64,000 nt of DNA from Nocardia asteroides (GTDB lineage: Bacteria; Actinomycetota; Actinomycetes; Mycobacteriales; Mycobacteriaceae): NCBI GenBank assembly GCA_019930625.1, contig CP082844.1:2170001-2234000 (forward strand), in the 5' to 3' direction. Numbering within the stretch: position 1 is the stretch's first letter; every line of letters starts with the position of its first letter. The notes beneath the pieces were generated by a model. It worked only from the letters and a program-made list of their open reading frames with translations. It was not told where the DNA came from and searched no databases. The position numbers and the translations under genes were made by a program. Below are positions 1 to 64,000 of the stretch, one piece after another.

Positions 1-543
1 CGCGCAGCGCGCCAGCTTCTCGGCCGATCCGGCGGTCACCGCCACCCGAGCGCCGAGGGCGCGGGCGACCTGGATGGCGTGCGTGCCGATCCCGCTGCCG
101 CCGCCGTGGACCAGCACCAGCTGGTTCGCGCGCAGATCGGCGGTCATCACGAGGTTCGACCACACGGTCGCCGCCACTTCGGGCAACCCGGCCGCCGCGC
201 CCAGGTCCATGCCGTCCGGAACCGCGAGCACCTGCGTCGCGGGCACCACCACCCGTTCGGCGTAACCACCGCCGGAAAGCAGCGCGCAGACCCGATCGCC
301 CACCGTCCACTCACGCACCCCGTCGCCGATTTCGGCGATGACACCGGAACATTCGAGGCCGGGGAACGGGCTGGCGCCGGGCGGCGGCGGGTAATAACCC
401 TGACGTTGCAACAGATCGGCACGGTTGACGCCCGCCGCGGCCACCTCGATCAGCACTTCCCCAGGTCCGGGCGCCGGATCCGGCACCTCGGCCCAGGACA
501 TCACCTCGGGGCCGCCGAAACTCTTCAGATCTATCGCGCGCAC
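1..543 (-). CDS. NAD(P)H quinone oxidoreductase (3' part cut by window edge)
   Basis: Zinc-independent medium-chain dehydrogenase/quinone oxidoreductase of the QOR/PIG3 type, predicted to reduce quinones or enones with NADPH in the cytoplasm. The 181 visible codons hold the N-terminal GroES-like domain (VNRADLLQRQGYYPPPPG, a family signature, then FPGLECSGVIAEIG) and the start of the Rossmann domain (VLVHGGGSGIGTHAIQVA). The cysteine ligands of the structural zinc in alcohol dehydrogenases are absent, as expected for this subfamily. The GTG start at 543 is preceded by a CACTAT -10-like box six bases upstream, so the message may be leaderless. The C-terminal half lies outside the window. Confidence 0.85.
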   Translation of the reverse strand, partial: MRAIDLKSFGGPEVMSWAEVPDPAPGPGEVLIEVAAAGVNRADLLQRQGYYPPPPGASPFPGLECSGVIAEIGDGVREWTVGDRVCALLSGGGYAERVVVPATQVLAVPDGMDLGAAAGLPEVAATVWSNLVMTADLRANQLVLVHGGGSGIGTHAIQVARALGARVAVTAGSAEKLARCA

Positions 544-686
544 CGTGCCATAGTGCTCCGCCGGTACGCGGCGCTGCGCGCGGACCCCCGAGTCGGACCG
601 ATGGGCGCGGTGCGGCGAGCGTGGCGCGGAAACGGAACGCGGGAACGCAATCTGGCAAGCGGCCTGCGGTGACCGGCGTCACGGAC

Positions 687-692
687 TACCGT
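687..692 (+). promoter_or_regulatory. -10 box of leaderless promoter
   Basis: TACCGT followed by seven bases and then the GTG start of the FMN hydroxy-acid oxidase. There is no Shine-Dalgarno sequence, which fits a leaderless transcript. Confidence 0.6.
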
Positions 693-699
693 TCCGGGG

Positions 700-1878
700 G
701 TGAGCGGCGGCTTCATCGACTTTCAGAACGAGATCTACCTGGGCGGGCTGGGTGGCGTGACCCCCGAGTTGCCCATGACCGCCGCGGGTTTGGAATCGCT
801 CGCGCGGGAGCGGCTGGATCCGGTCGCCTTCGCGTACGTCGCGGGCAGCGCGTCCGCGGAGCGCACCGCCGCGGCCAATCGGTCCGCCTTCGACCGCTAC
901 CGCCTGCTTCCCCGGATGCTGCGCGGCTCCACCGGCCCGGGCGCCCGGGATCTGTCGGTCGAGGTGCTCGGCACCAAGCTGGCCGCGCCCGTGCTGACCG
1001 CGCCGATCGGCGTCCTCGAACTGTTGCACGAGGGCGGCGAGGTGATCGTGGCCGAGGTCGCCAAGGAACTCGGCATCGGCACGGTGCTGTCCACCGCGGC
1101 CTCCTCGACCATCGAGGACGTGGGCGCGGCGGCCGGTGCGTGGTGGTACCAGTTGTACTGGCCTGCGGACGACGAACTGGCGTGCTCGTTCGTCCGGCGT
1201 GCCGAGCGGGCCGGAGCTTCGGCGCTCGTGGTCACCGTGGACACCCCCACCCTCGGCTGGCGGCCGCGCGACCTGGAACACGCGCACCTGCCGTTCCTGC
1301 ACGGCAAGGGCATCGCCAACTACCTGTCCGACCCGGTGTTCCGGGGCAAACTCGCCGCCGCACCGGAGGAGAGCGACGAGGCGATGCGGACGGCCATCCT
1401 CATCTGGGCCGGGCTGTTCGGCAACCACACGCTGCGGCTCGCCGATCTGGCGCGGCTGCGCGAATGGACCGACCTCCCGATCGCGGTGAAGGGCATCCTG
1501 CATCCCGACGACGCGCGCCAGGTGGTGGACGCGGGCGCCGACGCGGTGGTCGTGAGCAATCACGGCGGCCGTCAGGTGGACGGCTCGATCGCGGCGCTGG
1601 ACGCGCTCCCCGCGGTGGTCGCCACCATCGGCGACCGTGCCGACGTGCTGTTCGACTCCGGAGTGCGCACCGGTTCCGACGTGCTCGTCGCGCTGGCCCT
1701 GGGTGCGAAGGCCGTGCTGTACGGGCGGCCGTGGGCCTATGGCCTCGGCCTCGCCGGCGCCACCGGGGCTCGGCACGCGCTTCGAATCCTCCTCGCCGAT
1801 TTCGACTCCGCGCTCGGCCTCTCCGGCTGCACGAACCCGGCCGCGGTGAGCCGCGCACTGCTGTCCATGGTGCGCTGA
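700..1878 (+). CDS. FMN-dependent lactate 2-monooxygenase-like alpha-hydroxy-acid oxidase
   Basis: A 392-residue TIM-barrel flavoprotein that oxidises an L-2-hydroxy acid (lactate or similar). Family motifs are visible: WYQLYW in the middle, the active-site SNHGGRQVDGS near residue 287 (catalytic His plus substrate-binding Arg), and the phosphate-binding DSGVRTGSDVLVALALGAK with YGRPWAYGL. A long loop before the catalytic His (GKGIANYLSDPVF) resembles mycobacterial lactate 2-monooxygenase more than plain lactate oxidase, so oxidative decarboxylation to acetate is the more likely chemistry; the substrate is inferred. The GTG start is set by the TACCGT box. It ends about 50 bases before a MarR gene in the same direction. 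Confidence 0.85.
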   Translation: MSGGFIDFQNEIYLGGLGGVTPELPMTAAGLESLARERLDPVAFAYVAGSASAERTAAANRSAFDRYRLLPRMLRGSTGPGARDLSVEVLGTKLAAPVLTAPIGVLELLHEGGEVIVAEVAKELGIGTVLSTAASSTIEDVGAAAGAWWYQLYWPADDELACSFVRRAERAGASALVVTVDTPTLGWRPRDLEHAHLPFLHGKGIANYLSDPVFRGKLAAAPEESDEAMRTAILIWAGLFGNHTLRLADLARLREWTDLPIAVKGILHPDDARQVVDAGADAVVVSNHGGRQVDGSIAALDALPAVVATIGDRADVLFDSGVRTGSDVLVALALGAKAVLYGRPWAYGLGLAGATGARHALRILLADFDSALGLSGCTNPAAVSRALLSMVR

Positions 1879-1915
1879 CCTGCGGCAGCCGATCATTTAC
1901 GCAGTTCGCCGGGCA

Positions 1916-1921
1916 TAGAAT
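1916..1921 (+). promoter_or_regulatory. -10 box of leaderless promoter
   Basis: TAGAAT followed by seven bases and GTG at 1929. It overlaps an in-frame ATG at 1920, which is therefore probably promoter and not start codon. Confidence 0.55.
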
Positions 1922-1928
1922 GGCCACC

Positions 1929-2420
1929 GTGCATCCCGAACCGAGCGGTCGTGTCGTGGCCGAGCCCCGCTGGCTGACCCCGGCCCAGCAGCGTGCCTGG
2001 CGCGCGTACATGGACGGCCACCAGCGCCTGATGACGGCGCTGAATCGTCAGTTGCAGCGGGATAGTGACCTGACCGTCGCCGAATACCGGATTCTGGTCC
2101 TGCTCTCCGAGGCGCCCGACCGCTCGTTGCGGATGAGCGAGCTGGCCGACGGCGTGTTGTCCTCACGCAGCAAGCTGACCCATCAGATCCGGCGGCTGGA
2201 GGCCCAGCGGATGGTCCGCCGCAACACCTGCCTCGAGGACGGCCGCGGGGTGCTCGCCGAACTCACCGACGAGGGCATGCGCCGCCTCGAAGCCGCAGCG
2301 CCCGGCCACGTCGAAGCCGTCCGCCGCCACTTCATCGACCTGCTGGCCCCCGCCCAGCTCGAAGTGATCGGTGACGTCTTCGAACGCGTCGACGAGGAAA
2401 TCGGCAAGCACTCCGGCTGA
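1929..2420 (+). CDS. MarR-family transcriptional regulator
   Basis: A 163-residue winged-helix regulator. The core reads LTVAEYRILVLLSEAP, then LRMSELADGVLSSRSKLTHQ (recognition helix) and QIRRLEAQRMVRRN with the wing DGRGVLAELTDEG, all canonical for MarR. Members usually bind palindromic operators as dimers and respond to phenolic ligands; no operator is obvious here. The GTG at 1929 is preferred over the ATG at 1920 because the latter sits in a TAGAAT -10 box. It follows the hydroxy-acid oxidase and precedes a tRNA gene, so its target could be the upstream gene (inference). Confidence 0.85.
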   Translation: MHPEPSGRVVAEPRWLTPAQQRAWRAYMDGHQRLMTALNRQLQRDSDLTVAEYRILVLLSEAPDRSLRMSELADGVLSSRSKLTHQIRRLEAQRMVRRNTCLEDGRGVLAELTDEGMRRLEAAAPGHVEAVRRHFIDLLAPAQLEVIGDVFERVDEEIGKHSG

Positions 2421-2444
2421 GGCGTCCGCTACGATCAGGTCCCT

Positions 2445-2529
2445 GGAGACGTGGCAGAGCGGCCGAATGCACTCGCCTTGAAAGCGAGCGTCGCGAGAGC
2501 GACCGGGGGTTCAAATCCCTCCGTCTCCG
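2445..2529 (+). tRNA. tRNA-Ser (TGA anticodon)
   Basis: Class II tRNA with acceptor pair GGAGACG/CGTCTCC, anticodon stem CTCGC/GCGAG around loop CTTGAAA (anticodon TGA), a long variable arm and T loop TTCAAAT. The 3' CCA is not encoded. Confidence 0.95.
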
Positions 2530-2590
2530 CAAAGGAACCGGCACTTCGATCTTCGTGGCATGGACAAGCACCGGGCTTCCAGCAATGTGG

Positions 2591-3742
2591 TCACAGCCCT
2601 ATGTCGGCATCGAAATCCCTGCGGACGAAGTTCGGCCGGATGTCCAGGTCGGGCGGGTCGTAGTAGCGGTGGAAGGTCGGGGTCAGCCCGGATGAGATCG
2701 GCGGGTTGATCCAGGACCAGTCGGTGGGGCAGGCGCGGCCCGCGGCCTCCTCGCGCTTGACGTGATCGCAGAACTGCTTGGCGACGGTGTGGTGGTCGAC
2801 GATGTACACGCCCGCCTTGCGGAAGCTGTAGAGCACCGCGCGGTTGAGCTCGACCAAGGCCTGATCGCGCCAGAGATTGCGCTCGGCCCTGGTGTCCAGG
2901 CACATCATCTCCGCGATCAGCGGGAGCATGTTGTAGCGGTTGGCGTCGCTGAGATTGCGCGCGCCGATCTCCGCGCCCAGATACCAGCCGTTGAACGGCG
3001 CGAACGGGTACGTCATGCCGCCGACCTCGAGATTCATGTTCGACACCGCGGGCAGCGCGTGCCAGCGCAGTCCGAGACCGGCGAACCACTCGAACTCCGG
3101 GTGCTCGAGTTCCACCTCGCGCGCGAGCTCGGGCTGGATCTCGAACCAGCGGACCGGCTCGTCCGGCGTGCTGATCAGCAACGGAAGGATGTCGAAAGGC
3201 GTTCCGGCCCCCTGCCACCCGAGCTGCACGGCGAATTCGGTGAGCTCGATATTGGCGGCGTCGCCGGTGACCGTGCCATCCCCGTTGCGATAGCCCGCGT
3301 ATCGGATGATCTGCGGGCTGACGATGCGGAACTCGCGGCCGTCCGGTTGCCGCGGCGGGCCGACGGTGATCATCGACTGGATGGCGCCGCCGTTGGTGGC
3401 CATGTGCAGGTGCTGCCAGCAGACCTCGGCCAGCTCGCGGGCCGAGCGCACGCGGCGGGCGTCGAGCAATTTGAGGGAGCGCCAATGTTTCCGGCCGACG
3501 CAGCGCGCGTGATTTCGCCAGGCGAGTTTGGCTCCGATCAGGATCTCCTCGGCGGTCTGCAGATAGGCGCCGGTCTGTTCGAGCTGCTCGAGCGCGCCGC
3601 GCCTGCGCTGAGCGCTCAGGTGCGCCAGTTCGGGCAGCCGGAAGAACTCGTCGCACTCCCGCATCCGGCGTCGCAGATCGGGGATGAAAGGTTCTGTGTG
3701 CGATTCGTTCTCGATCGAGGAGACGGGTGACACTGGATTCAC
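2591..3742 (-). CDS. nos: Bacterial nitric oxide synthase (oxygenase domain)
   Basis: A 383-residue haem-thiolate NO synthase oxygenase, oxidising L-arginine to citrulline and NO with electrons from a separate flavoprotein; no reductase domain is fused. Visible: the proximal haem cysteine in RNHARCVGRKHW (Cys81), the arginine-binding glutamate in FNGWYLGAEIGARNL, and the C-terminal pterin/haem segment DWSWINPPISSGLTPTFHRYY. The length matches bacterial NOS (about 360-390). The GTG at 3742 was chosen because GGAG lies eight bases upstream; the frame stays open further 5' but with poor codon use. NOS activity has long been known from Nocardia, which supports the organism assignment. No partner reductase or nitration pathway is adjacent. 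Confidence 0.93.
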   Translation of the reverse strand: MNPVSPVSSIENESHTEPFIPDLRRRMRECDEFFRLPELAHLSAQRRRGALEQLEQTGAYLQTAEEILIGAKLAWRNHARCVGRKHWRSLKLLDARRVRSARELAEVCWQHLHMATNGGAIQSMITVGPPRQPDGREFRIVSPQIIRYAGYRNGDGTVTGDAANIELTEFAVQLGWQGAGTPFDILPLLISTPDEPVRWFEIQPELAREVELEHPEFEWFAGLGLRWHALPAVSNMNLEVGGMTYPFAPFNGWYLGAEIGARNLSDANRYNMLPLIAEMMCLDTRAERNLWRDQALVELNRAVLYSFRKAGVYIVDHHTVAKQFCDHVKREEAAGRACPTDWSWINPPISSGLTPTFHRYYDPPDLDIRPNFVRRDFDADIGL

Positions 3743-4173
3743 GATTTTCTCCGGTCGGGCATTGGTGCTGCGATGAAACAGGCGAGTCGAGCAGAGAATT
3801 CGCGCGGAAGCGCGGGCGGCAACGATTCGCGGCAGGTGGCCCACGACGGCACTCGGAACGGATGCCAGAAAATAGCCTCGGAACGGGACTTACTCGAATA
3901 CCGGCGCGATGTCCACGACTGGAAACCGGGCGGACGGTCCACTTCGGACACCACGGCATACTGCGATGACCTCGGTGCTGATGGTATGGATGCGCGATCA
4001 TGCCCGTCCTAGTTCGATACCCGGAGGAGGCTCGCCGCACAGCGTACGGCGGGTGTGCTGACGGTGTGCCATGATTTGCTGGATTTGCTGGGTCGGCAGA
4101 AGAAGCGGGCCCGAATCGGCGGTGTCCAGTATCGTTGACCCGATCTGCTTTTCGAGGGTTGAGGGGTTCGCTC
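3743..4173. other. Divergent intergenic region between nos and the NicO permease
   Basis: About 430 bases without a convincing gene; short open frames here have poor codon bias. It holds the nos ribosome site at its left end and a TATCGT -10-like box at 4130-4135 for the permease. No cobalamin or nickel riboswitch structure was recognised. Confidence 0.5.
4130..4135 (+). promoter_or_regulatory. -10 box upstream of metal permease
   Basis: TATCGT about 38 bases before the GTG at 4174, leaving a short leader that contains a GAGGGG ribosome site. Confidence 0.4.
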
Positions 4174-5223
4174 GTGCGCAGTGTCATCGGTATGGCGATC
4201 ACCGTCGTCGTGCTTCATATCCTCGGCTGGGGGACGCTTCTGCTGTTCGTCGTGCCGGGCCACTATGTGATCGGTGGTTCGGTATTCGGCGTCGGCCTGG
4301 GAGTGACGGCGTACACGCTCGGCATGCGGCACGCGTTCGACGCCGACCATATCGCCGCGATCGACAACACCACGCGAAAGCTCGTGGCGGAGAGTGGGAA
4401 ACAGAAGGTCCAGACCGTCGGTTTCTGGTTCGCGCTCGGCCATTCCACCGTAGTTTTCGTACTGGTGGCTTTGCTCGCCTTCGGCGTGCGGGCGCTGGCG
4501 TCCGGGTTGGAGGATGAGGACTCCGCCCTGCAACGCTGGACGGGCCTGTGGGGAACCGGCGTGTCAGGTGCGTTCCTGATCCTGATCGGCCTGCTGAATC
4601 TGGCCTCGCTGGTAGGCATCTGGCGGGTGTTCCAGCAGATGCGCCTCGGCGAGTACGACGAAGCGCAGCTGGAACGACAGCTGGACAGCCGTGGCCTGCT
4701 CAACCGGGTGCTGCGGCCGGTGATCGGTCTCGTCCGCGAGCCGCGGCACATGTATCCGGTGGGCATGCTGTTCGGCCTCGGTTTCGACACCGTCACCGAA
4801 GTCGGGCTGCTGGTGATCGCGGGCGGTGCCGCGGCGACCGGGCTGCCCTGGTACTCGATTCTGGTGCTGCCCGTGTTGTTCTCGGCGGGCATGGCGCTGT
4901 TCGATTCGCTGGACGGGTCGTTCATGAGCTATGCCTACGACTGGGCCTTCGCTCGGCCGGTGCGCAAGATCTACTACAACCTGGTGATCACCGGCCTGTC
5001 GGTCGCGGTCGCGCTGTTGATCGGAGGGCAGGAAATCGTCTCCATCTTCGCCGAGAAACTCGAAGTAGAGTCGGGTGTGGTTGCCTGGGTCGGGAATCTG
5101 GATCTGGGTGATCTCGGCTACATCATCGTGGGGCTGTTCGTGCTCACCTGGGCGGTCGCCGTCGCGGTCTGGCGATTCGCCGGAGTGGAGCGACGCTGGC
5201 AGGACGGACTGGCCGCGCGATGA
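4174..5223 (+). CDS. NicO/HoxN-family nickel or cobalt permease
   Basis: A 349-residue inner-membrane permease for Ni2+ or Co2+ with about eight hydrophobic helices. The signature of the family, RHAFDADHIAAIDN (HX4DH, His53 to His59), lies in the second helix, followed by FWFALGHSTVVF and LFGLGFDTVTEVGLL. The selected GTG has GAGGGG seven bases upstream; an in-frame TTG at 4135 overlaps the -10 box and is less likely. The metal cannot be fixed from sequence: no urease, hydrogenase or cobalamin gene is nearby. Its stop codon region abuts the leader of the esterase gene. Confidence 0.88.
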   Translation: MRSVIGMAITVVVLHILGWGTLLLFVVPGHYVIGGSVFGVGLGVTAYTLGMRHAFDADHIAAIDNTTRKLVAESGKQKVQTVGFWFALGHSTVVFVLVALLAFGVRALASGLEDEDSALQRWTGLWGTGVSGAFLILIGLLNLASLVGIWRVFQQMRLGEYDEAQLERQLDSRGLLNRVLRPVIGLVREPRHMYPVGMLFGLGFDTVTEVGLLVIAGGAAATGLPWYSILVLPVLFSAGMALFDSLDGSFMSYAYDWAFARPVRKIYYNLVITGLSVAVALLIGGQEIVSIFAEKLEVESGVVAWVGNLDLGDLGYIIVGLFVLTWAVAVAVWRFAGVERRWQDGLAAR

Positions 5224-5281
5224 GCGCCACATGCGTGCCCCGCCAGGGCGACGGCTGTCGTCCCACCTGCGGGGGCTCTGG

Positions 5282-5287
5282 CAGGAT
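5282..5287 (+). promoter_or_regulatory. -10-like box for secreted esterase
   Basis: CAGGAT followed by seven bases and the ATG at 5295; it fits the leaderless pattern used by many genes here and helps choose that start. Confidence 0.4.
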
Positions 5288-5294
5288 GGGTCGC

Positions 5295-6368
5295 ATGCTG
5301 TCTCGGCGCGCGGTGCGGCGTTGGGTCTCCAGCGCCCTGATAAGCGCCGCACTTGTCTCCGGTGCGGTGGGATTGGGTGCTTCCCAGGTAACGGCGGTCC
5401 CCGGGAAACCGCCGCCGGTGAACAGTGGGTCCTCCGACGGTCCCGGCCCGGCCGAGCCGACCACCAAGCGACCCTCCATCGCGCGGATCGAGCGCATCGA
5501 ACCGATCCACGATCGGTGGCTACGGGTCTACGTCGCCTCGCCCGCGATGAGCCGGGTGGTCGAAGTGCAAGTTCTGCTGCCGCGCGACCAGTCGCGCCCG
5601 CGTCCGACCGTGTACATGCTCGACGGCCGCAGCGCGAGCCCCGACAGCAACAACTGGACCGAACTCGGGCACGCCGACCGCTTCTACGCGGACAAGGACG
5701 TCAACGTCGTGCTCACCGTCGGCGGTCCCGCCAGCTTCTACACCGACTGGCAGCAGCCCGACCCGGTGCTCGGCACGAACAAGTGGGAGACGTTCCTGAC
5801 CAAGGAGCTGCCTCCGCTGATCGACGCGGAGTTCGACGGCAACGGCACCAACGCCGTCATGGGCGTCTCGATGGGCGCGGAGGCGGCGATGATGCTGGCG
5901 TTCCGGCAACCGGCGCTCTACACCGCGATCGCGGCGCACAGCGGCTGCTTCTCGATGGGCACCGACATCGGCCAGGCGCAGGCGCGCGCCGTGGTCGCCA
6001 CCTACATGGGCGAGCCGGACAACATGTTCGGCAAGCAGGACGATCCGGCCTGGCTCGCGCACGACGTCACCCTGCACGCGGACGCGCTGCGCGGCAAGAC
6101 GATCTATCTTTCGGTCGGCAGCGGCCTGCCCGGCGTGCACGACGTGCCGGGCAACCCGAACGTCGACCTTCCCAGCGCCATCACGTTCGGCGGGCCGCTG
6201 GAGGCCGCGACCAACGCCTGCACCAGGCGGCTCACCGATCGACTGCGGTCCCTCGACATTCCGGTCACCGCGCATTTCCGGGCCACCGGTACGCACTCCT
6301 GGCCGTACTGGGAGGACGAGCTGGCCCTCTCGTGGCCCACGATCGCGCCCGCGATCGGCGTTCGTTAA
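5295..6368 (+). CDS. Secreted esterase of the antigen 85 / mycolyltransferase superfamily
   Basis: A 357-residue exported alpha/beta hydrolase. Residues 1 to about 35 form a signal peptide (positively charged RRAVRR, hydrophobic core, ending near TAVPG). The nucleophile is Ser192 in GVSMGAEAA and the catalytic His is His334 in ATGTHSWPYW; the acid is probably the Asp in DNMFGKQDDP or nearby. This resembles the corynebacterial/nocardial mycolyltransferase family, which moves mycolates onto trehalose or arabinogalactan in the cell envelope; a plain esterase is also possible. Several upstream in-frame ATG codons exist, but the signal peptide fits the 5295 start. It converges with the aminotransferase gene and overlaps it by four bases. 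Confidence 0.82.
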   Translation: MLSRRAVRRWVSSALISAALVSGAVGLGASQVTAVPGKPPPVNSGSSDGPGPAEPTTKRPSIARIERIEPIHDRWLRVYVASPAMSRVVEVQVLLPRDQSRPRPTVYMLDGRSASPDSNNWTELGHADRFYADKDVNVVLTVGGPASFYTDWQQPDPVLGTNKWETFLTKELPPLIDAEFDGNGTNAVMGVSMGAEAAMMLAFRQPALYTAIAAHSGCFSMGTDIGQAQARAVVATYMGEPDNMFGKQDDPAWLAHDVTLHADALRGKTIYLSVGSGLPGVHDVPGNPNVDLPSAITFGGPLEAATNACTRRLTDRLRSLDIPVTAHFRATGTHSWPYWEDELALSWPTIAPAIGVR

Positions 6369-7438
6369 CCCAGGAACCGCGCGAGCACATCCGGCGCACC
6401 GGCGAAGCTCAGGAACAGGTCGTTCTCGTGCGGGTCACCGATGGTGACACGCACCCCGTCGGTTCCGTACGGCCGCACCAGCACGCCGGCCGTCGCGCTC
6501 GCCTCGCCGAACTCGGCGCTGCGCGCGCCCAGCGGCAGCCAGACGAAATTCGCCTCGCTCGGCGGCACCGGATAGCCCGCCGTCACCAGCGCGTCGCGCA
6601 CGCGCGCGCGTTCGGCGACCAGAAGGTCGGTGCGATCCAGCAGCTCGTGACGGGCCTCCAGCGACGCGATCGCCGCCGCCTGCGCGAGCCGGTTCACGCT
6701 GAACGGGATGTGCACCTTCAGTAGGGCCGTGATCACGGCCGGGTCGCCCACCGCGTAGCCCACTCGCAGCCCGGCCAGGCCGTACGCCTTGGAGAAGGTG
6801 CGCAGCACAACCACATTGGGCCTGGTCCGGCCGAGCTCGACGCCGTCAGGGCGGTCGGCCAGCCGGATGTATTCGTAGTACGCCTCGTCCAGCACCACCA
6901 GCACGTGCGACGGCACCGCGTCCAGGAACCGGACCAGCGCCGCCTTGCCGACGGCGGTGCCGGTGGGATTGTTCGGGTTGCAGACGAAGATCAACTTGGT
7001 CCGCTCGGTGACGGCGGCGGCCAGCGCGTCCAGATCGTGAACCTGGCCGGGTGTGAGCGGCACCTGCACGGCGGTGGCGTTGCCCACCTTCGTCACGATC
7101 GGGTACGCCTCGAACGAGCGCCACGCGAACAGCACCTCGTCGGACGGCGACGCGCAGGTGATCTGCACCAGCTCCTGGCACAGCGCGACGCTGCCGCACC
7201 CGACCGCGATATTGTCGAAGCCGACCCCAAGGAACTCGGCCAGCGCCGTGCGCAGCTCGGTGACCTGGTTGTCCGGATACCGGTTGGCCAGCTCGGCCGC
7301 CTCGGCGATGGCTTTCGCGGCGGCGGGCAGCGGACCGACGGTCGTCTCGTTGCTGGCCAATTTGACCGCGCCGGGATTGCTGCGGCCGGGGGTGTACGCC
7401 GGGATCGATTCGAGGTCCGGCCGGATCTGCGCTGTCAC
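6365..7438 (-). CDS. pat: Aromatic / histidinol-phosphate aminotransferase (PLP fold type I)
   Basis: A 357-residue class I aminotransferase close to mycobacterial HisC2/Pat, which transaminates aromatic 2-oxo acids. It has the PLP lysine in RTFSKAYGLAGLRVGY, the CNPNNPTG loop, VVLDEAYYEY and the N-terminal KLASNETTVGPLP motif typical of the HisC2 group. The N-terminus MTAQIRPDLESIPAYTPG matches the family start. The GTG at 7438 lies six bases after a TAGGGT box, so it is probably leaderless. With tyrA about 15 kb away it could serve phenylalanine/tyrosine synthesis (inference). Confidence 0.88.
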   Translation of the reverse strand: MTAQIRPDLESIPAYTPGRSNPGAVKLASNETTVGPLPAAAKAIAEAAELANRYPDNQVTELRTALAEFLGVGFDNIAVGCGSVALCQELVQITCASPSDEVLFAWRSFEAYPIVTKVGNATAVQVPLTPGQVHDLDALAAAVTERTKLIFVCNPNNPTGTAVGKAALVRFLDAVPSHVLVVLDEAYYEYIRLADRPDGVELGRTRPNVVVLRTFSKAYGLAGLRVGYAVGDPAVITALLKVHIPFSVNRLAQAAAIASLEARHELLDRTDLLVAERARVRDALVTAGYPVPPSEANFVWLPLGARSAEFGEASATAGVLVRPYGTDGVRVTIGDPHENDLFLSFAGAPDVLARFLG

Positions 7439-7444
7439 ACTCCA

Positions 7445-7450
7445 ACCCTA
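7445..7450 (-). promoter_or_regulatory. -10 box of leaderless promoter (aminotransferase)
   Basis: TAGGGT on the minus strand, then six bases and GTG at 7438. Confidence 0.55.
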
Positions 7451-7543
7451 ATCCGTGCCGTGGAAGGCCTGATCGGCCTACCGGAAAATCTCTGGGCGAT
7501 AGGCCCTCACGTGCAATTTCTACCGAAGATCAGCAACTCGCCC

Positions 7544-7549
7544 TAGGCT
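7544..7549 (+). promoter_or_regulatory. -10 box of leaderless promoter (DLH-like gene)
   Basis: TAGGCT, then six bases and ATG at 7556; no ribosome site. Confidence 0.6.
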
Positions 7550-7555
7550 GGATTC

Positions 7556-8263
7556 ATGTCGGGCACCTACGACGATATGGCCCCGCTGCGGGGTAGCGAC
7601 CGGGAAGAAGTGCGGCCGACCAGCGGTGGGCAGGTGCCCATCACGGTGATGGAGCCGGAAGGAAATGCCCGTGGCGGAATCGTGCTGCTGCACGAGTCCG
7701 GCGAGTTCACCGGCGCGTTACGCGACCTGATGAACGCACTGGCCGGCGAGGGATGGACGGTGGTCGCACCCAAACTCTTCCATCGCGAGGACGGCCAGGC
7801 GGGCGGCGGGGTCTTCGGCGACGAGCTGTTCGAAGACTTCGACGCCTGCTTCGACTGGCTCACCCGGCGCGGGGTGTTTCCCGACACCATCGGCGTGCTC
7901 GGTTTCGACTCCGCGGGCACCGCCGCGTTCCTCGTCGCGACCAATCGTCCGATCGGCGCCGCGGTGAGCGTAGCCTCGCCCGGCATCATCGAGCCGCTCA
8001 CCGACCAGGCCGACGCCTTGGTGCGCGCCGCTCCCCACCTACAGGCGCCGTGGCTCGGCCTGTTCGGCGTCGACGACCCGGCCACCCCGCCCGCCCAGGT
8101 CGACCAGTTGCGTGACGCGACCGCCCGCGCTGCGGTCGCCAGCCTGGTCGTCACCTACCCCGGCCTGCACCACCGCGCCGACACCCCCGAGGCGGACGAG
8201 GACATGGCGACCGTCGATTCGCAGACCAGAATCTTCGACTGGTTCGACAGCAACCTGCGCTGA
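7556..8263 (+). CDS. Dienelactone-hydrolase-like alpha/beta hydrolase with altered nucleophile position
   Basis: A 235-residue protein with the dienelactone hydrolase fold: GIVLLHESGEFTG (oxyanion loop), VVAPKLFHR, and C-terminal TYPGLHHRADTPE carrying the catalytic-type His. At the nucleophile elbow the family usually has G-Y/F-C-x-G-G; here the elbow reads LGFDSAGTAA, with Asp in place of Cys and Ser next to it. The protein may use the serine, or may have lost hydrolase activity. The substrate is unknown. It stands alone between the aminotransferase and tRNA genes. Confidence 0.75.
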   Translation: MSGTYDDMAPLRGSDREEVRPTSGGQVPITVMEPEGNARGGIVLLHESGEFTGALRDLMNALAGEGWTVVAPKLFHREDGQAGGGVFGDELFEDFDACFDWLTRRGVFPDTIGVLGFDSAGTAAFLVATNRPIGAAVSVASPGIIEPLTDQADALVRAAPHLQAPWLGLFGVDDPATPPAQVDQLRDATARAAVASLVVTYPGLHHRADTPEADEDMATVDSQTRIFDWFDSNLR

Positions 8264-8351
8264 CCAGCCGTTTTGTGATCTGAACGGTAGCTGCTGTAAC
8301 CTTTGGGCTCGGCGGTTCGAAAGGACCGGTGCCCTCGAAGAGAAGGCTCCA

Positions 8352-8441
8352 GGAGGCGTGCCAGAGCGGCCGAATGGGACTCACTGCTAATGAGTTGTCC
8401 CTTCAAGGGGACCGGAGGTTCAAATCCTCTCGCCTCCGCCA
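8352..8441 (+). tRNA. tRNA-Ser (GCT anticodon)
   Basis: Acceptor GGAGGCG/CGCCTCC, anticodon stem ACTCA/TGAGT with loop CTGCTAA (GCT), long variable arm, T loop TTCAAAT. Discriminator G at 8438, and CCA is encoded at 8439-8441. Confidence 0.96.
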
Positions 8442-8475
8442 CGCCCGGGAAACCGGGTACAACTGAATAACACAT

Positions 8476-8548
8476 GCGCCCGTAGCTCAACGGATAGAGC
8501 ATCTGACTACGGATCAGAAGGTTGGGAGTTCGAGTCTCTCCGGGCGCA
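8476..8548 (+). tRNA. tRNA-Arg (ACG anticodon)
   Basis: Acceptor GCGCCCG/CGGGCGC, D arm AGCTCAACGGATAGAGC, anticodon stem TCTGA/TCAGA with loop CTACGGA (ACG), T loop TTCGAGT. CCA is not encoded. Confidence 0.96.
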
Positions 8549-8555
8549 CCGAACT

Positions 8556-8585
8556 GAGGCTTTCGGCGGTCACGCCGGGAGCCTC
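8556..8585 (+). terminator. Hairpin after tRNA-Arg
   Basis: GAGGCT and AGCCTC enclose an inner CGGCG/CGCCG stem, seven bases past the tRNA. There is no T tract, so it may act as a processing or weak termination structure. Confidence 0.4.
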
Positions 8586-8719
8586 GGTGCAATTCTCATT
8601 ACGTTGGAGCGTGGGCGGGAGCTTGCCAGCGGGGCGACTCCGCGGCAGTGGGACCCAGACGCGAAGGTAGGGGAACGAGTTCGGGGGCGTAATCGGATAT
8701 CGCTATACGGGGGCGGCGT

Positions 8720-9466
8720 ATGAGTGTCAGCGATGACGTGCTGGTCGTACATGTAGTGCAGGCATATCGCTTCGCTTTGAATCCGACCCCCAGTCAGGTG
8801 GCAATGTTGCTCTCCCACTGCGGGGCGCAGCGATTCGCGTTCAACTGGGCGCTTGACCTGGTTAGCGCGAACCTTCGGCAGCGAGCGGCGGAGCGTTCCT
8901 ACGGCATCGCAGAAAGCGAGCTGACGCCAGCGGTGGGATGGTTGCGATCCACCAATCGCCGGATCGCGAGGTTGCACGCGAGGGTAGTGCGGGCACGAGT
9001 TGATGGACTGCACAAACTGACGACCGCGCTCACCGCCCGCTACGGGACGATCGTCGTAGAGAATCTGAATATCGCCGGAATGGTGCGTAACCGCCGTTTG
9101 GCCGGCTCTATCGCCGACGCGGGGTGGGGTGAATTAAGGCGGCAGCTGGACTACAAGGTTCGATGGAACGTAGGAACACTCGTCGTCGCCGACCGCTGGT
9201 ACCCATCATCGAAAACCTGCTCCAACCCTCGCTGTGGTGCGGTGAAAGCCAAGCTGCGTCTCAGCGAGCGCGAGTTTCGATGTGAGCACTGCGGTCTGGT
9301 GATCGATCGCGATCGCAACGCTGCGCGAAACCTGGCCGGTTTGGCGACGCGACGTCCTCCCCGAGTTGCGGGGCGACGGAAAACGAGCCTGCTGGAAATC
9401 CGCGCAAGCCCGGTCGCACGGTCGGCGGAGGATATTGCCACGGGAACGCCTCACCTGGTGAGGTGA
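8720..9466 (+). pseudogene. TnpB (IS200/IS605-IS607 OrfB) with internal deletion
   Basis: A 248-residue remnant of an RNA-guided TnpB nuclease; intact proteins run about 380-420. The N-terminal domain is present (VVQAYRFALNPTPSQ, FNWALDL). After ELTPAVGW the frame jumps to RRIARLHARVVRARVDGLHKL, removing the middle including RuvC-I with its first catalytic Asp. RuvC-II (VVENLNIAGM), the zinc ribbon (CSNPRCG and CEHCG) and RuvC-III (DRDRNAARNLAG) remain. The frame is still open across the junction, so the deletion may be recent. It should be catalytically dead. No tnpA partner is nearby. The start is uncertain. Confidence 0.85.
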
Positions 9467-9627
9467 ACGTCGTGTGAGTAATCACGCGACTGCCGTCTGC
9501 ATGTCCGATGACATCCGACGGCAACGGTTCGAATCCCTTCGGGCCAGGCCGTCACGTTTCCAGCTTGTCCGGGAACGCTGGTCAGACGCCGTCCTCGCCG
9601 AGCAGTTCTCGGAGCTAGCCTGAGTCC
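9467..9627 (+). other. Right end of the TnpB element with tRNA-like 3' fragment
   Basis: The segment after the TnpB remnant should hold the element's right end and the locus of its former guide (omega) RNA. At about 9523-9549 it reads like the T arm and acceptor of a tRNA (TTCGAAT loop, then CGGGCCA) without the 5' half. No gene is seen. Confidence 0.3.
9616..9621 (+). promoter_or_regulatory. -10 box of leaderless promoter
   Basis: TAGCCT, six bases, then GTG at 9628. Confidence 0.6.
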
Positions 9628-10110
9628 GTGGGCTGCGAATTCGACTCGGAGTCGGTGGAAGCCGGGCAGGCCGTGGAGTTGGTCTGTCCCGATCCGGGAA
9701 ACAGAGTCAGGCTCTGGAACCGTGTCGCGCCCTATGGGGACGATGTCGTGGCGTTGTGTGCCGAATTCTCCGGCGATCAGATGCGTGCCGCGGTTCATGG
9801 GCTCACTGTCGATTTCTATGGGGGCGGCTCACTACCGCTGTACCTGGACGGGCTGGCGTCGGAGTTCGCTGGCTGGCAGGGGGTTCAGAGCTGGGAAAGC
9901 CTGGATCACGATCTGCGAGTCGATGCGCAGCACGATCCGCGTGGCTACGTCGAGATGACCTGGACGTTGAGCCCACGCAGCTGCTCGCGCCCGGACAGCT
10001 GGACCGCAACCGTGGTCACGGCGCTGGAAGCAGGCGAGGAGATGCGCCGACTCGCCGACTCGGTCCATCGGTTCCTTCGACCCTCGTCAACCCAACCGAT
10101 GGGTCGATGA
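9628..10110 (+). CDS. DUF6228-like hypothetical protein
   Basis: A 160-residue soluble protein resembling the DUF6228 family of actinobacteria, recognised by DFYGGGSLPLYLDGLASEF, GWQGVQSWESL and the C-terminal ALEAGEEMRRLADSVHRFL. The function is unknown in the family. The GTG start is placed by the TAGCCT box six bases upstream. It is isolated, with a convergent gene downstream. Confidence 0.7.
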   Translation: MGCEFDSESVEAGQAVELVCPDPGNRVRLWNRVAPYGDDVVALCAEFSGDQMRAAVHGLTVDFYGGGSLPLYLDGLASEFAGWQGVQSWESLDHDLRVDAQHDPRGYVEMTWTLSPRSCSRPDSWTATVVTALEAGEEMRRLADSVHRFLRPSSTQPMGR

Positions 10111-10157
10111 GCCACTCGGTGCATCGGAACAACCCTTCGTAGCCGGCGGTGCGGGAT

Positions 10158-10883
10158 CTACTTCCAGGCGGGCAGGCTCGGCAGGTCGCCGGTCAGATCC
10201 GAACCGGTGCTGCGGCCGATCAACCACGCGGCGAGGGACGAGGACGGGCCTGAGATGGTGTGGGTGGCGGGGGAGCTTCCGATGGTGGCGGTGTAGTCGG
10301 AGTCCATGGCGCGCAGGGTGAACGGCTCGAGGGGGGTGTCTGCGGTGAGGCGGGTGAGGTCGGCGGTGACTTGGGAGAGGATGCGGGTGACGAAGGAGGC
10401 CGGCCAGTCGGAGGGGTGGTAGTTCGCGTTCAGGTCGACGTGGTGGATTTCGACCTCTTGCAGACGCATCCACAGGATTTCGGTCGCCGGGATCGGCCGG
10501 CCCTGGCGGGTGCGGACTTGCGCTCGCCAAGCGTCGTCGGTGAGCGAGCGTGCGAGGGCGAGGAAGCGGGTGGCGGCAGCCTCGTTGTCGGCCAGATGCT
10601 CGGTGAGCGGACGGGCCGCGCCCGCCTCGATGTCGTGGTCGCGCAGGAAAGCGCTGGCGTATTGCGGGATCTCGACGTCAGTGTGCGCCCACAGCAGCAG
10701 GTTCACCAAGCTGTCGGCGTTGCGGGCGAGATGAGCAAGGACGTGGCCGCGGGTCCAGCCGGGCAGTGCGGAGGGGCCGGTGACGGCGTGCTCATCGAGG
10801 CCGCGGATGGTGTCGAGCAGGCGGGCGGTCGCCTCGGCGACGGTGTCGAGTTGCACGGGGGTCTGTGAGGCGGCGGTGGTCAC
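10158..10883 (-). CDS. Mycothiol-dependent maleylpyruvate isomerase family protein (DinB fold)
   Basis: A 241-residue protein of the MDMPI/DinB superfamily, whose members use mycothiol as thiol cofactor with a divalent metal held by three histidines or equivalents. The metal-site segments are GHVLAHLARNAD near residue 50 and LQEVEIHHVDLN near 145, followed by the C-terminal domain (GSSPATHTISGPSSSLAAWL). The substrate is not predictable; isomerases and S-transferases are both known. The GTG start lies seven bases past a TAGGGT box. Mycothiol is actinobacterial, in line with the host. Confidence 0.8.
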   Translation of the reverse strand: MTTAASQTPVQLDTVAEATARLLDTIRGLDEHAVTGPSALPGWTRGHVLAHLARNADSLVNLLLWAHTDVEIPQYASAFLRDHDIEAGAARPLTEHLADNEAAATRFLALARSLTDDAWRAQVRTRQGRPIPATEILWMRLQEVEIHHVDLNANYHPSDWPASFVTRILSQVTADLTRLTADTPLEPFTLRAMDSDYTATIGSSPATHTISGPSSSLAAWLIGRSTGSDLTGDLPSLPAWK

Positions 10884-10890
10884 GGTTTCG

Positions 10891-10896
10891 ACCCTA
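10891..10896 (-). promoter_or_regulatory. -10 box of leaderless promoter
   Basis: TAGGGT on the minus strand, seven bases before GTG at 10883. Confidence 0.55.
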
Positions 10897-10954
10897 GCGA
10901 GGGAGAACCCGGTCCGCCGCTGACGACAGGCCGGGTTCGCCGAGGAGGGGCGGA

Positions 10955-11347
10955 CTACCCGCCGACGATCGCGTCGGCTTCGATCTCGACCAGCAGGGCC
11001 GGGGTGATCAAAGCCTTGATCTCGTACATGGCCGTCGCGGGACGGATCTCGCCGAACACCTCGGCGTGCGCCTTGGCGACCTCGGGCCAGCGTGCGATAT
11101 CGGTGACGAAGATGCGGGTGCGCACCACGTCGGCCAGGCTCGCACCCGCCTCCTCCAAGGCGGAGCCGATGCGCCGCAGCGTTTCCCTGGTCTGCTCGCC
11201 GATGTCGTCGCCGCCGACCGCCGTGCCGCCGGGGGCCGAAGCGGTGGTCCCGCTGACCGCGATGACATTGCCGAGCCGGACCGCCCGCGAGTAGCCGACG
11301 ATGTCTTCGAACTCCGAACCCGAGGAGATGTTCACGCGATCGCTCAT
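10955..11347 (-). CDS. RidA / YjgF-YER057c-UK114 family protein
   Basis: A 130-residue RidA-like protein. Members act as trimers and hydrolyse reactive enamine/imine intermediates, although many subfamilies lack known activity. Family features: VIAVSGTTASAPGG, TRETLRRIGSALEEAGASLADVVRTRIFVTDI, and the C-terminal substrate-pocket region IRPATAMYEIKALITPALLVEIEADAI. The usual catalytic Arg of RidA (R-P-A...R) is not clearly kept, since Met-Tyr replaces the common R-T/S. The ATG at 11347 is used; a longer frame upstream lacks family similarity. A GATGCT box lies seven bases before the ATG. Confidence 0.85.
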   Translation of the reverse strand: MSDRVNISSGSEFEDIVGYSRAVRLGNVIAVSGTTASAPGGTAVGGDDIGEQTRETLRRIGSALEEAGASLADVVRTRIFVTDIARWPEVAKAHAEVFGEIRPATAMYEIKALITPALLVEIEADAIVGG

Positions 11348-11481
11348 GGGCGAAAGCATCGCACGCCGCCTCGCGTTCCCGTATCCACCGAGGTCACCGG
11401 CCCGCTCCGAAGACCGCAACGCTCCGCTCGCCGCGAGGGTGGCCGACATGTTGCCACACGATGTGCGGCAATGGGTAGGTA

Positions 11482-12180
11482 TCAGCCCGGTTCGGTCCGC
11501 TCCCGTTCTTCCACGACGACCGCCGCGGCCAGCGCGATCAACCACAGCGACATCGCGCCCACCTGAATGCGCTGCGCGATCCCGAGGGCGTGGTTGCCGG
11601 GCAGGTTGTCGGCCACCAGCATCCACACCGTCGCCAGCGACCCGATCACCAACACCACCAGGCCGAATTCGCGGAGCACCCGAAATCGCCGGTAGCGGAA
11701 CGCGGCCAGGTCGAAGGTGAACGCCGCGACCGCGATCGAGGTGACGGCCAGTGTGCTCGTCAGTGCGTGCGGCTGGTGCAGTTGCGGGAACAGTTCACTC
11801 GGGCCGCCGCACCCGCTCTCGCCGGGAGTGCAGTCGCGCAGCGGCAGCAGGGCGTCGGCGATGGTCGCCGCGCCGAAGCAGAACAGCGCGATCCAGCCGA
11901 CGGTGGTCAACCCGCGTCGGGGAAACGACAGGAGCCCCGCGATGGCCGCGGGCATGAGCGATGCGCCCACGATCAGGTCCGCGGTCGCGAACACCTCCCG
12001 GTACGGCTTGCCCTCCGCGTCGAGTTCGCTGAGGAAGGAGTCGAGGGGGTCGAGGTCGATTTTCAGCGCGAATTGGAGGACCCAGGACGAATAGCAGAGC
12101 CCAGCGAGTGCGATCGCGGCCGCGACCAGCACCGATGCCGGTCGGATACGCCGAACGGAGGTCTGCGAGCCACCCGCCAC
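11482..12180 (-). CDS. DUF998-family integral membrane protein
   Basis: A 232-residue membrane protein with about six hydrophobic helices; the order of helices and the LDPLDSFLSELDAEGKPYREVF loop after the first helix are typical of DUF998. The function is unknown. The Cys pair in RDCTPGESGCGGPSELFPQLHQPHAL lies in a predicted extracytoplasmic loop and could form a disulphide. The GTG at 12180 is chosen because CACAAT lies six bases upstream and because the sequence before it is not membrane-protein-like. Confidence 0.75.
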   Translation of the reverse strand: MAGGSQTSVRRIRPASVLVAAAIALAGLCYSSWVLQFALKIDLDPLDSFLSELDAEGKPYREVFATADLIVGASLMPAAIAGLLSFPRRGLTTVGWIALFCFGAATIADALLPLRDCTPGESGCGGPSELFPQLHQPHALTSTLAVTSIAVAAFTFDLAAFRYRRFRVLREFGLVVLVIGSLATVWMLVADNLPGNHALGIAQRIQVGAMSLWLIALAAAVVVEERERTEPG

Positions 12181-12312
12181 GTTTCCATTGTGCGGCGTGT
12201 TCGAGCGCGCCGGGCAGCGGCGGGCCGCACACGTCATTACCATCCGGCACACAGGGTCTTGTCAGCTTCGCCCGGCACGCTGGACGACAGCTGCAACTCG
12301 AGGAGGTTCCCC

Positions 12313-12426
12313 ATGCTCGGCTTCGCGACCGCCGCCGCCGGAATCGCGGTCATGACGGTGATGGTGGTGTCCGGCTACCTGGCCGCCCACGCTCCACGTT
12401 CACTCGTGCGGGTGCGACGCCGCTGA
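12313..12426 (+). CDS. Small single-span membrane protein (37 aa)
   Basis: A 37-codon gene with a near-perfect AGGAGG ribosome site six bases before its ATG. It encodes a hydrophobic helix (FATAAAGIAVMTVMVVSGYL) followed by a basic tail (VRVRR). Its 3' end overlaps the convergent Vsr gene by 27 bases. The function is unknown. The strong ribosome site and membrane-like sequence are the only support. Confidence 0.5.
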   Translation: MLGFATAAAGIAVMTVMVVSGYLAAHAPRSLVRVRRR

Positions 12427-12828
12427 CAGCGCGGCTTGGACGCGGTCGGCCGCGCTGACGGGATCCTCGTGCTCCCAGACGCGGATCACGTGCCATCCCG
12501 CCGCGATCAGCGCGGCGTCGGTGGCTCGATCCCTGGCCACGTTTCCGGCCAGTTTGGCCGCCCACCAGTCGGCGTTGTTCTTCGGATCGGTGGCGTGCTG
12601 CGGGCAGCGGTGCCAGAAGCAGCCGTCCACATAGACGGCGACTCGCCGGCGCGGGAACACCAGGTCGGCGCGTCGTCGCTGCCCGCGGATCGGTGCGCGG
12701 TCGACGTAGTAGCGCAGCCCGCGGCGGTGCAGTTCCCGGCGCAGCGCGAGTTCGGGATCGGTGCCGGTGCGCCGCTGGCGCGCCATCCTGGCGCTGGTGG
12801 CGGCGTCGGTAGCGGGCCGCTGGGTCAT
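12400..12828 (-). CDS. vsr: Vsr-type very-short-patch mismatch endonuclease
   Basis: A 142-residue PD-(D/E)XK endonuclease that nicks 5' of the T in T:G mismatches formed by deamination of 5-methylcytosine. Motifs: MARQRRTGTDPELALRREL at the N-terminus, RADLVFPRRRVAVYVDGCFWH (metal-binding Asp and His), CPQHATDPKNNADWW, and GWHVIRVWEHE. Its ATG overlaps the TGA of the methyltransferase gene (ATGA), so the two are translationally coupled, as is usual for Vsr/Dcm pairs. Confidence 0.92.
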   Translation of the reverse strand: MTQRPATDAATSARMARQRRTGTDPELALRRELHRRGLRYYVDRAPIRGQRRRADLVFPRRRVAVYVDGCFWHRCPQHATDPKNNADWWAAKLAGNVARDRATDAALIAAGWHVIRVWEHEDPVSAADRVQAALSAASHPHE

Positions 12829-13973
12829 GCCGCCCAACCGCCCATCCGGTCCAGATGGCTCTCCACGTCGGCGAGGAATCCGGGCGGAAAACGCAGACTG
12901 CCCATGGTGGTCCGGCGCAGGAATCCGGCTGTCGCACGGGCGGAGAGCAACTGCGCGTCGGTGAGGAAGTGGGTCAGGTCCTCGTAGGGCTCGTGCACCG
13001 GCCAGGTGGAGACGGGCACGCGATAAGCCGCACCGTTGTGACCCCACGCGGCGACCGGCCACGGCGTTCCCGGAGCCAGCGGCTGATCGCCGGGGATCGG
13101 ATCGAGCGGAGCGGCCAGCCGCGCCCCCACCCAGGACGCCATCCGAACGCTCACCGCGTTGCCGACCAGCTTCCAGCGGTGGCCCTTCCGCACACCCGGC
13201 ACGTCGGTCGCGGGCGCCGTCCAGCCCGCGTCGAAGCCCTGGAGGCGTTCGGCGTCGGCGATGCCGGGCGTGACGATCTCCCCGGACGGCAGCCGCACCG
13301 CGGGCGGGCTGGCGATGCCGAGCGCGGAGCCGCCCTTCAGCGTCGGCACCGCGTTCACCGCCCAGCCGAGGCCGCGCACCCCCTCGGTCCAGTAGAAGCC
13401 GCACGGGTCGAACGCGGGATCGCCGACGGTCCGTGGACCGGCGTCTTCACCGAACAGCACGCCGCGCGGGTCCTCGGTGCGGGAGGCCAGCATGAGCACT
13501 CGCTGTCTGCGCTGGGGCAGGCCGAACGCGCGGGCGTCCACCACCCGGTAGGCCCAGGTGTAGCCGAGTTCGTCGAGCGCGCCGGTGATGTGCCGCATGG
13601 CCGCTCCGCGGCCCAGCTGCAGCATGAACGGCACGTTCTCGATCAGCAGCCAGCGTGGGCCGCGCTTGCGGCGCACCAGCCGGAATACTTCGTCGACCAG
13701 ACCCGAGCGCGTGCCGGTGATTCCGGCGGTTCGTCCCGCCTGGGAGAGGTCCTGGCAAGGAAATCCCGCCGCGACCAGTTCCGTCCTCGCCGGGATGGCG
13801 CGCAGCCGGGTGATGTCGGAATGCAGCGGCACGTCCGGGAATCGGGCGGCGAGCACGCCTTGGGCGCCGGGCTCGATCTCGCACAGCAGCTCGGTGTGCC
13901 AGCCGTGCCTGCCGAGGCCGAGCTCGAGTCCGCCGATCCCGGCGAACAGCCCGACCATCCGCACGCCCGTCAA
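12825..13973 (-). CDS. DNA (cytosine-5) methyltransferase
   Basis: A 382-residue C5-cytosine methyltransferase. Ordered motifs: I VGLFAGIGGLELGL, IV GFPCQDLSQAG with the catalytic Cys near residue 72, VI LLIENVPFML, VIII AFGLPQRRQRVLML, then a target-recognition region and X GNAVSVRMASW near the C-terminus. The TTG at 13973 is preferred (AAAGGGA six bases upstream, and LTGVRMVGLFAG resembles the M.HhaI N-terminus); ATG at 13958 and GTG at 13964 are alternatives. It is coupled to vsr downstream. No restriction endonuclease gene is adjacent, so it is either an orphan methylase or a remnant restriction system. Confidence 0.92.
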   Translation of the reverse strand: MTGVRMVGLFAGIGGLELGLGRHGWHTELLCEIEPGAQGVLAARFPDVPLHSDITRLRAIPARTELVAAGFPCQDLSQAGRTAGITGTRSGLVDEVFRLVRRKRGPRWLLIENVPFMLQLGRGAAMRHITGALDELGYTWAYRVVDARAFGLPQRRQRVLMLASRTEDPRGVLFGEDAGPRTVGDPAFDPCGFYWTEGVRGLGWAVNAVPTLKGGSALGIASPPAVRLPSGEIVTPGIADAERLQGFDAGWTAPATDVPGVRKGHRWKLVGNAVSVRMASWVGARLAAPLDPIPGDQPLAPGTPWPVAAWGHNGAAYRVPVSTWPVHEPYEDLTHFLTDAQLLSARATAGFLRRTTMGSLRFPPGFLADVESHLDRMGGWAA

Positions 13974-14285
13974 CGACCTTCCCTTTCTCGCGTCCACACC
14001 GGACGCCCCCACGCGTCCCGTGCCCGGGGAGCAGGTTACTCGAGTCGGCCCGGGGCGATCCCCGAACATCGGGACCATCGTCCCCGGCACCTGGTACGGT
14101 CCGCGTGTCACGCGGTGCGATCGGTGCGTTTTTCCAATAATGCACAGGGGTGGTCGCACAGGACGTGATGACCGGTCGATCCGCCTGCGTTCCACCGCGG
14201 GCCGCCCACGATCCTGGTGGCGCGCTCGCGCATTGCTTTTGCTCGACGAAGTTCCAGAGCGACGCTAGGGAAAGTGAGCGAAAAC
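13974..14285. other. Divergent intergenic region, methyltransferase / ketosynthase
   Basis: About 310 bases without a supported gene. It must hold the promoters for both flanking genes; a TAACCT box at about 14033-14038 on the minus strand is a candidate for the methyltransferase. Confidence 0.4.
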
Positions 14286-15536
14286 ATGCCTTTGCCTTCC
14301 AGCAGGAACGGACAATTCCCCTCCGTTGTGGTCACCAGCCTGGCGGCGACCACGTCTCTGGCGGCCGACGTGGACTCCACATGGAAGGGCCTGCTCAACG
14401 GCGACAGCGGCATCGACACCCTGGATGACGATTTCATCGACCAATTCGAGCTGCCGGTGCGCATCGGCGGGCATCTGAAGGTGCCGCCCACCGCGTACCT
14501 GGACCCGGACGAGCGCCGCAAGCTCGCCTACGTGGAGCAGCTGGCCATCGTGCTCGGGCGCGAGGTCTGGCGCAACGCGGGCAGCCCCGAAGTGGACAAG
14601 CACCGTCTCGGGGTGTCCATCGGCACCGGGCTCGGCGGACCCGAGGCGCTCATCCACGCTCGGGACAAGCTGCACAACGGGGGCTACCGCAAGGTTTCGC
14701 CGTACACCGTCCAGGCCATGATGCCCAACGGCGCCGCGGCATGCGTCGCGCTGGAACTCGGTGCCCGCGCGGGGGTGTCGACGCCGGTGTCGGCCTGCTC
14801 GTCCGGCGCGGAGGCGATCGCCAACGCGTGGCGGATGATCGTCATGGGTGACGCCGACGTGGTGGTCACCGGCGGCGTCGAGGGTTCGATCCAGGCCATC
14901 GCGATCGCGGCGTTCACCATGATGCGCGCCATGAGCACCCGCAACGACGCGCCGAAGAGCGCTTCGCGTCCGTTCGACGCCGACCGCGACGGTTTCGTGT
15001 TCGGCGAGGCGGGCGCGCTGATGGTGCTGGAAACCGAGGAGCACGCCAAGGCGCGCGGCGCGACCATTCATGCCCGGCTGATGGGCGCGGGCGTCACCTC
15101 CGACGGCTTCCATCTGGTCGCGCCCGACCCCGAGGGCGTCGGCGCCGCGCGCGCGATGACGCGGGCGATGCGGACGGCCGGTCTGGCCAAGGGCGACATC
15201 ACGCACGTCAACGCGCACGCGACAGCCACGCCGATCGGCGATACGGCGGAGGCGCGCGCGATCCACCAGGCGGTGGGCGACCATGCGTCGGTCTACGCGC
15301 CGAAATCGGCCCTCGGTCATTCCATCGGCGCGGTCGGCGCGCTCGAATCGGTGATCACGGTGCTCAGCGTGCGGGACGAGATCGTGCCGCCCACGCTGAA
15401 TCTGGACAATCAGGATCCGCAGATCGAGCTGGACGTGGTGCACGGCGCGGCCCGGCCCGGCCGTATCGATTACGCCCTGAACAACTCCTTCGGATTCGGC
15501 GGGCACAATGTAGCGCTCGCCTTCGGCCGGTACTGA
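14286..15536 (+). CDS. KasA/KasB-type beta-ketoacyl-ACP synthase
   Basis: A 416-residue ketosynthase with the same length as mycobacterial KasA, the FAS-II condensing enzyme that elongates meromycolate chains on AcpM. The catalytic triad is visible: Cys171 in [11 protein letters not shown], His in [13 protein letters not shown] and His in [14 protein letters not shown], with the C-terminal [18 protein letters not shown] typical of KasA/B. The ATG at 14286 gives an N-terminus ([16 protein letters not shown]) that aligns with KasA. The expected neighbours acpM and accD6 are absent; a FadD32-like ligase follows instead, so this may be an accessory copy for a special acyl chain. Confidence 0.9.
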
Positions 15537-15644
15537 CCGCCAGGTGGCCGGGACACCTGCTAGCCTTCCCGACGCTTCGTTATCGACCTGTGTTCGGTGT
15601 CATTGCACGGCCCGAGTGTCTGTGCGCTGGAAAAGGATAAGGCG

Positions 15645-17573
15645 ATGATCGACGAAACCTTCGACGACTTTCTGAACGATCAGGGCAAGATCGAAATCCG
15701 CGGGAACAGGACCCTGATCGACTTCGTCGACAAGCACAGCACCGAGAACGGCGATGGCCTCGCCTACCGCTTCATCGACTACTCCAGGGAACAGGACGGC
15801 GAATACCACGAACTCACCTGGCAGCAGTTCGGTGTGCGCCTGCGCGCGGTGGCGGCCCGGTTGCAGCAGGTCACGCAGCCGGGGGACCGGGTGGCGGTTC
15901 TCGCCCCGCAAGGACTCGACTATGTCGTCTCGCTCTTCGCCGCGGTGTACGCGGGCAATATCGCGGTTCCGTTGTTCGATCCGGAGGAACAGGGTCACAC
16001 CGATCGCTTGCACGCGGTGCTCGGTGACTGCAAACCCGCCGTGATCCTCACGACGGGTTCCGCGGCAGGCGGTGTGCGGAAGTTCTTCCGGCACCTGCCG
16101 CCGCCGGAGCGGCCGCGCATCATCGCGGTGGAGGCGATCCCGGACAGTGTCGGCGTCTCCTGGGTGCGCCCGAACATCGACATCGACAGCGTCGCCTACC
16201 TGCAGTACACGTCGGGATCCACCCGGACGCCCGCGGGTGTGGAGATCACCCACCGCGCGGTGGGCACGAATCTGCTGCAGATGATCGACGCCATCGGCGT
16301 CACGGAGAACTCGCGCGGAGTCACCTGGCTGCCGCTGTTCCACGACATGGGCCTGCTCGCGGTGATTCTGCCGACCGTCGGCGGTGGATTCATCACGATC
16401 ATGTCGCCGAGCGCGTTCGTACGCCGGCCCTACCGCTGGATCAAAGAGCTTGCCGCGGCCTCCGACGGCGCTGGAACCTTCGCCGCCGCACCGAATTTCG
16501 CGTTCGAGCACGCCGCAGCGCGCGGCAAGCCCAAGCCCGGCGAGGAATTGGACCTCTCCAATGTGATCGGGCTGATCAACGGCAGCGAGCCGGTTTCGGT
16601 GTCGTCGATGAAGAAATTCAACGACGCGTTCGCGCCGTACGGATTGCCGGAGACGGCGATCAAGCCGTGCTACGGCATGGCCGAGGCGACGGTGTTCGTC
16701 TCCGCCACCAAGGCCGAGGACAAGGCGAAGGTCGTGCATGTCGATCGAGCCGAGCTGAACGCGGGGCGGATGGTCGAGGTCGCGCCGGACGCCGACAACG
16801 CGATCGCGCAGGTGTCCTGCGGTTATGTAGCGCGGTCACAGTGGGCGGTGATCGTCGACCCGGAGCACGGCACCGAGCGACGCGACGGTGAGGTCGGCGA
16901 GATCTGGCTGCACGGCGAGAACATGGGCATCGGTTACTGGGGGCGTCCCGAGGAGACGAAGGCCACTTTCCGCGCGAAATTGGCCGAGCGGCTGCCGGAG
17001 GGCAGTCACGCGGAGGGCACGCCGCAGGACGCCAACTGGATGCGCACCGGCGATTTCGGCGCGTATCTCGACGGCGAGCTGTACATCACCGGCCGGGTCA
17101 AGGACTTGGTCATCGTGGACGGCCGCAACCACTATCCGCAGGATCTGGAGTTCTCGGCCCAGGAATGCAGCACGGCGCTGCGCCCCGGCTTCGTCGCGGC
17201 GTTCTCGGTGCCTGCCAACGAATTGCCCGCGCTGGTCTTCGAGCAGGGCAGCCACTCCGGTCTGACGTTCGACGCCGAGGACACCTCCGAGCAGTTGGTG
17301 ATCGTCGCGGAGCGCAACACCCGTGCGGGCAAGCTCGAGTCGGAGCCGGTCGCCGACACCGTGCGCGCCGCGATCGCGCGCCGTCACGGCGTCATGGTCC
17401 GGGACGTGCTGCTGGTGCCCGCGGGCTCGATCCCGCGCACCTCCAGCGGCAAGATCGCCCGCCGCGCCTGCCGGGCGGCCTATCTGGAAGGGACGCTGCG
17501 CGGCGGTCATCAGCAGCAAGCGTTCCCGGACGCGCCGCAGGAGTGGGAGTCCGAGAGCGTGGTCGTGAACTAG
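15645..17573 (+). CDS. FadD32-like long-chain fatty-acyl-AMP ligase
   Basis: A 642-residue adenylate-forming enzyme of the FAAL type, close to FadD32 (637 aa), which activates fatty acids as acyl-AMP and loads them on a polyketide synthase ACP. Motifs: [16 protein letters not shown] (A3), [31 protein letters not shown] (A5), [19 protein letters not shown] (A7/A8 hinge), [10 protein letters not shown] and [14 protein letters not shown] (A10 Lys). The ATG at 15645 has AAAGGATAAGG upstream. In mycobacteria FadD32 sits beside pks13 and accD4; neither is here. With the KasA-like gene 110 bases upstream it probably forms a small acyl-chain module. Confidence 0.9.
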
Positions 17574-17869
17574 AACCGGAACGGGGGGAACGACACCACC
17601 TCGCGGTAGCGGTCGGGGTCGGTGACCAGCGACGATCAGCACACGACCGGGTGTAGATCCGCGCGGCTTGACCTCGAGCTCGCTCGAGGTTGTTGGCTTG
17701 GTGAATGAGTGTCGAACCCGGCGCCTCGACGAGCGCGGATGTCCGGCGGCGGCCGGAAAATCGGTTGGTCGAGGCACGCCGCGGTGCGACCCTGGAATGT
17801 CGGACTCCGATGCCAACATCACCGGAGGTCCCGCTCTCTGCCGCCAGTCACATACCTCGAGGGGGAGTT

Positions 17870-19681
17870 TTGTCTGTCGCGCTGCACGTTTCGTCGGCCG
17901 AACCGGAGGTCGACAGAACGCGGCGGCCCGCCGCCACGGGCCGCCTGCACTCACTGCGCCGATTCTGGCCGTACCTGCGTCCGCACGTCGGCATCCTGCT
18001 CGCCGCCAGCGGACTCGCACTGCTGGCCGGCCTGACCGCCGTCGTGATTCCGCTGATGATCGCGCGGATCATCGATGGCCCGGTCGCACATCGTGATTTC
18101 GCGGGCGCGCTCGGGCCGGTGGCCGTCGTCCTGGTGCTCGGCCTGCTGGAGGCGGCCGGCGTGTGGGGACGCCGCTGGTTGATCGCCGCTCCGGCCACTC
18201 GATTCGAGATCACTCTGCGCGCCGGGATCTTTCGCAAGCTGCAGGCGCTGGCGATCGGCAGGCACGACGCGTGGGAGTCGGGGCAGTTGCTGTCGCGTGC
18301 GATCGACGATCTGGCCACCCTGCGCCGGTTCGTCTCCTTCGCGGGGCCGTTCTTGCTCATCCACACCGTGATCATCCCGGTCGGCCTGCTCGTGTTGATC
18401 GCGCTGAGCCCGCAGATCGGCCTGATCTTCGTGGTGATCTCGATTCCATTGGCCGCCATCTGCATTCGCTTCGAGCGCCGGTATTCGCTGGCCTCGCGGC
18501 GATCGCAGGACCAGTCCGGCGACCTGGCCACCACGGCCGAGGAGTCCGCGCAGGGCGTGCGGGTGCTCAAGGCGTTCGGGCGTGGCGTGTACTTCGGCCG
18601 CCGTTTCACCGCCCAGGCGCACGAGCTGCGGCAGACCGAGTTGCTGAAAGCCCGCCTGGACGCGACGCTGTGGTCGAGCATGGTGAGCCTGCCGCAGCTG
18701 GCCATCGCGTTCGCCCTCGGCTACGGCGGTTACGCGGTGGCGCACGGCACGATGACGCTGGGCACCTTGATCGCGGGCATCACGCTGGCGACCTTCCTGC
18801 AGTGGCCGATCATCTGGACCGGCTTCCTGCTCGCCGAGCTGAACGACGCGCGTACCGCTGCCGATCGGTACTGGGAGATCATCGACACCCCGGTCGATAT
18901 CACCGACCCGGCCGACCCGGTGGATCCGCCCGAGCATATTCGCGGCGAATTATGTTTGGACGAAGTGCATTTCGCTTTTCCGGAGGCCGAAGGCGAGGTA
19001 CTGCGGGGCGTGTCGCTGCGAGTGCGTCCCGGTGAGACGGTGGCGCTGGTCGGTGCGACGGGTAGCGGCAAGACCGCACTGCTGAACCTGATCCCACGCC
19101 TGTACGACGTGACGGGTGGCGCCATCACCATCGATGGCATCGACATCGCGGCGATGCGAGTCGCCGGCCTGCGCTCGCTGGTGTCGGTCGCGTTCGAGGA
19201 CCCGGTGCTGTTCTCCGCGAGTGTGCGGGAGAACGTCGCGCTCGGCGACCCAGCGGCCACGGACGCCGACGTGCGCCGCGCGCTGGATGTCGCGCAGGCC
19301 ACCGAGTTCGTGGACGACCTGCCCTGGGGCCTGAACACGAGGATCGGCGAGCAGGGCCTGAGCTTGTCCGGCGGCCAGCGGCAGCGACTGGCGCTGGCTC
19401 GCGCGGTGCTCACCGGTGCGGGCGAGCGCAGCCGGATCATGGTGCTCGACGACCCGCTGTCCGCCCTGGACGTGGAGACCGAGGAGCGGGTGCAGGAACG
19501 CCTGCGCACCGTGCTGGCCCATGCGACGACGCTGCTGGTCGCGCATCGTCCGTCCACGGCGGCGCTGGCCGACCGGGTGGCGGTGCTCGCCGACGGCCGG
19601 ATCGTCGCCGAGGGAACCCACGAGCATCTTCTGCGTACCAGCAGGAACTACCGAGAACTCATGGGAGGTGAGCAGCGATGA
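17870..19681 (+). CDS. ABC exporter half, degenerate-site subunit (pair A)
   Basis: A 603-residue half-transporter: six-helix membrane domain (about 35-310), then a nucleotide-binding domain with Walker A GATGSGKT, Q loop, signature LSGGQRQRLALARA, Walker B IMVLDDPLSALD and switch VAHRPS. The residue after the Walker B Asp is Asp where active exporters have Glu, so this is the degenerate-site subunit of a heterodimer. The TTG at 17870 after GAGGGGGAG is preferred: the in-frame extension to ATG 17705 has poor third-position GC. The stop overlaps the start of the partner (ATGA). Confidence 0.88.
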   Translation: MSVALHVSSAEPEVDRTRRPAATGRLHSLRRFWPYLRPHVGILLAASGLALLAGLTAVVIPLMIARIIDGPVAHRDFAGALGPVAVVLVLGLLEAAGVWGRRWLIAAPATRFEITLRAGIFRKLQALAIGRHDAWESGQLLSRAIDDLATLRRFVSFAGPFLLIHTVIIPVGLLVLIALSPQIGLIFVVISIPLAAICIRFERRYSLASRRSQDQSGDLATTAEESAQGVRVLKAFGRGVYFGRRFTAQAHELRQTELLKARLDATLWSSMVSLPQLAIAFALGYGGYAVAHGTMTLGTLIAGITLATFLQWPIIWTGFLLAELNDARTAADRYWEIIDTPVDITDPADPVDPPEHIRGELCLDEVHFAFPEAEGEVLRGVSLRVRPGETVALVGATGSGKTALLNLIPRLYDVTGGAITIDGIDIAAMRVAGLRSLVSVAFEDPVLFSASVRENVALGDPAATDADVRRALDVAQATEFVDDLPWGLNTRIGEQGLSLSGGQRQRLALARAVLTGAGERSRIMVLDDPLSALDVETEERVQERLRTVLAHATTLLVAHRPSTAALADRVAVLADGRIVAEGTHEHLLRTSRNYRELMGGEQR

Positions 19682-21684
19682 GTACCACGGCGGTCGACAC
19701 GGAAGACGTCACTCCGCAGAGTGATCCCGCACGCGCGGACGAGGCGGGGGACTGGCGCGGCATCGCGAGCGAGGACAAGGAGGTCACCCAGACCGGCAAC
19801 TTGGTGCTGGCCGGTCGTTCCCGGCGCCTGCTGCTCGATCTGGTCCGGCCCTACCGCAAGCTGGCCGCGCTCGGGCTGTTGCTCATCGTGCTGGACAACG
19901 CCGCGATGGTGTCGGCGCCGCTGTTCGTCGCCTACGCGCTGGACACCGGCATCGCGCGCGGTGCCGAGGGGAACTGGGCGCCGTTGGCCTGGACCGTGAC
20001 CGGCTACCTCGGCTCGGTCCTGCTGAACGTGGTCAGCACGTTCACCTTCCTGCGCGTGTCCGGCAGGCTCAGCCAGAGCGTGCTGTTCGATCTGCGCGTG
20101 CGTTCGTTCACGCACATGCAGCGACTCAGCGTGGCCTTCCACGAGAAGTACACCTCGGGCAAGGTGGTCGCGCGGCTGACCGGTGACATCGAGACCTTGC
20201 AGGAACTGCTGGAGAGCGCGCTCAACCAGGCGCTCAGCGCGATCCTGTCGGTGCTGACCATCGCGGTGCTGCTGATCTATCTCGACCAGGCGCTCGCCGC
20301 GATCGTGCTGGCCGGTTTCGTCCCGCTGGTGGTGGTCACCCGCTGGGCGCAGCGCAGGCAGCGGGCGGGCTATCGCCGCACGCGCGGCGCGATCGCCAAG
20401 GTGGTCGTGCAGTTCGTCGAGTCGATGGGCGGCATGCGGGCGGTGCAGGCGTTCCGCCGGGAGCAGCGCAACGAGTCGGTGCTCGCGGTCGAGGACGCGG
20501 AATACCGCCAGGCCACCACCGCGGCCATGCGCGGCATGGGTGACTACGCGGGCCTGACCAAACTGCTCGGCAACCTGACCACGGTGACCGTCATCGTGGT
20601 CGGCGCCTGGCGGGTGATCGAGGGTGACCTCGCGGTCGGCGTGCTCGCGGCCTACCTGCTGTACCTCAACGAGTTCTACGGTCCGCTGGACCAACTCGCG
20701 CAGGTGTTCAACGCCTACCAGTCCGCGGCCGCCGCGCTGGAGAAGATCTCGGGTGTGCTCGAGGAGGAGCCGTCGGTGCCCGAGCCCGCGCACCCGGTGG
20801 CGTTGGACAAGGCGTCCGGCGCGGTGCGGATGGAGAAGGTGTGGTTCGGCTACGGAAGCGCGCCCACGGCCGATTCCGGTGGTGGCGATACCGGTCATGC
20901 CTCGGCCGGGGCGCCGAAGGCGGGGGAAGACGCCGAGGCGGTGCCGTCGGACTCGGACTCGGACTCGGGAATCTTCGGCAAGTCCGACCGCCGCACGCGA
21001 CCGGTGCTGCCGGAGTTCACCCTGGACATTCCCGCCGGGCAGGTGATCGCGCTGGTGGGTGCGACCGGTGCGGGCAAGTCGACACTGGCGAAGTTGCTGA
21101 CGCGGTTCTACGACCCGTCCGGCGGCGTGGTCACCCTGGACGGCGTCGACCTGCGTGATCTTTCCGACGCCGACCTGCGCCGCAACGTGGTGATGGTCAC
21201 CCAGGAGTCCTACTTGTTCTCCGGTTCGGTGGCCGACAACATCCGGCTGGGCAGGCCCACGGCCACCGACGCGGAGGTGTACGCCGCGGCGCGCGCGGTC
21301 GGTCTGTACGACTTCGTGCAGGCGCTGCCCGAGGGCTTCGCCACCGACGTGCGCAAGCGCGGCGGCAGGCTCTCGGCCGGGCAGCGGCAGCTGGTCGCGT
21401 TCGCACGGGTGTTCCTGGCCGATCCCGCCGTGATCGTGCTGGACGAGGCCACCTCGAGCCTGGACATCCCCAGTGAACGGCTGGTGCAGCGGGCGCTGGA
21501 GACCGTGCTGCGCGGGCGCACGGCGGTGATCATCGCCCACCGGTTGTCCACGGTGGCGATCGCCGACCGGGTGCTGGTGCTCGAGTCCGGCCGGATCGTC
21601 GAGGACGGCGCGCCGGAAGCCCTGATCGCGGGGACCGGCCGGTTCGCCGACCTGCACGCCGCCTGGCGGGAGTCGCTCGTGTGA
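19678..21684 (+). CDS. ABC exporter half, catalytic subunit (pair A)
   Basis: A 668-residue half-transporter translationally coupled to the preceding subunit. Membrane domain about residues 45-340; nucleotide-binding domain with Walker A GATGAGKST, signature LSAGQRQLVAFARV, Walker B VIVLDEATSSLD (catalytic Glu present) and switch IAHRLST. Between the membrane and ATPase domains it has an unusual low-complexity insertion of about 55 residues (PTADSGGGDTGHASAG ... SDSDSDSG), acidic and probably disordered. The substrate is unknown: lipid or drug export are typical for such pairs. Confidence 0.9.
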   Translation: MSTTAVDTEDVTPQSDPARADEAGDWRGIASEDKEVTQTGNLVLAGRSRRLLLDLVRPYRKLAALGLLLIVLDNAAMVSAPLFVAYALDTGIARGAEGNWAPLAWTVTGYLGSVLLNVVSTFTFLRVSGRLSQSVLFDLRVRSFTHMQRLSVAFHEKYTSGKVVARLTGDIETLQELLESALNQALSAILSVLTIAVLLIYLDQALAAIVLAGFVPLVVVTRWAQRRQRAGYRRTRGAIAKVVVQFVESMGGMRAVQAFRREQRNESVLAVEDAEYRQATTAAMRGMGDYAGLTKLLGNLTTVTVIVVGAWRVIEGDLAVGVLAAYLLYLNEFYGPLDQLAQVFNAYQSAAAALEKISGVLEEEPSVPEPAHPVALDKASGAVRMEKVWFGYGSAPTADSGGGDTGHASAGAPKAGEDAEAVPSDSDSDSGIFGKSDRRTRPVLPEFTLDIPAGQVIALVGATGAGKSTLAKLLTRFYDPSGGVVTLDGVDLRDLSDADLRRNVVMVTQESYLFSGSVADNIRLGRPTATDAEVYAAARAVGLYDFVQALPEGFATDVRKRGGRLSAGQRQLVAFARVFLADPAVIVLDEATSSLDIPSERLVQRALETVLRGRTAVIIAHRLSTVAIADRVLVLESGRIVEDGAPEALIAGTGRFADLHAAWRESLV

Positions 21685-21721
21685 TCAGCGACGGTTGTGC
21701 GGGCCGGGGCCGGGTGTCGCT

Positions 21722-21727
21722 TACGGT
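21722..21727 (+). promoter_or_regulatory. -10 box of leaderless promoter
   Basis: TACGGT, six bases, then GTG at 21734. Confidence 0.6.
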
Positions 21728-21733
21728 AGATAC

Positions 21734-22348
21734 GTGACGACCCCAGCCTCCGACCCCGAGCGCCCCGCCGCGAGCCCGCAGGAATCCCGGTGGCCGGCGA
21801 TCCTCACCTGGCGCGCCCACGACGCGACGCGGATGGAGTCGGTGCGGGTGCAACTCAACGGCAACCGCATCCGCGCCGCCGGGCGCATGATCGGCGGCGC
21901 GAGCGCGGACCACCCCGCGTTCAGCGCCTCCTACGACCTGGTCACCGACGAGAACGGCGCGACCAAACGACTGTCGCTGCGTACCACGACCGCCGCCGGT
22001 GAGCGGCACGCCTCGATCGCCCGCGACGAGGAGAACTACTGGCTCGTCGACGCGGGCGGCAACCACGTCCGCTCCACCTTCGCCGGGGCACTCGACGTGG
22101 ACGTGGTGCTCAGCCCGTTCTTCAACACCCTGCCGATCCGGCGCTACGACCTGCAGCACGCGGTCGAGGAAGTCCAGGTCCCGGTGGTCTATGTGCGCCT
22201 GCCCGACCTGCTCGTGCAGGAGGCCACGCTGATCTACAGCAGCGCCGCCGGCGGCATCAGCGTGCTGTCGCCGGTCTCCAGCGCGACGGTCACGGTGGAC
22301 GCGGACGGTTTCCTCCTGGACTACCCGGGCCTGGCCGAGCGGATCTGA
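21734..22348 (+). CDS. Putative glycolipid-binding family protein (DUF1089-like)
   Basis: A 204-residue soluble protein resembling the Glycolipid_bind (PF06475-like) family: ILTWRAHDATRMESVRVQLNG at the N-terminus, then a beta-rich body with DAGGNHVRSTFAGALDVDVVLSPFFNTLPIRR and VPVVYVRLPDLLVQEATLIYSS. The family name comes from limited evidence and the biochemical role is unclear. There is no signal peptide. The start codon is set by TACGGT six bases upstream. It lies about 50 bases after the ABC exporter but with its own promoter. Confidence 0.75.
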   Translation: MTTPASDPERPAASPQESRWPAILTWRAHDATRMESVRVQLNGNRIRAAGRMIGGASADHPAFSASYDLVTDENGATKRLSLRTTTAAGERHASIARDEENYWLVDAGGNHVRSTFAGALDVDVVLSPFFNTLPIRRYDLQHAVEEVQVPVVYVRLPDLLVQEATLIYSSAAGGISVLSPVSSATVTVDADGFLLDYPGLAERI

Positions 22349-22370
22349 GGCGGCGCCGGTGGGCGGAAGG

Positions 22371-23321
22371 TCAACTCAGTTGAGTGATGACGCCACCGCG
22401 CTCGCCTGCCGCCCGCAGGTCTTCCAGCCAATCCCGCTCGCCCGGTCGGATGTCCGTGATCGGCCGTCGTCGCGCGGAGTCGTAGCGTCGTCGCGCGTCG
22501 TGCCCGGCCTCGACCAGATCCGCGAGGGACTGTTCCTCGCGCAGGCTGTCGCGCGCGTCGCCGAGGACCGTGAGGGTTTCGTCCAGCACTTCCAGCAACG
22601 CGGCCGAATTCGGTTCGCAGATGGCGCGAACCAGATCGGGGGCGGTACCTGCGACCCGGGTGCCGTCCCGGAACGACCCGGCCGCGAGTCCCAGCGCGAG
22701 ATCACCCCCCGCGGCGCCCGCCAGCGCCAGTGCCTCCGCCAGCACATGCGGCAGATGGGAGATGCGCGCGACGGCGCGGTCGTGCTCCGCGGCCACCACC
22801 GGTACGACCACCGAGCCACAATCCAGCGCCAGGCGCACCACGCGGGTCCACGGGTCGACCTTCGTGCCCTCGTCCACGCCGACGGCCCACACGGCATCGC
22901 GGAACAACGCGGGATCGGTGGCGGCCCACCCCGATTCGGAGGTGCCCGCCATGGGGTGACCGCCGACGTACCGGTCGGCGAGACCGCGGGCGCGCACGGC
23001 GGCCGCGACCGGCGCCTTGACGCTCACCACATCGGTGAGCGCGCAGTCCGGCGCGTAGGTCGCGATCGCGGAGAGCATGTGGTCCACCGCGGGCATCGGC
23101 ACCGCGACGACGATCAGCGCGTCGGTCTCCGCGGCGCGGCGCAGCGCGGCGGGCAAGTCCTCGGTGACATCGAACCCGTCGGCGCGCGCGGCCTGCGCCC
23201 CCGTCGCTGAGCGGTTGTATCCCCAGCCGTCGTAACCCGCGGCGACGGCCGCGCGCAACAGCGACCCACCGATCAAACCGGTCCCGAGGACGCATACGGG
23301 TGCTTTCTTCGCCGAAGTCAC
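22371..23321 (-). CDS. tyrA: Prephenate dehydrogenase
   Basis: A 316-residue NAD(P)-dependent dehydrogenase converting prephenate to 4-hydroxyphenylpyruvate for tyrosine synthesis. Rossmann motif VCVLGTGLIGGSLLRAA at the N-terminus, VAVPMPAVDHML, TDVVSVKAPVAA, the active-site GGHPMAGTSESGWAA, and HDRAVARISHLPHVLAEAL. No chorismate mutase or ACT domain is attached, as in mycobacteria. The GTG start lies six bases after a CAATCT box. The order tyrA, TadA-associated protein, tadA, tRNA-Ser corresponds to the mycobacterial arrangement. Confidence 0.93.
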   Translation of the reverse strand: MTSAKKAPVCVLGTGLIGGSLLRAAVAAGYDGWGYNRSATGAQAARADGFDVTEDLPAALRRAAETDALIVVAVPMPAVDHMLSAIATYAPDCALTDVVSVKAPVAAAVRARGLADRYVGGHPMAGTSESGWAATDPALFRDAVWAVGVDEGTKVDPWTRVVRLALDCGSVVVPVVAAEHDRAVARISHLPHVLAEALALAGAAGGDLALGLAAGSFRDGTRVAGTAPDLVRAICEPNSAALLEVLDETLTVLGDARDSLREEQSLADLVEAGHDARRRYDSARRRPITDIRPGERDWLEDLRAAGERGGVITQLS

Positions 23322-23366
23322 CGGAACAGATTGGCATACGACTTCAACATTTCAGCTCGAGCAGAC

Positions 23367-23372
23367 TACCGT
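23367..23372 (+). promoter_or_regulatory. -10 box of leaderless promoter
   Basis: TACCGT, seven bases, then ATG at 23380. Confidence 0.6.
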
Positions 23373-23379
23373 TGCGGCC

Positions 23380-23919
23380 ATGGCAGCACAGCGCTCGGGC
23401 ACGAACAGGGCGGCGTCGGACGATTACGACGACGTGGAAGGGTTCGCAGTGGCGGTTGTCCGCGAAGAAGGCAAATGGCGGTGCAGTCCGCTGAGCCGGG
23501 ACGCACTCACCGATTTGTCCGCCGCGGAAAACGAACTGAAGGCTTTGCGCAGCTCCGGAGCGGTGTTCGGCTTACTCGACATCGACGACGAGTTCTTCAT
23601 CGTGCTGAGACCCGCGCCGAGTGGGACCCGGATGCTGGTGTCGGACGCCACGGCCGCGATCGACTACGACATCGCCGCGGACGTGCTCGAGGCGCTCAAC
23701 GTGGAAATCCCCGATATCGACCCGGACGAACTGGACGACGTCGAGCCGTGGGAGGAGGGCGACCTCGGTGTGCTGGCCGATCTCGGCCTGCCCGAACCGG
23801 TACTGAGCGTCATCCTCGCCGAGACCGAGCTCTATCCGGACGAGCAGCTCGGCATGATCGCCCAGCGTCTCGGCTTCGCCGACGAACTCGCCGCGGTGCT
23901 GGACAAACTGCCGCGCTGA
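23380..23919 (+). CDS. TadA-associated conserved protein
   Basis: A 179-residue acidic protein found next to tadA throughout actinobacteria and annotated as tRNA adenosine deaminase-associated; no activity is established. Characteristic segments are DVEGFAVAVVREEGKWRCSPL, FFIVLRPAPSGTRMLVSDATAAIDYDIAADVLEAL and LYPDEQLGMIAQRLGFADEL. Its stop is separated from the tadA start by one base, so both are made from one message. A TACCGT box seven bases before the ATG indicates leaderless expression. Confidence 0.85.
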   Translation: MAAQRSGTNRAASDDYDDVEGFAVAVVREEGKWRCSPLSRDALTDLSAAENELKALRSSGAVFGLLDIDDEFFIVLRPAPSGTRMLVSDATAAIDYDIAADVLEALNVEIPDIDPDELDDVEPWEEGDLGVLADLGLPEPVLSVILAETELYPDEQLGMIAQRLGFADELAAVLDKLPR

Positions 23920-23920
23920 C

Positions 23921-24397
23921 GTGGGCGTTCTACCGGACGGCCCGAGCCTTTCGGACGCCGAAATGGTGCGCGCCGCGATCGACGCCGCGGCGGCCGCCGG
24001 GGATCGTGACGTGCCGGTCGGCGCCGTCGTGTTCGACTCCACCGGAAGGGAACTCGCGCGCGCCGCGAACGCGCGAGAAGCGCTCGGCGATCCGACGGCG
24101 CACGCGGAGATCTTGGCGTTGCGACGTGCCGCCGCGGTACACGGCGACGGATGGCGGCTGGAGGGCGCGACCCTCGCCGTCACGCTGGAGCCGTGCACCA
24201 TGTGCGCGGGCGCGCTGGTGCTCGCGCGGGTCGGCCGTCTGGTCTTCGGTGCGTGGGAGCCGAAAACCGGCGCCGTCGGGTCGCTGTGGGACGTGGTGCG
24301 TGACCGTCGTCTCAACCATCGGCCCCAGGTGCGCGGCGGCGTGCTGGAGGACGAATGCGCGGCGCTGCTCGACGCGTTCTTCCGCACCCAGCGCTGA
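23921..24397 (+). CDS. tadA: tRNA-specific adenosine deaminase
   Basis: A 158-residue zinc deaminase that converts A34 of tRNA-Arg(ACG) to inosine; that tRNA is encoded at 8476 in this window. The zinc site is HAEILAL and PCTMCAGALVLARV, with catalytic Glu in HAE. The C-terminal half keeps FGAWEPKTGAVGSLWDVVRDRRLNH typical of TadA. The GTG start follows the previous stop by one base; the frame could start internally at ATG 23963 (MVRAAIDAA). It is followed by tRNA-Ser(CGA). Confidence 0.9.
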   Translation: MGVLPDGPSLSDAEMVRAAIDAAAAAGDRDVPVGAVVFDSTGRELARAANAREALGDPTAHAEILALRRAAAVHGDGWRLEGATLAVTLEPCTMCAGALVLARVGRLVFGAWEPKTGAVGSLWDVVRDRRLNHRPQVRGGVLEDECAALLDAFFRTQR

Positions 24398-24447
24398 TGC
24401 CTCCTGGCGATTTAGTGATCCGGCGAGGGTCCGGTATGGTTGTCGGC

Positions 24448-24535
24448 GGTGGCGTGTCCGAGCGGCCTAAGGAGCACGCCTCGAAAGCGTGTGAGGGGTA
24501 ACCCCCCTCCGAGGGTTCAAATCCCTCCGCCACCG
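24448..24535 (+). tRNA. tRNA-Ser (CGA anticodon), integration target
   Basis: Acceptor GGTGGCG/CGCCACC, anticodon stem ACGC/GCGT with loop CTCGAAA (CGA), long variable arm, T loop TTCAAAT. CCA is not encoded. Its 3' 24 bases are part of a 35-bp direct repeat found again at 34379-34413, so it is the attachment site of the downstream element; the gene remains intact. Confidence 0.96.
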
Positions 24536-24546
24536 CTCCAGCCCCT
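24512..24546 (+). repeat. attL: 35-bp direct repeat in tRNA-Ser 3' end
   Basis: Begins in the T arm and ends 11 bases past the tRNA; identical to 34379-34413. It is the integrase-proximal attachment site of the 9.9-kb element. Confidence 0.9.
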
Positions 24547-24575
24547 TACCTGAATCGCCAGGTAGGGGGCTTTTT
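24540..24575 (+). terminator. Rho-independent terminator after tRNA-Ser (element copy)
   Basis: AGCCCCTTACCTG pairs with CAGGTAGGGGGCT around a short loop, followed by five Ts. A related but not identical hairpin follows attR at 34407-34442, so integration replaced the tRNA terminator with an element-borne version. Confidence 0.85.
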
Positions 24576-25762
24576 CATGCCGCAGTAGCGGCAGTTTCCT
24601 CGGCCGTGGGCACATTTTGGGCACACTCGCCCGGTCCGTACGCCTGGTCAATGGCATCGGCAAGCTTGTCGAGGTCGTCGTCGAACAAGTCCGCGTAGGT
24701 GTTCAAGGTCTCTTTGGCGTCCTTGTGACCGAGCAGCCGGGCAAGCGCCAGCACGTTTGCCCCGGCCGACACAGCCAGCGACGCGCAGGTATGCCGTAGA
24801 TCGTGCGGGGTGATCGGCTGCACCTGCGCGCGCTTCACCGCACCGGTGAACCATCCGCCCTCCGTCTTCGGTCGCGGCAGGAACTTGGTCGCGTCGTCGG
24901 GATGCGGGAAGACCAGCGCGTCACCATCGCGCCCGGCGACGCGCACTGCGAGTTCGGAGAGGATGAACCGGGGGACCGGGACGCTTCGAATCTCCTTGCC
25001 CTTCGTCTGGCCCTCCGCGTGGTCGACGCCGAGCTGCACCGCGTTGTTCTCCACAGTTATGCGCCTGCGCGGGACGTCGATGTCGCGGACGCGCAGCGCG
25101 ATCAGTTCGCCCCACCGTGGCCCGCAGTAGGCGAGCATCAACACCAGGAGCCGATGTCGTCCTGCCTCATTCGCAAGCCGCTGCACGTCATCGGCATTGA
25201 GGTACACGTGCCGCTTCTTGGTCTTCGTCGGCAGCACCTTCGAGACCTGCTTGCCCCTAGCGTGATTCTTGGGAAGCAGCCGCTTCGTATCCACGGCCAT
25301 ATCCAGCATTCCCGCGAGAACACCGAACGCCCGAATGATCACGGTCGCCCCTGCGTTGATGTCCGGCTTCCCCTTCTCTGCGGCGCGTTCCTGTGCGGCC
25401 AGGCGCATATCAATCACCCACTCACGCACCGAATCTTGCGTGACATCACCGATTCGAACGTGTCCCCAATGTGGCTGTACATGGTTGCGCCAGGCCGCGT
25501 CGAGCGTCCGGAAATTGGAGGGCGCCACGCTCGCCTTCTTCTCTTTCAGCCAGTCCGGCGCCAGCTCGTCGAACGTGACCCTGCCCAGGCTCGGCGCGAC
25601 GTAGTTGCCTTCCAGTTTCGATACCTCGACCGTGTTCGCGAACCTCTCGGCGTCGACCTTGCGCCGAAAACCGCGGCGCTTCGTCTGCTTGCCACTCGGA
25701 GCGCGGTAGCGCACCATGTACCGCTTCCCGGACTGCGTTTCGTACGGCTCAATCGTCGCCAT
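24575..25762 (-). CDS. int: Tyrosine-recombinase integrase
   Basis: A 395-residue phage-type integrase. N-terminal AP2-like arm-binding domain (ETQSGKRYMVRYRAPSGKQTKRRGFRRKVDAERF), SAM-like core-binding domain (about 60-170) and catalytic domain with Arg in AYCGPRWGELIALR, HDLRHTCASLAVSAG (His and Arg), LLGHKDAKETLNTYADLF with the second His and the nucleophilic Tyr. The ATG at 25762 lies inside the last codons of the repressor gene (14-base overlap), so the two are coupled. Its 3' end is 29 bases from attL, the usual position for a tRNA-targeting integrase. Confidence 0.95.
   Translation of the reverse strand: MATIEPYETQSGKRYMVRYRAPSGKQTKRRGFRRKVDAERFANTVEVSKLEGNYVAPSLGRVTFDELAPDWLKEKKASVAPSNFRTLDAAWRNHVQPHWGHVRIGDVTQDSVREWVIDMRLAAQERAAEKGKPDINAGATVIIRAFGVLAGMLDMAVDTKRLLPKNHARGKQVSKVLPTKTKKRHVYLNADDVQRLANEAGRHRLLVLMLAYCGPRWGELIALRVRDIDVPRRRITVENNAVQLGVDHAEGQTKGKEIRSVPVPRFILSELAVRVAGRDGDALVFPHPDDATKFLPRPKTEGGWFTGAVKRAQVQPITPHDLRHTCASLAVSAGANVLALARLLGHKDAKETLNTYADLFDDDLDKLADAIDQAYGPGECAQNVPTAEETAATAA
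24605..24625 (+). repeat. Left arm-type repeat (21 bp) near attL
   Basis: A 21-bp sequence containing GGGCACATTTTGGGCACA, inside the last codons of int, repeated exactly and in the same orientation at 34266-34286. The placement inside both element ends suggests integrase or excisionase arm-binding sites. Confidence 0.6.
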
Positions 25763-26318
25763 CGCCGCGCCCTCGGCTGTACTTCTTGACGATCGCTTCG
25801 CGTTCTTCTTCGGTGCCGAAATCGAGCGCCGCGATATCAAGTAACCCCTCTGCGATCTGCTCCGCCCTCCAGAGCGGCAGTGCCTTGGCGAAAAACGAGA
25901 GCAGAGATCGCCGCTCCGCGGCCCGCTCCGCTGGCGTCTGCTCGTCTACGCGATCAACGAGGTCGACTGGCGCATCGGCTCGAAGCCAGTCCCAGAGTTG
26001 TTTGGCGGTTACTGAGTCATCCAACCCTGTTGCGGTTAAGGCTGTTTCGGAGGTTGCTCCTTGAGGATTGGGCATCAACAGGGTGATCGGGGAGACCTCT
26101 AAGGCGAGGGCAAGGGCAACTAGGTCGTCGGAATCTACACGCCGCTCTCCCTTCTCGATCCTTGACAGTCCAAGTACCGGGATGGGGCGGCCAGCAGCCT
26201 CGAGCCGCCGAGACAGGTCGGCAAACTTCAGGTTCAGCCGCTCTCTGTGAAGCCTGACGTTCTCGCGCACGGTCTCGCCCGTCGCGCCTAAAGGATTCTT
26301 CTTCTCGGTCTGCGCCAT
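25749..26318 (-). CDS. XRE-family (CI-like) repressor
   Basis: A 189-residue protein with an N-terminal helix-turn-helix (ETVRENVRLHRERLNLKFADLSRRLEA, then VLGLSRIEKGERRVDSDDLVALALAL) and a C-terminal region that is not a recognisable peptidase. The start ATG at 26318 is favoured; a longer frame to 26357 would run into an operator-like repeat. It is transcribed with int (overlapping stop/start) and divergently from the excisionase, as is usual for the master repressor of a temperate element. The candidate operators lie in 26331-26431. There is no RecA-sensitive protease motif, so derepression would need another signal. Confidence 0.8.
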   Translation of the reverse strand: MAQTEKKNPLGATGETVRENVRLHRERLNLKFADLSRRLEAAGRPIPVLGLSRIEKGERRVDSDDLVALALALEVSPITLLMPNPQGATSETALTATGLDDSVTAKQLWDWLRADAPVDLVDRVDEQTPAERAAERRSLLSFFAKALPLWRAEQIAEGLLDIAALDFGTEEEREAIVKKYSRGRGDGDD

Positions 26319-26330
26319 GGTCGGGGAGTC

Positions 26331-26431
26331 TATCAAAGTGTTGTCTCTCGAGATCATCTTGACTCATCGGCAACCGTCGGGCATCATGGCCATATCGTAA
26401 CAAAGTGATGCGATAGCACATCAAAGTGATA
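26331..26431. promoter_or_regulatory. Divergent control region with three CAAAGTG repeats
   Basis: Three copies of an A/T-CAAAGTG core lie in the same orientation: TATCAAAGTGTT at 26331, TAACAAAGTGATG at 26398 and CATCAAAGTGATA at 26418. They flank the promoters of the repressor/int and excisionase operons. They are the likely operators of the repressor. Confidence 0.6.
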
Positions 26432-26439
26432 GGAGAGCC

Positions 26440-26634
26440 ATGGATCAGGCCCTGGCTACGCCAGCCGAAGTGGCGAAGTTCCTTCGCACGACCACGGCGC
26501 GGCTGGCCAATGACAGGTATCGCGGCGTCGGAGTCCCTTACGTCAAGTACGGGCGGACCGTCATCTACAAGTGGCAGGACGTCTACGACTGGCTTGAGGC
26601 GAACACGTCCAGCACGGCGCCCGGAGCTGCCTAG
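26440..26634 (+). CDS. xis: Excisionase-like small HTH protein
   Basis: A 64-residue MerR/AlpA-type winged-helix protein: ATPAEVAKFLRTTTARLAND (helix-turn-helix), VPYVKYGRTVIYKWQDVYDWL (wing). Proteins of this size and sequence next to an integrase and repressor are excisionases or directionality factors. An AGGAGA ribosome site precedes the ATG. First gene of the rightward operon. Confidence 0.8.
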   Translation: MDQALATPAEVAKFLRTTTARLANDRYRGVGVPYVKYGRTVIYKWQDVYDWLEANTSSTAPGAA

Positions 26635-26728
26635 TGCGATTCACCGGTCATCGAAACGGAAGCGACCCGGGAGCGGGTGGAGCCGCTCACCGGGTCGAAA
26701 ACACCAATCCTCACCACAAGGAAGTGTC

Positions 26729-27301
26729 ATGAACAACTCTATCAACCCCGTCCCCCAGCCCACGTTCCGTATCGGCGACCAAATTCGGGTGCTGACATCC
26801 GGGGAACTGGCCACCGTCAAGGCGCTCACCGGGCACTCTGTTGTCGCCACCATCGAAGGGTTAGAGGACAACCTCGTCTTCAATCGCACTGAGGTGGAGG
26901 CGGCGGTACGCGCCTTACTCTGCTCCATCTGCAACGCGACCATCGGCACCATCTCTGTGCCGCTGCCGGACGTCCCGGTCAAGTGCTCGCAGTGCAGCCG
27001 GGCCGAAAGTTGCGCGTTGTTCTGCAATCTGGGCACCGGTCACCTGGACGAGATGTTCGCCGCCGACCGGGTCTGCTGGGGGCCCGACCACCTGATCCCG
27101 CTGACGCTGGAACGCCAGACCCACGCCGAGAACATCCCGGCGTGCGAGGTGTCGGCCCGGCGGCAGTGGGGCGGTCCCGATTCCGTCTACGTGTGCGCCT
27201 TGGGCGGCGACATGGACTTGACGCCCGTCGAGGCGCGGCAGTTGGCCGGGCTCCTGCTCCAAGTCGCCGAGCAGGTCGAAAACGAGGGGGTGCGGCCGTG
27301 A
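26729..27301 (+). CDS. Element protein with CxxC zinc-ribbon-like motif
   Basis: A 190-residue protein not assigned to a family. The N-terminal part (TFRIGDQIRVLTSGELATVKAL) looks like a small beta-barrel; the middle holds CSICNATIG and KCSQCSRAESC, which could bind zinc; the C-terminus (LTPVEARQLAGLLLQVAEQVE) is helical and resembles C-termini seen in actinobacterial phage and element proteins. ATG preceded by AAGGAAG. The stop overlaps the next gene's GTG. Confidence 0.65.
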   Translation: MNNSINPVPQPTFRIGDQIRVLTSGELATVKALTGHSVVATIEGLEDNLVFNRTEVEAAVRALLCSICNATIGTISVPLPDVPVKCSQCSRAESCALFCNLGTGHLDEMFAADRVCWGPDHLIPLTLERQTHAENIPACEVSARRQWGGPDSVYVCALGGDMDLTPVEARQLAGLLLQVAEQVENEGVRP

Positions 27302-27696
27302 CCGATTCGCAAGACGCGCAAAGGAGGGAAGGCGCGATGACCGCACCCGGAGGTCTCGGCGACCACGTCATGGTCGTAGGTGACGACGGATTGCCGCGCA
27401 GCGTCGTCGACATCGCCAGCATGCAGGCCCATGCAACCCGGTTGATGTACCAAATGTCGGCCGCGGCGAGCGATGACGGTGCACTTGACCGGATCGGCAC
27501 CGAATGGGCGGAAGCCCTCGACCCCGATTTCTTCGGGTACGTCGCCGCGGGTGCGTTGTCGCTGATGGCGCGCAACGTTCTGCGGCCACTGCTGGAAGTG
27601 CTCGACGCGCTCTCACCTGCACTCGGTGCCGACCTACGGGCCAAGCTGATCGAGTCGCGAGACCACGCCGAGCTGACCCTCGGAGGTGGCCGTTGA
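27298..27696 (+). CDS. Element hypothetical protein, 132 aa
   Basis: Unrecognised helical protein starting at a GTG that overlaps the previous stop (GTGA). The sequence is hydrophilic with AGALSLMARNVLRPLLEVLDALSPALGADLRAKL towards the C-terminus, and no catalytic motif is visible. Stop/start coupling on both sides places it in the excisionase-replication operon. Confidence 0.6.
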   Translation: MTDSQDAQRREGAMTAPGGLGDHVMVVGDDGLPRSVVDIASMQAHATRLMYQMSAAASDDGALDRIGTEWAEALDPDFFGYVAAGALSLMARNVLRPLLEVLDALSPALGADLRAKLIESRDHAELTLGGGR

Positions 27697-27938
27697 GTGA
27701 ACACGAAATGACCCAGGGCGCGACCGGATCGGTCGCGCCTTCGGGCGTTCCCGAAACGGAGTTGTACCAGGACAAGGCTGACGCGGCAGTTCTCGCCGCT
27801 GCGCGTGAGCGTGGATTCCGGCTCGCGGTCCGCTGCCAGCGCTGCGGGCAATGGGTTGTTGCCGCGGAGTCTGTTGCGTGGCATTTGGGTCCGGTTTGCC
27901 GTCGCAAGCTCGCGATCGACAAGGAGGCTGCCGCATGA
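27693..27938 (+). CDS. DUF6011-like small zinc-binding protein
   Basis: An 81-residue protein whose C-terminal half, RLAVRCQRCGQWVVAAESVA then LGPVCRRK, has the C-x2-C ... C layout of DUF6011 zinc-ribbon proteins, common in actinophages and plasmids. The TTG start follows GGAGG by six bases and overlaps the previous stop. It overlaps the replication gene start (ATGA). Confidence 0.65.
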   Translation: MSEHEMTQGATGSVAPSGVPETELYQDKADAAVLAAARERGFRLAVRCQRCGQWVVAAESVAWHLGPVCRRKLAIDKEAAA

Positions 27939-29962
27939 CCGATGCCTACAGTCGTCTCGTCGCCGCGCTGCGCGACCACGGTTGCATCGTCGACGACAAG
28001 GGCGATCATGGCGCAGCATCCACGCCGGGACACAGTCACCAAGACCGCGGTACGACGTTCCGCAAGACCGAGGACGGTGTTGTCGTCTACTGCCACAACG
28101 GCGACGTCGACAGGGTTCTTGCCGACCTTGGCCTGAGCAAGCCCGAGCTGTTCGATTCCCCGCGGCCGCGCTACCAGTACCCGGACGGCCGGATCGTGGA
28201 GCGCCGATACCGCGACGGTCGCAAGACGTTCCATCAGTCCGGGAACAAGGTCGGTACCGCGTTGTTCGGGTCCGATCGTCTGCCGGAGAACCGTGGTGTG
28301 CCGGTGCTGGTCGTCGAAGGCGAGAAGGACGTGATCGCCGCCCAGTCGGTCGACGCGTTCGCAGTCAGCCAAGCCCAGGGCGCGAGCACACCGCCGGACA
28401 AAGCGGATTGGTCCCCGCTGCGCGGCCGCCCGGTGCTCGTCGTCGCCGACAAGGACGGCCCAGGGCGTGAGCGCGCCGAGAAGGTAGCCGCACATTTGGC
28501 AGGCATCGCCGCCCGGGTGACGGTGACCCAGGCGAAGAACGGCAACGATCTGGCCGACCATATCGCCGCCGGTCACGATGTGGGAGACCTGGTCGTGCTG
28601 GCAGAGGTTCGACCGCCGCGGCGGTTGGTTGTAACCCGCGGCTCGGAGGTGAAAACCAAGCGAGTGCGGTGGGTCGACCAGGATTGGATGCCGGAGGGCT
28701 CGCTCGTACTGCTGGCTGGTCGCGAGGGCCTGGGCAAGTCCACCATCGCGTGCGAGAAGTGCGCTCGGGTGACGCGCGGCGAACTTGAGGGGGAATGGTT
28801 CGGGCAACCGCGCAATGTGCTGTACCTGCACACCGAGGATGCCCGAGAGTTCACCGTCGCGCCGCGGCTGCGTGCCGCGGGTGCCGATATGGATCGCGTG
28901 TTGTTCGTGGACGTGCAGACCGAGCACAGCGATACCGGGACGCTGATTCTGCCTGCCGATGTCGGCGCGCTCGAGGATCTGGTGGTGGAGCATGAGGTGT
29001 CGCTCATCGTGCTCGACGCCGCGACATCGGCCATGTCCTCGGAGCTGTCGGGCAAGGACGATCGGCAGGTGCGCCAGTTCCTCGAGCCGCTGGCCCAGCT
29101 CGCCGCGCGCCGCGGGTGCGTGGTGCTCGGGCTGTGCCACTTCGGCAAGCGCGACGGCAGCGACACCGGCAAGTTGATCCTTGGGTCCATCGCGTGGTCT
29201 CAGGTGGCCCGGTCGGTGCTGTCGGTCGCCAAGGACGAGGAGTCCGGCAACCTGATCGTCACCAACACCAAGGCGAATTTGGCGCCGCGGGTGCGCTCGA
29301 TGGAAGCAGTGATCGAATCCGCGACCATCCCCACCGAGGACGGCACGGCCGATGTCGGGGTGCTGCGGTGGCTTGGCGAATCCGAGCGTGACGCCCGGGA
29401 ATTGCTCGCCGGAGACGAAGCCCCGGATGCCGAGGAGCGCACGGCTGCCGAAGCATGGCTGGAGGACTACCTCACTCAGCACGGCCAGACCGCTGCGAAG
29501 ATCGTCAAGGCGGAGGCACGCAAGCAAGGACTGTCGGACGCCACGATCAAACGCGCCGCGAAATCGATCGGTGTCGCCTACGAAATCACGGGGTTCCCAC
29601 GCACATCTGTGTGGCGACTCCAGTCGGCTCAGTCGGATCAGGGCACACATACACGTGAGCCGAATGAGCCCACTGAGCCAACTGGGCGCGACCAGCACAA
29701 ACACAGTGAGCCCACTGAGCGGAAACTCCAGTCGGCTCACGCTCCCGTGAATGAGCCCACTGGTGAACCGACTGAGTCGGCACCGCCCGTCCGCACTCCG
29801 GGCCGCATGGTCGGGCAGTGGCTCGGATCGGGTGAACCCGTCGCCACGGTCACCCCGTTGACCCTCGCCCGCCACACCGAACACCAACACCGCACACGTG
29901 TCCGGAAACGCACACGCGGCGGCCGTCCGATCGAGAGTGGAGGGACCGGTGAACCCGCATGA
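27935..29962 (+). CDS. Replication protein with TOPRIM and RecA-like ATPase domains
   Basis: A 675-residue primase/helicase-type protein. Residues 120-210 form a TOPRIM-like domain (VLVVEGEKDVIAAQ and VLVVADKDGPG); residues 250-430 form a RecA-fold ATPase with Walker A GREGLGKST near 262, LYLHTEDA and Walker B LIVLDAATSAMS. An N-terminal stretch (TFRKTEDGVVVYCHNGD) resembles the degenerate zinc region of phage primases. The C-terminus (about 550-650) is a low-complexity EPTEPT-rich tail whose DNA contains direct repeats. AAGGAGG precedes the ATG, which overlaps the upstream stop. It probably initiates replication of the excised element. Confidence 0.85.
   Translation: MTDAYSRLVAALRDHGCIVDDKGDHGAASTPGHSHQDRGTTFRKTEDGVVVYCHNGDVDRVLADLGLSKPELFDSPRPRYQYPDGRIVERRYRDGRKTFHQSGNKVGTALFGSDRLPENRGVPVLVVEGEKDVIAAQSVDAFAVSQAQGASTPPDKADWSPLRGRPVLVVADKDGPGRERAEKVAAHLAGIAARVTVTQAKNGNDLADHIAAGHDVGDLVVLAEVRPPRRLVVTRGSEVKTKRVRWVDQDWMPEGSLVLLAGREGLGKSTIACEKCARVTRGELEGEWFGQPRNVLYLHTEDAREFTVAPRLRAAGADMDRVLFVDVQTEHSDTGTLILPADVGALEDLVVEHEVSLIVLDAATSAMSSELSGKDDRQVRQFLEPLAQLAARRGCVVLGLCHFGKRDGSDTGKLILGSIAWSQVARSVLSVAKDEESGNLIVTNTKANLAPRVRSMEAVIESATIPTEDGTADVGVLRWLGESERDARELLAGDEAPDAEERTAAEAWLEDYLTQHGQTAAKIVKAEARKQGLSDATIKRAAKSIGVAYEITGFPRTSVWRLQSAQSDQGTHTREPNEPTEPTGRDQHKHSEPTERKLQSAHAPVNEPTGEPTESAPPVRTPGRMVGQWLGSGEPVATVTPLTLARHTEHQHRTRVRKRTRGGRPIESGGTGEPA
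29617..29770 (+). repeat. Iteron-like direct repeats inside the rep 3' end
   Basis: ACTCCAGTCGGCTCA occurs at 29617 and 29725. TGAGCCCACTGAGC occurs at 29665 and 29707, with a partial copy at 29752. The repeats encode the EPTEPT tail of the replication protein, but exact nucleotide repetition suggests initiator-binding iterons, as in phage origins lying within initiator genes. Confidence 0.55.
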
Positions 29963-30068
29963 CCGACACCCCGGGGGAGGTAACCCCATATTCGCCAACC
30001 GCACCCCTCGGGATAGGCGGGTTTCTCTCCCCGGCGTTTTTTCCACAGCACACCGACGGGGGTGAGCG

Positions 30069-30443
30069 ATGACCGTCGAACCTTGCGTCATCACCTCCGG
30101 CGGTGTCGTCGTGCTGACTGGGACCGCGGTCCACGATGTTGCCCACCTCATCGGGGAAGGCATCATCCGCCGTCGCGGTACCGGTCGCGCGATCCCTGCC
30201 CGGTACCTCCAGCTCCGCGACACCCTCACCGCGGCCGCCGCGACGATGGCGCGTCACCACGACACCGACCCGGCGACAACCCCCGGCGAAGGCGAGACGC
30301 TGGACTCGCTCACTTCCACGGCTGAGCTCGCCGAGACGCTCGGTTGCAGCCTGCGCACCGCGCAGCGACGCGCCGAGCGGCTCGGCGGTCAAAAGATCGG
30401 AGGGAAATGGATAGTCCCGAAACCGGCGACTCCGGCGGCCTGA
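30069..30443 (+). CDS. HTH DNA-binding protein of the element
   Basis: A 124-residue protein. The C-terminal STAELAETLGCSLRTAQRRA followed by LGGQKIGGKWIVP is a helix-turn-helix with wing, as in excisionases and MerR-like regulators. The N-terminal half (VITSGGVVVLTGTAVHDVAHL) is conserved in style among actinophage proteins but has no known role. It starts 106 bases after rep. Could be a second regulator or replication accessory factor. Confidence 0.65.
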   Translation: MTVEPCVITSGGVVVLTGTAVHDVAHLIGEGIIRRRGTGRAIPARYLQLRDTLTAAAATMARHHDTDPATTPGEGETLDSLTSTAELAETLGCSLRTAQRRAERLGGQKIGGKWIVPKPATPAA

Positions 30444-30628
30444 TCGACCTTCTCGCCGGACTCGACGACAACACCGCAAAACAGCTCATCGTCCAATCCC
30501 GGCAACGCCGAGCCGAATCCGTCCGGCGGCAAGCCGTCGACAGCTTGGCCGAACTGTTCGACCGCACCGAACAGGCCACACGCGAATTCGCCGCCGAACT
30601 CGAACAGGGCAAGGAGAACAACCGGTGA
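30407..30628 (+). CDS. Small charged helical protein, 73 aa
   Basis: Unrecognised; begins inside the previous gene's last 37 bases with GGAGGG just upstream of the ATG. The sequence (LIDLLAGLDDNTAKQLIVQS, RQAVDSLAELFDRTEQATRE) is strongly helical and could form a coiled coil. It overlaps the next gene's GTG start by four bases (GTGA). Confidence 0.55.
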   Translation: MDSPETGDSGGLIDLLAGLDDNTAKQLIVQSRQRRAESVRRQAVDSLAELFDRTEQATREFAAELEQGKENNR

Positions 30629-31464
30629 TCACCCTCAACACCAACCCCCGCGCCAGCATCCGCGCCGAAGCCGTCATCCGCCAATTCGGCGCCACCCACC
30701 CCGAGGACGTGACACGGCTCGCCGACACCCTCGCCGCCGCGGCACGGATCCCCGCCGACTACGCCGTCGACTACCGCGCCGTTGCCGCCGCCATGGGGAA
30801 CACACCACCCTCGGAATGGGACGCGCTACTCGCCGACGCCGCGGCACGCGAAGCCAAGCACGCGGCAGCGCAAGCCGTCATCGGCGCCGGGTTGAAATCC
30901 AGCCTCATCGCCAGCCTGGACGCGACCGTCACCAGCAACCTCGACCACTACCTTGCCCAACTCACCAACCACCTCGACACCGCCGAGCGGACCCTCGTCG
31001 AGCACGCTGCCCGCGTACCCAACCTCGACCCACAGCACGCCGTTGACCACGGGTACGGCGACAGCCTCACCGCTGTGTACACCGCAGCACGCACTATCAG
31101 CCTGATCGCCAGCGTCCTGCCCACACCACCGAGCGGTACACCACAGGCAGCCACGTGGCTCGAGCCACCAGCCGATGCCGGCCACGTCATCCTCGACGCT
31201 CACGCGCTCAGTGACCGCATCATCAACGGCGAGACAGGACAGCTCGGTCGCGCGGCACAGAACCTCGTGCACCACATCAAGCAGGACCCGAACAACACCG
31301 TGCTCGCCATCGCACGCGGACAGCACAACGGGTTCCGCATCCACGTGCCCCGCAGCCTCGCCGAGACGCGAGCACGCTACGCGCATTGGGCAGACATCAA
31401 CCGCACCATCCGTGACACCGACACGAGCAGCAACCGTCGCGGCAAGCGCGTCACGCTGATCTGA
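30625..31464 (+). CDS. Element hypothetical protein, 279 aa
   Basis: Unrecognised, mostly helical protein without membrane segments or clear catalytic motif. It contains DHYLAQLTNHLDTAERTLVE and a C-terminal basic tail (NRRGKRVTL). Arginine-rich basic tails are common in nucleic-acid-binding proteins. GTG start coupled to the upstream stop. Good codon bias supports it as real. Confidence 0.65.
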   Translation: MITLNTNPRASIRAEAVIRQFGATHPEDVTRLADTLAAAARIPADYAVDYRAVAAAMGNTPPSEWDALLADAAAREAKHAAAQAVIGAGLKSSLIASLDATVTSNLDHYLAQLTNHLDTAERTLVEHAARVPNLDPQHAVDHGYGDSLTAVYTAARTISLIASVLPTPPSGTPQAATWLEPPADAGHVILDAHALSDRIINGETGQLGRAAQNLVHHIKQDPNNTVLAIARGQHNGFRIHVPRSLAETRARYAHWADINRTIRDTDTSSNRRGKRVTLI

Positions 31465-31566
31465 CCCAGGCGGGTATACCCCCTCGGGGGTAGCGAAGCC
31501 CGCCCGGTAGGCATAGGGCCTGACTGTCCGTGCAGTGCAACGGGGATTACCGGAAGGAGGTAGGTG

Positions 31567-31821
31567 GTGGCCCGTATGAAGGATCCGCAGGGTGCCCGGC
31601 CGCCTGTCCGTGCGTTCGCCCCCGGCGAGCTGGCGCGCATTCGTGAGTTGATCGAGGCGTCCCCGGCTCGGCAGCATCCGTCGCCGATCGGTTCGGAGCT
31701 GGACCGGATTCACGCTGCGGCTGGTCGACAGCGCGGGTTCAAGCTCTGGGAGCTGGATCCGGTGACCGACGTCGGTGCTGCCCTTGCCGAAGAGATCTCC
31801 GATCGGAGGTGGAGCGAATGA
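31567..31821 (+). CDS. Small element protein, 84 aa
   Basis: A short helical protein (FAPGELARIRELIEASP, LDRIHAAAGRQRGF) with a strong AGGAGGT ribosome site; GTG at 31567 or 31564 is possible. The stop overlaps the ATG of the terminase-like gene (ATGA), so the two are coupled. The function is not recognised. Confidence 0.6.
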   Translation: MARMKDPQGARPPVRAFAPGELARIRELIEASPARQHPSPIGSELDRIHAAAGRQRGFKLWELDPVTDVGAALAEEISDRRWSE

Positions 31822-32147
31822 AGCCGTCGACCGCGCTGCGCAAGCGCATGGACGCCGCTCTGGCGCCGGGCCATGAATGGACCGAACACGAAGAGGAGTA
31901 CCTCACTCTCGCCGGGCGTGCGGCCGACCGCGCCGAGGTCGTGCAAGACCAGTTGGACGCCGAGCTGTCGCGCGATGAGCCCCGACCGAACTCGGTGGTG
32001 CGGCTGTCGGCGGAGTTGCGCGCGCTGGAGCGTGCACAGGCGGATTTGCTGGCTCGGTTGAACCCCGCCGCGGAGGGCGCCGCGAAGTCGGAACGTCATC
32101 AGCGCGCCGCCCTGGTCCGCTGGGACCGCGAGCGGCACCGCGGCTAG
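31818..32147 (+). CDS. Terminase small-subunit-like protein
   Basis: A 109-residue protein resembling small proteins beside actinophage large terminases: acidic helical start (HEWTEHEEEYLTLAGRAADR, then EVVQDQLDAEL), central NSVVRLSAELRALERAQADLLARL, and a basic C-terminus KSERHQRAALVRWDRER that is frequent in these proteins. If it is a small terminase it would recognise DNA for packaging. No large terminase, portal or capsid gene follows, so packaging would need a helper phage, as in PICI satellites. The family link is by eye. Confidence 0.5.
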   Translation: MKPSTALRKRMDAALAPGHEWTEHEEEYLTLAGRAADRAEVVQDQLDAELSRDEPRPNSVVRLSAELRALERAQADLLARLNPAAEGAAKSERHQRAALVRWDRERHRG

Positions 32148-32422
32148 CCGGATGGGTAGGGGGAGTACCCCTCGCCGTGACGGGCGCTGCACCTGCGGGG
32201 AGGGCGCTCGGGGATGCGGAGAGTTCAAAATGGGCGACTCGGGGCCAGCGTGCCGACGTCGGCAAAATCGCTGGTACCCGCCGGAACTCGGGCGGGAGTC
32301 CGACTCCCTCGCAACGGCGGAACCGGGGGTACTCGAAGATGAGGACCCCCGGCTGAAAGTGCGAAAATTCCGCACTTTTCGGAGCGCCTCTGTCACGTGA
32401 CGCAACCGGCGGAGGTGGTTGG
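32148..32422. other. Intergenic region at the convergence of two element operons
   Basis: No gene seen. A perfect 8-bp hairpin AAAGTGCG/CGCACTTT lies at 32356-32378 with Ts after it and probably terminates transcription from the left-hand operon. Confidence 0.4.
32356..32379 (+). terminator. Hairpin terminator, AAAGTGCG/CGCACTTT
   Basis: Perfect 8-bp stem with a seven-base AT-rich loop, followed by TTT. It sits between the convergent element operons. Confidence 0.5.
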
Positions 32423-32608
32423 TTACGCGATGTCGTCGTCTTGCCGGTCCAGCAGATCATGTGCCCGGTCGATCGCCTCGTCTTCGAGGATCTCCGCGTG
32501 CTCTTCGGGCGTGCGCGGCCAACCGTCCGGGCCGACGTATTGCGGGGTGCCATCGGCATCGAACCCGCGGAACCGGAGTGCATCATCGTCCGGCCTGGCT
32601 GCGTTCAC
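32423..32608 (-). CDS. Small acidic protein, 61 aa
   Basis: Unrecognised protein: LRFRGFDADGTPQYVGPDGWPRT-type N-terminus followed by an acidic helix (HAEILEDEAIDRAHDLLDRQ). Its GTG overlaps the stop of the membrane-protein gene upstream (GTGA), which supports both as a two-gene operon. Confidence 0.6.
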   Translation of the reverse strand: MNAARPDDDALRFRGFDADGTPQYVGPDGWPRTPEEHAEILEDEAIDRAHDLLDRQDDDIA

Positions 32609-32916
32609 CTCAGCGCCTTCGCGGGCCTCACGAGACCAGCCTCGACGAGCACCCGGAACGCAGCCGCCTTGCAGTCGCAGCGCTCGGCATCGCACCTAAT
32701 GAGCTTCTGCATGACGATCCGGGCCTGAGCGACAGTGAAGGGCACCACCGGCGCTGGGTGGCAGGCGTATTCGAGGCGATCGGCTGGCTTAGCCTCGATT
32801 GAGGCTGAATCAGGATCGCCGCGTTCGATCAGCCACGGCAGCACCCAGAACAGGAGTAGCAGCATCCCGACGACGGCGGCTACGACGATCAGTACGACTG
32901 CGAGTTCTTCGGGCAT
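32605..32916 (-). CDS. Small single-span membrane protein with Cys cluster, 103 aa
   Basis: The N-terminus holds one transmembrane helix (VVLIVVAAVVGMLLLLFWVL), followed by a cytoplasmic tail with CDAERCDCKAAA, a possible metal or redox site, and a helical AFRVLVEAGL segment. It is coupled to the 61-aa gene downstream. Together they form a leftward operon at the right side of the element, where PICI-like elements usually carry accessory or anti-phage cargo. The function is unknown. Confidence 0.6.
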   Translation of the reverse strand: MPEELAVVLIVVAAVVGMLLLLFWVLPWLIERGDPDSASIEAKPADRLEYACHPAPVVPFTVAQARIVMQKLIRCDAERCDCKAAAFRVLVEAGLVRPAKALR

Positions 32917-33066
32917 CTCGATACCCCCGGGCGCGTTGTGGTGTGTTGGGTAGCACCCGACGCCGGGGAGTTCGGGGGCTCATCCCGGCGTCGGGGCCTG
33001 CCAAAAACGTTCGCGTACGGCAAGATCACCGAGGGACAGTGAGGGGACAGCGAGCCGCGATCGATC

Positions 33067-33072
33067 TACCCT
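33067..33072 (+). promoter_or_regulatory. -10 box of leaderless promoter (XRE/TPR gene)
   Basis: TACCCT, six bases, then ATG at 33079. Confidence 0.6.
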
Positions 33073-33078
33073 CGGGAC

Positions 33079-34239
33079 ATGAGCGACAGCGTGGGGCAGC
33101 GGATCGCATCCGAACGCAAGATTGCCGGGCTGAGCCAACGGGCGCTGGCCTCCCGGGCCGCCTACAGCCTGAGCATGGTGAAGGCGGTGGAGCAAGGGCG
33201 GGAGCCTGCTTCTCCTGGCTTCATCTCGGCGGTAGCGCGTGCTCTACGGATCACCCCAGAGCAGTTGACCGGCGCCCCCTACGACGATGGAAAGCCGCTA
33301 TCCGATGCGGTCAACGAACTGTCGGTGCTCTTGACCGAGGGTCGGTACGCCCGCGCGGTCGACCCCGGTCCGCTGCCACAGCTCGAGGCCGACCTCTCGG
33401 CCGCGCAACTGCTGTACCGCCGCGACCGGACACGGCAGACCATCGCGGCATTACCGGGCATCATCCGCCGATTGCACGGCGCCGTGCGCGAGCTGTCCGG
33501 CGACGAGCAGGCACGCGCCTACACGATGCTGACGGCCGCGTACGTGCTCGCGGAGTGGTCGGCCCGGCGAACCGGGCACCTTCTGCTCACGCTGCCCGCG
33601 CTGGACCTGGCCGACACCTATGCGCCGCTGGCCGATGATCGCAACTGGGGTGCGTTCTCCGTCCTGGCACGGGCACGAGTCCTCACTCACTATGGAGAAT
33701 CGGAGGTCGCCGGCCAACTCATCGACACGGCGATTTCTACTGCCGACGAGACTCGGCCGGGGCTGATCCTGGGCGGGTACTCGCACCTTGCCGGGGCGGT
33801 GAACGAGGCACGGAAGCTGAACCACACGGCCGCGGTCGACCACATCAGCGCCGCGCGCGAGATTGCGGCCCGCACCGGCGAAACCGACCTGTACATGGTC
33901 GACTTCGGGCCACTGAACACCGAGATCCACTCTCACGCCGTCGAGCTCGAATCCGGCGACCCGAACCGGGCCGCGATTGAAGGCGCCGAACTGGCGTACT
34001 CGGTCGGAGCGCCGCCGACCCGGATAGGGCATCACTGGCAGGACAACGCCCGCGCGTGGTTGATGTCGGGCAAGCCGGACAAGGCCCTGGTTGCGTTGAA
34101 CAAGGCCCGCGCTGCGGCGCCGCAGCAGACCCGCTTGCACCCGGGGGTACGGGAGACGGTTCACGGGATCGCGGCGGCGCAGCGGCGGCAGAGTGAGGGC
34201 CTGGTGGGGTTCGCGTCATGGCTCGGTACGACGCTGTGA
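33079..34239 (+). CDS. XRE-family regulator with TPR-like C-terminal domain
   Basis: A 386-residue regulator: N-terminal helix-turn-helix (GQRIASERKIAGLSQRALAS, then LSMVKAVEQGREPASPGFIS) and a long helical repeat region (about 110-380) with TPR-like units (ALDLADTYAPLADDRN, KALVALNKARAAAP). This form is very common in streptomycetes and nocardiae, often as a signal-dependent regulator; peptide or protein ligands are suspected. It is the last gene before attR, with its own leaderless promoter. It could regulate element functions or be host-affecting cargo. Confidence 0.8.
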   Translation: MSDSVGQRIASERKIAGLSQRALASRAAYSLSMVKAVEQGREPASPGFISAVARALRITPEQLTGAPYDDGKPLSDAVNELSVLLTEGRYARAVDPGPLPQLEADLSAAQLLYRRDRTRQTIAALPGIIRRLHGAVRELSGDEQARAYTMLTAAYVLAEWSARRTGHLLLTLPALDLADTYAPLADDRNWGAFSVLARARVLTHYGESEVAGQLIDTAISTADETRPGLILGGYSHLAGAVNEARKLNHTAAVDHISAAREIAARTGETDLYMVDFGPLNTEIHSHAVELESGDPNRAAIEGAELAYSVGAPPTRIGHHWQDNARAWLMSGKPDKALVALNKARAAAPQQTRLHPGVRETVHGIAAAQRRQSEGLVGFASWLGTTL

Positions 34240-34265
34240 CCTGATCCCCGCTCAGGGCATCTCGA

Positions 34266-34286
34266 CGTGGGCACATTTTGGGCACA
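34266..34286 (+). repeat. Right arm-type repeat (21 bp) near attR
   Basis: Exact copy, same orientation, of 24605-24625; the GGGCACA at its end is followed by AGTGCCC, making a local palindrome. Probable integrase/excisionase arm site. Confidence 0.6.
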
Positions 34287-34368
34287 AGTGCCCGTGATTT
34301 AGGGTGATTTGGAGTTAGTTACAGAGATGTGTTTTCGCAGATCAAAGCAGGCTTGAGGGCCTGGCCAG

Positions 34369-34402
34369 GGTGGCGGAAAGGGTTCAAATCCCTCCGCCAC
34401 CG
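34369..34402 (+). other. tRNA-Ser minihelix remnant overlapping attR
   Basis: GGTGGCGG, the 5' acceptor strand of tRNA-Ser(CGA), is followed after two bases by the complete T arm and 3' acceptor. The D, anticodon and variable arms are missing. It folds as an acceptor/T-arm minihelix. Confidence 0.6.
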
Positions 34403-34413
34403 CTCCAGCCCCT
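34379..34413 (+). repeat. attR: 35-bp direct repeat
   Basis: Identical to 24512-24546. Marks the right boundary of the integrated element. Confidence 0.9.
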
Positions 34414-34442
34414 CATCTGTTCGCCCAGGTGAGGGGCTTTTC
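34407..34442 (+). terminator. Original tRNA-Ser terminator, displaced by integration
   Basis: AGCCCCTCATCTG pairs with CAGGTGAGGGGCT (one G-T pair), followed by TTT. It is a diverged version of the hairpin after the intact tRNA at 24540. Confidence 0.75.
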
Positions 34443-34474
34443 TTCTGCATAGACCGCTGAAGGAGGTCGTCCCG

Positions 34475-34930
34475 GTGACCGAGTCCGACCACCACTACTG
34501 GATGAACCGGGCGATCGCGCTCGCGCGACTGTGCCCGGTGGCCGAGGGCGCGTTCTCGGTGGGTGCGGTGATCGTCGCCGACGGGGCGGAGATCGCGACC
34601 GGCTACTCCCGCGAGTCCGACCCGAAGCAACACGCCGAGGAGGCCGCGCTCGGCAAGCTCGATTCGGAGGATCCGCGGCTGGGGCGGGCCACGCTCTACA
34701 GCACGCTGGAACCCTGCTCGGAACGCGCGACGAAGGACCGGTTGCCGTGCACCGACCGGATACTGCGGGCACGCATCCCGGTCGTGGTGATCGCGTGGCG
34801 TGAGCCGTCCACGTTCGTCGTGAATTGCGTCGGTGTGGAGAAGCTGCGGCAGGCGGGCGTGACCGTGCTCGAGCTCCCCGAACTGGCCGAGGCGGCGATG
34901 TCCATGAACCGCCATCTCGACCTGTCCTGA
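34475..34930 (+). CDS. RibD-like / dCMP-type zinc deaminase
   Basis: A 151-residue cytidine-deaminase-fold protein. The zinc site is HAEEAAL (His and catalytic Glu) and LEPCSERATKDRLPCTDRI; the second Cys lies further on than in TadA, as in RibD pyrimidine deaminases (PCSH...PPC). There is no reductase domain and no riboflavin operon, so the substrate is open. The GTG follows GAAGGAGG by eight bases. Before integration of the element this gene lay directly downstream of tRNA-Ser(CGA). Confidence 0.8.
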   Translation: MTESDHHYWMNRAIALARLCPVAEGAFSVGAVIVADGAEIATGYSRESDPKQHAEEAALGKLDSEDPRLGRATLYSTLEPCSERATKDRLPCTDRILRARIPVVVIAWREPSTFVVNCVGVEKLRQAGVTVLELPELAEAAMSMNRHLDLS

Positions 34931-34935
34931 GCCGT

Positions 34936-35886
34936 TCAGTCGTTGTAGTCCCAGTACTGCAACCATCGCACCGACGCGAACAGCAGCAGCGTCAGCGCGT
35001 AGAGCGCGATGATCACCGCTGCCCCGGCGATGCTGATCCGGCGGCCCGCACCGTCGACCGGATCGAGCCACCGGCGGAAATAGGTGGCGACCGCAGGCGA
35101 CAGGAAATAGCTCATCAAGCCCACGCTCACGATCTGGCTCAGCCACAACGCCAGCCACGGTTGCGCACCGAGCCGGTCGAGCACGGGCCCGAAGAAGCGC
35201 GACAGCACCATCACCGTCGGGTACAGCACCAGCAACACCAGCATCGCGGTCTTCCACGTCGGGGTCATCCTGGTCTCGCCGCCGACCGTTCGCACCGTAG
35301 AGCCGAACGGCGTGGTGTGCGCGTCCACGGTGAAGTCCTCGGTCAGCTTCGAGCGCAATTCCGGCAAGGCGGCGGCGCGTTCGTCCGAGCGCATCCATTC
35401 CGACAACTGCCGTGCCGTGCGGAAGCGCAGCACTGAAAACCACCGACCTCCGTCGGACGGGAACAAGGCGGCGCCTTCGAATCCCGGGAACTTGGAACTC
35501 GCGGCGACGAGACGCGCCTCGGTCGCCTGGAATTCCGCTTCCTTGCCGGGCGCGACGTTGTGCCGGAATACGCCGATACCGGGCGGCGGTGACTCGCCTT
35601 CGACGATGATCAGATCCGCACTCTTGCAGTGGAAGCCGAGGGATTCGCCCTCGGAAAGGACGCTCGACCGTTCGGTCGAATCCAAGTATTCGTGCAGCGA
35701 CGGCTCGGATCGGAAGGTTACGCTGAATCCCGGCTCGAACAGCGGGTGTTCGGTAACCGACACAGAGGAGTTCACGAATCCGTCTACACATCGGGCGATT
35801 TCGGTCATCCTGGCCGACCACGCCCGGAAATCCGCGTCGTGCGCCGGTCGGTGAAAGACCGTGACGGCGGTGGCGGTGGCGGTCAT
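34936..35886 (-). CDS. Membrane protein with two antibiotic-biosynthesis-monooxygenase-like domains
   Basis: A 316-residue protein. Residues 1-95 and about 100-190 each resemble the ABM dimeric ferredoxin-like fold (TVFHRPAHDADFRAWSARM; VFRHNVAPGKEAEFQATEARL), and the C-terminal 100 residues hold three transmembrane helices (WKTAMLVLLVLYPTVMVL and others). Such ABM-membrane fusions are of unknown function; the cofactor-free monooxygenase activity of the family is not assured. It is six bases from the stop of guanine deaminase's frame and shares its direction, so it probably follows it in an operon. Confidence 0.8.
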   Translation of the reverse strand: MTATATAVTVFHRPAHDADFRAWSARMTEIARCVDGFVNSSVSVTEHPLFEPGFSVTFRSEPSLHEYLDSTERSSVLSEGESLGFHCKSADLIIVEGESPPPGIGVFRHNVAPGKEAEFQATEARLVAASSKFPGFEGAALFPSDGGRWFSVLRFRTARQLSEWMRSDERAAALPELRSKLTEDFTVDAHTTPFGSTVRTVGGETRMTPTWKTAMLVLLVLYPTVMVLSRFFGPVLDRLGAQPWLALWLSQIVSVGLMSYFLSPAVATYFRRWLDPVDGAGRRISIAGAAVIIALYALTLLLFASVRWLQYWDYND

Positions 35887-35892
35887 CGAAAG

Positions 35893-37299
35893 CTATCGGA
35901 CGTCGATGCGTCTACCCTGCACGTAGACCTCGGCGATCGCGGGCTCGCGGATGCCCATCAGCAACGCGAACAGCGTCTGATCCCGGGCCAGTGCGGGGTC
36001 TTCGGAACGAATGCCGTGCGCCAGCATTCTTTCCAGCGCCGGAACGCGCGCCGGTTCGACAACGACGAAATCGGCTTCCTTACCGACGTCGAAATTCCCG
36101 AACCGATTTTCCATATCCAAGGCACGCGCGCCCGCCAGCGTGCCGGTGAACAGCATTTCCGCCGGGTGCATCGAGACGCCGTGCTCGCCCGGTTCGGAAA
36201 TGTGCACTTTGAACGCGGCCGACAGCACCTGGGGAATCAGCCATTCGTCGCCGCCGCCGTAATCGGTGCCCGCGGCCACCGTGACTCCCGAGGCGAGCGT
36301 CCGCTTCCACGGCATGGTGCCCGAGCCGAGGAACTGCTGGGACACCGGACAGTGCGCGACCGACGTGCCGGTTTCGGCCATCCGCCGCAGCTCGACGTCC
36401 TGGCAGTGCACGCAGTGGGCGAGGATGCTGCGCCTGCCCAGCAGGCTTTTGCCCCCTGCCGCGGAACCGGGCAGGAACTTGCCGTCATAGGTGTCGAGAT
36501 AGGTGGCCACGCCGTACGCCTGCTTGGTGGCGTCGACTTCGCCGGTTCCCGGACGGTTGTTCTCGTTGAGGTGACTGTGGAAATAGACGCCGCGTCCGCG
36601 CACCGAATCGTACAATTCGCCGAGGTTTTCCAAGGTCCGGCGAGTCACCGCCAGAGAAAAGCGTGGCACGATCGCCACGTGCAACAGCGCGGTGTTCATG
36701 TCACCGGTGTCGGCCGCGTGCCATTTGTCGATCTCCTCGCTCGTCAGCCGGATGGCGTCGTCCTCGGTGGTGGTCAGGGCTGCCGCCGAGCGCTCTCCCG
36801 TCGTTTGGATACCGCGCCCGCCGACCATCCGTAGACCACACCTGCGCGTCTCGGTGAACAGCGCGTCCTGCGCCTGTGGAAACGCCGAGCCGAAGACCAT
36901 CGCCGCCGTGGTGCCCGCGGCGATGCGCCGTGTACAGAATTCGGCGGCCGCCGACCGTGCGAATTCCGGGTCGGCGTACCGGGATTCCGCGGGATAGATG
37001 CACGATTCCAGCCACTCCAGCAGTTGGCCACCGCCGTAAGCGTCACCCGCGAAGGTCTGGGGGAAATGAACATGGGTGTCGACGAACCCGGGAAGCAGGA
37101 ATCCGGGCCGATGATCGAACACTGTTTCGACGCGATACTCGGCCGGGATATCGGAGCGTGATCCACAAAATGCGACCCGGCCGTGAACGTCGATTATCAG
37201 TGCCCCGTCCGGCACGTCGACCAGCGCGGTCGGAACATCGTCGGCAGCAGGACTGCCGGCGATGTGAAAAATGTGCCCCAAGTGGACTTGGCTCACCAT
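35893..37299 (-). CDS. guaD: Guanine deaminase (amidohydrolase superfamily)
   Basis: A 468-residue zinc amidohydrolase predicted to convert guanine to xanthine. Motifs: PGFVDTHVHFPQTFA (metal His pair), TRRIAAGTTAAMVFGSAF, YFHSHLNENNRPGTGEV, SILAHCVHCQD, CPVSQQFLGSGTMPWK and AAGTDYGGGDEWL (metal Asp). The order and spacing fit guanine deaminase better than chlorohydrolases, though related hydroxydechloroatrazine or atrazine-type enzymes share them. The ATG at 37299 is used; the frame is open to 37320 and neither start has a clear ribosome site. No other purine catabolism gene is near. Confidence 0.82.
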   Translation of the reverse strand: MVSQVHLGHIFHIAGSPAADDVPTALVDVPDGALIIDVHGRVAFCGSRSDIPAEYRVETVFDHRPGFLLPGFVDTHVHFPQTFAGDAYGGGQLLEWLESCIYPAESRYADPEFARSAAAEFCTRRIAAGTTAAMVFGSAFPQAQDALFTETRRCGLRMVGGRGIQTTGERSAAALTTTEDDAIRLTSEEIDKWHAADTGDMNTALLHVAIVPRFSLAVTRRTLENLGELYDSVRGRGVYFHSHLNENNRPGTGEVDATKQAYGVATYLDTYDGKFLPGSAAGGKSLLGRRSILAHCVHCQDVELRRMAETGTSVAHCPVSQQFLGSGTMPWKRTLASGVTVAAGTDYGGGDEWLIPQVLSAAFKVHISEPGEHGVSMHPAEMLFTGTLAGARALDMENRFGNFDVGKEADFVVVEPARVPALERMLAHGIRSEDPALARDQTLFALLMGIREPAIAEVYVQGRRIDVR

Positions 37300-37352
37300 T
37301 CGAGGAGAACACAAAACCATCCGGTACGCGAGCGGATCGCTCGAAACGCCGG

Positions 37353-37970
37353 TCAGACCCCGCGTGAGAACAATGTCACCGGCGCCGGCATGCGGTAGCC
37401 GGCGAGTTTGATGAATCGGGCGCTCACGCTGGGCTGCCTGCCCTCCAGCGGGCCCGCCCCGACCGCGTTCATCATCCGATTGATCACGTTGAAGTACGTG
37501 CCCACCCAGACGGCCTCGTCGAACGCATCTCGGGAAACACCCGCCAGCCGGACCACCGCGGCGTCCTCGGGAGTCAACCCGTCCGGGTCACGGGCCATTT
37601 TCGCGAGGAAGCCGAGCATGACGCGCGCTTCGGGGCGCAGGGGGGAGTCCGCGCCGTCGGCCAGCGCGCGGGTCACCACGTCGGCGTCGACGTACGCGCC
37701 CGCGATCGCCTCGTGCGAGGTGGCGCAGAACGGGCACTCATTGGCCAGGGAGGTGTGCGTCGCGAAGATCTCGCGTTCGGCGACGGTCCAGTACGAAGGT
37801 CCGCGCATGACGTCCTGGATCGACTCCGACAGCGGCGAGCCGAAGAACCGATGCCGATAGAAGAGCACTTTCAGCACCGCGGGGACCTCGACGCCACTGA
37901 ACCGCCGCATCGTCCACAGCATGAATCTGGTCGGCCGGTCGTGCCCGGACCGTACAGCCTCGAGCCACAT
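37353..37970 (-). CDS. AhpD-like / carboxymuconolactone decarboxylase family protein
   Basis: A 205-residue protein with the alkylhydroperoxidase D core: VAEREIFATHTSLANECPFCATSHEAIA contains the redox CxxC and His. Members act as thiol peroxidases or isomerases; the 'peroxidase-related' group to which this belongs is poorly characterised. It is followed upstream by a short helical CMD-like protein four bases away, so the two are co-transcribed and may form one functional unit. Confidence 0.8.
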   Translation of the reverse strand: MWLEAVRSGHDRPTRFMLWTMRRFSGVEVPAVLKVLFYRHRFFGSPLSESIQDVMRGPSYWTVAEREIFATHTSLANECPFCATSHEAIAGAYVDADVVTRALADGADSPLRPEARVMLGFLAKMARDPDGLTPEDAAVVRLAGVSRDAFDEAVWVGTYFNVINRMMNAVGAGPLEGRQPSVSARFIKLAGYRMPAPVTLFSRGV

Positions 37971-37974
37971 CTTC

Positions 37975-38283
37975 TTATCCTTCCCACGCTCGGCGCGCGG
38001 CCCGCAAGCGCCGATCCGCCGCGCCGTAGGCGGCGACGGCGGTCGCCTCGAAGATCTCGTCGTCGTCGTGCCCGGCGGCCTTCAGCGCCGCGATGTCCTG
38101 CTCGGTGACCCGGTAGGACCGGTCGGCCACGAGTTCGGCGAAGGCGGCGAGTTCCGGCGCGATGTCCTCGTGCGAGTCCGCGGTCGCGGCGGTTCTCGCG
38201 CGCAGGACTTTGCGGACCCCGCTCGGCAACCGCCCCGGCGCGGACTCGAGGTGCTCGCCGAACCGTTGCCATCTCTCACTCAT
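37975..38283 (-). CDS. Short CMD-family companion protein
   Basis: A 102-residue helical protein. LAAFAELVADRSYRVTEQDI and LKAAGHDDDEIFEATAVAAYGAADRRL match the half-domain type of carboxymuconolactone decarboxylase proteins without a CxxC. It lies immediately upstream of the AhpD-like gene, an arrangement seen repeatedly in actinobacteria. The ATG at 38283 was chosen; an in-frame ATG at 38304 is possible. Confidence 0.7.
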   Translation of the reverse strand: MSERWQRFGEHLESAPGRLPSGVRKVLRARTAATADSHEDIAPELAAFAELVADRSYRVTEQDIAALKAAGHDDDEIFEATAVAAYGAADRRLRAARRAWEG

Positions 38284-38349
38284 CGAGCCACGCATGGGCC
38301 TCATTCTGCTCCGAGCACCGTCGCCTTCGCAGGCGTGCAGGGGAATTCG

Positions 38350-38664
38350 CTATCCGCTCACGTTCCTGCGCAGCACAACCTTGCGGCGGTCGAGGTCGAT
38401 CGCGACCAGTGGGGGCGCGTCCCCCTCCTGCTCGTCGCGCAGCATGGACACCGATTCCCGGTGATCCAGTTCCATACGTTTGGTCGCGTAGAACAGCGCG
38501 GTGAACTCGTCGGTGAACGTGCCGGAAACCGGAGCGCGGCGGCGCCTGCGGCGTTTGTTCACGGTCAGCTCGTAGACCGCCACTAGCACGAGAAGGATCA
38601 CCCACCCGGGAATCGACCACTGCAGCAGCGCCACGCTCGCCGAAGGTACCAGCGGACGACCCAC
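38350..38664 (-). CDS. DUF6191-like small membrane protein
   Basis: About 104 residues: one transmembrane helix (SIPGWVILLVLVAVYELTV), a basic patch (NKRRRRRRAP) and a conserved cytoplasmic tail (GTFTDEFTALFYATKRMELDH, then RDEQEGDAPP and DLDRRKVVLRR). This resembles the DUF6191 family. The function is unknown. The start is uncertain: GTG at 38664 gives a sensible membrane protein, while the frame continues to 38886 without family-like sequence. Confidence 0.6.
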   Translation of the reverse strand: MGRPLVPSASVALLQWSIPGWVILLVLVAVYELTVNKRRRRRRAPVSGTFTDEFTALFYATKRMELDHRESVSMLRDEQEGDAPPLVAIDLDRRKVVLRRNVSG

Positions 38665-38818
38665 GCCCGCCCGTACCCCGACAAGGCCCGAAAATTGCCG
38701 TGCGGCGACGGATATCGGACGGAATCCGGGGTATACGCCCGATACGGTAAGTGCGGGAAGGACGCGATGCCAGATGCGCCGTCGGACAATCCGCGCGGGA
38801 ACGATGCGCGAGAGAAAC

Positions 38819-39019
38819 ATGAGAATTGGAAGCATAATCGTTTTGGTCTGGTTGCTGATCGGCGTGATCGCCGCGGCACAACGCAACTATTTCGACAGCG
38901 GGCCGGTCAACTGCGCCGGTTTCGGCACCGTCGTCGTCACGGTCATCGCGGGGCCGCTCAACTACATGGGCGTGAACCCGAAGGTGGAGGACTGCAACGT
39001 CCCACAGCCGAGTCCGTAG
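38819..39019 (+). CDS. Small membrane protein paralogue 1 (66 aa)
   Basis: One N-terminal transmembrane helix (IGSIIVLVWLLIGVIAAAQR) then a conserved tail: NYFDSGPVNCAGFGTVVVTV, AGPLNYMGVNPKV and C-terminal CNVPQPSP with two cysteines. The tail is nearly the same in the next gene (paralogue 2). AGAGAAAC precedes the ATG. A strong 15-bp hairpin follows at 39036-39073. The family is unnamed; the cysteines could form a disulphide outside the cell. Confidence 0.7.
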   Translation: MRIGSIIVLVWLLIGVIAAAQRNYFDSGPVNCAGFGTVVVTVIAGPLNYMGVNPKVEDCNVPQPSP

Positions 39020-39035
39020 TCGAGCGTCACTGAGG

Positions 39036-39073
39036 ACGGACGGCCAGGCGCGGTGCGCCGCCTGGCCGTCCGT
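39036..39073 (+). terminator. Perfect 15-bp hairpin after paralogue 1
   Basis: ACGGACGGCCAGGCG pairs fully with CGCCTGGCCGTCCGT around an eight-base loop. Confidence 0.75.
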
Positions 39074-39236
39074 TGTCGTGTGAGGTGTGGCGGCAAGTGA
39101 CACGGTCGGGTCTCGCATTGCGTAAGCTGAATATTAGCTAAAGATGCACTCATGCGGTTTTACCAGTGATTATTTAGGTAACTGTGTGCATTCCGGGTAT
39201 CCGCCCCATGGGAGGAGCACGGAAGGAGCCGATGAG

Positions 39237-39491
39237 ATGCGCGATTACGAACGCCGTGCGCGTGCCAGGCGCGGTCCAGGGGCGGGCTCCCAACTGTTCG
39301 GGTTCCTGCTGCTGGCATGGCTGGCGATCGGGTTGCTGGCAGCCGGTCAGCGGCATTATTTCGACAGCGGCCCTCCGATCAACTGCGCCGGTTGGGGCAC
39401 GATCGGTCTCACCGCCCTCGCCGGTCCGCTCAACTACGTCGGGGTGAACCCGAGAGTCGGCGCGTGCGAACTTCCGCAACCCAGCTCCTGA
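39237..39491 (+). CDS. Small membrane protein paralogue 2 (84 aa)
   Basis: Paralogue of the gene at 38819: basic N-terminus (MRDYERRARARRGPG), one helix (LFGFLLLAWLAIGLLAAGQR), then HYFDSGPPINCAGWGTIGLT, AGPLNYVGVNPRV and CELPQPSS. GGAAGGAGC lies before the ATG. A strong hairpin separates it from the convergent MMPL gene. It has its own upstream region of about 160 bases, so the two copies are probably expressed separately. Confidence 0.7.
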   Translation: MRDYERRARARRGPGAGSQLFGFLLLAWLAIGLLAAGQRHYFDSGPPINCAGWGTIGLTALAGPLNYVGVNPRVGACELPQPSS

Positions 39492-39495
39492 AACG

Positions 39496-39538
39496 CACTC
39501 GGCCCCGCGCCCGAGAGATCCGGGTGCGGGGCCGAGTG
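39496..39538. terminator. Bidirectional terminator between paralogue 2 and MMPL gene
   Basis: CACTCGGCCCCGC pairs with GCGGGGCCGAGTG; located between converging genes. Confidence 0.75.
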
Positions 39539-39550
39539 ACGGTTGTCGGA

Positions 39551-41845
39551 TCAGCCGACGCCGACCGGCTGCTTCGCCGTCTCGGCCGAACGCTGCTGCA
39601 ACTCACGCAGCTTCGTGCCCTCGACGTCGATGTCGGGCAGGATGCGGTCGAGCCACTTCGGCATCCACCACGACCACTTGCCCATGATCACCAGCAACGA
39701 CGGGATCAGCACCATCCGGACGACGAACGCGTCCAGCAGCACGCCGACCGCCAAGGCGAAGCCCATGGACTTGGCCGTCACGTCGGTCTCCATCAGGAAC
39801 GAACCGAACACCGAGATCATGATGATCGCCGCCGCAGTCACCACGCGGGCGCCGTGGTGGTAACCGGCGACCACCGCGTCCGTCGGCGACTTGCCGTGCA
39901 CGAACTCCTCGCGCATCCGGGTCACCAGGAATACCTGGTAGTCCATCGCCAGACCGAACACCAGACCGATCAGCATGATCGGCAGGAAGCTCACCAGCGG
40001 ATGCGGATCCTCGATCAGGCCGAGCGCGCCTTCCTGGAAGACGAGCACGGTCGCACCGAAGGTCGCGGCCATCGACAGCAGGAAGCCGAGCGCCGCGGTG
40101 AGCGGCACCAGGACCGAACGGAACACCAGGATCAGCAGGACGAACGCGGCGCCCGCCACGATCGCCAGGTACGGCACGATCTTGCTGAGCAGCACATGGT
40201 CGATGTCGGCGTAGATCGCCGTGGTCCCGGTGACGCCGTACTGGATGCCGTACTCGGCCCGCAGCGCGCCTTCGGCTTCACGGGCGTCTTGCACCAGGTC
40301 CTTGGTGGCCTGGTTGTTCGGTCCCGACTTCGGCACACCGTCCAGTAGCGCGCCCTGCTTGTCCTCGCTCCACTGCGGCGCGGTCACGTAATCCATGCCC
40401 GGGTACGACGCGAGCTTGGTGCGCAGCGCCTCGACCGCCGCATCGCGGTTGTCGGCGGGGACGTCGGCCAGATCGACGGCCACGTTCAGTATGCCGTTAC
40501 TTCCTTCGCCGAAGCCCTCGGTGCGCAGCTCGTAGGCCTTGCGGACGGTCGAGGTCTTCGGCATGCTGTCCTCGCCGGGCAGGCCGAGGTTCAGGCCGGT
40601 GGCGGGGGCGGCGAGCGCGCCGAGCACCACGATGCTCAGCAGCAGCGCGGCCCACGGCGCCTTGCCGATCAGCCTGCCGAAGCGCATGCCGTTGGTGACC
40701 GAGTTGTCGTCCTCGGGGTCGTGCTGGGCGATCAGCGGCAACTTCGGCTTGAACAGGAAGCGGCCGAACGCGCCGAGCAGGGCGGGCATCAGCGTGATCG
40801 CGGTGAGCACCGCGAAAGCGGCGGCGATCGCGCCACCCAGACCCATGAACGTCATGAATTTGACGCCGACCACGCTCAGGCCCGCGAGCGCGATGATGAC
40901 CGTCAGGCCGGCGAACACCACAGCGGAACCGGCCGTGCCGAGGGCGCTGCCCGCGGCCTCTTCCGGCGAATCCTGCACCGCCAGTTCGTGCTTGTACCTG
41001 GAGACGATGAACAGCGCGTAGTCGATGGACAACGCGATGCCGATCATCGAGGCGAGGAACGTGGTGAAGCTGGGCACCTCGATCACCGAGGTGCCGACCA
41101 TGATCAGCGAGGTGGCCGCGCCGAGGCCGACGATCGCGGTGACGATCGGCACGAAAGCGGCGACGATCGCGCCGAACGCCACGATCATCACCAACAGTGC
41201 GACAGCCATGCCGATCATCTCGGACTTGCCGCTGGGGGCTTCCTGCTTCTGCGCGATAGAGCCGCTCATCTCCACGGTGAGCCCGGCGTTGCGCGCGTCG
41301 GCGGCCACGTCGTAGGCCGCCGCGCGATGCTCGTCGGTCACGTCGGTGAATGTCTTGATCGTGAACGGCACGTTGATCACCGCCACCGTCTCCGGCGCGG
41401 TCTTGCTGAGCACGTTCAGCGGCGCGCCACTGCACTGCGCGGGATCAGGGGCGGACAGGCAGCCCATCTGCTCGGCCGCTTCGACCGGGTCGACCACCGG
41501 CTTGCTGTGATCGACGATGTCGAGCTGGCCCAGCTTGGCGATGAACGCTTCCAGCGCCGCACGGCTCGCCGGGTCGGTCAGCTTCTGCCCCTCGAGCGCG
41601 CCGATGACGTATGTGCCGGTGACGGCGTCGAACTTGAACGCGGCGGAGGCGCCGGGGAAGTGCTTGTCGAGGATCTCGTTGGCGCGTTCGGAGGGCAGGT
41701 TCGGCAGGCTGAAGTCGTTCGTCATCGGCTTGCTGAGCTGTGCTCCGAGGCCACCGAGGAGCACGAACAAGACGAGCCAGACGGGAAGGACTATCCATTT
41801 CCTGCGGAAAGCGAACTTTCCCCATCTATACAGATAAACGGACAC
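39551..41845 (-). CDS. MMPL-family RND transporter
   Basis: A 764-residue integral membrane transporter with the two-repeat MMPL design: helix 1 (WIVLPVWLVLFVLLGGLGA), a first periplasmic domain, five helices ending SIDYALFIVSRYK, then the second periplasmic domain and AMDYQVFLVTRMREE. These Asp-Tyr motifs correspond to the proton relay of MmpL3-type lipid exporters. GTG start with AGGAGA eight bases upstream. It is divergent from a TetR gene with a palindrome between them, so it is probably under TetR control; the substrate may be lipid or drug. Confidence 0.9.
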   Translation of the reverse strand: MSVYLYRWGKFAFRRKWIVLPVWLVLFVLLGGLGAQLSKPMTNDFSLPNLPSERANEILDKHFPGASAAFKFDAVTGTYVIGALEGQKLTDPASRAALEAFIAKLGQLDIVDHSKPVVDPVEAAEQMGCLSAPDPAQCSGAPLNVLSKTAPETVAVINVPFTIKTFTDVTDEHRAAAYDVAADARNAGLTVEMSGSIAQKQEAPSGKSEMIGMAVALLVMIVAFGAIVAAFVPIVTAIVGLGAATSLIMVGTSVIEVPSFTTFLASMIGIALSIDYALFIVSRYKHELAVQDSPEEAAGSALGTAGSAVVFAGLTVIIALAGLSVVGVKFMTFMGLGGAIAAAFAVLTAITLMPALLGAFGRFLFKPKLPLIAQHDPEDDNSVTNGMRFGRLIGKAPWAALLLSIVVLGALAAPATGLNLGLPGEDSMPKTSTVRKAYELRTEGFGEGSNGILNVAVDLADVPADNRDAAVEALRTKLASYPGMDYVTAPQWSEDKQGALLDGVPKSGPNNQATKDLVQDAREAEGALRAEYGIQYGVTGTTAIYADIDHVLLSKIVPYLAIVAGAAFVLLILVFRSVLVPLTAALGFLLSMAATFGATVLVFQEGALGLIEDPHPLVSFLPIMLIGLVFGLAMDYQVFLVTRMREEFVHGKSPTDAVVAGYHHGARVVTAAAIIMISVFGSFLMETDVTAKSMGFALAVGVLLDAFVVRMVLIPSLLVIMGKWSWWMPKWLDRILPDIDVEGTKLRELQQRSAETAKQPVGVG

Positions 41846-41948
41846 GAGTGGTTTCTCCTAGCGATGACTGGGATCGTGCTGGTTCTGCGTGTAGACAGCA
41901 CTCTCGCGGAGATGCCCTGCCTGTCTCCGCCTCCACTGACGCTTTCTG

Positions 41949-41964
41949 CCTACCGTGCGGTAGG
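41949..41964. promoter_or_regulatory. TetR operator candidate
   Basis: Perfect inverted repeat CCTACCG-TG-CGGTAGG in the 206-base gap between the MMPL and TetR genes, followed by a further GTAG/CTAC element. Palindromes of this type are typical TetR sites. Confidence 0.6.
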
Positions 41965-42051
41965 TAGACTACCCAGGAGCTAAGCGGAGGTACAACCTCT
42001 ATTCTGCCGGGCGATATTCGCTCGATGTGAAGGTGATGAGAGGATCATCGG

Positions 42052-42645
42052 ATGTCTGTGCGTGACACACCCGGCGCTGTCGCCGCAGGTGGAGGCACTA
42101 AAAGCGCGATTCGCGAGGCCGCGATGAAGCTGTTCGGCGCCAAAGGATTCGAGCAGACCAGCCTGCGCGAGGTCGCGGATGCGGTAGGAATCACAAAGGC
42201 GTCACTCTACTATCACTACGCGTCGAAGCTCGATCTGCTATTGGCGATCATCGATCCGATCGTCGATCACATGCGTTCGGTAGTCGACGATCTCGACCAG
42301 GTGCCGCACGACGCCGAGAGCATTCGCCAGGTCCTGCGGGTCTACTTGCGCGGCCTCATCCATCACCGTGACGCCGGTGCGCTCGTCGTGCGCGACACCG
42401 TCGCGATCGTCAACGTCATGGCGGATCGCTATCCGGATCTGATGGACGCCAGCCGGGCGCTGCGCGAGTGGCTGGCCGGACCGGACGCCACCGACGAGGC
42501 GCAGTTGCGCGCCTGCGCGGCGCTCGAGGTGATCGGGGTGGCGCTGGTGTCCAAGGAACTCGTGCCTGGTGCGGACGATTCGGTGGTGGAATCCTCACTG
42601 CTGGATGCCGCGACCTGCGTGCTGGCAGGTGGCGGCGCCGCGTAG
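42052..42645 (+). CDS. TetR-family regulator
   Basis: A 197-residue regulator: N-terminal helix-turn-helix (KSAIREAAMKLFGAKGFEQT, then SLREVADAVGITKASLYYHY) and an all-helical ligand domain. It faces away from the MMPL transporter gene and most likely represses it and itself through the palindrome at 41949-41964. ATG preceded by GAGAGGA. Confidence 0.88.
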   Translation: MSVRDTPGAVAAGGGTKSAIREAAMKLFGAKGFEQTSLREVADAVGITKASLYYHYASKLDLLLAIIDPIVDHMRSVVDDLDQVPHDAESIRQVLRVYLRGLIHHRDAGALVVRDTVAIVNVMADRYPDLMDASRALREWLAGPDATDEAQLRACAALEVIGVALVSKELVPGADDSVVESSLLDAATCVLAGGGAA

Positions 42646-42683
42646 ATTCGAGCTATCCCACCTCGACGCCAGGAGTCATCGCT

Positions 42684-43187
42684 GTGCACATCACCGCGAA
42701 GGTCGATTACGCGGTGCGAACGCTGCTCGAAATCGCAAGTGCGCCGCGGCTCGACCAGTCCGCGCTCGGGCTCGGCGCACCGCTCGTACAGGTCGCACCG
42801 GTGGTGAAGGCCGAAGCGATCGCGACCGCCCAGCGAATTCCACCCAAAGTGCTCGAGTCCGTGCTCGGCGAATTGCGCCGAGCCGAACTGGTGATCAGCA
42901 GACGCGGTCCGGACGGCGGCTATTGGCTGGCCAGGCCCGCCGCCGAGATCTCCATCGCCGACGTGATCCGCGCGATCGAGGGCCCGCTGGCCTCGGTGCG
43001 CGGTGCGCGACCGGAGGACGTCCACTATTCCGGCGCGGCCGAGCCGTTGCAGCGGGTGTGGATCGCGCTGCGGGTCAACATCCGGGCGGTGCTGGAGAAC
43101 GTCACCATCGCCGACATCGCGAGCAACCGGCTGCCCGGATTCGTCGAAGCGCTCACCGGAGATCCCGGCGCCTGGGCGCGCCGCTGA
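42684..43187 (+). CDS. Rrf2-family transcriptional regulator
   Basis: A 167-residue winged-helix regulator: ITAKVDYAVRTLLEIAS, IPPKVLESVLGELRRAELVISRRGPDGGYWLARP (recognition helix and wing), IADVIRAIEGPLASVRG. It has no cysteine at all, so it cannot bind the Fe-S cluster of IscR/NsrR-type members and must sense something else. GTG start with AGGAG eight bases upstream. It lies 38 bases after tetR and about 90 before the second ABC exporter, which it may control. Confidence 0.85.
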   Translation: MHITAKVDYAVRTLLEIASAPRLDQSALGLGAPLVQVAPVVKAEAIATAQRIPPKVLESVLGELRRAELVISRRGPDGGYWLARPAAEISIADVIRAIEGPLASVRGARPEDVHYSGAAEPLQRVWIALRVNIRAVLENVTIADIASNRLPGFVEALTGDPGAWARR

Positions 43188-43276
43188 CTCCGCGCACACC
43201 CCGACGGGAGAGCATTCATGCAGGTCAGGAATCTCCACGACGTATCGCGCCGACAGCCGGTAGCCTGCGATTCATC

Positions 43277-45010
43277 ATGCTGACCAGACTGCTACGCACA
43301 CATCTGTACCCCTACCGCGCCCAGCTCGCGGGGGTCGTTGTGCTTCAGCTGATCTCCGTCATCGCGATGCTGTATCTGCCCAGCCTGAACGCGGACCTGA
43401 TCGACAACGGCGTCACCAAAGGTGATATCGGCTACATCTGGACCACCGGCTTGTGGATGCTCGCGGTCACGGGCGTGCAGATCGTCGCGTCGGCCGCCTC
43501 GGTCTATCTCGGCGCGCAGGCCGCCATGGGCGCCGGCCGCGACCTGCGCGGCGCGCTGCTGCACCGCGTCGGCACATTCTCCGCGCGGGAAGTGAAGATG
43601 TTCGGCGCGCCCTCGCTGATCACCCGCAATACCAACGATATTCAGCAGGTTCAGCTGCTCGTCGTGATGTCGGCGACCATCCTGGTGATGGCGCCGATCA
43701 TGTGCGTGGGCGGCATCATCATGGCGTTGCGCGAAGACCTGGGTCTGTCCTGGCTGCTGCTGATCGCGGTGCCCGCGCTGGGGCTGTCCATGGCCGTGCT
43801 GATCTCCAAGATGGTGCCCGGTTTCCGGGACATGCAGGCCAGGATCGACGAGGTGAATCGGGTGCTGCGCGAGCAGATCACCGGCATCCGCGTGGTCAGG
43901 GCGTTCGTGCGGGAACGGCAGGAGACCTGGCGGTTCGGCCTGGCCAACACCGAACTCACCGATACCGCGGTGCGCGTCGGCCGGTTGATGGCGCTGATGT
44001 TCCCCACAGTCATGCTGATCAGCAATGTCACCGCCGTCGCGGTGATCTGGTTCGGCGGGCACGCGATCGACGAAGGGCATATGCAGATCGGTTCGCTCAC
44101 CGCGCTGCTGTCCTACATCATGCAGATCCTCACGGCCGTGATGATGGCCTCGTTCCTGGCCATGATGGCGCCGCGCGCCGCGGTCTCCGCCGACCGGATC
44201 GGCGAGGTGCTCGACACCGAATCCTCGGTCCACCCGCCGCGCCTGCCGCAGCCGTTCACCGACGACCCGGCCGTCGTGGACATCCAATTCGCCGAGTTCG
44301 CCTTCCCCGGCGCGGAGAAGCCGGTGCTGAGAGCCATCCGGTTCCAGATGCGTCCCGGCACCACCACCGCGATCGTCGGCTCCACCGGCTCCGGGAAAAC
44401 CACGCTGGTCAACCTGATCCCCCGGTTGATGGACGTCACCGACGGCGCGGTCTACGTCGGCGGCACCGACGTCCGCCATATCGACCTCGAGGTGTTGCGT
44501 GCGCAGATCGGCCTCGTCCCGCAGAAGGCGTATCTGTTCTCCGGCACGGTCGCGAGCAATCTGCGTTACGGCAATCCGCACGCCACCGACGAGGAACTAT
44601 GGCGTGCGCTGGAAATCGCGCAGGCCGCCGATTTCGTGCGGGAGATGCCGGAGGGATTGCAAGCCTCCGTCGCCCAAGGCGGCACAACGGTTTCCGGAGG
44701 TCAGCGTCAACGGCTGGCCATCGCGCGAGCGCTGGTGAAGAAGCCGAGGGTGTACCTGTTCGACGACTCGTTCTCCGCGCTCGACGTCGCGACCGACGCC
44801 AGGCTGCGCGAAGCGCTGAAGCCGGAGACCGCCGACGCCTCGGTCCTGATCGTCGCCCAACGGATAGCCACCATCCGGGACGCGGACCAGATCGTGGTGC
44901 TCGAAGACGGCGCGATGGCGGGTGTCGGCACCCACGAGCAACTCATGCGGGATTGCTCGGAATACCGGGAGATCGTCGAGTCACAGCTGAGTGCCGAGGA
45001 GGCGCGATGA
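43277..45010 (+). CDS. ABC exporter half, degenerate-site subunit (pair B)
   Basis: A 577-residue half-transporter: membrane domain about 15-300, ATPase with Walker A GSTGSGKTT, signature VSGGQRQRLAIARAL, Walker B VYLFDDSFSALD (Asp in place of the catalytic Glu) and switch IVAQRIA in which Gln replaces the usual His. Two substitutions mark it as the non-hydrolysing half. Sizes of this pair (577 and 634) match mycobacterial Rv1273c/Rv1272c. The ATG follows a TAGCCT box by ten bases. Stop/start overlap (ATGA) with the partner. Confidence 0.88.
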   Translation: MLTRLLRTHLYPYRAQLAGVVVLQLISVIAMLYLPSLNADLIDNGVTKGDIGYIWTTGLWMLAVTGVQIVASAASVYLGAQAAMGAGRDLRGALLHRVGTFSAREVKMFGAPSLITRNTNDIQQVQLLVVMSATILVMAPIMCVGGIIMALREDLGLSWLLLIAVPALGLSMAVLISKMVPGFRDMQARIDEVNRVLREQITGIRVVRAFVRERQETWRFGLANTELTDTAVRVGRLMALMFPTVMLISNVTAVAVIWFGGHAIDEGHMQIGSLTALLSYIMQILTAVMMASFLAMMAPRAAVSADRIGEVLDTESSVHPPRLPQPFTDDPAVVDIQFAEFAFPGAEKPVLRAIRFQMRPGTTTAIVGSTGSGKTTLVNLIPRLMDVTDGAVYVGGTDVRHIDLEVLRAQIGLVPQKAYLFSGTVASNLRYGNPHATDEELWRALEIAQAADFVREMPEGLQASVAQGGTTVSGGQRQRLAIARALVKKPRVYLFDDSFSALDVATDARLREALKPETADASVLIVAQRIATIRDADQIVVLEDGAMAGVGTHEQLMRDCSEYREIVESQLSAEEAR

Positions 45011-46911
45011 GACCCGGAATGCCCGGTCCCGGTGCTCCGGACAGCAAGGCGAAATCGTTCGGACCATCCCTGAAACGACTGCTGCGCAGGCTCGCCCCGG
45101 AACGGTTGCAGGTCGGGCTGATCATCGCGCTCGTCCTCGCGTCGGTGGTGCTGAACACCCTCGGCCCCTACATTCTCGGCAAGGCGACCAACTTGGTCTT
45201 CGACGGCGTGGTCGGCAAGCAACTGCCGCCCGGCATGACCAAGGAACAAGCGATCGAAGCGCTGCGAGCCGAGGGCGACGACACCTTCGCGGACATGCTC
45301 GGCGCCATGGACGTGGTCCCCGGCGTGGGAGTGGACTTCGGCGCGGTCGGCAGGGTTCTCGCCGTGGTGCTCGCGCTGTACATCGGCGCCGCCGTCTTCG
45401 GGTGGTTGCAGGGGTACCTGCTCAACATCGTGATCAACCGGACGGTGAAGCGGCTGCGCAGCGACGTCGAGGACAAGATCCATCGGCTTCCGTTGCGCTA
45501 CTTCGACTCCGCGCCGCGCGGTGACGTGCTCAGCCGGGTGACCAACGACGTGGACAACGTCTCCCAGAGCCTGCAGCAGACCATGAGCCAGCTACTCATC
45601 TCGGTGTTCTCGGTGCTCGGCATCCTGGTCATGATGTTCTGGATCTCGTGGGTGCTCGCGGTGATCGCGTTGCTCACCGTCCCCGCCGCGATCGTGGTCA
45701 CCGCGCAGATCGCGAAACGGTCCAAGCCGCACTTCGTCAACCAGTGGAAGTACACCGGACTGGTCAACGCCCAGGTCGAGGAGGCCTACACGGGGCACGA
45801 GGTGGTCACCGCGTTCGGCCGCAACCGCGAGGTCGGCAAGGAGTTCGACCAGCGCAACGAAGAGCTCTACCAGGCCAGCTTCAAAGCGCAGTTCATCTCG
45901 GGCCTGATCATGCCCGCGATCATGTTTTTGGGAAACGTGAACTTCGTGCTGGTCGCGCTGGTAGGCGGCCTCAAAGTCGCGACGGGCAGCCTCTCGCTCG
46001 GTGAGGTGCAGGCGTTCATCCAGTACTCCCGCCAGTTCAGCCAGCCGCTGACCCAGCTCGGCGCGATGGCCAACCTGTTGCAGTCCGGCGTCGCCTCGGC
46101 CGAGCGGATCTTCGAGATCCTCGACGCCGAGGAGCAGAGTCCGGACCCGGTGATGGCCGACGCCCGCCCGGTCGACCGCGGCCGGGTGGAATTCGAGGCC
46201 GTCTCGTTCCGCTACGAACCCGACAAGCCGGTGATCGAGCGGCTCTCCCTGCTGGCCGAGCCCGGCCATGTGGTCGCCATCGTCGGCCCGACCGGCGCGG
46301 GCAAGACCACGCTGGTGAACCTGCTCATGCGGTTCTACGAACTGGACGCGGGCGCGATCACGGTCGACGGCGTCGACATCACCGAGATCACCCGGGACCA
46401 CCTGCGTTCGCGCATCGGCATGGTCCTGCAGGACACCTGGCTGTTCCGCGGCACCATCCGGGAGAACATCGCCTACGGCAACCCGAACGCGAGCGAGGAG
46501 GATATCCTCGCCGCGGCGCGCGCCGCCTACGTCGACCGCTTCGTGCACGCCCTGCCCGACGGCTACGACACGGTCATCGACGAGGAGGGCTCCGGGGTCA
46601 GCGCGGGCGAGAAACAGCTGATCACCATCGCGCGCGCGTTCCTGGCCAAACCGTCGATCCTCATCCTGGACGAGGCGACCAGCTCGGTGGATACCCGCAC
46701 CGAGGTGCTGGTGCAACATGCCACCGCCGCGCTGCGTCGCGACCGGACCAGCTTCGTCATCGCCCACCGCCTGTCCACCATTCGCGACGCCGATCTGATC
46801 GTCGTCATGGAAGCGGGCCGGATCGTGGAACACGGCACGCACGAACGCCTGCTCGCCGAACGCGGGGCGTACTACCGCTTGTACAACGCCCAGTTCGCGG
46901 GAGTGGTGTGA
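45007..46911 (+). CDS. ABC exporter half, catalytic subunit (pair B)
   Basis: A 634-residue half-transporter translationally coupled to the preceding gene. After the first helix it has an extra segment of about 50 residues (GVVGKQLPPGMTKEQAIEAL, continuing to VVPGVGVDFG), an extracytoplasmic insertion as in Rv1272c homologues. The ATPase domain has Walker A GPTGAGKTT, signature VSAGEKQLITIARAF, Walker B ILILDEATSSVD (Glu present) and switch IAHRLST. The mycobacterial homologue has been linked to fatty-acid transport; the substrate here is inferred at best. Confidence 0.9.
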   Translation: MRPGMPGPGAPDSKAKSFGPSLKRLLRRLAPERLQVGLIIALVLASVVLNTLGPYILGKATNLVFDGVVGKQLPPGMTKEQAIEALRAEGDDTFADMLGAMDVVPGVGVDFGAVGRVLAVVLALYIGAAVFGWLQGYLLNIVINRTVKRLRSDVEDKIHRLPLRYFDSAPRGDVLSRVTNDVDNVSQSLQQTMSQLLISVFSVLGILVMMFWISWVLAVIALLTVPAAIVVTAQIAKRSKPHFVNQWKYTGLVNAQVEEAYTGHEVVTAFGRNREVGKEFDQRNEELYQASFKAQFISGLIMPAIMFLGNVNFVLVALVGGLKVATGSLSLGEVQAFIQYSRQFSQPLTQLGAMANLLQSGVASAERIFEILDAEEQSPDPVMADARPVDRGRVEFEAVSFRYEPDKPVIERLSLLAEPGHVVAIVGPTGAGKTTLVNLLMRFYELDAGAITVDGVDITEITRDHLRSRIGMVLQDTWLFRGTIRENIAYGNPNASEEDILAAARAAYVDRFVHALPDGYDTVIDEEGSGVSAGEKQLITIARAFLAKPSILILDEATSSVDTRTEVLVQHATAALRRDRTSFVIAHRLSTIRDADLIVVMEAGRIVEHGTHERLLAERGAYYRLYNAQFAGVV

Positions 46912-48222
<1,311 letters not shown>

Positions 48223-48227
48223 TTTCG

Positions 48228-48998
48228 TCAGGTGCGCAGCGGATCGCCTTGCGTGGGCGCGTAGGTGGGTTCGTGCTTCTTGAGGAACGCGATGACCCGG
48301 TAGGTGATCGGAAGCACAATTACCTCGCAGAGCGTTTTCCAGATGAAGCCGACGATCACGTAGTTGACGAACTGCTGCCAGGTGTCGATACCGATGGCGC
48401 CCGCGGCGATCGAGCAGAAGATCAGCGTGTCGGCGAGTTCGCCGACGATGGTCGACCCGATCAGCCTGGCCCACAGGTACTTTTCCTTCGTCCGCTCCTT
48501 GATCAGCACCAGCGTCGCGGAATTGAGCAGCTGGCCGACGAAGTACCCGGCCAGACCCGCGACGACCAGGCGCGGCGTCGTCCCGAGGACGGTGCGGAAC
48601 GCCTCTTGGTTCTCGTAGAACCCCGCGGCGGGCAGCCGGATGGCGATGGCGAAGCAGACGACCGTCAGCAGCAGTCCGGCGAAGCCGTAGTAGATGGCGC
48701 GCCGAGTGGCGCGGAAGCCGTACACCTCGCTCAGTACGTCGCCGAGGATGTAGGCCAGCGGGAACAGGAAGAAGGCGCCGTCGGTGGCGATCGGCAGGAT
48801 TTGCAGCGGCCCCAGCGACACCGAGCGATCGCCGAGGAACTCCACCCCCTTGGTGGCGCAGATATTGGAAATGATCAAGGTCGCAGTGAACAGTGCCACG
48901 ATCGGTGCGTAGTACCCCCGCGCCACCTGGGCAAATGCCGCATGGTCCGCGGGGCGCCCAGGCCCGCCGTGCTCTTGGGTGGTTTTCGACTCACTCAC
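48228..48998 (-). CDS. YhhQ-family queuosine precursor transporter
   Basis: A 256-residue membrane protein with six or seven helices. Motifs of the family: TATLIISNICATKGVEFLG, LGDVLSEVYGFRATRRAIYYGF, LLNSATLVLIKERTKEKYLWARLIGSTIVGELADTLIF and GFIWKTLCEVIVLPITYRVI. YhhQ homologues import preQ0 or preQ1. The start is probably GTG at 48998; the frame is open to a TTG at 49036. The convergent tgt neighbour supports the assignment. Confidence 0.9.
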   Translation of the reverse strand: MSESKTTQEHGGPGRPADHAAFAQVARGYYAPIVALFTATLIISNICATKGVEFLGDRSVSLGPLQILPIATDGAFFLFPLAYILGDVLSEVYGFRATRRAIYYGFAGLLLTVVCFAIAIRLPAAGFYENQEAFRTVLGTTPRLVVAGLAGYFVGQLLNSATLVLIKERTKEKYLWARLIGSTIVGELADTLIFCSIAAGAIGIDTWQQFVNYVIVGFIWKTLCEVIVLPITYRVIAFLKKHEPTYAPTQGDPLRT

Positions 48999-49024
48999 CC
49001 GCATCATCCAACCAGGTTGTGGAA

Positions 49025-49030
49025 TACGCT
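49025..49030 (+). promoter_or_regulatory. -10 box of leaderless promoter
   Basis: TACGCT, six bases, then ATG at 49037. Confidence 0.6.
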
Positions 49031-49036
49031 GTAGCA

Positions 49037-49549
49037 ATGACGAATCCCGGCGATTCCGACGAGTGGTGGAAGCAGTACGGCGGCCAAGGCGTGTCGCCGG
49101 AGTCCGGTGGGCAGAGCTCGGTGCCGCAGTACCCGAGCCCTGAGCAGCCGCCGTCGGGTTACCCGTCGGCGCCGCAGTACCCGGTACAGCCGCCCTCGCA
49201 GCCGATGACGCCGCCTCCGCAACCGCAGTACCCGCCCTATCAGCAACAGCCGTACCCCCAGCCGAACTACGGCTATCAGAGTCCCTATCAGCCCTACGGC
49301 GTCCCGGCGCAGGGCACCAACGGCTTGGCGATCGGTGCGCTGATCTCGTCGCTGGTCGGGTTCGTCACCTGTGGGCTCGGCTCGATCGTCGGCATCATCC
49401 TCGGCGTGGTCGCACTGAACCAGATCAAGCAGAGCGGTCAAGAAGGGCGCGGCATGGCGCTGGCCGGCATCTGGATCGGCGTCGGCGCGATCGTGCTCGG
49501 CATCCTGTGGTTCGTCGTCGTGATCATCGCGGGAGCGACCAGCGCGTAG
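49037..49549 (+). CDS. DUF4190-type membrane protein with Pro/Gln/Tyr-rich N-terminus
   Basis: A 170-residue protein. Residues 1-95 are low complexity (many PQYP, PPYQQQP units), followed by two transmembrane helices (AIGALISSLVGFVTCGLGSI and GIWIGVGAIVLGILWFVVVI) that match DUF4190. The function is unknown; in actinobacteria such proteins are common and are suspected to act at the envelope or septum. The start is fixed by TACGCT six bases upstream. A strong bidirectional hairpin follows. Confidence 0.8.
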   Translation: MTNPGDSDEWWKQYGGQGVSPESGGQSSVPQYPSPEQPPSGYPSAPQYPVQPPSQPMTPPPQPQYPPYQQQPYPQPNYGYQSPYQPYGVPAQGTNGLAIGALISSLVGFVTCGLGSIVGIILGVVALNQIKQSGQEGRGMALAGIWIGVGAIVLGILWFVVVIIAGATSA

Positions 49550-49571
49550 CGGCGCGGGCCGGGAAGCAGCA

Positions 49572-49598
49572 GGGGCGCACCCGATTCGGGTGCGCCCC
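49572..49598. terminator. Bidirectional terminator
   Basis: GGGGCGCACCCG pairs perfectly with CGGGTGCGCCCC around ATT, between the converging DUF4190 and RDD genes. Confidence 0.8.
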
Positions 49599-49624
49599 TA
49601 CGCATTCGGTGCCGCTGTGGCGGA

Positions 49625-50281
49625 TCAGGCCTTGACGACCTGGGTGCCGCCCGCGAACTTGTCGTGCCAGCCCTGCTTGTTCGGGTCCTGCGAGATGGTG
49701 ACCATGATGTAGATCGCCAAGCCGAGCGAGACGAGGCCGCCGACGCACGGAATGATGTTCGCCGCGACGAACACGTTGCGCTTCAGCGAGGTGACCGGGT
49801 CGATCTTCGCGGCGCCACCGGGGGCGAGCACCTTCAGGCCGAGGATCTTCTTGCCGAGCGTGGTGCCCTGCGAGGTCTCCATGCCGACGAAGTAGCCGAG
49901 CTGGACCAGGGTCCAGACCAGGCCGAGACCGATGGTCAAGCCCACCGAGTTGTTGACCAGGAGGTAGAGGATGAAGTACGGGATCATCAGGATGATCGCG
50001 TCGATGACGCGGGCGCCGATGCGGGTGCCGAGATCGCCCGGCTGGCCGCCGTAGTTGTTGAACCCGGGCTGCTGCGGGTACTGACCGTAGGGATCCTGCC
50101 CGTACTGCGGCTGCTGGCCGTACTGCGGCTGTTGCTGCCCGTACTGGGGCTGCTGCCCGTACTGCGGCTGCTGACCGTACTGAGGCTGCTGACCGTACTG
50201 GTCGCCGCCCTGCGGGTACGGCTGCCCGTACGGCTGCCCGCCCTGCGGATACTGGTTGGGGTCGTACCCACCGCTTGTCAT
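49625..50281 (-). CDS. RDD-family membrane protein with YGQQPQ repeats
   Basis: A 218-residue protein. Residues 1-75 are low complexity with at least five YGQQPQ-type units; then an RDD domain (LGTRIGARVIDAIILMIPYF, TLGKKILGLKVL, KRNVFVAANIIPC) with three to four helices. RDD proteins are sometimes Na+/H+ antiporter-like but mostly uncharacterised. ATG at 50281. Its repeat-rich cytosolic N-terminus resembles that of the convergent DUF4190 protein, so the two may interact (inference). Confidence 0.8.
   Translation of the reverse strand: MTSGGYDPNQYPQGGQPYGQPYPQGGDQYGQQPQYGQQPQYGQQPQYGQQQPQYGQQPQYGQDPYGQYPQQPGFNNYGGQPGDLGTRIGARVIDAIILMIPYFILYLLVNNSVGLTIGLGLVWTLVQLGYFVGMETSQGTTLGKKILGLKVLAPGGAAKIDPVTSLKRNVFVAANIIPCVGGLVSLGLAIYIMVTISQDPNKQGWHDKFAGGTQVVKA
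50099..50215 (-). repeat. Tandem codon repeats encoding YGQQPQ
   Basis: About 18-base units, five or more copies, in the RDD gene. Such tracts can expand or contract by slippage. Confidence 0.7.
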
Positions 50282-50327
50282 AGTTGTTTGTCCTCGTCGA
50301 TTGATCAGTAGTTGGACGATGCGTACG

Positions 50328-51245
50328 TTACGGACATCGGCTGCGTTGCAACAACCCATTCACGTCGAGTATCCATGGTTCGCGGGGTAGCCGCCCGGCG
50401 TCGAAACGCGCGAGTAGCTCGGACGACGATGTCGCGGCGCAGCCGAGCGAAGCGGCCAGTGCCGAGACTACTTCCTCCGGCGTGTTGCCGAGCGCCAAGC
50501 GTTCGCGGAGTGTCACCGCCCCATCCCGTTTCGCCAGTCGCCGCCGTTCGGTGTTGAGCACCAGCGGCACGTGGGCGTAGCGCGGCACCGGAAGGTCGAG
50601 CAGCGTCGCGAGGTACGCCTGTCGCGGGGTCGACGGCAAAAGGTCGTCACCGCGCACCACCTGGTCCACGCCTTGTGCCGCGTCGTCGACCACGACGGCG
50701 AGGTTGTAGGCCGGGATGCCGTCGCCACGGCGCAGCACCACGTCGTCGACCGGACCGCGGTAGCGACCGTGCAGCTCGTCGTGCACTTCGAACTGCGTCG
50801 CGGTGGCCCGCAGGCGCAGCGCGGCCGGGCGGCCCTCGGCGCGCCACCGGTCGCGCGCCGACGCGCTCAGCGTGCGACAGGTGCCGGGGTAGGCGCCCGA
50901 CGGCCCGTGTGGCGCCGACGCGGCCTTCTGAATTTCCCTTCGGGTGCAGAAGCATTCGTAGGTGAGCCCGGCGGCGGTGAGGCGTTCGATGGCCGCCTCG
51001 TACCGCGGCAATCGATCGGACTGGCGTACCACCGGTCCGTCCCAATCCACGCCGATCGCGGCGAGATCCTCCAGCTGCCGCTGCTGCGCACCGGGGCGCA
51101 CCCGGTCCAGATCATCGATGCGGAGCAGGAACCGGCGGCCGGTGGAGCGAGCGAACGCCCAGGCCAGCAGCGCGGTGCGGAGATTGCCCAGGTGCAGGTC
51201 CCCGGACGGGCTCGGCGCATACCTGCCCGCGCCCGGCTCAGGCAC
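50328..51245 (-). CDS. gluQ: Glutamyl-queuosine tRNA(Asp) synthetase
   Basis: A 305-residue truncated glutamyl-tRNA synthetase that attaches glutamate to queuosine in tRNA-Asp. It has the catalytic HIGH-type motif SPSGDLHLGNLRTALLAW, LRIDDLDRVR, the four-ligand zinc site YECFCTRREI with a later YPGTCR, VVDDAAQGVDQVVRGDDLL, and the KMSKS equivalent RRLAKRDGA. The anticodon-binding domain is absent, as in all GluQ-RS. GTG 51245 was taken as start. With tgt and YhhQ in the same 4 kb this strongly suggests that queuosine is made and glutamylated here. Confidence 0.92.
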   Translation of the reverse strand: MPEPGAGRYAPSPSGDLHLGNLRTALLAWAFARSTGRRFLLRIDDLDRVRPGAQQRQLEDLAAIGVDWDGPVVRQSDRLPRYEAAIERLTAAGLTYECFCTRREIQKAASAPHGPSGAYPGTCRTLSASARDRWRAEGRPAALRLRATATQFEVHDELHGRYRGPVDDVVLRRGDGIPAYNLAVVVDDAAQGVDQVVRGDDLLPSTPRQAYLATLLDLPVPRYAHVPLVLNTERRRLAKRDGAVTLRERLALGNTPEEVVSALAASLGCAATSSSELLARFDAGRLPREPWILDVNGLLQRSRCP

Positions 51246-51301
51246 GGGCCCGGCTGGTAGACGATGAGGTGCGCACGTCGGCCATGGTAAAAGCCGGGCG
51301 G

Positions 51302-51784
51302 TCAGACGCACAGACGCGGCCGCAGGTCGGCCTCGGACGGTTCGTCGCCGGCCGCCAGCGTGGCGAGTAGTGATTCGGCGTGCGCGACCAGTCCGGTGAG
51401 GTCGATATCGTAGGGCGCCTGCCCACTCTCGGGGCGGTATGCCGTCAACCGCGACACAGCGCGGGCGAGCAGTGTACGCGCTCCCTTGGGATTTCCGCGC
51501 TGTATGTGGGTTAGCCCGACAGCGAACTGCGCGAGCGCCTGCCACAGCATCCGCTCGGCGAACGGTCCGTTCTTCCACGCGGCCTCTAAAACCTCGTGTG
51601 CGTTGAATGCTAGTCCGTCGTCCAGCAGTTGCTGGGCGAAGGCCAAGGTTTGCTGGGGTGGAAGATCGAGATCATCGGGAATTCGGGCAACTCCGGTGCT
51701 GCCGGGAGGCAGTGGACGCCCGAGGCGGTCGCGCGGACGGGCATTACGGGCACGACCTGCGTCGTCGCGAGCGCGTTCGACCAT
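51302..51784 (-). CDS. DUF309-family protein
   Basis: A 160-residue helical protein with the DUF309 signature DDGLAFNAHEVLEAAWKNGP and ALAQFAVGLTHIQRGNPKGARTLL. The fold resembles small helical repeats; the function is unknown. The ATG at 51784 follows CATGAT by seven bases; upstream extension has no family similarity. It shares direction with gluQ, 56 bases away, and may be expressed separately. Confidence 0.8.
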   Translation of the reverse strand: MVERARDDAGRARNARPRDRLGRPLPPGSTGVARIPDDLDLPPQQTLAFAQQLLDDGLAFNAHEVLEAAWKNGPFAERMLWQALAQFAVGLTHIQRGNPKGARTLLARAVSRLTAYRPESGQAPYDIDLTGLVAHAESLLATLAAGDEPSEADLRPRLCV

Positions 51785-52208
51785 AGGTTCCATCATGCAC
51801 GGCCGCCGCCGCGGCGTCGACGCGGCCCGTGGCCGTGCGCGAATTGTCGTCCGATAACAGAGCAATCACATCCGTTAAATACATTGTGGTACGCCGGTGC
51901 TGGGAATGAATGCCACGGGCTGGCAATGCTCCCGCAACTTCCCTGCTTCGCAAACGTGTGTGGTTGCGATGATTGAATAGGCAAGAGCCCGGCAAACTTT
52001 CGAGGGACCTGCTAGTGTTACCGCGCGGGGACAGGCCCCGCGCGAGGTTAATTTCCTCTCGAACTCGATGTGCGATATCGACGCACCGAGAATGTGCGCT
52101 CCGGCGAGGAGTGCACCACGGGATTCGGCTTCCGGAGTCGGGTACCGATGCTAGCTGGAACGATGTCAGGAGAAATCTCGCTCTCGACGCAGCAAAGGAG
52201 CTAGTGCC
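51785..52208. other. 424-bp gap between DUF309 and DUF397 genes
   Basis: No gene I can support. The open frame 51973-52383 has no recognisable product. The 3' part holds the ribosome site (AAGGAG) of the DUF397 gene. Confidence 0.4.
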
Positions 52209-52418
52209 GTGGAGGTTGATTGGACGGGCGCTGTGTGGCGCAAGAGCACATACAGCGGTCCGGATGGGAACTGCGTGGAAGTCGCTTTTCTCGTCGACGG
52301 CAGTGTCGCGGTTCGTGACACCAAGGACAGTGGAAGTGGCCCGGTCTTGGCGTTTGCGCCGGGTGAGTGGGATGCATTCCTAACGGGGGTCTCGACGGGA
52401 GAGTTCCGGCGCGGCTGA
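52209..52418 (+). CDS. DUF397 protein without XRE partner
   Basis: A 69-residue DUF397 protein: GAVWRKSTYSGPDGNCVEVA, VAVRDTKDSG, GPVLAFAPGEWDAFLTGV. DUF397 genes normally sit beside an XRE regulator and behave like small partner or antitoxin-like proteins (as in the streptomycete WhiJ family). No such regulator is adjacent here; the nearest is the element-borne one at 33079. AAGGAGCT precedes the GTG start. Confidence 0.85.
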   Translation: MEVDWTGAVWRKSTYSGPDGNCVEVAFLVDGSVAVRDTKDSGSGPVLAFAPGEWDAFLTGVSTGEFRRG

Positions 52419-52451
52419 ACCGCTCCAGAATCGCCTGAACAAGGCAAAGCG

Positions 52452-52478
52452 GGCCCCGGGTCGTGCGGACTCGGGGCC
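52452..52478. terminator. Bidirectional terminator
   Basis: GGCCCCGGGTC pairs with GACTCGGGGCC (one mismatch) between convergent DUF397 and qcrB genes. Confidence 0.65.
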
Positions 52479-52515
52479 TTCGCGATTTTCGAGCAGGAGG
52501 GGCGGTGCCCTCGAA

Positions 52516-54165
52516 TCATCGGTGGCCGGAGCCGTTTCCGTCACCGTTCGCTCGTTGCTGAACCGTGCGCAGCACGGCGAGCTGTTTGCGTTCCTCTTCG
52601 TGCTCGGTCGCGAAGTGCCGCTCGCTCTCCTCGCGCGGATCCGCCCGCAGGAAGCTGCCCGTGCCCGGCTTGCCCGCCGCGCCCAGCTTGCTCATCTTCT
52701 TCGGTACCGGCGCGCCCTGGTACTCCAGCGGGATCGGGTGACCGTGCTCGTCCACCGGGCCGAGCGGCTGGTGCACCTCGATGTACTCGCCGTGCGGCAA
52801 GCGCTTGACCACGCCGGTCTCGATGCCGTGCTCGAGCACCGCGCGGTCGCTGCGCTGCAGCCCGAGGCAGATGCGGTAGGCCAGGAAGTAGGCCACCGGA
52901 GGTCCGAGCAGAATGCCGATCCGGCCCACCCACGTGGTCGCGTTCAGGGAGATATCGAACTTGTAGGCGATGATGTCGTTGACGCACGACAGGGTCAGGA
53001 CCACGTAGAACGCGATCGCCATCGCGCCGATCGCCGTGCGAACGGGCACGTCACGCGGGCGTTGCAACAAGTTGTGGTAAGCCCGGTCGCCGGTGAGCCG
53101 CTTCTCGATCCACGGGTAGGCGATCAGGACGGCGAACACCAAGCCCATGATCAACGCGACCCAGAACACCGCGGGCACGGTGTAGTTGCCGATGTACAGC
53201 TCCCACGGCGGCATCAACCGGGCCATGCCGTCGGTCCACATCATGTAGAAGTCCGGCTGCGAACCCGCCGACACCTGCGAGGGGTTGTAGGGACCCAGGT
53301 TCCAGATCGGGTTGATCTGGAACACCCCGCCCATGATGCCCACGATGCCGAGGGTGAAGGCGAAGAACGCGCCCTGGTCGGCGGCGAACACCGGCACGAT
53401 CCGCGCGCCCACCACGTTGTTCTCCGTGCGCCCCGGGCCGGGGAACTGGGTGTGCTTCTGATACCACACCAGCGCCACGTGCGCGGCGATCAACGCCAGG
53501 ATGATGCCCGGGAACAGCAGCACGTGCGCGATGTACAAGCGCGGGATGATGATGTCGCCGGGGAAGTCGCCGCCGAACATCAGCCAGTGCATCCACGTGC
53601 CGATGATCGGGATCGAGATCGTGATCCCGGAGAACGCCGCCCGCAGACCCGTGCCCGAGAGCAGGTCGTCCGGCAGCGAGTACCCGAAGAAGCCCTCGAA
53701 CATCGCCAGGATCAGCAGCAGCGATCCGATCACCCAGTTCGCCTCCCGCGGCTTGCGGAACGCGCCGGTGAAGAAGATCCGGAACAGATGCACGATGATC
53801 GACGCCGCGAACAGCAGCGCCGCCCAGTGATGCACCTGCCGCACGAACAGGCCGCCGCGTACCTCGAAGGAGAGGTTGAGTGTCGTCTCATACGCCCGCG
53901 ACATGGTCACACCGCGCAGTGGCTGGTAGGAGCCGTCATAGACCACTTCCGCCATGGACGGGTCGAAAAACAACGTCAGGTAGACGCCCGACAGCAGCAG
54001 GATGATGAAGCTGTAGAGCGCGATCTCGCCCAGCAGAAACGACCAATGCGTGGGGAAGACCTTGTTGATCGATCGCTTCATGAACGCCGCGGCGCGATAT
54101 CGCTCGTCCATATCATTGGCTTGCTTGCCGATTATGCGCGCTGAATCCATAGCCATGGCCGACAC
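52516..54165 (-). CDS. qcrB: Cytochrome bc1 complex cytochrome b subunit, stand-alone gene
   Basis: A 549-residue cytochrome b, the same length as mycobacterial QcrB, with eight helices. Haem ligands and quinol site: [21 protein letters not shown] (two His), [12 protein letters not shown] and [25 protein letters not shown], then [23 protein letters not shown] with the Qo-site region and the actinobacterial C-terminal extension ([20 protein letters not shown]). It normally lies in a qcrCAB operon; neither qcrC nor qcrA is in this window, so this is either a second copy or a split locus. GTG start at 54165; ATG 54156 is possible. Confidence 0.92.
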
Positions 54166-54311
54166 CCCGCCCTGGGTGAGAGTGGTATGCGTTCCTACTA
54201 CAGACGGTAGCAGAGCTGTGCGGCGGAATCGAGGGGATTTTCCGCGCCAAACTGTGAAACAAGATCATTCACATCACCCGGGCTCGCCGGGCGCCGCCGG
54301 ATCCGAGTCGA

Positions 54312-54317
54312 TATCGT
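54312..54317 (+). promoter_or_regulatory. -10 box of leaderless promoter
   Basis: TATCGT, seven bases, then GTG at 54325. Confidence 0.6.
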
Positions 54318-54324
54318 TTTACTC

Positions 54325-55911
54325 GTGAGCGCGATGGCACCGCAGGACGCGACGATGTATTGGCTGTCCAAACGCACACGCAACGACCTTTTTCTGCTGT
54401 ATTGCTTCGCCGATCGCGGACGACCCACCGAAGAACTACGCGCGGTCGTCGCCGAACGGAGCGCGCGGATCGCGGACCTTCGGGTCCGGCTGCGCGAACT
54501 GCCCTCGGACGTCGATTACCCGTCTTGGAAGCGGTGCGAATCCGGCTCCGAGCAATTCGTGGAACACGAACTGGCGGAGCGTAATTGGTCGCATCTGCTG
54601 GACGTCCTCGGCGATCTGCTCGGCACCGGCGTCGACGCCGCCGTACAGCCGTGGCGGCTGCACGTGTTCCGCGGCATCGTCGACGCGCCGGGACAGGAGG
54701 GGGAGCCCGCGCTGGTGGTAGTACTCCAGATGTCGCATGCCCTGGCCGATGGCCGGCGTGCTTCGGCGATCGCGCGTGCGCTGTTCAGCGCGTCGGGGGA
54801 CCTCGCAGCACAGCACGGAAGCCGAGCCGCGTCGGTGTCGCCCGATGGAGTACGGGCCGCGGGCGAGGACGATGCCGCAGCGGCGGGCGGCTCGATTGGC
54901 GACCGGCGCACGTCCGGTCATCCATCATGGTGGAAGCCACCCACACAGAGACTGTCCGCGCTGCTTGCTGATCGTCGCGGCGTCGGCTCGGCGGTAGGGG
55001 CTCCTCTGCGGATGACCGGCTCCGCGGTGCCGGCGAGTGCAACGGCGGCCGGAGTGCTGGCCGACACGGCTCTCGGTGTTCTGCGTACGCCGGTTCGGTT
55101 GGCCGTGACCGCGGTGCGCGGTTACGAGGCGTTTCGAGCGCGGCAACGGCTGGATCATTTGACCGAGGCCGGTGAGGTGCCGCCACCCGGAACGGGTTAT
55201 CCGCCGAGCGTGCTGAATCGAGCCGCCGCGGAAGCGGCCTTGCGGCACGAAGCCCGGGTGCTCGTATTCCCGGCCGAAGACCTGCGCGTTCCCGGCCGTA
55301 CCGTCACGGTCGTCGCCTTGACCGCGGTGTCGCTGGCGCTCGCTCGCTACCTGGCCGACCGAGGTGAGCCGGTCGAGCGTCTCGGCGCGCAGGTTCCGAT
55401 GGCCCTTCCCGAGCTCACCTACCCTCGCAACAACTATCGCAGTCTCGGCGTCGACCTCTTCATCGATGAACCGGACCTGCGTGTACGCGCCGACAAGATC
55501 GCGGCGGCGCTCGTCGACCGGCGTGTCCGAGCACGGCATCCGCTGCTGTCCGCGCAGGACCGGGTCACCTCGACCATCCCCGCTCCGATCCTGCGCCGGG
55601 ATCTGGACCGCTATCCGGTCGACACCGTGCCCGACTCGATCTCGGGCCACACCGTCGTCTCCAGCGTCGACCGCGGCCCTGCGGACCTCGCCTTCGGCGG
55701 CGGCGCCGTGCGTTTCACCGCGGGCTTCCCGGCCCTCGGCTCCGTCATGCACCTCACGCACGGCGTGCACGGCTTGGGCGACACCGTCACCATCTCGCTG
55801 CACTCGGATCCGGCGGTGCTACCTGACCTCGACGCCTACGCCGCCCACCTCCGTGCCGCGCTGCTCGAAGTACACCGCACCCGGCTGGACTCCGCGTCCC
55901 GGCCGGTGTGA
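54325..55911 (+). CDS. WS/DGAT-like acyltransferase
   Basis: A 528-residue protein with the layout of bifunctional wax ester synthase/diacylglycerol acyltransferases, which make storage triacylglycerol or wax. The acyl-transfer motif, HHxxxDG in active enzymes, appears as SHALADGRR, keeping the second His, Asp and Gly. A 120-residue variable linker follows; the C-terminal domain has VALTAVSLALARYL, PMALPELTYPRNNYRSLGVDL. The opening residues (DATMYWLSKRTRNDLFLLYCF) also fit. Because the first His is missing, activity and substrate are uncertain. Divergent from qcrB. Confidence 0.7.
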   Translation: MSAMAPQDATMYWLSKRTRNDLFLLYCFADRGRPTEELRAVVAERSARIADLRVRLRELPSDVDYPSWKRCESGSEQFVEHELAERNWSHLLDVLGDLLGTGVDAAVQPWRLHVFRGIVDAPGQEGEPALVVVLQMSHALADGRRASAIARALFSASGDLAAQHGSRAASVSPDGVRAAGEDDAAAAGGSIGDRRTSGHPSWWKPPTQRLSALLADRRGVGSAVGAPLRMTGSAVPASATAAGVLADTALGVLRTPVRLAVTAVRGYEAFRARQRLDHLTEAGEVPPPGTGYPPSVLNRAAAEAALRHEARVLVFPAEDLRVPGRTVTVVALTAVSLALARYLADRGEPVERLGAQVPMALPELTYPRNNYRSLGVDLFIDEPDLRVRADKIAAALVDRRVRARHPLLSAQDRVTSTIPAPILRRDLDRYPVDTVPDSISGHTVVSSVDRGPADLAFGGGAVRFTAGFPALGSVMHLTHGVHGLGDTVTISLHSDPAVLPDLDAYAAHLRAALLEVHRTRLDSASRPV

Positions 55912-55921
55912 TCGCCGGCGC

Positions 55922-56560
55922 TCAGGAGCGTGCGAGGGCCGGCTGCGGCGTGGCCTGGTGGACTTCGGCGGAGATCTTGATCTCGAGCTCGAGCCGGGTG
56001 GCGTTGATGACCGAGCGTTCTTCCTCGACGGTGTTCTCGATCGCCCGCGACCACAGCGCCTGGATCTCGCTGATCTCTTCGGCCGTCGCCTCGCCGTCGA
56101 GTTCGATCCGTCGGCGCTGCAAGCTGATGTTCAGCGCCGCGGTGAGCGTACGCATCAGGTCCTCGCAGCGATTGGGAATCTTGCGATGCGCCACGACGCG
56201 CAGACTGCTGATGAACCCCCGCGAACCCTCGACGGCCTGCCGGATCTCGTCGTCCACCTGATCCAGTTCCTCGGCCTCCCAGCGATCACAGTGCAACAAC
56301 TGCAGGCGGACGTCGCTCGAGATGGCCAGCACCGAGGAGACCGCGCTCAGCACTGATTCCCGCCGCCATTTGTCGTGCTCGCGCCGCTCGGCCGCCGCGT
56401 TGGTCAACTCCACGTTCCGCTGCGCCGCGTCCAAGGTGACCCGGTTCCGCTCGTCCGCGGCGGTGAGCGCCGCCCGGTTCGTGCGGTTGTTGACCAGCAC
56501 ACCGACCAATGCCGCGACGGCGACGATGAGAGAACCGAAAAGCGGAAGCCACTGAGTCAC
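55922..56560 (-). CDS. Membrane-anchored coiled-coil hypothetical protein
   Basis: A 212-residue protein with an N-terminal transmembrane helix (WLPLFGSLIVAVAALVGVLV) followed by a long helical, coiled-coil-like cytoplasmic part (NRTNRAALTAADERNRVTLD onwards). No enzymatic motif. This type is common in actinobacterial genomes with no known role. The GTG start is set by AATGAT six bases upstream. Convergent with the acyltransferase gene, ten bases between stops. Confidence 0.7.
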   Translation of the reverse strand: MTQWLPLFGSLIVAVAALVGVLVNNRTNRAALTAADERNRVTLDAAQRNVELTNAAAERREHDKWRRESVLSAVSSVLAISSDVRLQLLHCDRWEAEELDQVDDEIRQAVEGSRGFISSLRVVAHRKIPNRCEDLMRTLTAALNISLQRRRIELDGEATAEEISEIQALWSRAIENTVEEERSVINATRLELEIKISAEVHQATPQPALARS

Positions 56561-56683
56561 GGGGAGATCATTCCATCGGAATCGTCGGTCGCACAGCCTG
56601 GATCGGGCGAAACGAGTTCGCCGTGCTACCGGGAGCCGAGGGTTCGGTCGGCATCGCTGTAGTGACATCTCGCCATAACCGGC

Positions 56684-56707
56684 GGTGCCGGTGCCGGTGC
56701 CGGTGCC
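56684..56707 (+). repeat. Short tandem hexamer repeat (GGTGCC)4
   Basis: Four perfect copies in an intergenic stretch; a possible slippage site. Confidence 0.7.
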
Positions 56708-56920
56708 GACCGACGGGCGGCACCTTCGTGTGATGGCCGACGACTTCGATGGTGGCAGAGCGTGTCCCGAGTAGGTGGCTTACCCTGCATCCGATTCGTA
56801 AGCGCCCGAGCGGGATTCGTCCGCGTTCGCCTCCTTGTCACAGTCTCCACTCTGTAACGTGTTGCGACATAACGTCGATACATCCCATGTAATCGACCCA
56901 AACGACAATCGGAGTCCAGT

Positions 56921-57259
56921 ATGCGAACCTCGATTCGAGCAATAGCGATGTGCCTGGCAGCTCCCGTTGTGGCAGTCGCTCTCACGGGGACGGCCACCGG
57001 CACGGCCGCCGCCCAGCCCGGCTGCTCAGGATCGATGAACGGTCCATGGTCCTACAACGGGATCTGCCAAGGCGATGCGGGCAACTACCGACTCGAGATC
57101 GACTGCATCGGATACAACTTCACCGCCAATCCGCCGATCTTCGGCCAGTACACAACGCGCCAAGACCTGCCTGTCGGACAGGCGGGCACGGTGGCTTGTT
57201 TCGGCCCCAACTGGTCCAGCGCCGGGTGGGGAGTGGGGGCGCGCATCTTCCGGCTCTGA
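56921..57259 (+). CDS. Small secreted protein, 112 aa
   Basis: A signal peptide (MRTSIRAIAMCLAAPVVAVA, cut near AAAQPG) followed by a mature part of about 80 residues with four cysteines (PGCSGSMNGPWSYNGICQGD, IDCIGYNF, VACFGPNW) that can form two disulphides. Similar small secreted proteins occur in mycobacteria and Nocardia; the function is unknown. Confidence 0.7.
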   Translation: MRTSIRAIAMCLAAPVVAVALTGTATGTAAAQPGCSGSMNGPWSYNGICQGDAGNYRLEIDCIGYNFTANPPIFGQYTTRQDLPVGQAGTVACFGPNWSSAGWGVGARIFRL

Positions 57260-57561
57260 CTGCCGGAGGGTCCAGAGGGCCGGCCTGCGCGGTAGCCCGC
57301 CATGGCATGCGCCGGCTGGATGTGGGCACCGTGGCCGTCGCGCGTTTGCCGCACGGCGGCGATCGAATGCGACTCTCGGCTGCTTGCCCTCGTGGCGGTA
57401 CCGGATTCAGTAGTACAAGGGACGATGTTCGCCACCATGCGGCTGCTTCGGTTGGTCGGAGCCGTGTCCGCCGACAACCCTCAGCGGCATGTTCGATCGG
57501 TGGGGTCGCCGTAGGTCCAGGTCAGGAGGGTGTAACTGCTCCTGACCTGGACTCTCTCCGG
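57260..57561. other. 302-bp gap before tRNA-Ser(GGA)
   Basis: No supported gene. It ends with an inverted repeat at 57515-57552 that serves the minus-strand tRNA. Confidence 0.4.
57515..57552 (-). terminator. 14-bp inverted repeat downstream of tRNA-Ser(GGA)
   Basis: GTCCAGGTCAGGAG pairs perfectly with CTCCTGACCTGGAC around ten bases. It lies just past the 3' end of the minus-strand tRNA. Confidence 0.65.
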
Positions 57562-57646
57562 CGGAGGATAGGGGATTTGAACCCCTGAGGGCGTTAACCC
57601 AACCCGCGTTCCAGGCGAGCGCCATAGGCCACTAGGCGAATCCTCC
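57562..57646 (-). tRNA. tRNA-Ser (GGA anticodon)
   Basis: Minus strand; acceptor GGAGGAT/ATCCTCC, anticodon stem CTCGC/GCGGG with loop CTGGAAC (GGA), long variable arm, T loop TTCAAAT. CCA is not encoded. Confidence 0.95.
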
Positions 57647-57777
57647 GTGGAGCAGCATACCGGTAGCCCCCCGTCGGTCGCCAAATAGGGGCGGGGTTGG
57701 GGGTGAAGTGCCTGGTCGCGTGTGGGTGTGGACCCGGAGGATGGGTTTGGCGGCCGGAGGCGCTACACTGGCCGACG

Positions 57778-57862
57778 GATCCCGCGCGGCGCGCATCCTG
57801 TGAACTCCCCCAGGGCCGGAAGGCAGCAAGGGTCAACGGGCTCTGCCGGGTGCGCGGGGTCC
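57778..57862 (+). ncRNA. ffs: 4.5S signal recognition particle RNA
   Basis: The conserved SRP RNA domain IV core GGGCCGGAAGGCAGCAAGGG with the GGAA tetraloop, enclosed by the terminal stem GGATCCCGCGC/GCGCGGGGTCC. It sits between tRNA-Ser(GGA) and the aminotransferase, as in mycobacteria. Ends are approximate. Confidence 0.9.
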
Positions 57863-57982
57863 CCTTCAAATGGGGTCGCTCGGGCGCATGCGCTGTTGCC
57901 TCGCCGTCGCCCGGCGGTGCGGGTCACCCTCATCCCGCCTCCGATAACGCCTCCAATTCCGGGCAATGCACGGGTAACGTGA

Positions 57983-59380
<1,398 letters not shown>

Positions 59381-59394
59381 AACGCAACGGGCCT

Positions 59395-59418
59395 GCCCGG
59401 CACGAATCCGTGCCGGGC
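59395..59418 (+). terminator. Terminator hairpin after aminotransferase
   Basis: GCCCGGCACG pairs with CGTGCCGGGC around AATC. Confidence 0.7.
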
Positions 59419-59495
59419 GTTCCCGATGGTCCGGCCTCGGCTCGGTAGCCGATGCCCTCGGCCCGTGTCCCTCCGAGCGAAGGCGCCGCAGCCTC

Positions 59496-59936
59496 CTACC
59501 CGGTCTCCAACAGCTCTTTGAGCCGGGTCAGGTCGGCGCGGTTCGCCCGTCGGATTGCCGCCTCCAGTGCAGGTGCGGCCAGTTTCCCGAATCCGCTCGG
59601 TTCGCCGCGGTTGCGCAGTGTCATGCGGGTACCGCCCTCCGGGGTGTCCGCCCAGGTGTAGGTCGTCTCCATCGGAAACGGCCCCTGCGCGGTGCGCATC
59701 ACCAGCAGTGAGCCGGGGTGGTAGTCGACGACCTCATAGGTGTAGACCAGCTTGCTGCCGAGGAAGCGGGCGACGAATGCCATCCGTGAGCCGACGCGCA
59801 GCGGCGGCTCCGTCTCCCAGGTGACGCCGTGAATGCGCGAGTACCAGGCGGGCGCGTGCGCTGGATCGGCCGCGTATGCCGCGACCAGCTCGCGAGAGCG
59901 GTCGATCACGACGTCGGTCAGCACGTCGACGGCCAT
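59496..59936 (-). CDS. SRPBCC / polyketide cyclase-like protein
   Basis: A 146-residue START-like domain protein: TDVVIDRSRELVAAYAADP, APAWYSRIHGVTWETEPPL, LRVGSRMAFVARFLG, YEVVDYHPGSLLVMRT. Members bind hydrophobic ligands; few have enzymatic roles. It starts eight bases after the methyltransferase stop and is probably made from the same message. Confidence 0.8.
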   Translation of the reverse strand: MAVDVLTDVVIDRSRELVAAYAADPAHAPAWYSRIHGVTWETEPPLRVGSRMAFVARFLGSKLVYTYEVVDYHPGSLLVMRTAQGPFPMETTYTWADTPEGGTRMTLRNRGEPSGFGKLAAPALEAAIRRANRADLTRLKELLETG

Positions 59937-59944
59937 CGGGCGGT

Positions 59945-60814
59945 TCAGCGCGGCTTGTGCGCGAGGACGGCGAACATGGTGACCGAGAGGTGGATATCAC
60001 CGTTGGCGGCGGCCGCCTCGAGATCGGTGAGCAGTCGGTCGCGCTGAGCCTCGGTGATCGCACCACGTGCGACGGCCATGGCCGAGACCCTGGTGACCAG
60101 AGAGCCCGCTCCGACGCCGCGATCCTGCACCAAGGCCTGCGAACCGATGTCGTCGACCACCAGGCCTGCCTTGGTGAGCAGACCGGGGAGCCGGCGGCCG
60201 GAGAGCGGATTGGTGGTCGCCGAAACCAGCGTATCGATCACCTCGCGGACGACCCCCCGGTCCCCGGGGTGCATGATCGCCGTGCCCCAATCGCTGTCCA
60301 CGACGACGACGCGTCCGCCCGGACGCAACACGCGCGCGATCTCGTTGGCCGCCCGGGCGGGGGCGGTCAGGTGCTGGAAGACCCGCTCGCACAGGACGGC
60401 GTCGAAGCTTTCCGCGCCGAAGGGCACGCCGTAGGCGTCACCGGAGTGGAATCTGGCCGTCGACCCGGCCTGGGCGGCGCGGCGTTCGGCGGAGGCGAGC
60501 AGATGCGGGTCCGGTTCGACGCCGATCGCGCTGCCGTCCGGGCCGACCGCTTCGGCGAAGGTCATGACCTCCGTTCCGGTGCCGGAGCCGATGTCGACGG
60601 CGTGTTCGCCGGGCCGCAGCGCGAGTGCTTCGTGCGCCCAGGCGCGCAAGCGGCGGATGCCGGGCAGCGCGGCCTGTAGGTCACGCACGTCGACGAGCTG
60701 GTCCTGGCCTGCTCGGTCGAACCGATCGGGGCGCAATGCGTAGGTGTTCATGAGCCCGTTTCCATCCCTGGCCGTTGCCGTCGTCTTGGTCGGTGTCGCC
60801 GTCGTCTGAGGCAT
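59945..60814 (-). CDS. SAM-dependent methyltransferase (class I)
   Basis: A 289-residue methyltransferase: motif I HAVDIGSGTGTEVMTFAEA, motif II IGVEPDPHLLASAERRA, motif III GDAYGVPFGAESFDAVLCERVFQHL, then RVLRPGGRVVVVDSDWG. The form resembles UbiE/Coq5-type enzymes acting on small lipids or antibiotics; the substrate is unknown. The ATG lies seven bases past a TAGGCT box. Operon with the SRPBCC gene. Confidence 0.85.
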   Translation of the reverse strand: MPQTTATPTKTTATARDGNGLMNTYALRPDRFDRAGQDQLVDVRDLQAALPGIRRLRAWAHEALALRPGEHAVDIGSGTGTEVMTFAEAVGPDGSAIGVEPDPHLLASAERRAAQAGSTARFHSGDAYGVPFGAESFDAVLCERVFQHLTAPARAANEIARVLRPGGRVVVVDSDWGTAIMHPGDRGVVREVIDTLVSATTNPLSGRRLPGLLTKAGLVVDDIGSQALVQDRGVGAGSLVTRVSAMAVARGAITEAQRDRLLTDLEAAAANGDIHLSVTMFAVLAHKPR

Positions 60815-60821
60815 GGCCTGG

Positions 60822-60827
60822 AGCCTA
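60822..60827 (-). promoter_or_regulatory. -10 box of leaderless promoter
   Basis: TAGGCT on the minus strand, seven bases before ATG at 60814. Confidence 0.6.
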
Positions 60828-60869
60828 CGCGGCAGGTCATCTACCCGCGCGTAGGCACTGTGAGGTGAG

Positions 60870-61424
60870 TCACTTGTTGATCAACTGCGCGCTTCGTGCG
60901 TACCTGGGTAACTCAATGTACGCCCATCGCGCCAACTTGCGGTGGACATCGTGTGGGATCCAGTTGGTGGCGTCGGGGTCGCTGATCTGCGGATACAGCC
61001 CCATCTGGGTGACGACCACTTGCTCGGCGTACTCCGGTGCGGCGGTGAGCAGAGCCGCCAGCTCGGCCATCGGACCGGACCCCACCCACGGCAGAGGGTG
61101 CCTTCAGCCGAGGCGATCATGTCGGTGCGGACATCGATCATCGCGCGGTGACGATCCTCGCGTTCCTCGGGCGTCGGGCGGATGTAGTCGAGATCTGCTG
61201 GTCGGGATCGGTTAGGGACCGGCGCTTGCCGCCGAGGCGGATACCTTCGATGACCGATACCTGCCTGCGGTCCAGCGAGTCCAGCACACGGCGGGCGAAC
61301 TGCGCGCGCAGGCCGCCGGACAGTCATCACGGCCTATGGTCTGATCGACAGGAGGGTATCGAGTCCAGAACCGGTCGAACTCGAGAACTGGGCGGTCCAC
61401 CCGAATTACCTCGAGATCCGGCAC
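60870..61424 (-). pseudogene. Frameshifted remnant of an unrecognised gene
   Basis: Three consecutive pieces with good codon bias lie in different minus-strand frames: 61424 to about 61330 (MPDLEVIRVDRPVLEFDRFW), a middle piece containing ARRVLDSLDRRQVSVIEGIR, a further piece with DYIRPTPEEREDRHRAMIDV, and a last piece 61085-60870 ending EYAEQVVVTQMGLYPQIS and IPHDVHRKLARWAYIELP. Read together they look like one broken protein of about 170 residues. The family was not recognised. Confidence 0.45.
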
Positions 61425-61488
61425 AAGTCACGGTGCCTACGACGTGGTATACCCCCGATCGGGAGCGCTTAGAAAGGAACGACTGGCC

Positions 61489-61905
61489 GTGACGGTCGAC
61501 AATGGTTCCGAAGACACGCCACCATCCGGTCGGTGGAGGTCGACGATAGACATCCTCGCCGATAGCCTCGCCACTCACCTCGGCGAGCGGGTGACCGTCG
61601 TCGACCCAGGCGAAACGGAGGACGGGTTCTCCTGTCTCGTCCGAGGTCCTGAGCCGTCCAGTCCAACGCTCCAGCTGGCGTGGGAGGGAATACTCGGTAT
61701 GCAGTACAGCGACGGGCAGCCGGACATCAGCGTGTCGCTGTTTCTGTATAGCCGAGGCCGCCGCCTCCGGCTCGACGACCAGCCCGGCAGCTATTTGGAG
61801 ATCGTCTATGAGGGCCCCCTCGACGGCTCGGGAAGCTGGCGCGATCTGGGCTGGCTGCGGGATGACTTCGGCGAGTTCGAGGCACACAATCATCACGGCC
61901 GTTGA
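61489..61905 (+). CDS. Hypothetical acidic protein, 138 aa
   Basis: Unrecognised small soluble protein: RSTIDILADSLATHLGERVT, a central YSDGQPDISVSLFLYSRGRR and C-terminal DLGWLRDDFGEFEAHNHHGR. The acidic, beta-rich look is like many immunity proteins, but that is only an impression. GTG start with AAAGGAA nine bases upstream. It is divergent from the broken gene at 61424. Confidence 0.5.
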   Translation: MTVDNGSEDTPPSGRWRSTIDILADSLATHLGERVTVVDPGETEDGFSCLVRGPEPSSPTLQLAWEGILGMQYSDGQPDISVSLFLYSRGRRLRLDDQPGSYLEIVYEGPLDGSGSWRDLGWLRDDFGEFEAHNHHGR

Positions 61906-62186
61906 CCGCCCACCGCGATCAGAACATGGGCGCCCGTCCCGTCCCAGTGATCTTCTACTTCAAACCGACCGCACGAACGCGATGATGATGTGGCGTCGCA
62001 GTAGCAGGTACATCAGCTGCACGGGCAGGTGAGGCTGGCCATCGAGGCGTTCGGCGAACGGAGTGGCGGCTGATTCGGACCGGAGCCAGTCGAGCCCCCG
62101 AATGTGTCCGGCCCGGCGAGCGGATCCGCGGCGGGGTCACCCGTGGACCCGTCGGCGGACGGTCGAGATCACGATCGTTGCCTCGA
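61906..62186. other. Intergenic region
   Basis: 281 bases between convergent genes with no gene or structured element I can support. Confidence 0.4.
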
Positions 62187-64000
62187 TCACCGATCGGCGG
62201 ACCCTGCCCCGCTGTCGGTTTCGGCTGCGTGACCTGGTGACCGTCGGCTCGGCCGCGCGCCGGGCTCTGCCGGGTTCTCCGGCGGCGCGTCGACGGTCTC
62301 CGGCTTGTCACCAGCGGAGGGTACGGCTTCTAGTATCCGGGCGGCTGCCCTGCTCAGGACATTGTCCAGTTCATCGTCCAGTTCGGTGACCACCCGATCG
62401 TACTCGCGGAATTCTTTCGCGAGCTCGAAGAATTTCGGATCTCGGAGGGCGTTGGCGGCCGGTTGATGCCTATGTGTATCGGAGGGAGAGATTTCGACAT
62501 GGCCGATGTGGAGAACACGGGGATCGAGGCTCGCTGCGATGGCTTGACGGACCAGTGCTTCCCCGGCGTCGGCCAGCCTGTCACGCAGAGCGGAGATCGG
62601 AGACCGACCCGATCTCGCAATGCCGACCAGGTCGATGTCTTCTAGAGCGTAGGTGAATTTCCAGTGACTATGACCGCGAACCCGCGCGAGGGTCGACGCC
62701 GCGTGGGCACGCAGGTCGTCATGAGGTGCTGATCGGAAATCACGGAACGGACCTGGATCGAGACCCTGCTCGACCATCAATTCGAGCAGGCACTCCGCCG
62801 CATCGTCGAAGAGACTGTTCAGCAGCGTGAGCGGATATTCGGAATTGCGGAGATCTTCTATCAAATCCGCTGAGTGTATAATCAGAAAAGCCTGATCGCG
62901 CAGCCTGTGAGCGATGGCCATATGCTGAATATCCCTTTCCCATATGCCGCGATGATTCACTATTTCGTAGGAAAGTTGTAAGGGGTATGCCTGCAACCAG
63001 TCGGTGAACAGATTCGGATTTATGTTCCAATCCGCAAACCGGGTACGGATCTTTTCCCGCCGGGACATTGCCCGATCCCATTTTCGAGCGAGTTGGTCTA
63101 CCGTCGCCGCACACCGACGCAGTTCGCTCAGTGCCGATTCTCCGATCCCAGTGCCACCCTGAGCCGGATCGATCGCCGCGTCCAGCGCGCGAATAGCCCA
63201 CTCCCACCTGCTGTAGCGGTGGAATCGGCGAGCATCGGATTCCGCTGAATGCAATGCCAGGTAGTCATGTACTAGTCTGGCGGTGGGCGCTGCGTGGGTG
63301 CCGGGGAATGCACGCAGCCTGCGCACCCTCTCAGGCGTGACCTCGGCGTATGACAGTCCTCTCCGCTCGACGAGTTTGTCGACGACATTCCGCAGGCACA
63401 TTGCCAGAGTACGCTGCCCTTCCGAATTCGGTTGAACCTGCCAGATCGACTGATTGTTCCTCCCTCGTCGCATTATCAGCTCCCGTTCGGTCACGCTGAC
63501 TGATTCGAGATCCCGATCGAATGCCTTTTCCATGTCATGACACTGGAACCACGCCCACCTGTGCAATGCCCATACCGGTTTGCTTAGGCTTGCGGAACGA
63601 CTCTCGATGACTCGAGGGCCTTGCTCGAGCAGATTAAGCCCACCGTAAACAGCTCGAACCGCGTTCTGCAGAATGCGATCGACCTCACCGTCCAGGCGAT
63701 CCATCTCTCCCAGCGAAAGATACAGAGTTTCCAATTCGCGGAGCTCTGAGAACTCGGAGATCAGCGCCATCAGCCGACCCAGATCCTCACCGGAGAGAGT
63801 AACCGTGCCTTCGGACACCTTGCCGGATTCCCCGTGCCGCCGGACTTTCGCCTGGTTCGAATCCCACAGGTTCGCTCTAATTGATTTCAGCTCGGCATCG
63901 GTGACGGTATTCGGATCGAGCTGGAGACCAGAACTGATACGTAAAGAGACAATATTTCTCCGGGTTACTATTTCTTGATACTCGGACCTGTCCAACTGGA
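62187..64000 (-). CDS. Large hypothetical protein, possibly truncated by the window edge
   Basis: At least 602 residues, frame open to the right edge; a TTG at 63995 is the only visible start and may be internal. Mostly helical, acidic/basic mixed, with no motif I recognise. The middle has WALHRWAWFQCHDMEKAFDR and FADWNINPNLFTDWLQAYPL; the C-terminal 60 residues are Pro/Glu-rich and disordered. Codon use is visibly more AT-tolerant than in neighbours (many A/T third positions), suggesting horizontal origin. Large unique helical proteins of this type often belong to defence or accessory islands, but no partner gene is in view. Confidence 0.65.
   Translation of the reverse strand, partial: QLDRSEYQEIVTRRNIVSLRISSGLQLDPNTVTDAELKSIRANLWDSNQAKVRRHGESGKVSEGTVTLSGEDLGRLMALISEFSELRELETLYLSLGEMDRLDGEVDRILQNAVRAVYGGLNLLEQGPRVIESRSASLSKPVWALHRWAWFQCHDMEKAFDRDLESVSVTERELIMRRGRNNQSIWQVQPNSEGQRTLAMCLRNVVDKLVERRGLSYAEVTPERVRRLRAFPGTHAAPTARLVHDYLALHSAESDARRFHRYSRWEWAIRALDAAIDPAQGGTGIGESALSELRRCAATVDQLARKWDRAMSRREKIRTRFADWNINPNLFTDWLQAYPLQLSYEIVNHRGIWERDIQHMAIAHRLRDQAFLIIHSADLIEDLRNSEYPLTLLNSLFDDAAECLLELMVEQGLDPGPFRDFRSAPHDDLRAHAASTLARVRGHSHWKFTYALEDIDLVGIARSGRSPISALRDRLADAGEALVRQAIAASLDPRVLHIGHVEISPSDTHRHQPAANALRDPKFFELAKEFREYDRVVTELDDELDNVLSRAAARILEAVPSAGDKPETVDAPPENPAEPGARPSRRSPGHAAETDSGAGSADR

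Follow-up and report, generated by a model that had tools for sequence, protein, structure and literature searches.

The window, as the entire 64,000-nucleotide stretch of Nocardia asteroides DNA analyzed here is termed, harbors a 9,902-bp element, which we consider, with a probability of about 80%, to be an apparently intact integrative phage satellite organized like a phage-inducible chromosomal island (PICI). This reading is based upon an integrase gene together with precise insertion at tRNA-Ser(CGA) between 35-bp repeats and matching arm-type sites; a repressor and an HTH protein that form a divergent switch; a replication protein (Rep) with iterons; a probable gene for a terminase small subunit (TerS) in the absence of recognizable genes for the large terminase (TerL), capsid, tail or lysis; and the existence of a family of elements of similar construction. 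The sequence supports the term PICI-like for organization, with mobilization by a helper phage and descent from PICIs lying outside that term.

Ends, gene order and replication region

The element is flanked by exact 35-bp direct repeats, which overlap the 3′ part of tRNA-Ser(CGA); since the right-hand copy comprises only the tail of the tRNA, the gene is whole on the left side. Contiguous empty sites are present in 4 of 59 Nocardia genomes. Features of the element are as follows:

24448..24536, + strand: tRNA-Ser(CGA), serving as integration target and left whole at this end (ARAGORN)
24512..24546: attL core, 35 bp, identical to attR (exact direct repeat)
24575..25765, − strand: tyrosine integrase, int (PF00589, E 8e-20; phrog_1, E 1e-64)
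24606..24625, + strand: putative left arm-type site GTGGGCACATTTTGGGCACA, within the 3′ end of int (20-bp identity)
25749..26318, − strand: XRE-family repressor, beside int and co-oriented with it (HTH_31, E 9e-5, under the cut-off; phrog_11503, E 6e-26)
26440..26634, + strand: small HTH protein, excisionase-like (xis) by position, divergent from the repressor (HTH_17, E 0.022; phrog_2528, unknown function, E 4e-7)
26729..27301, + strand: CxxC (zinc-ribbon-like) protein, common to several related elements (no family over cut-off)
27337..27696, + strand: g5, 119 aa (comparison with relatives)
27708..27938, + strand: DUF6011 protein (PF19474, 32.1 bits against a cut-off of 26.6); frame open, though missed by the gene caller
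27935..29962, + strand: Rep, AAA_25 plus Toprim-like stretch (PF13481, E 2e-39; Toprim_3, E 3e-4, below cut-off; primase families phrog_10729 and phrog_239)
29621..29774: nine iterons TGAGCCNACTG, candidate origin, in the 3′ end of rep (repeat count)
30069..30443, + strand: HTH2 protein, found in TerS/tape-measure relatives (comparison with relatives)
30407..30628, + strand: g9, small protein (open frame)
30625..31464, + strand: g10, 279-aa orphan by search, in the slot between HTH2 and TerS
31576..31821, + strand: g11, small protein, overlapping the start of terS (open frame)
31818..32147, + strand: probable TerS (family-level comparison)
32423..32608, − strand: m1, small protein (open frame)
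32605..32916, − strand: m2, small protein, N-terminally hydrophobic, with conserved counterparts toward the right end of related elements (comparison with relatives)
33079..34239, + strand: XRE regulator (HTH_31, E 3e-9; phrog_5823, E 4e-56)
34267..34286, + strand: putative right arm-type site, matching its left counterpart exactly (20-bp identity)
34379..34413: attR core, 35 bp (exact direct repeat)

The original prediction had described a complete 9.9-kb element at tRNA-Ser with leftward int and repressor genes and rightward xis and rep genes, and this arrangement was recovered as described. The arm-type sites near both ends were absent from it. Int and the XRE repressor are encoded leftward; the xis-like HTH, CxxC, g5 and DUF6011 proteins, Rep, HTH2, three small or unknown proteins (g9 to g11) and TerS are encoded rightward; and the right part carries the small leftward pair followed by the XRE regulator. 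As in the PICI layout, divergent regulators separate a leftward int and master repressor from a rightward xis and rep, the excisionase being assigned by a fitting position and a weak HTH match. Among the remaining predicted genes, DUF6011 exceeds the Pfam cut-off. The supposed membrane-protein pair exists as a small leftward pair, "membrane" for its member at 32605–32916 being read from the sequence only, and the XRE half of the proposed XRE/TPR regulator is clear while its TPR matches are marginal (E 0.076).

The repeats proposed to resemble an origin are real. Nine copies of the iteron, each with 0–1 mismatch, are clustered within 154 bp, and the 12 copies in the whole window exceed all 100 shuffles (mean 4.07, maximum 10). 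Their position at the 3′ end of rep is consistent with the PICI arrangement, in which the origin follows pri/rep, and they are regarded as a candidate origin.

The orphan g10 was the only protein recovered when 7998 candidates were scored for relatives. Eight slot proteins of related elements, out of 20 candidates besides g10 itself, could be aligned (A4); the model of this alignment (pLDDT 67) gave no outstanding fold match, and hhalign (probability ≤9) did not tie g10 to the slot proteins of the relatives. A role in defense was also considered and rejected, PADLOC on 10 of the 15 proteins yielding domain-level matches only, for Rep and the regulator.

The small terminase subunit and its relatives

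The 31818 protein is most likely TerS, since comparison of its family profile with 120 TerS proteins gives a probability of 90%, in two prophage-like loci (L130 and L133) its kin stand immediately ahead of genes for the large terminase and portal, and, as a weaker line, HK97 TerS accounts for the two best of 988 solved chains. TerS PHROGs are matched directly by 2 of 37 family members; the 31818 protein itself had no such match in the direct scan, and its use in a profile search of solved structures returned three matches of E 0.14 or worse, none of them a terminase. Family scans and tblastn against phages with the single protein gave nothing useful; the case is made at the family level only. 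A terminase-small-like gene had been predicted here, a claim that depended upon some relation to terminases, and the comparisons find that kinship. Two database members of the family are mycobacterial.

The surroundings of this family were surveyed at 38 loci, comprising 14 places, 23 of 28 non-Nocardia places (five were not fetched as long stretches) and L065. Duplicate places (L049/L069/L131, L045/L064, L046/L068 and L048/L066) were counted once; L118 is apparently two adjacent elements, and L112 and L139 overlap. Genes were labeled with profiles seeded on Nocardia loci plus one added capsid and one added tape measure, the label "scaffold" being by position only. The TerS-like frames of L124 and L128 were not called by the gene caller, and that of L063, a family member by comparison, was unlabeled. 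With several loci lying at contig ends (e.g., L115, L119, L138), where genes beyond are unseen, 18 loci carry neither capsid nor tape measure gene, ten a tape measure gene only, seven a capsid gene only and one both; two are prophage-like. On a TerS tree of 34 sequences these classes are mixed (16 changes versus 16.6 in shuffles), which indicates that TerS lineage does not predict the virion module.

Eighteen elements in which a long direct repeat was seen, the window element included, span 7.8–14.8 kb; others were left out of this range. The order int-XRE-xis-rep-HTH2-terS recurs between repeats in L055 (tRNA-Leu, 10.2 kb), L063 (tRNA-Asn, 9.5 kb) and L065 (tRNA-Ser, 10.9 kb). The tRNA-Ser of the window element, examined with a few other sites for occupancy, is also occupied by small elements in L050, L051, L052, L065 and L067, and L051, at the same tRNA-Ser(CGA), encodes TerL, capsid proteins and a portal-like protein. 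Other relatives encode a tape measure protein; in one of these, L048, scanning further revealed no other recognizable tail gene.

Plasmid, prophage and conjugative alternatives, and the proposed satellite cycle

That the element is an integrating plasmid-like replicon, with terS as a passenger, is improbable. Its Rep is 34–36% identical to that of two circular Streptomyces plasmids and it seems to possess its own iteron origin; however, those same plasmids carry tape-measure-like genes, again suggesting a link to phage particles, the TerS-family gene has a capsid or tape measure gene in its vicinity at 18 of the 38 loci, and no partition or transfer family was recognized in the 15 proteins.

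A shade less probable still is a defective prophage, stripped of its structural genes but retaining int, repressor, rep and terS. The genes are phage-like and terS has kin in prophage-like L130 and L133, but terS is present without terL, the arm sites and iterons are intact, the gene order recurs in the similar-sized repeat-bounded elements named above, and the strong Rep matches (L050, L051, L053) lie inside small repeat-bounded elements. The original prediction was to fail if homologues always occurred in full prophages. Only 2 of the 38 loci are prophage-like and 18 lack a labeled capsid or tape measure gene, a split which makes a deletion remnant unlikely.

An actinomycete integrative and conjugative element (AICE) or other mobilizable element would likewise integrate at a tRNA gene, carry a tyrosine integrase and Rep and reside in an actinobacterium, but is very improbable given that no family typical of transfer, such as an FtsK/TraSA-type translocase or a relaxase, was recognized among the 15 proteins. 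When these proteins were scanned with Pfam and PHROG, no capsid, tail, lysis or conjugation family emerged, as had been predicted, nor any portal or large terminase family of the kind expected of a capsid-forming PICI.

On the favored reading of the element as a phage satellite, the XRE repressor would silence it until relieved by a helper phage, whereupon Int and the small HTH protein would excise it and Rep would amplify it from the iterons. TerS would mark the satellite DNA and recruit the helper large terminase, so that this DNA would be packed into helper particles. Fitting a 10-kb genome to the capsid, whether by concatemers or by small capsids, may be the task of the orphan g10 and the small genes, which are alternatively candidate inhibitors of the helper.

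Comparison with known satellites

Packaging-redirecting satellites have been described best in Firmicutes, Proteobacteria and Vibrio. PICIs of Gram-positive cocci possess leftward int and repressor genes, rightward xis and rep genes, an origin after pri/rep and no structural or lytic genes, with TerS in some; their att sites are unique and never prophage-occupied, and their size is about 12–15 kb (PMC6092414). The gene order of the window element agrees with this description, as originally proposed, and the element is closest to the TerS-carrying SaPI-type, sharing gene order, a rep-adjacent (here candidate) origin, TerS and the lack of structural and lytic genes. It differs in being actinobacterial and smaller (9.9 kb), in its AAA/Toprim Rep, whose gene harbors the iterons in its 3′ end, and in its DUF6011, CxxC, g5, HTH2 and TPR genes; the likeness seen is one of organization.

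The original remark on how little is described of actinobacterial satellites should be toned down, as candidate PICIs of mycobacteria and satellite phages of Streptomyces have been published. The former, including phiRv1 and phiRv2, were defined by the joint presence of a major capsid gene and integration machinery (PMC10654092); they are likewise small integrated elements of Mycobacteriales, and in seven related loci the window TerS family has capsid genes nearby, whereas the window element has no capsid gene. The latter comprise capsid-forming PICIs and the Mulch/Flayer satellites, which lack primase homologues (PMC10690885). These are also actinobacterial, and relative L051 resembles them in its TerL and capsid genes; in contrast, the window element lacks both and possesses an AAA/Toprim Rep. 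The literature examined on satellites of Actinobacteria, Nocardia or Mycobacterium, or with a tape measure, in which few subscription papers were covered, contained no description of the element. The published actinobacterial candidates found carry capsid genes, and the window element and its kin form a set lacking such genes.

PLE satellites of Vibrio cholerae encode their own tape measure protein and tail chaperone, resulting in chimeric tails (2026, PMC12987554), and predicted tmp genes also occur in other satellites (PMC12987554, Extended Data Fig. 10 legend). Some relatives resemble PLE in encoding a tape measure protein, here in Actinobacteria; the window element itself has no such gene, and host and gene content differ from those of PLE. 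We lean, by a narrow measure, toward a large Mycobacteriales satellite group with Streptomyces plasmid relatives, for which no printed name was found, built upon one int-XRE-xis-Rep chassis and trading between three means of virion takeover: TerS alone, its own tape measure and its own capsid. Were this so, PLE-like tail takeover with chimeric tails would be widespread and independently repeated in Actinobacteria. The set to which the window element belongs offers defined att sites, candidate origins and TerS, so that packaging and tail takeover may be compared among related elements, and its tape-measure members bear on the breadth of tail takeover, a question arising from the PLE paper (PMC12987554). 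Five of the tape-measure-type relatives encode proteins with 49–83% identity to g5 of the window element.

Element ends and gene content

The element spans positions 24512 to 34413 and measures 9,902 bp with both repeats counted, each end being an exact copy of a 35-bp direct repeat. The tRNA-Ser(CGA) gene, which includes the left copy, is intact; the right copy corresponds to the tRNA tail alone. Sequence inspection reveals a terminator-like hairpin after each copy, from which we surmise that the hairpin now behind the tRNA is element-borne and that the original lies past attR. A 322-nt query consisting of the joined flanks matched contiguously over 320-322 nt (88-92%) in four of 59 Nocardia genomes (G038, G025, G007, and G051), which thus possess the empty site. 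This is also true for G005, where the flank halves match 170 bp apart and the middle has diverged. In the window's genome the query returned two pieces 10 kb apart; the remaining 53 genomes gave partial best matches, which are uninformative.

An identical 20-bp sequence is found inside both ends (24606 and 34267). The exact sequence also occurs in the related loci L047, L049, and L050, the latter two carrying a second copy with four mismatches near the opposite end, and L051 and L065 possess it near both ends with four mismatches. Only one comparable match was found in 1.09 Mb of shuffled sequence (one strand scanned). We take the paired sequences to be putative integrase arm sites.

Genes of the element
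Leftward: int (PF00589)
Leftward: XRE repressor
Rightward: small HTH protein
Rightward: CxxC protein
27337..27696, rightward: g5
Rightward: DUF6011 protein
Rightward: Rep, AAA_25 plus a Toprim-like stretch (Toprim below cut-off)
30069..30443, rightward: HTH2
Downstream of HTH2: small protein
30625-31464: g10, orphan
31576..31821: g11
31818..32147, rightward: probable terminase small subunit (TerS)
32423..32608, leftward: small gene m1
32605..32916, leftward: small gene m2
33079..34239, rightward: XRE regulator (TPR matches marginal)

Scans of all 15 element proteins gave no above-cut-off match to families for structural proteins, lysis, or conjugation. The orphan g10 (279 residues) has a good coding signal; when the 7,998 database candidates with the most words in common were scored, it matched only itself, and a fragment of it is present at another place in the window's genome. 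This genome also contains an incomplete duplicate of the element's right half (L044 9289-12847; G000:C1:2828 kb), which comprises the end of g10, g11, TerS (90%), m1, m2, and the TPR regulator.

Candidate origin of replication

The sequence TGAGCCNACTG occurs nine times, with at most one mismatch, within 29621-29774, against a background of 0.78 per 10 kb in the other fetched loci. L052 and L053, with Rep matches of 443 and 422 residues at 81-82%, each contain nine copies with the window's spacing kept to within 1 bp, although this common spacing may derive in part from shared coding sequence. Among more distant relatives, L048, L050, L051, L063, and L065 carry other repeated 10-mers at or just past the corresponding end of rep, in three to four copies versus at most two in 20 shuffles; L056 is similar, and L055 shows no more than its shuffles. 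The window's own iterons are degenerate, and were detected by the degenerate pattern but missed by the repeated-10-mer scan.

TerS relatives and their virion modules

Relatives were fetched with their flanks, and include Rep relatives with long matches (L015-L020) and TerS relatives. Of 38 TerS-family loci, 18 show neither a capsid nor a tape measure gene, ten show the tape measure gene only, seven the capsid gene only, and two are prophage-like; the last (L118) has both modules and is apparently two neighbouring elements. The original prediction of a satellite had to be weighed against a prophage remnant, and these counts favour the former, since TerS homologues are not confined to full prophages. 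Members bounded by a visible repeat (n=18) range from 7.8 to 14.8 kb, and in the TerS tree the module types cluster no more than by chance. The family has a common chassis, with the virion module swapped between members. In L125 a gene for a TIR/SEFIR-domain protein (8679-9671) adjoins the TerS-family gene, and is possibly a satellite-borne defence.

Matches to tail tape measure families were obtained for L045 (E 1e-126), L048 (E 3e-135), and L057 (E 3e-155); the remaining labels derive from a kinship profile or, for L137, Pfam. Over 56-60% of its length the L048 protein shares 38% identity with its counterparts in Nocardia phage NTR1 and Skermania phage SPI1, and ten further proteins scanned from this 14.4-kb element (tRNA-Arg) gave no structural match. 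Tape measure genes encoding 937-1646 residues, with no capsid gene labelled nearby, are found in Nocardia (L045, L046, L048, L049, L053, L057, and L129), other Mycobacteriales (L120, L123, L137, and L138), and an IMG/VR contig (L070); these loci are candidate chimeric-tail satellites. Two circular Streptomyces plasmids of about 22 kb, with a kin Rep, a ParA, and an integrase, carry tape-measure-like genes (CP108844.1, L151 8306-12391, PHROG E 1e-11; NZ_CP058979.1, L152 17359-22284, own profile E 1e-18) and are possible satellite plasmids.

At tRNA-Ser(CGA) in other Nocardia reside small elements with kin integrases and differing virion modules: L051 (TerL and capsid by PHROG, and a portal-like gene), L050 and L067 (capsid type), L052, and L065 of N. 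panacis (TerS, with neither capsid nor tape measure labelled). The gene is a hot spot for small elements in Nocardia. A 6.8-kb island at the same tRNA-Ser (L158 630-7470) has a 27-bp repeat and no labelled integrase gene.

Known satellites and the helper phage

The integration site, the switch layout, Rep with its iterons, TerS without TerL, and the conserved architecture are established, and the element is probably a real, intact satellite of PICI-like design. It belongs to a modular actinobacterial group, and is a variant within a known kind of satellite. By analogy with PICIs, as described in PMC6092414, a helper phage would lift XRE repression, the element would excise and then replicate, and TerS would steer the helper's large terminase to pack element DNA into helper particles. 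The steps that need a living helper are the least certain part of this interpretation.

Dependence of the family on a tailed phage is likely, because relatives encode a tape measure protein, as do PLE satellites, in which it substitutes for that of the phage to give chimeric tails (PMC12987554). PLEs also supply a tail chaperone; none was recognised here. That paper describes the tape measure protein as previously unreported in any satellite besides PLEs, and mentions predicted tmp genes in putative satellites elsewhere, capsid-forming PICIs among them. Mycobacterial candidate PICIs have been defined (PMC10654092) as carrying a major capsid gene together with integration machinery, a definition that elements such as the present one would escape. 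Of two other reports, one suggests that actinobacterial prophage-like elements of <15 kb may be satellites (PMC10023795), and one describes Streptomyces satellites with their own capsids (PMC10690885).

A resident helper is unlikely, the terminase search of the window's genome, by phrog_9 only, having found no large terminase. The single PF05065 capsid match in this genome is located in a 10.0-kb, capsid-type satellite-like element flanked by 27-bp repeats (L154 4412-14443; G000:C1:3517411-3527442). A few kb from it sits a gene which we take to be smpB.
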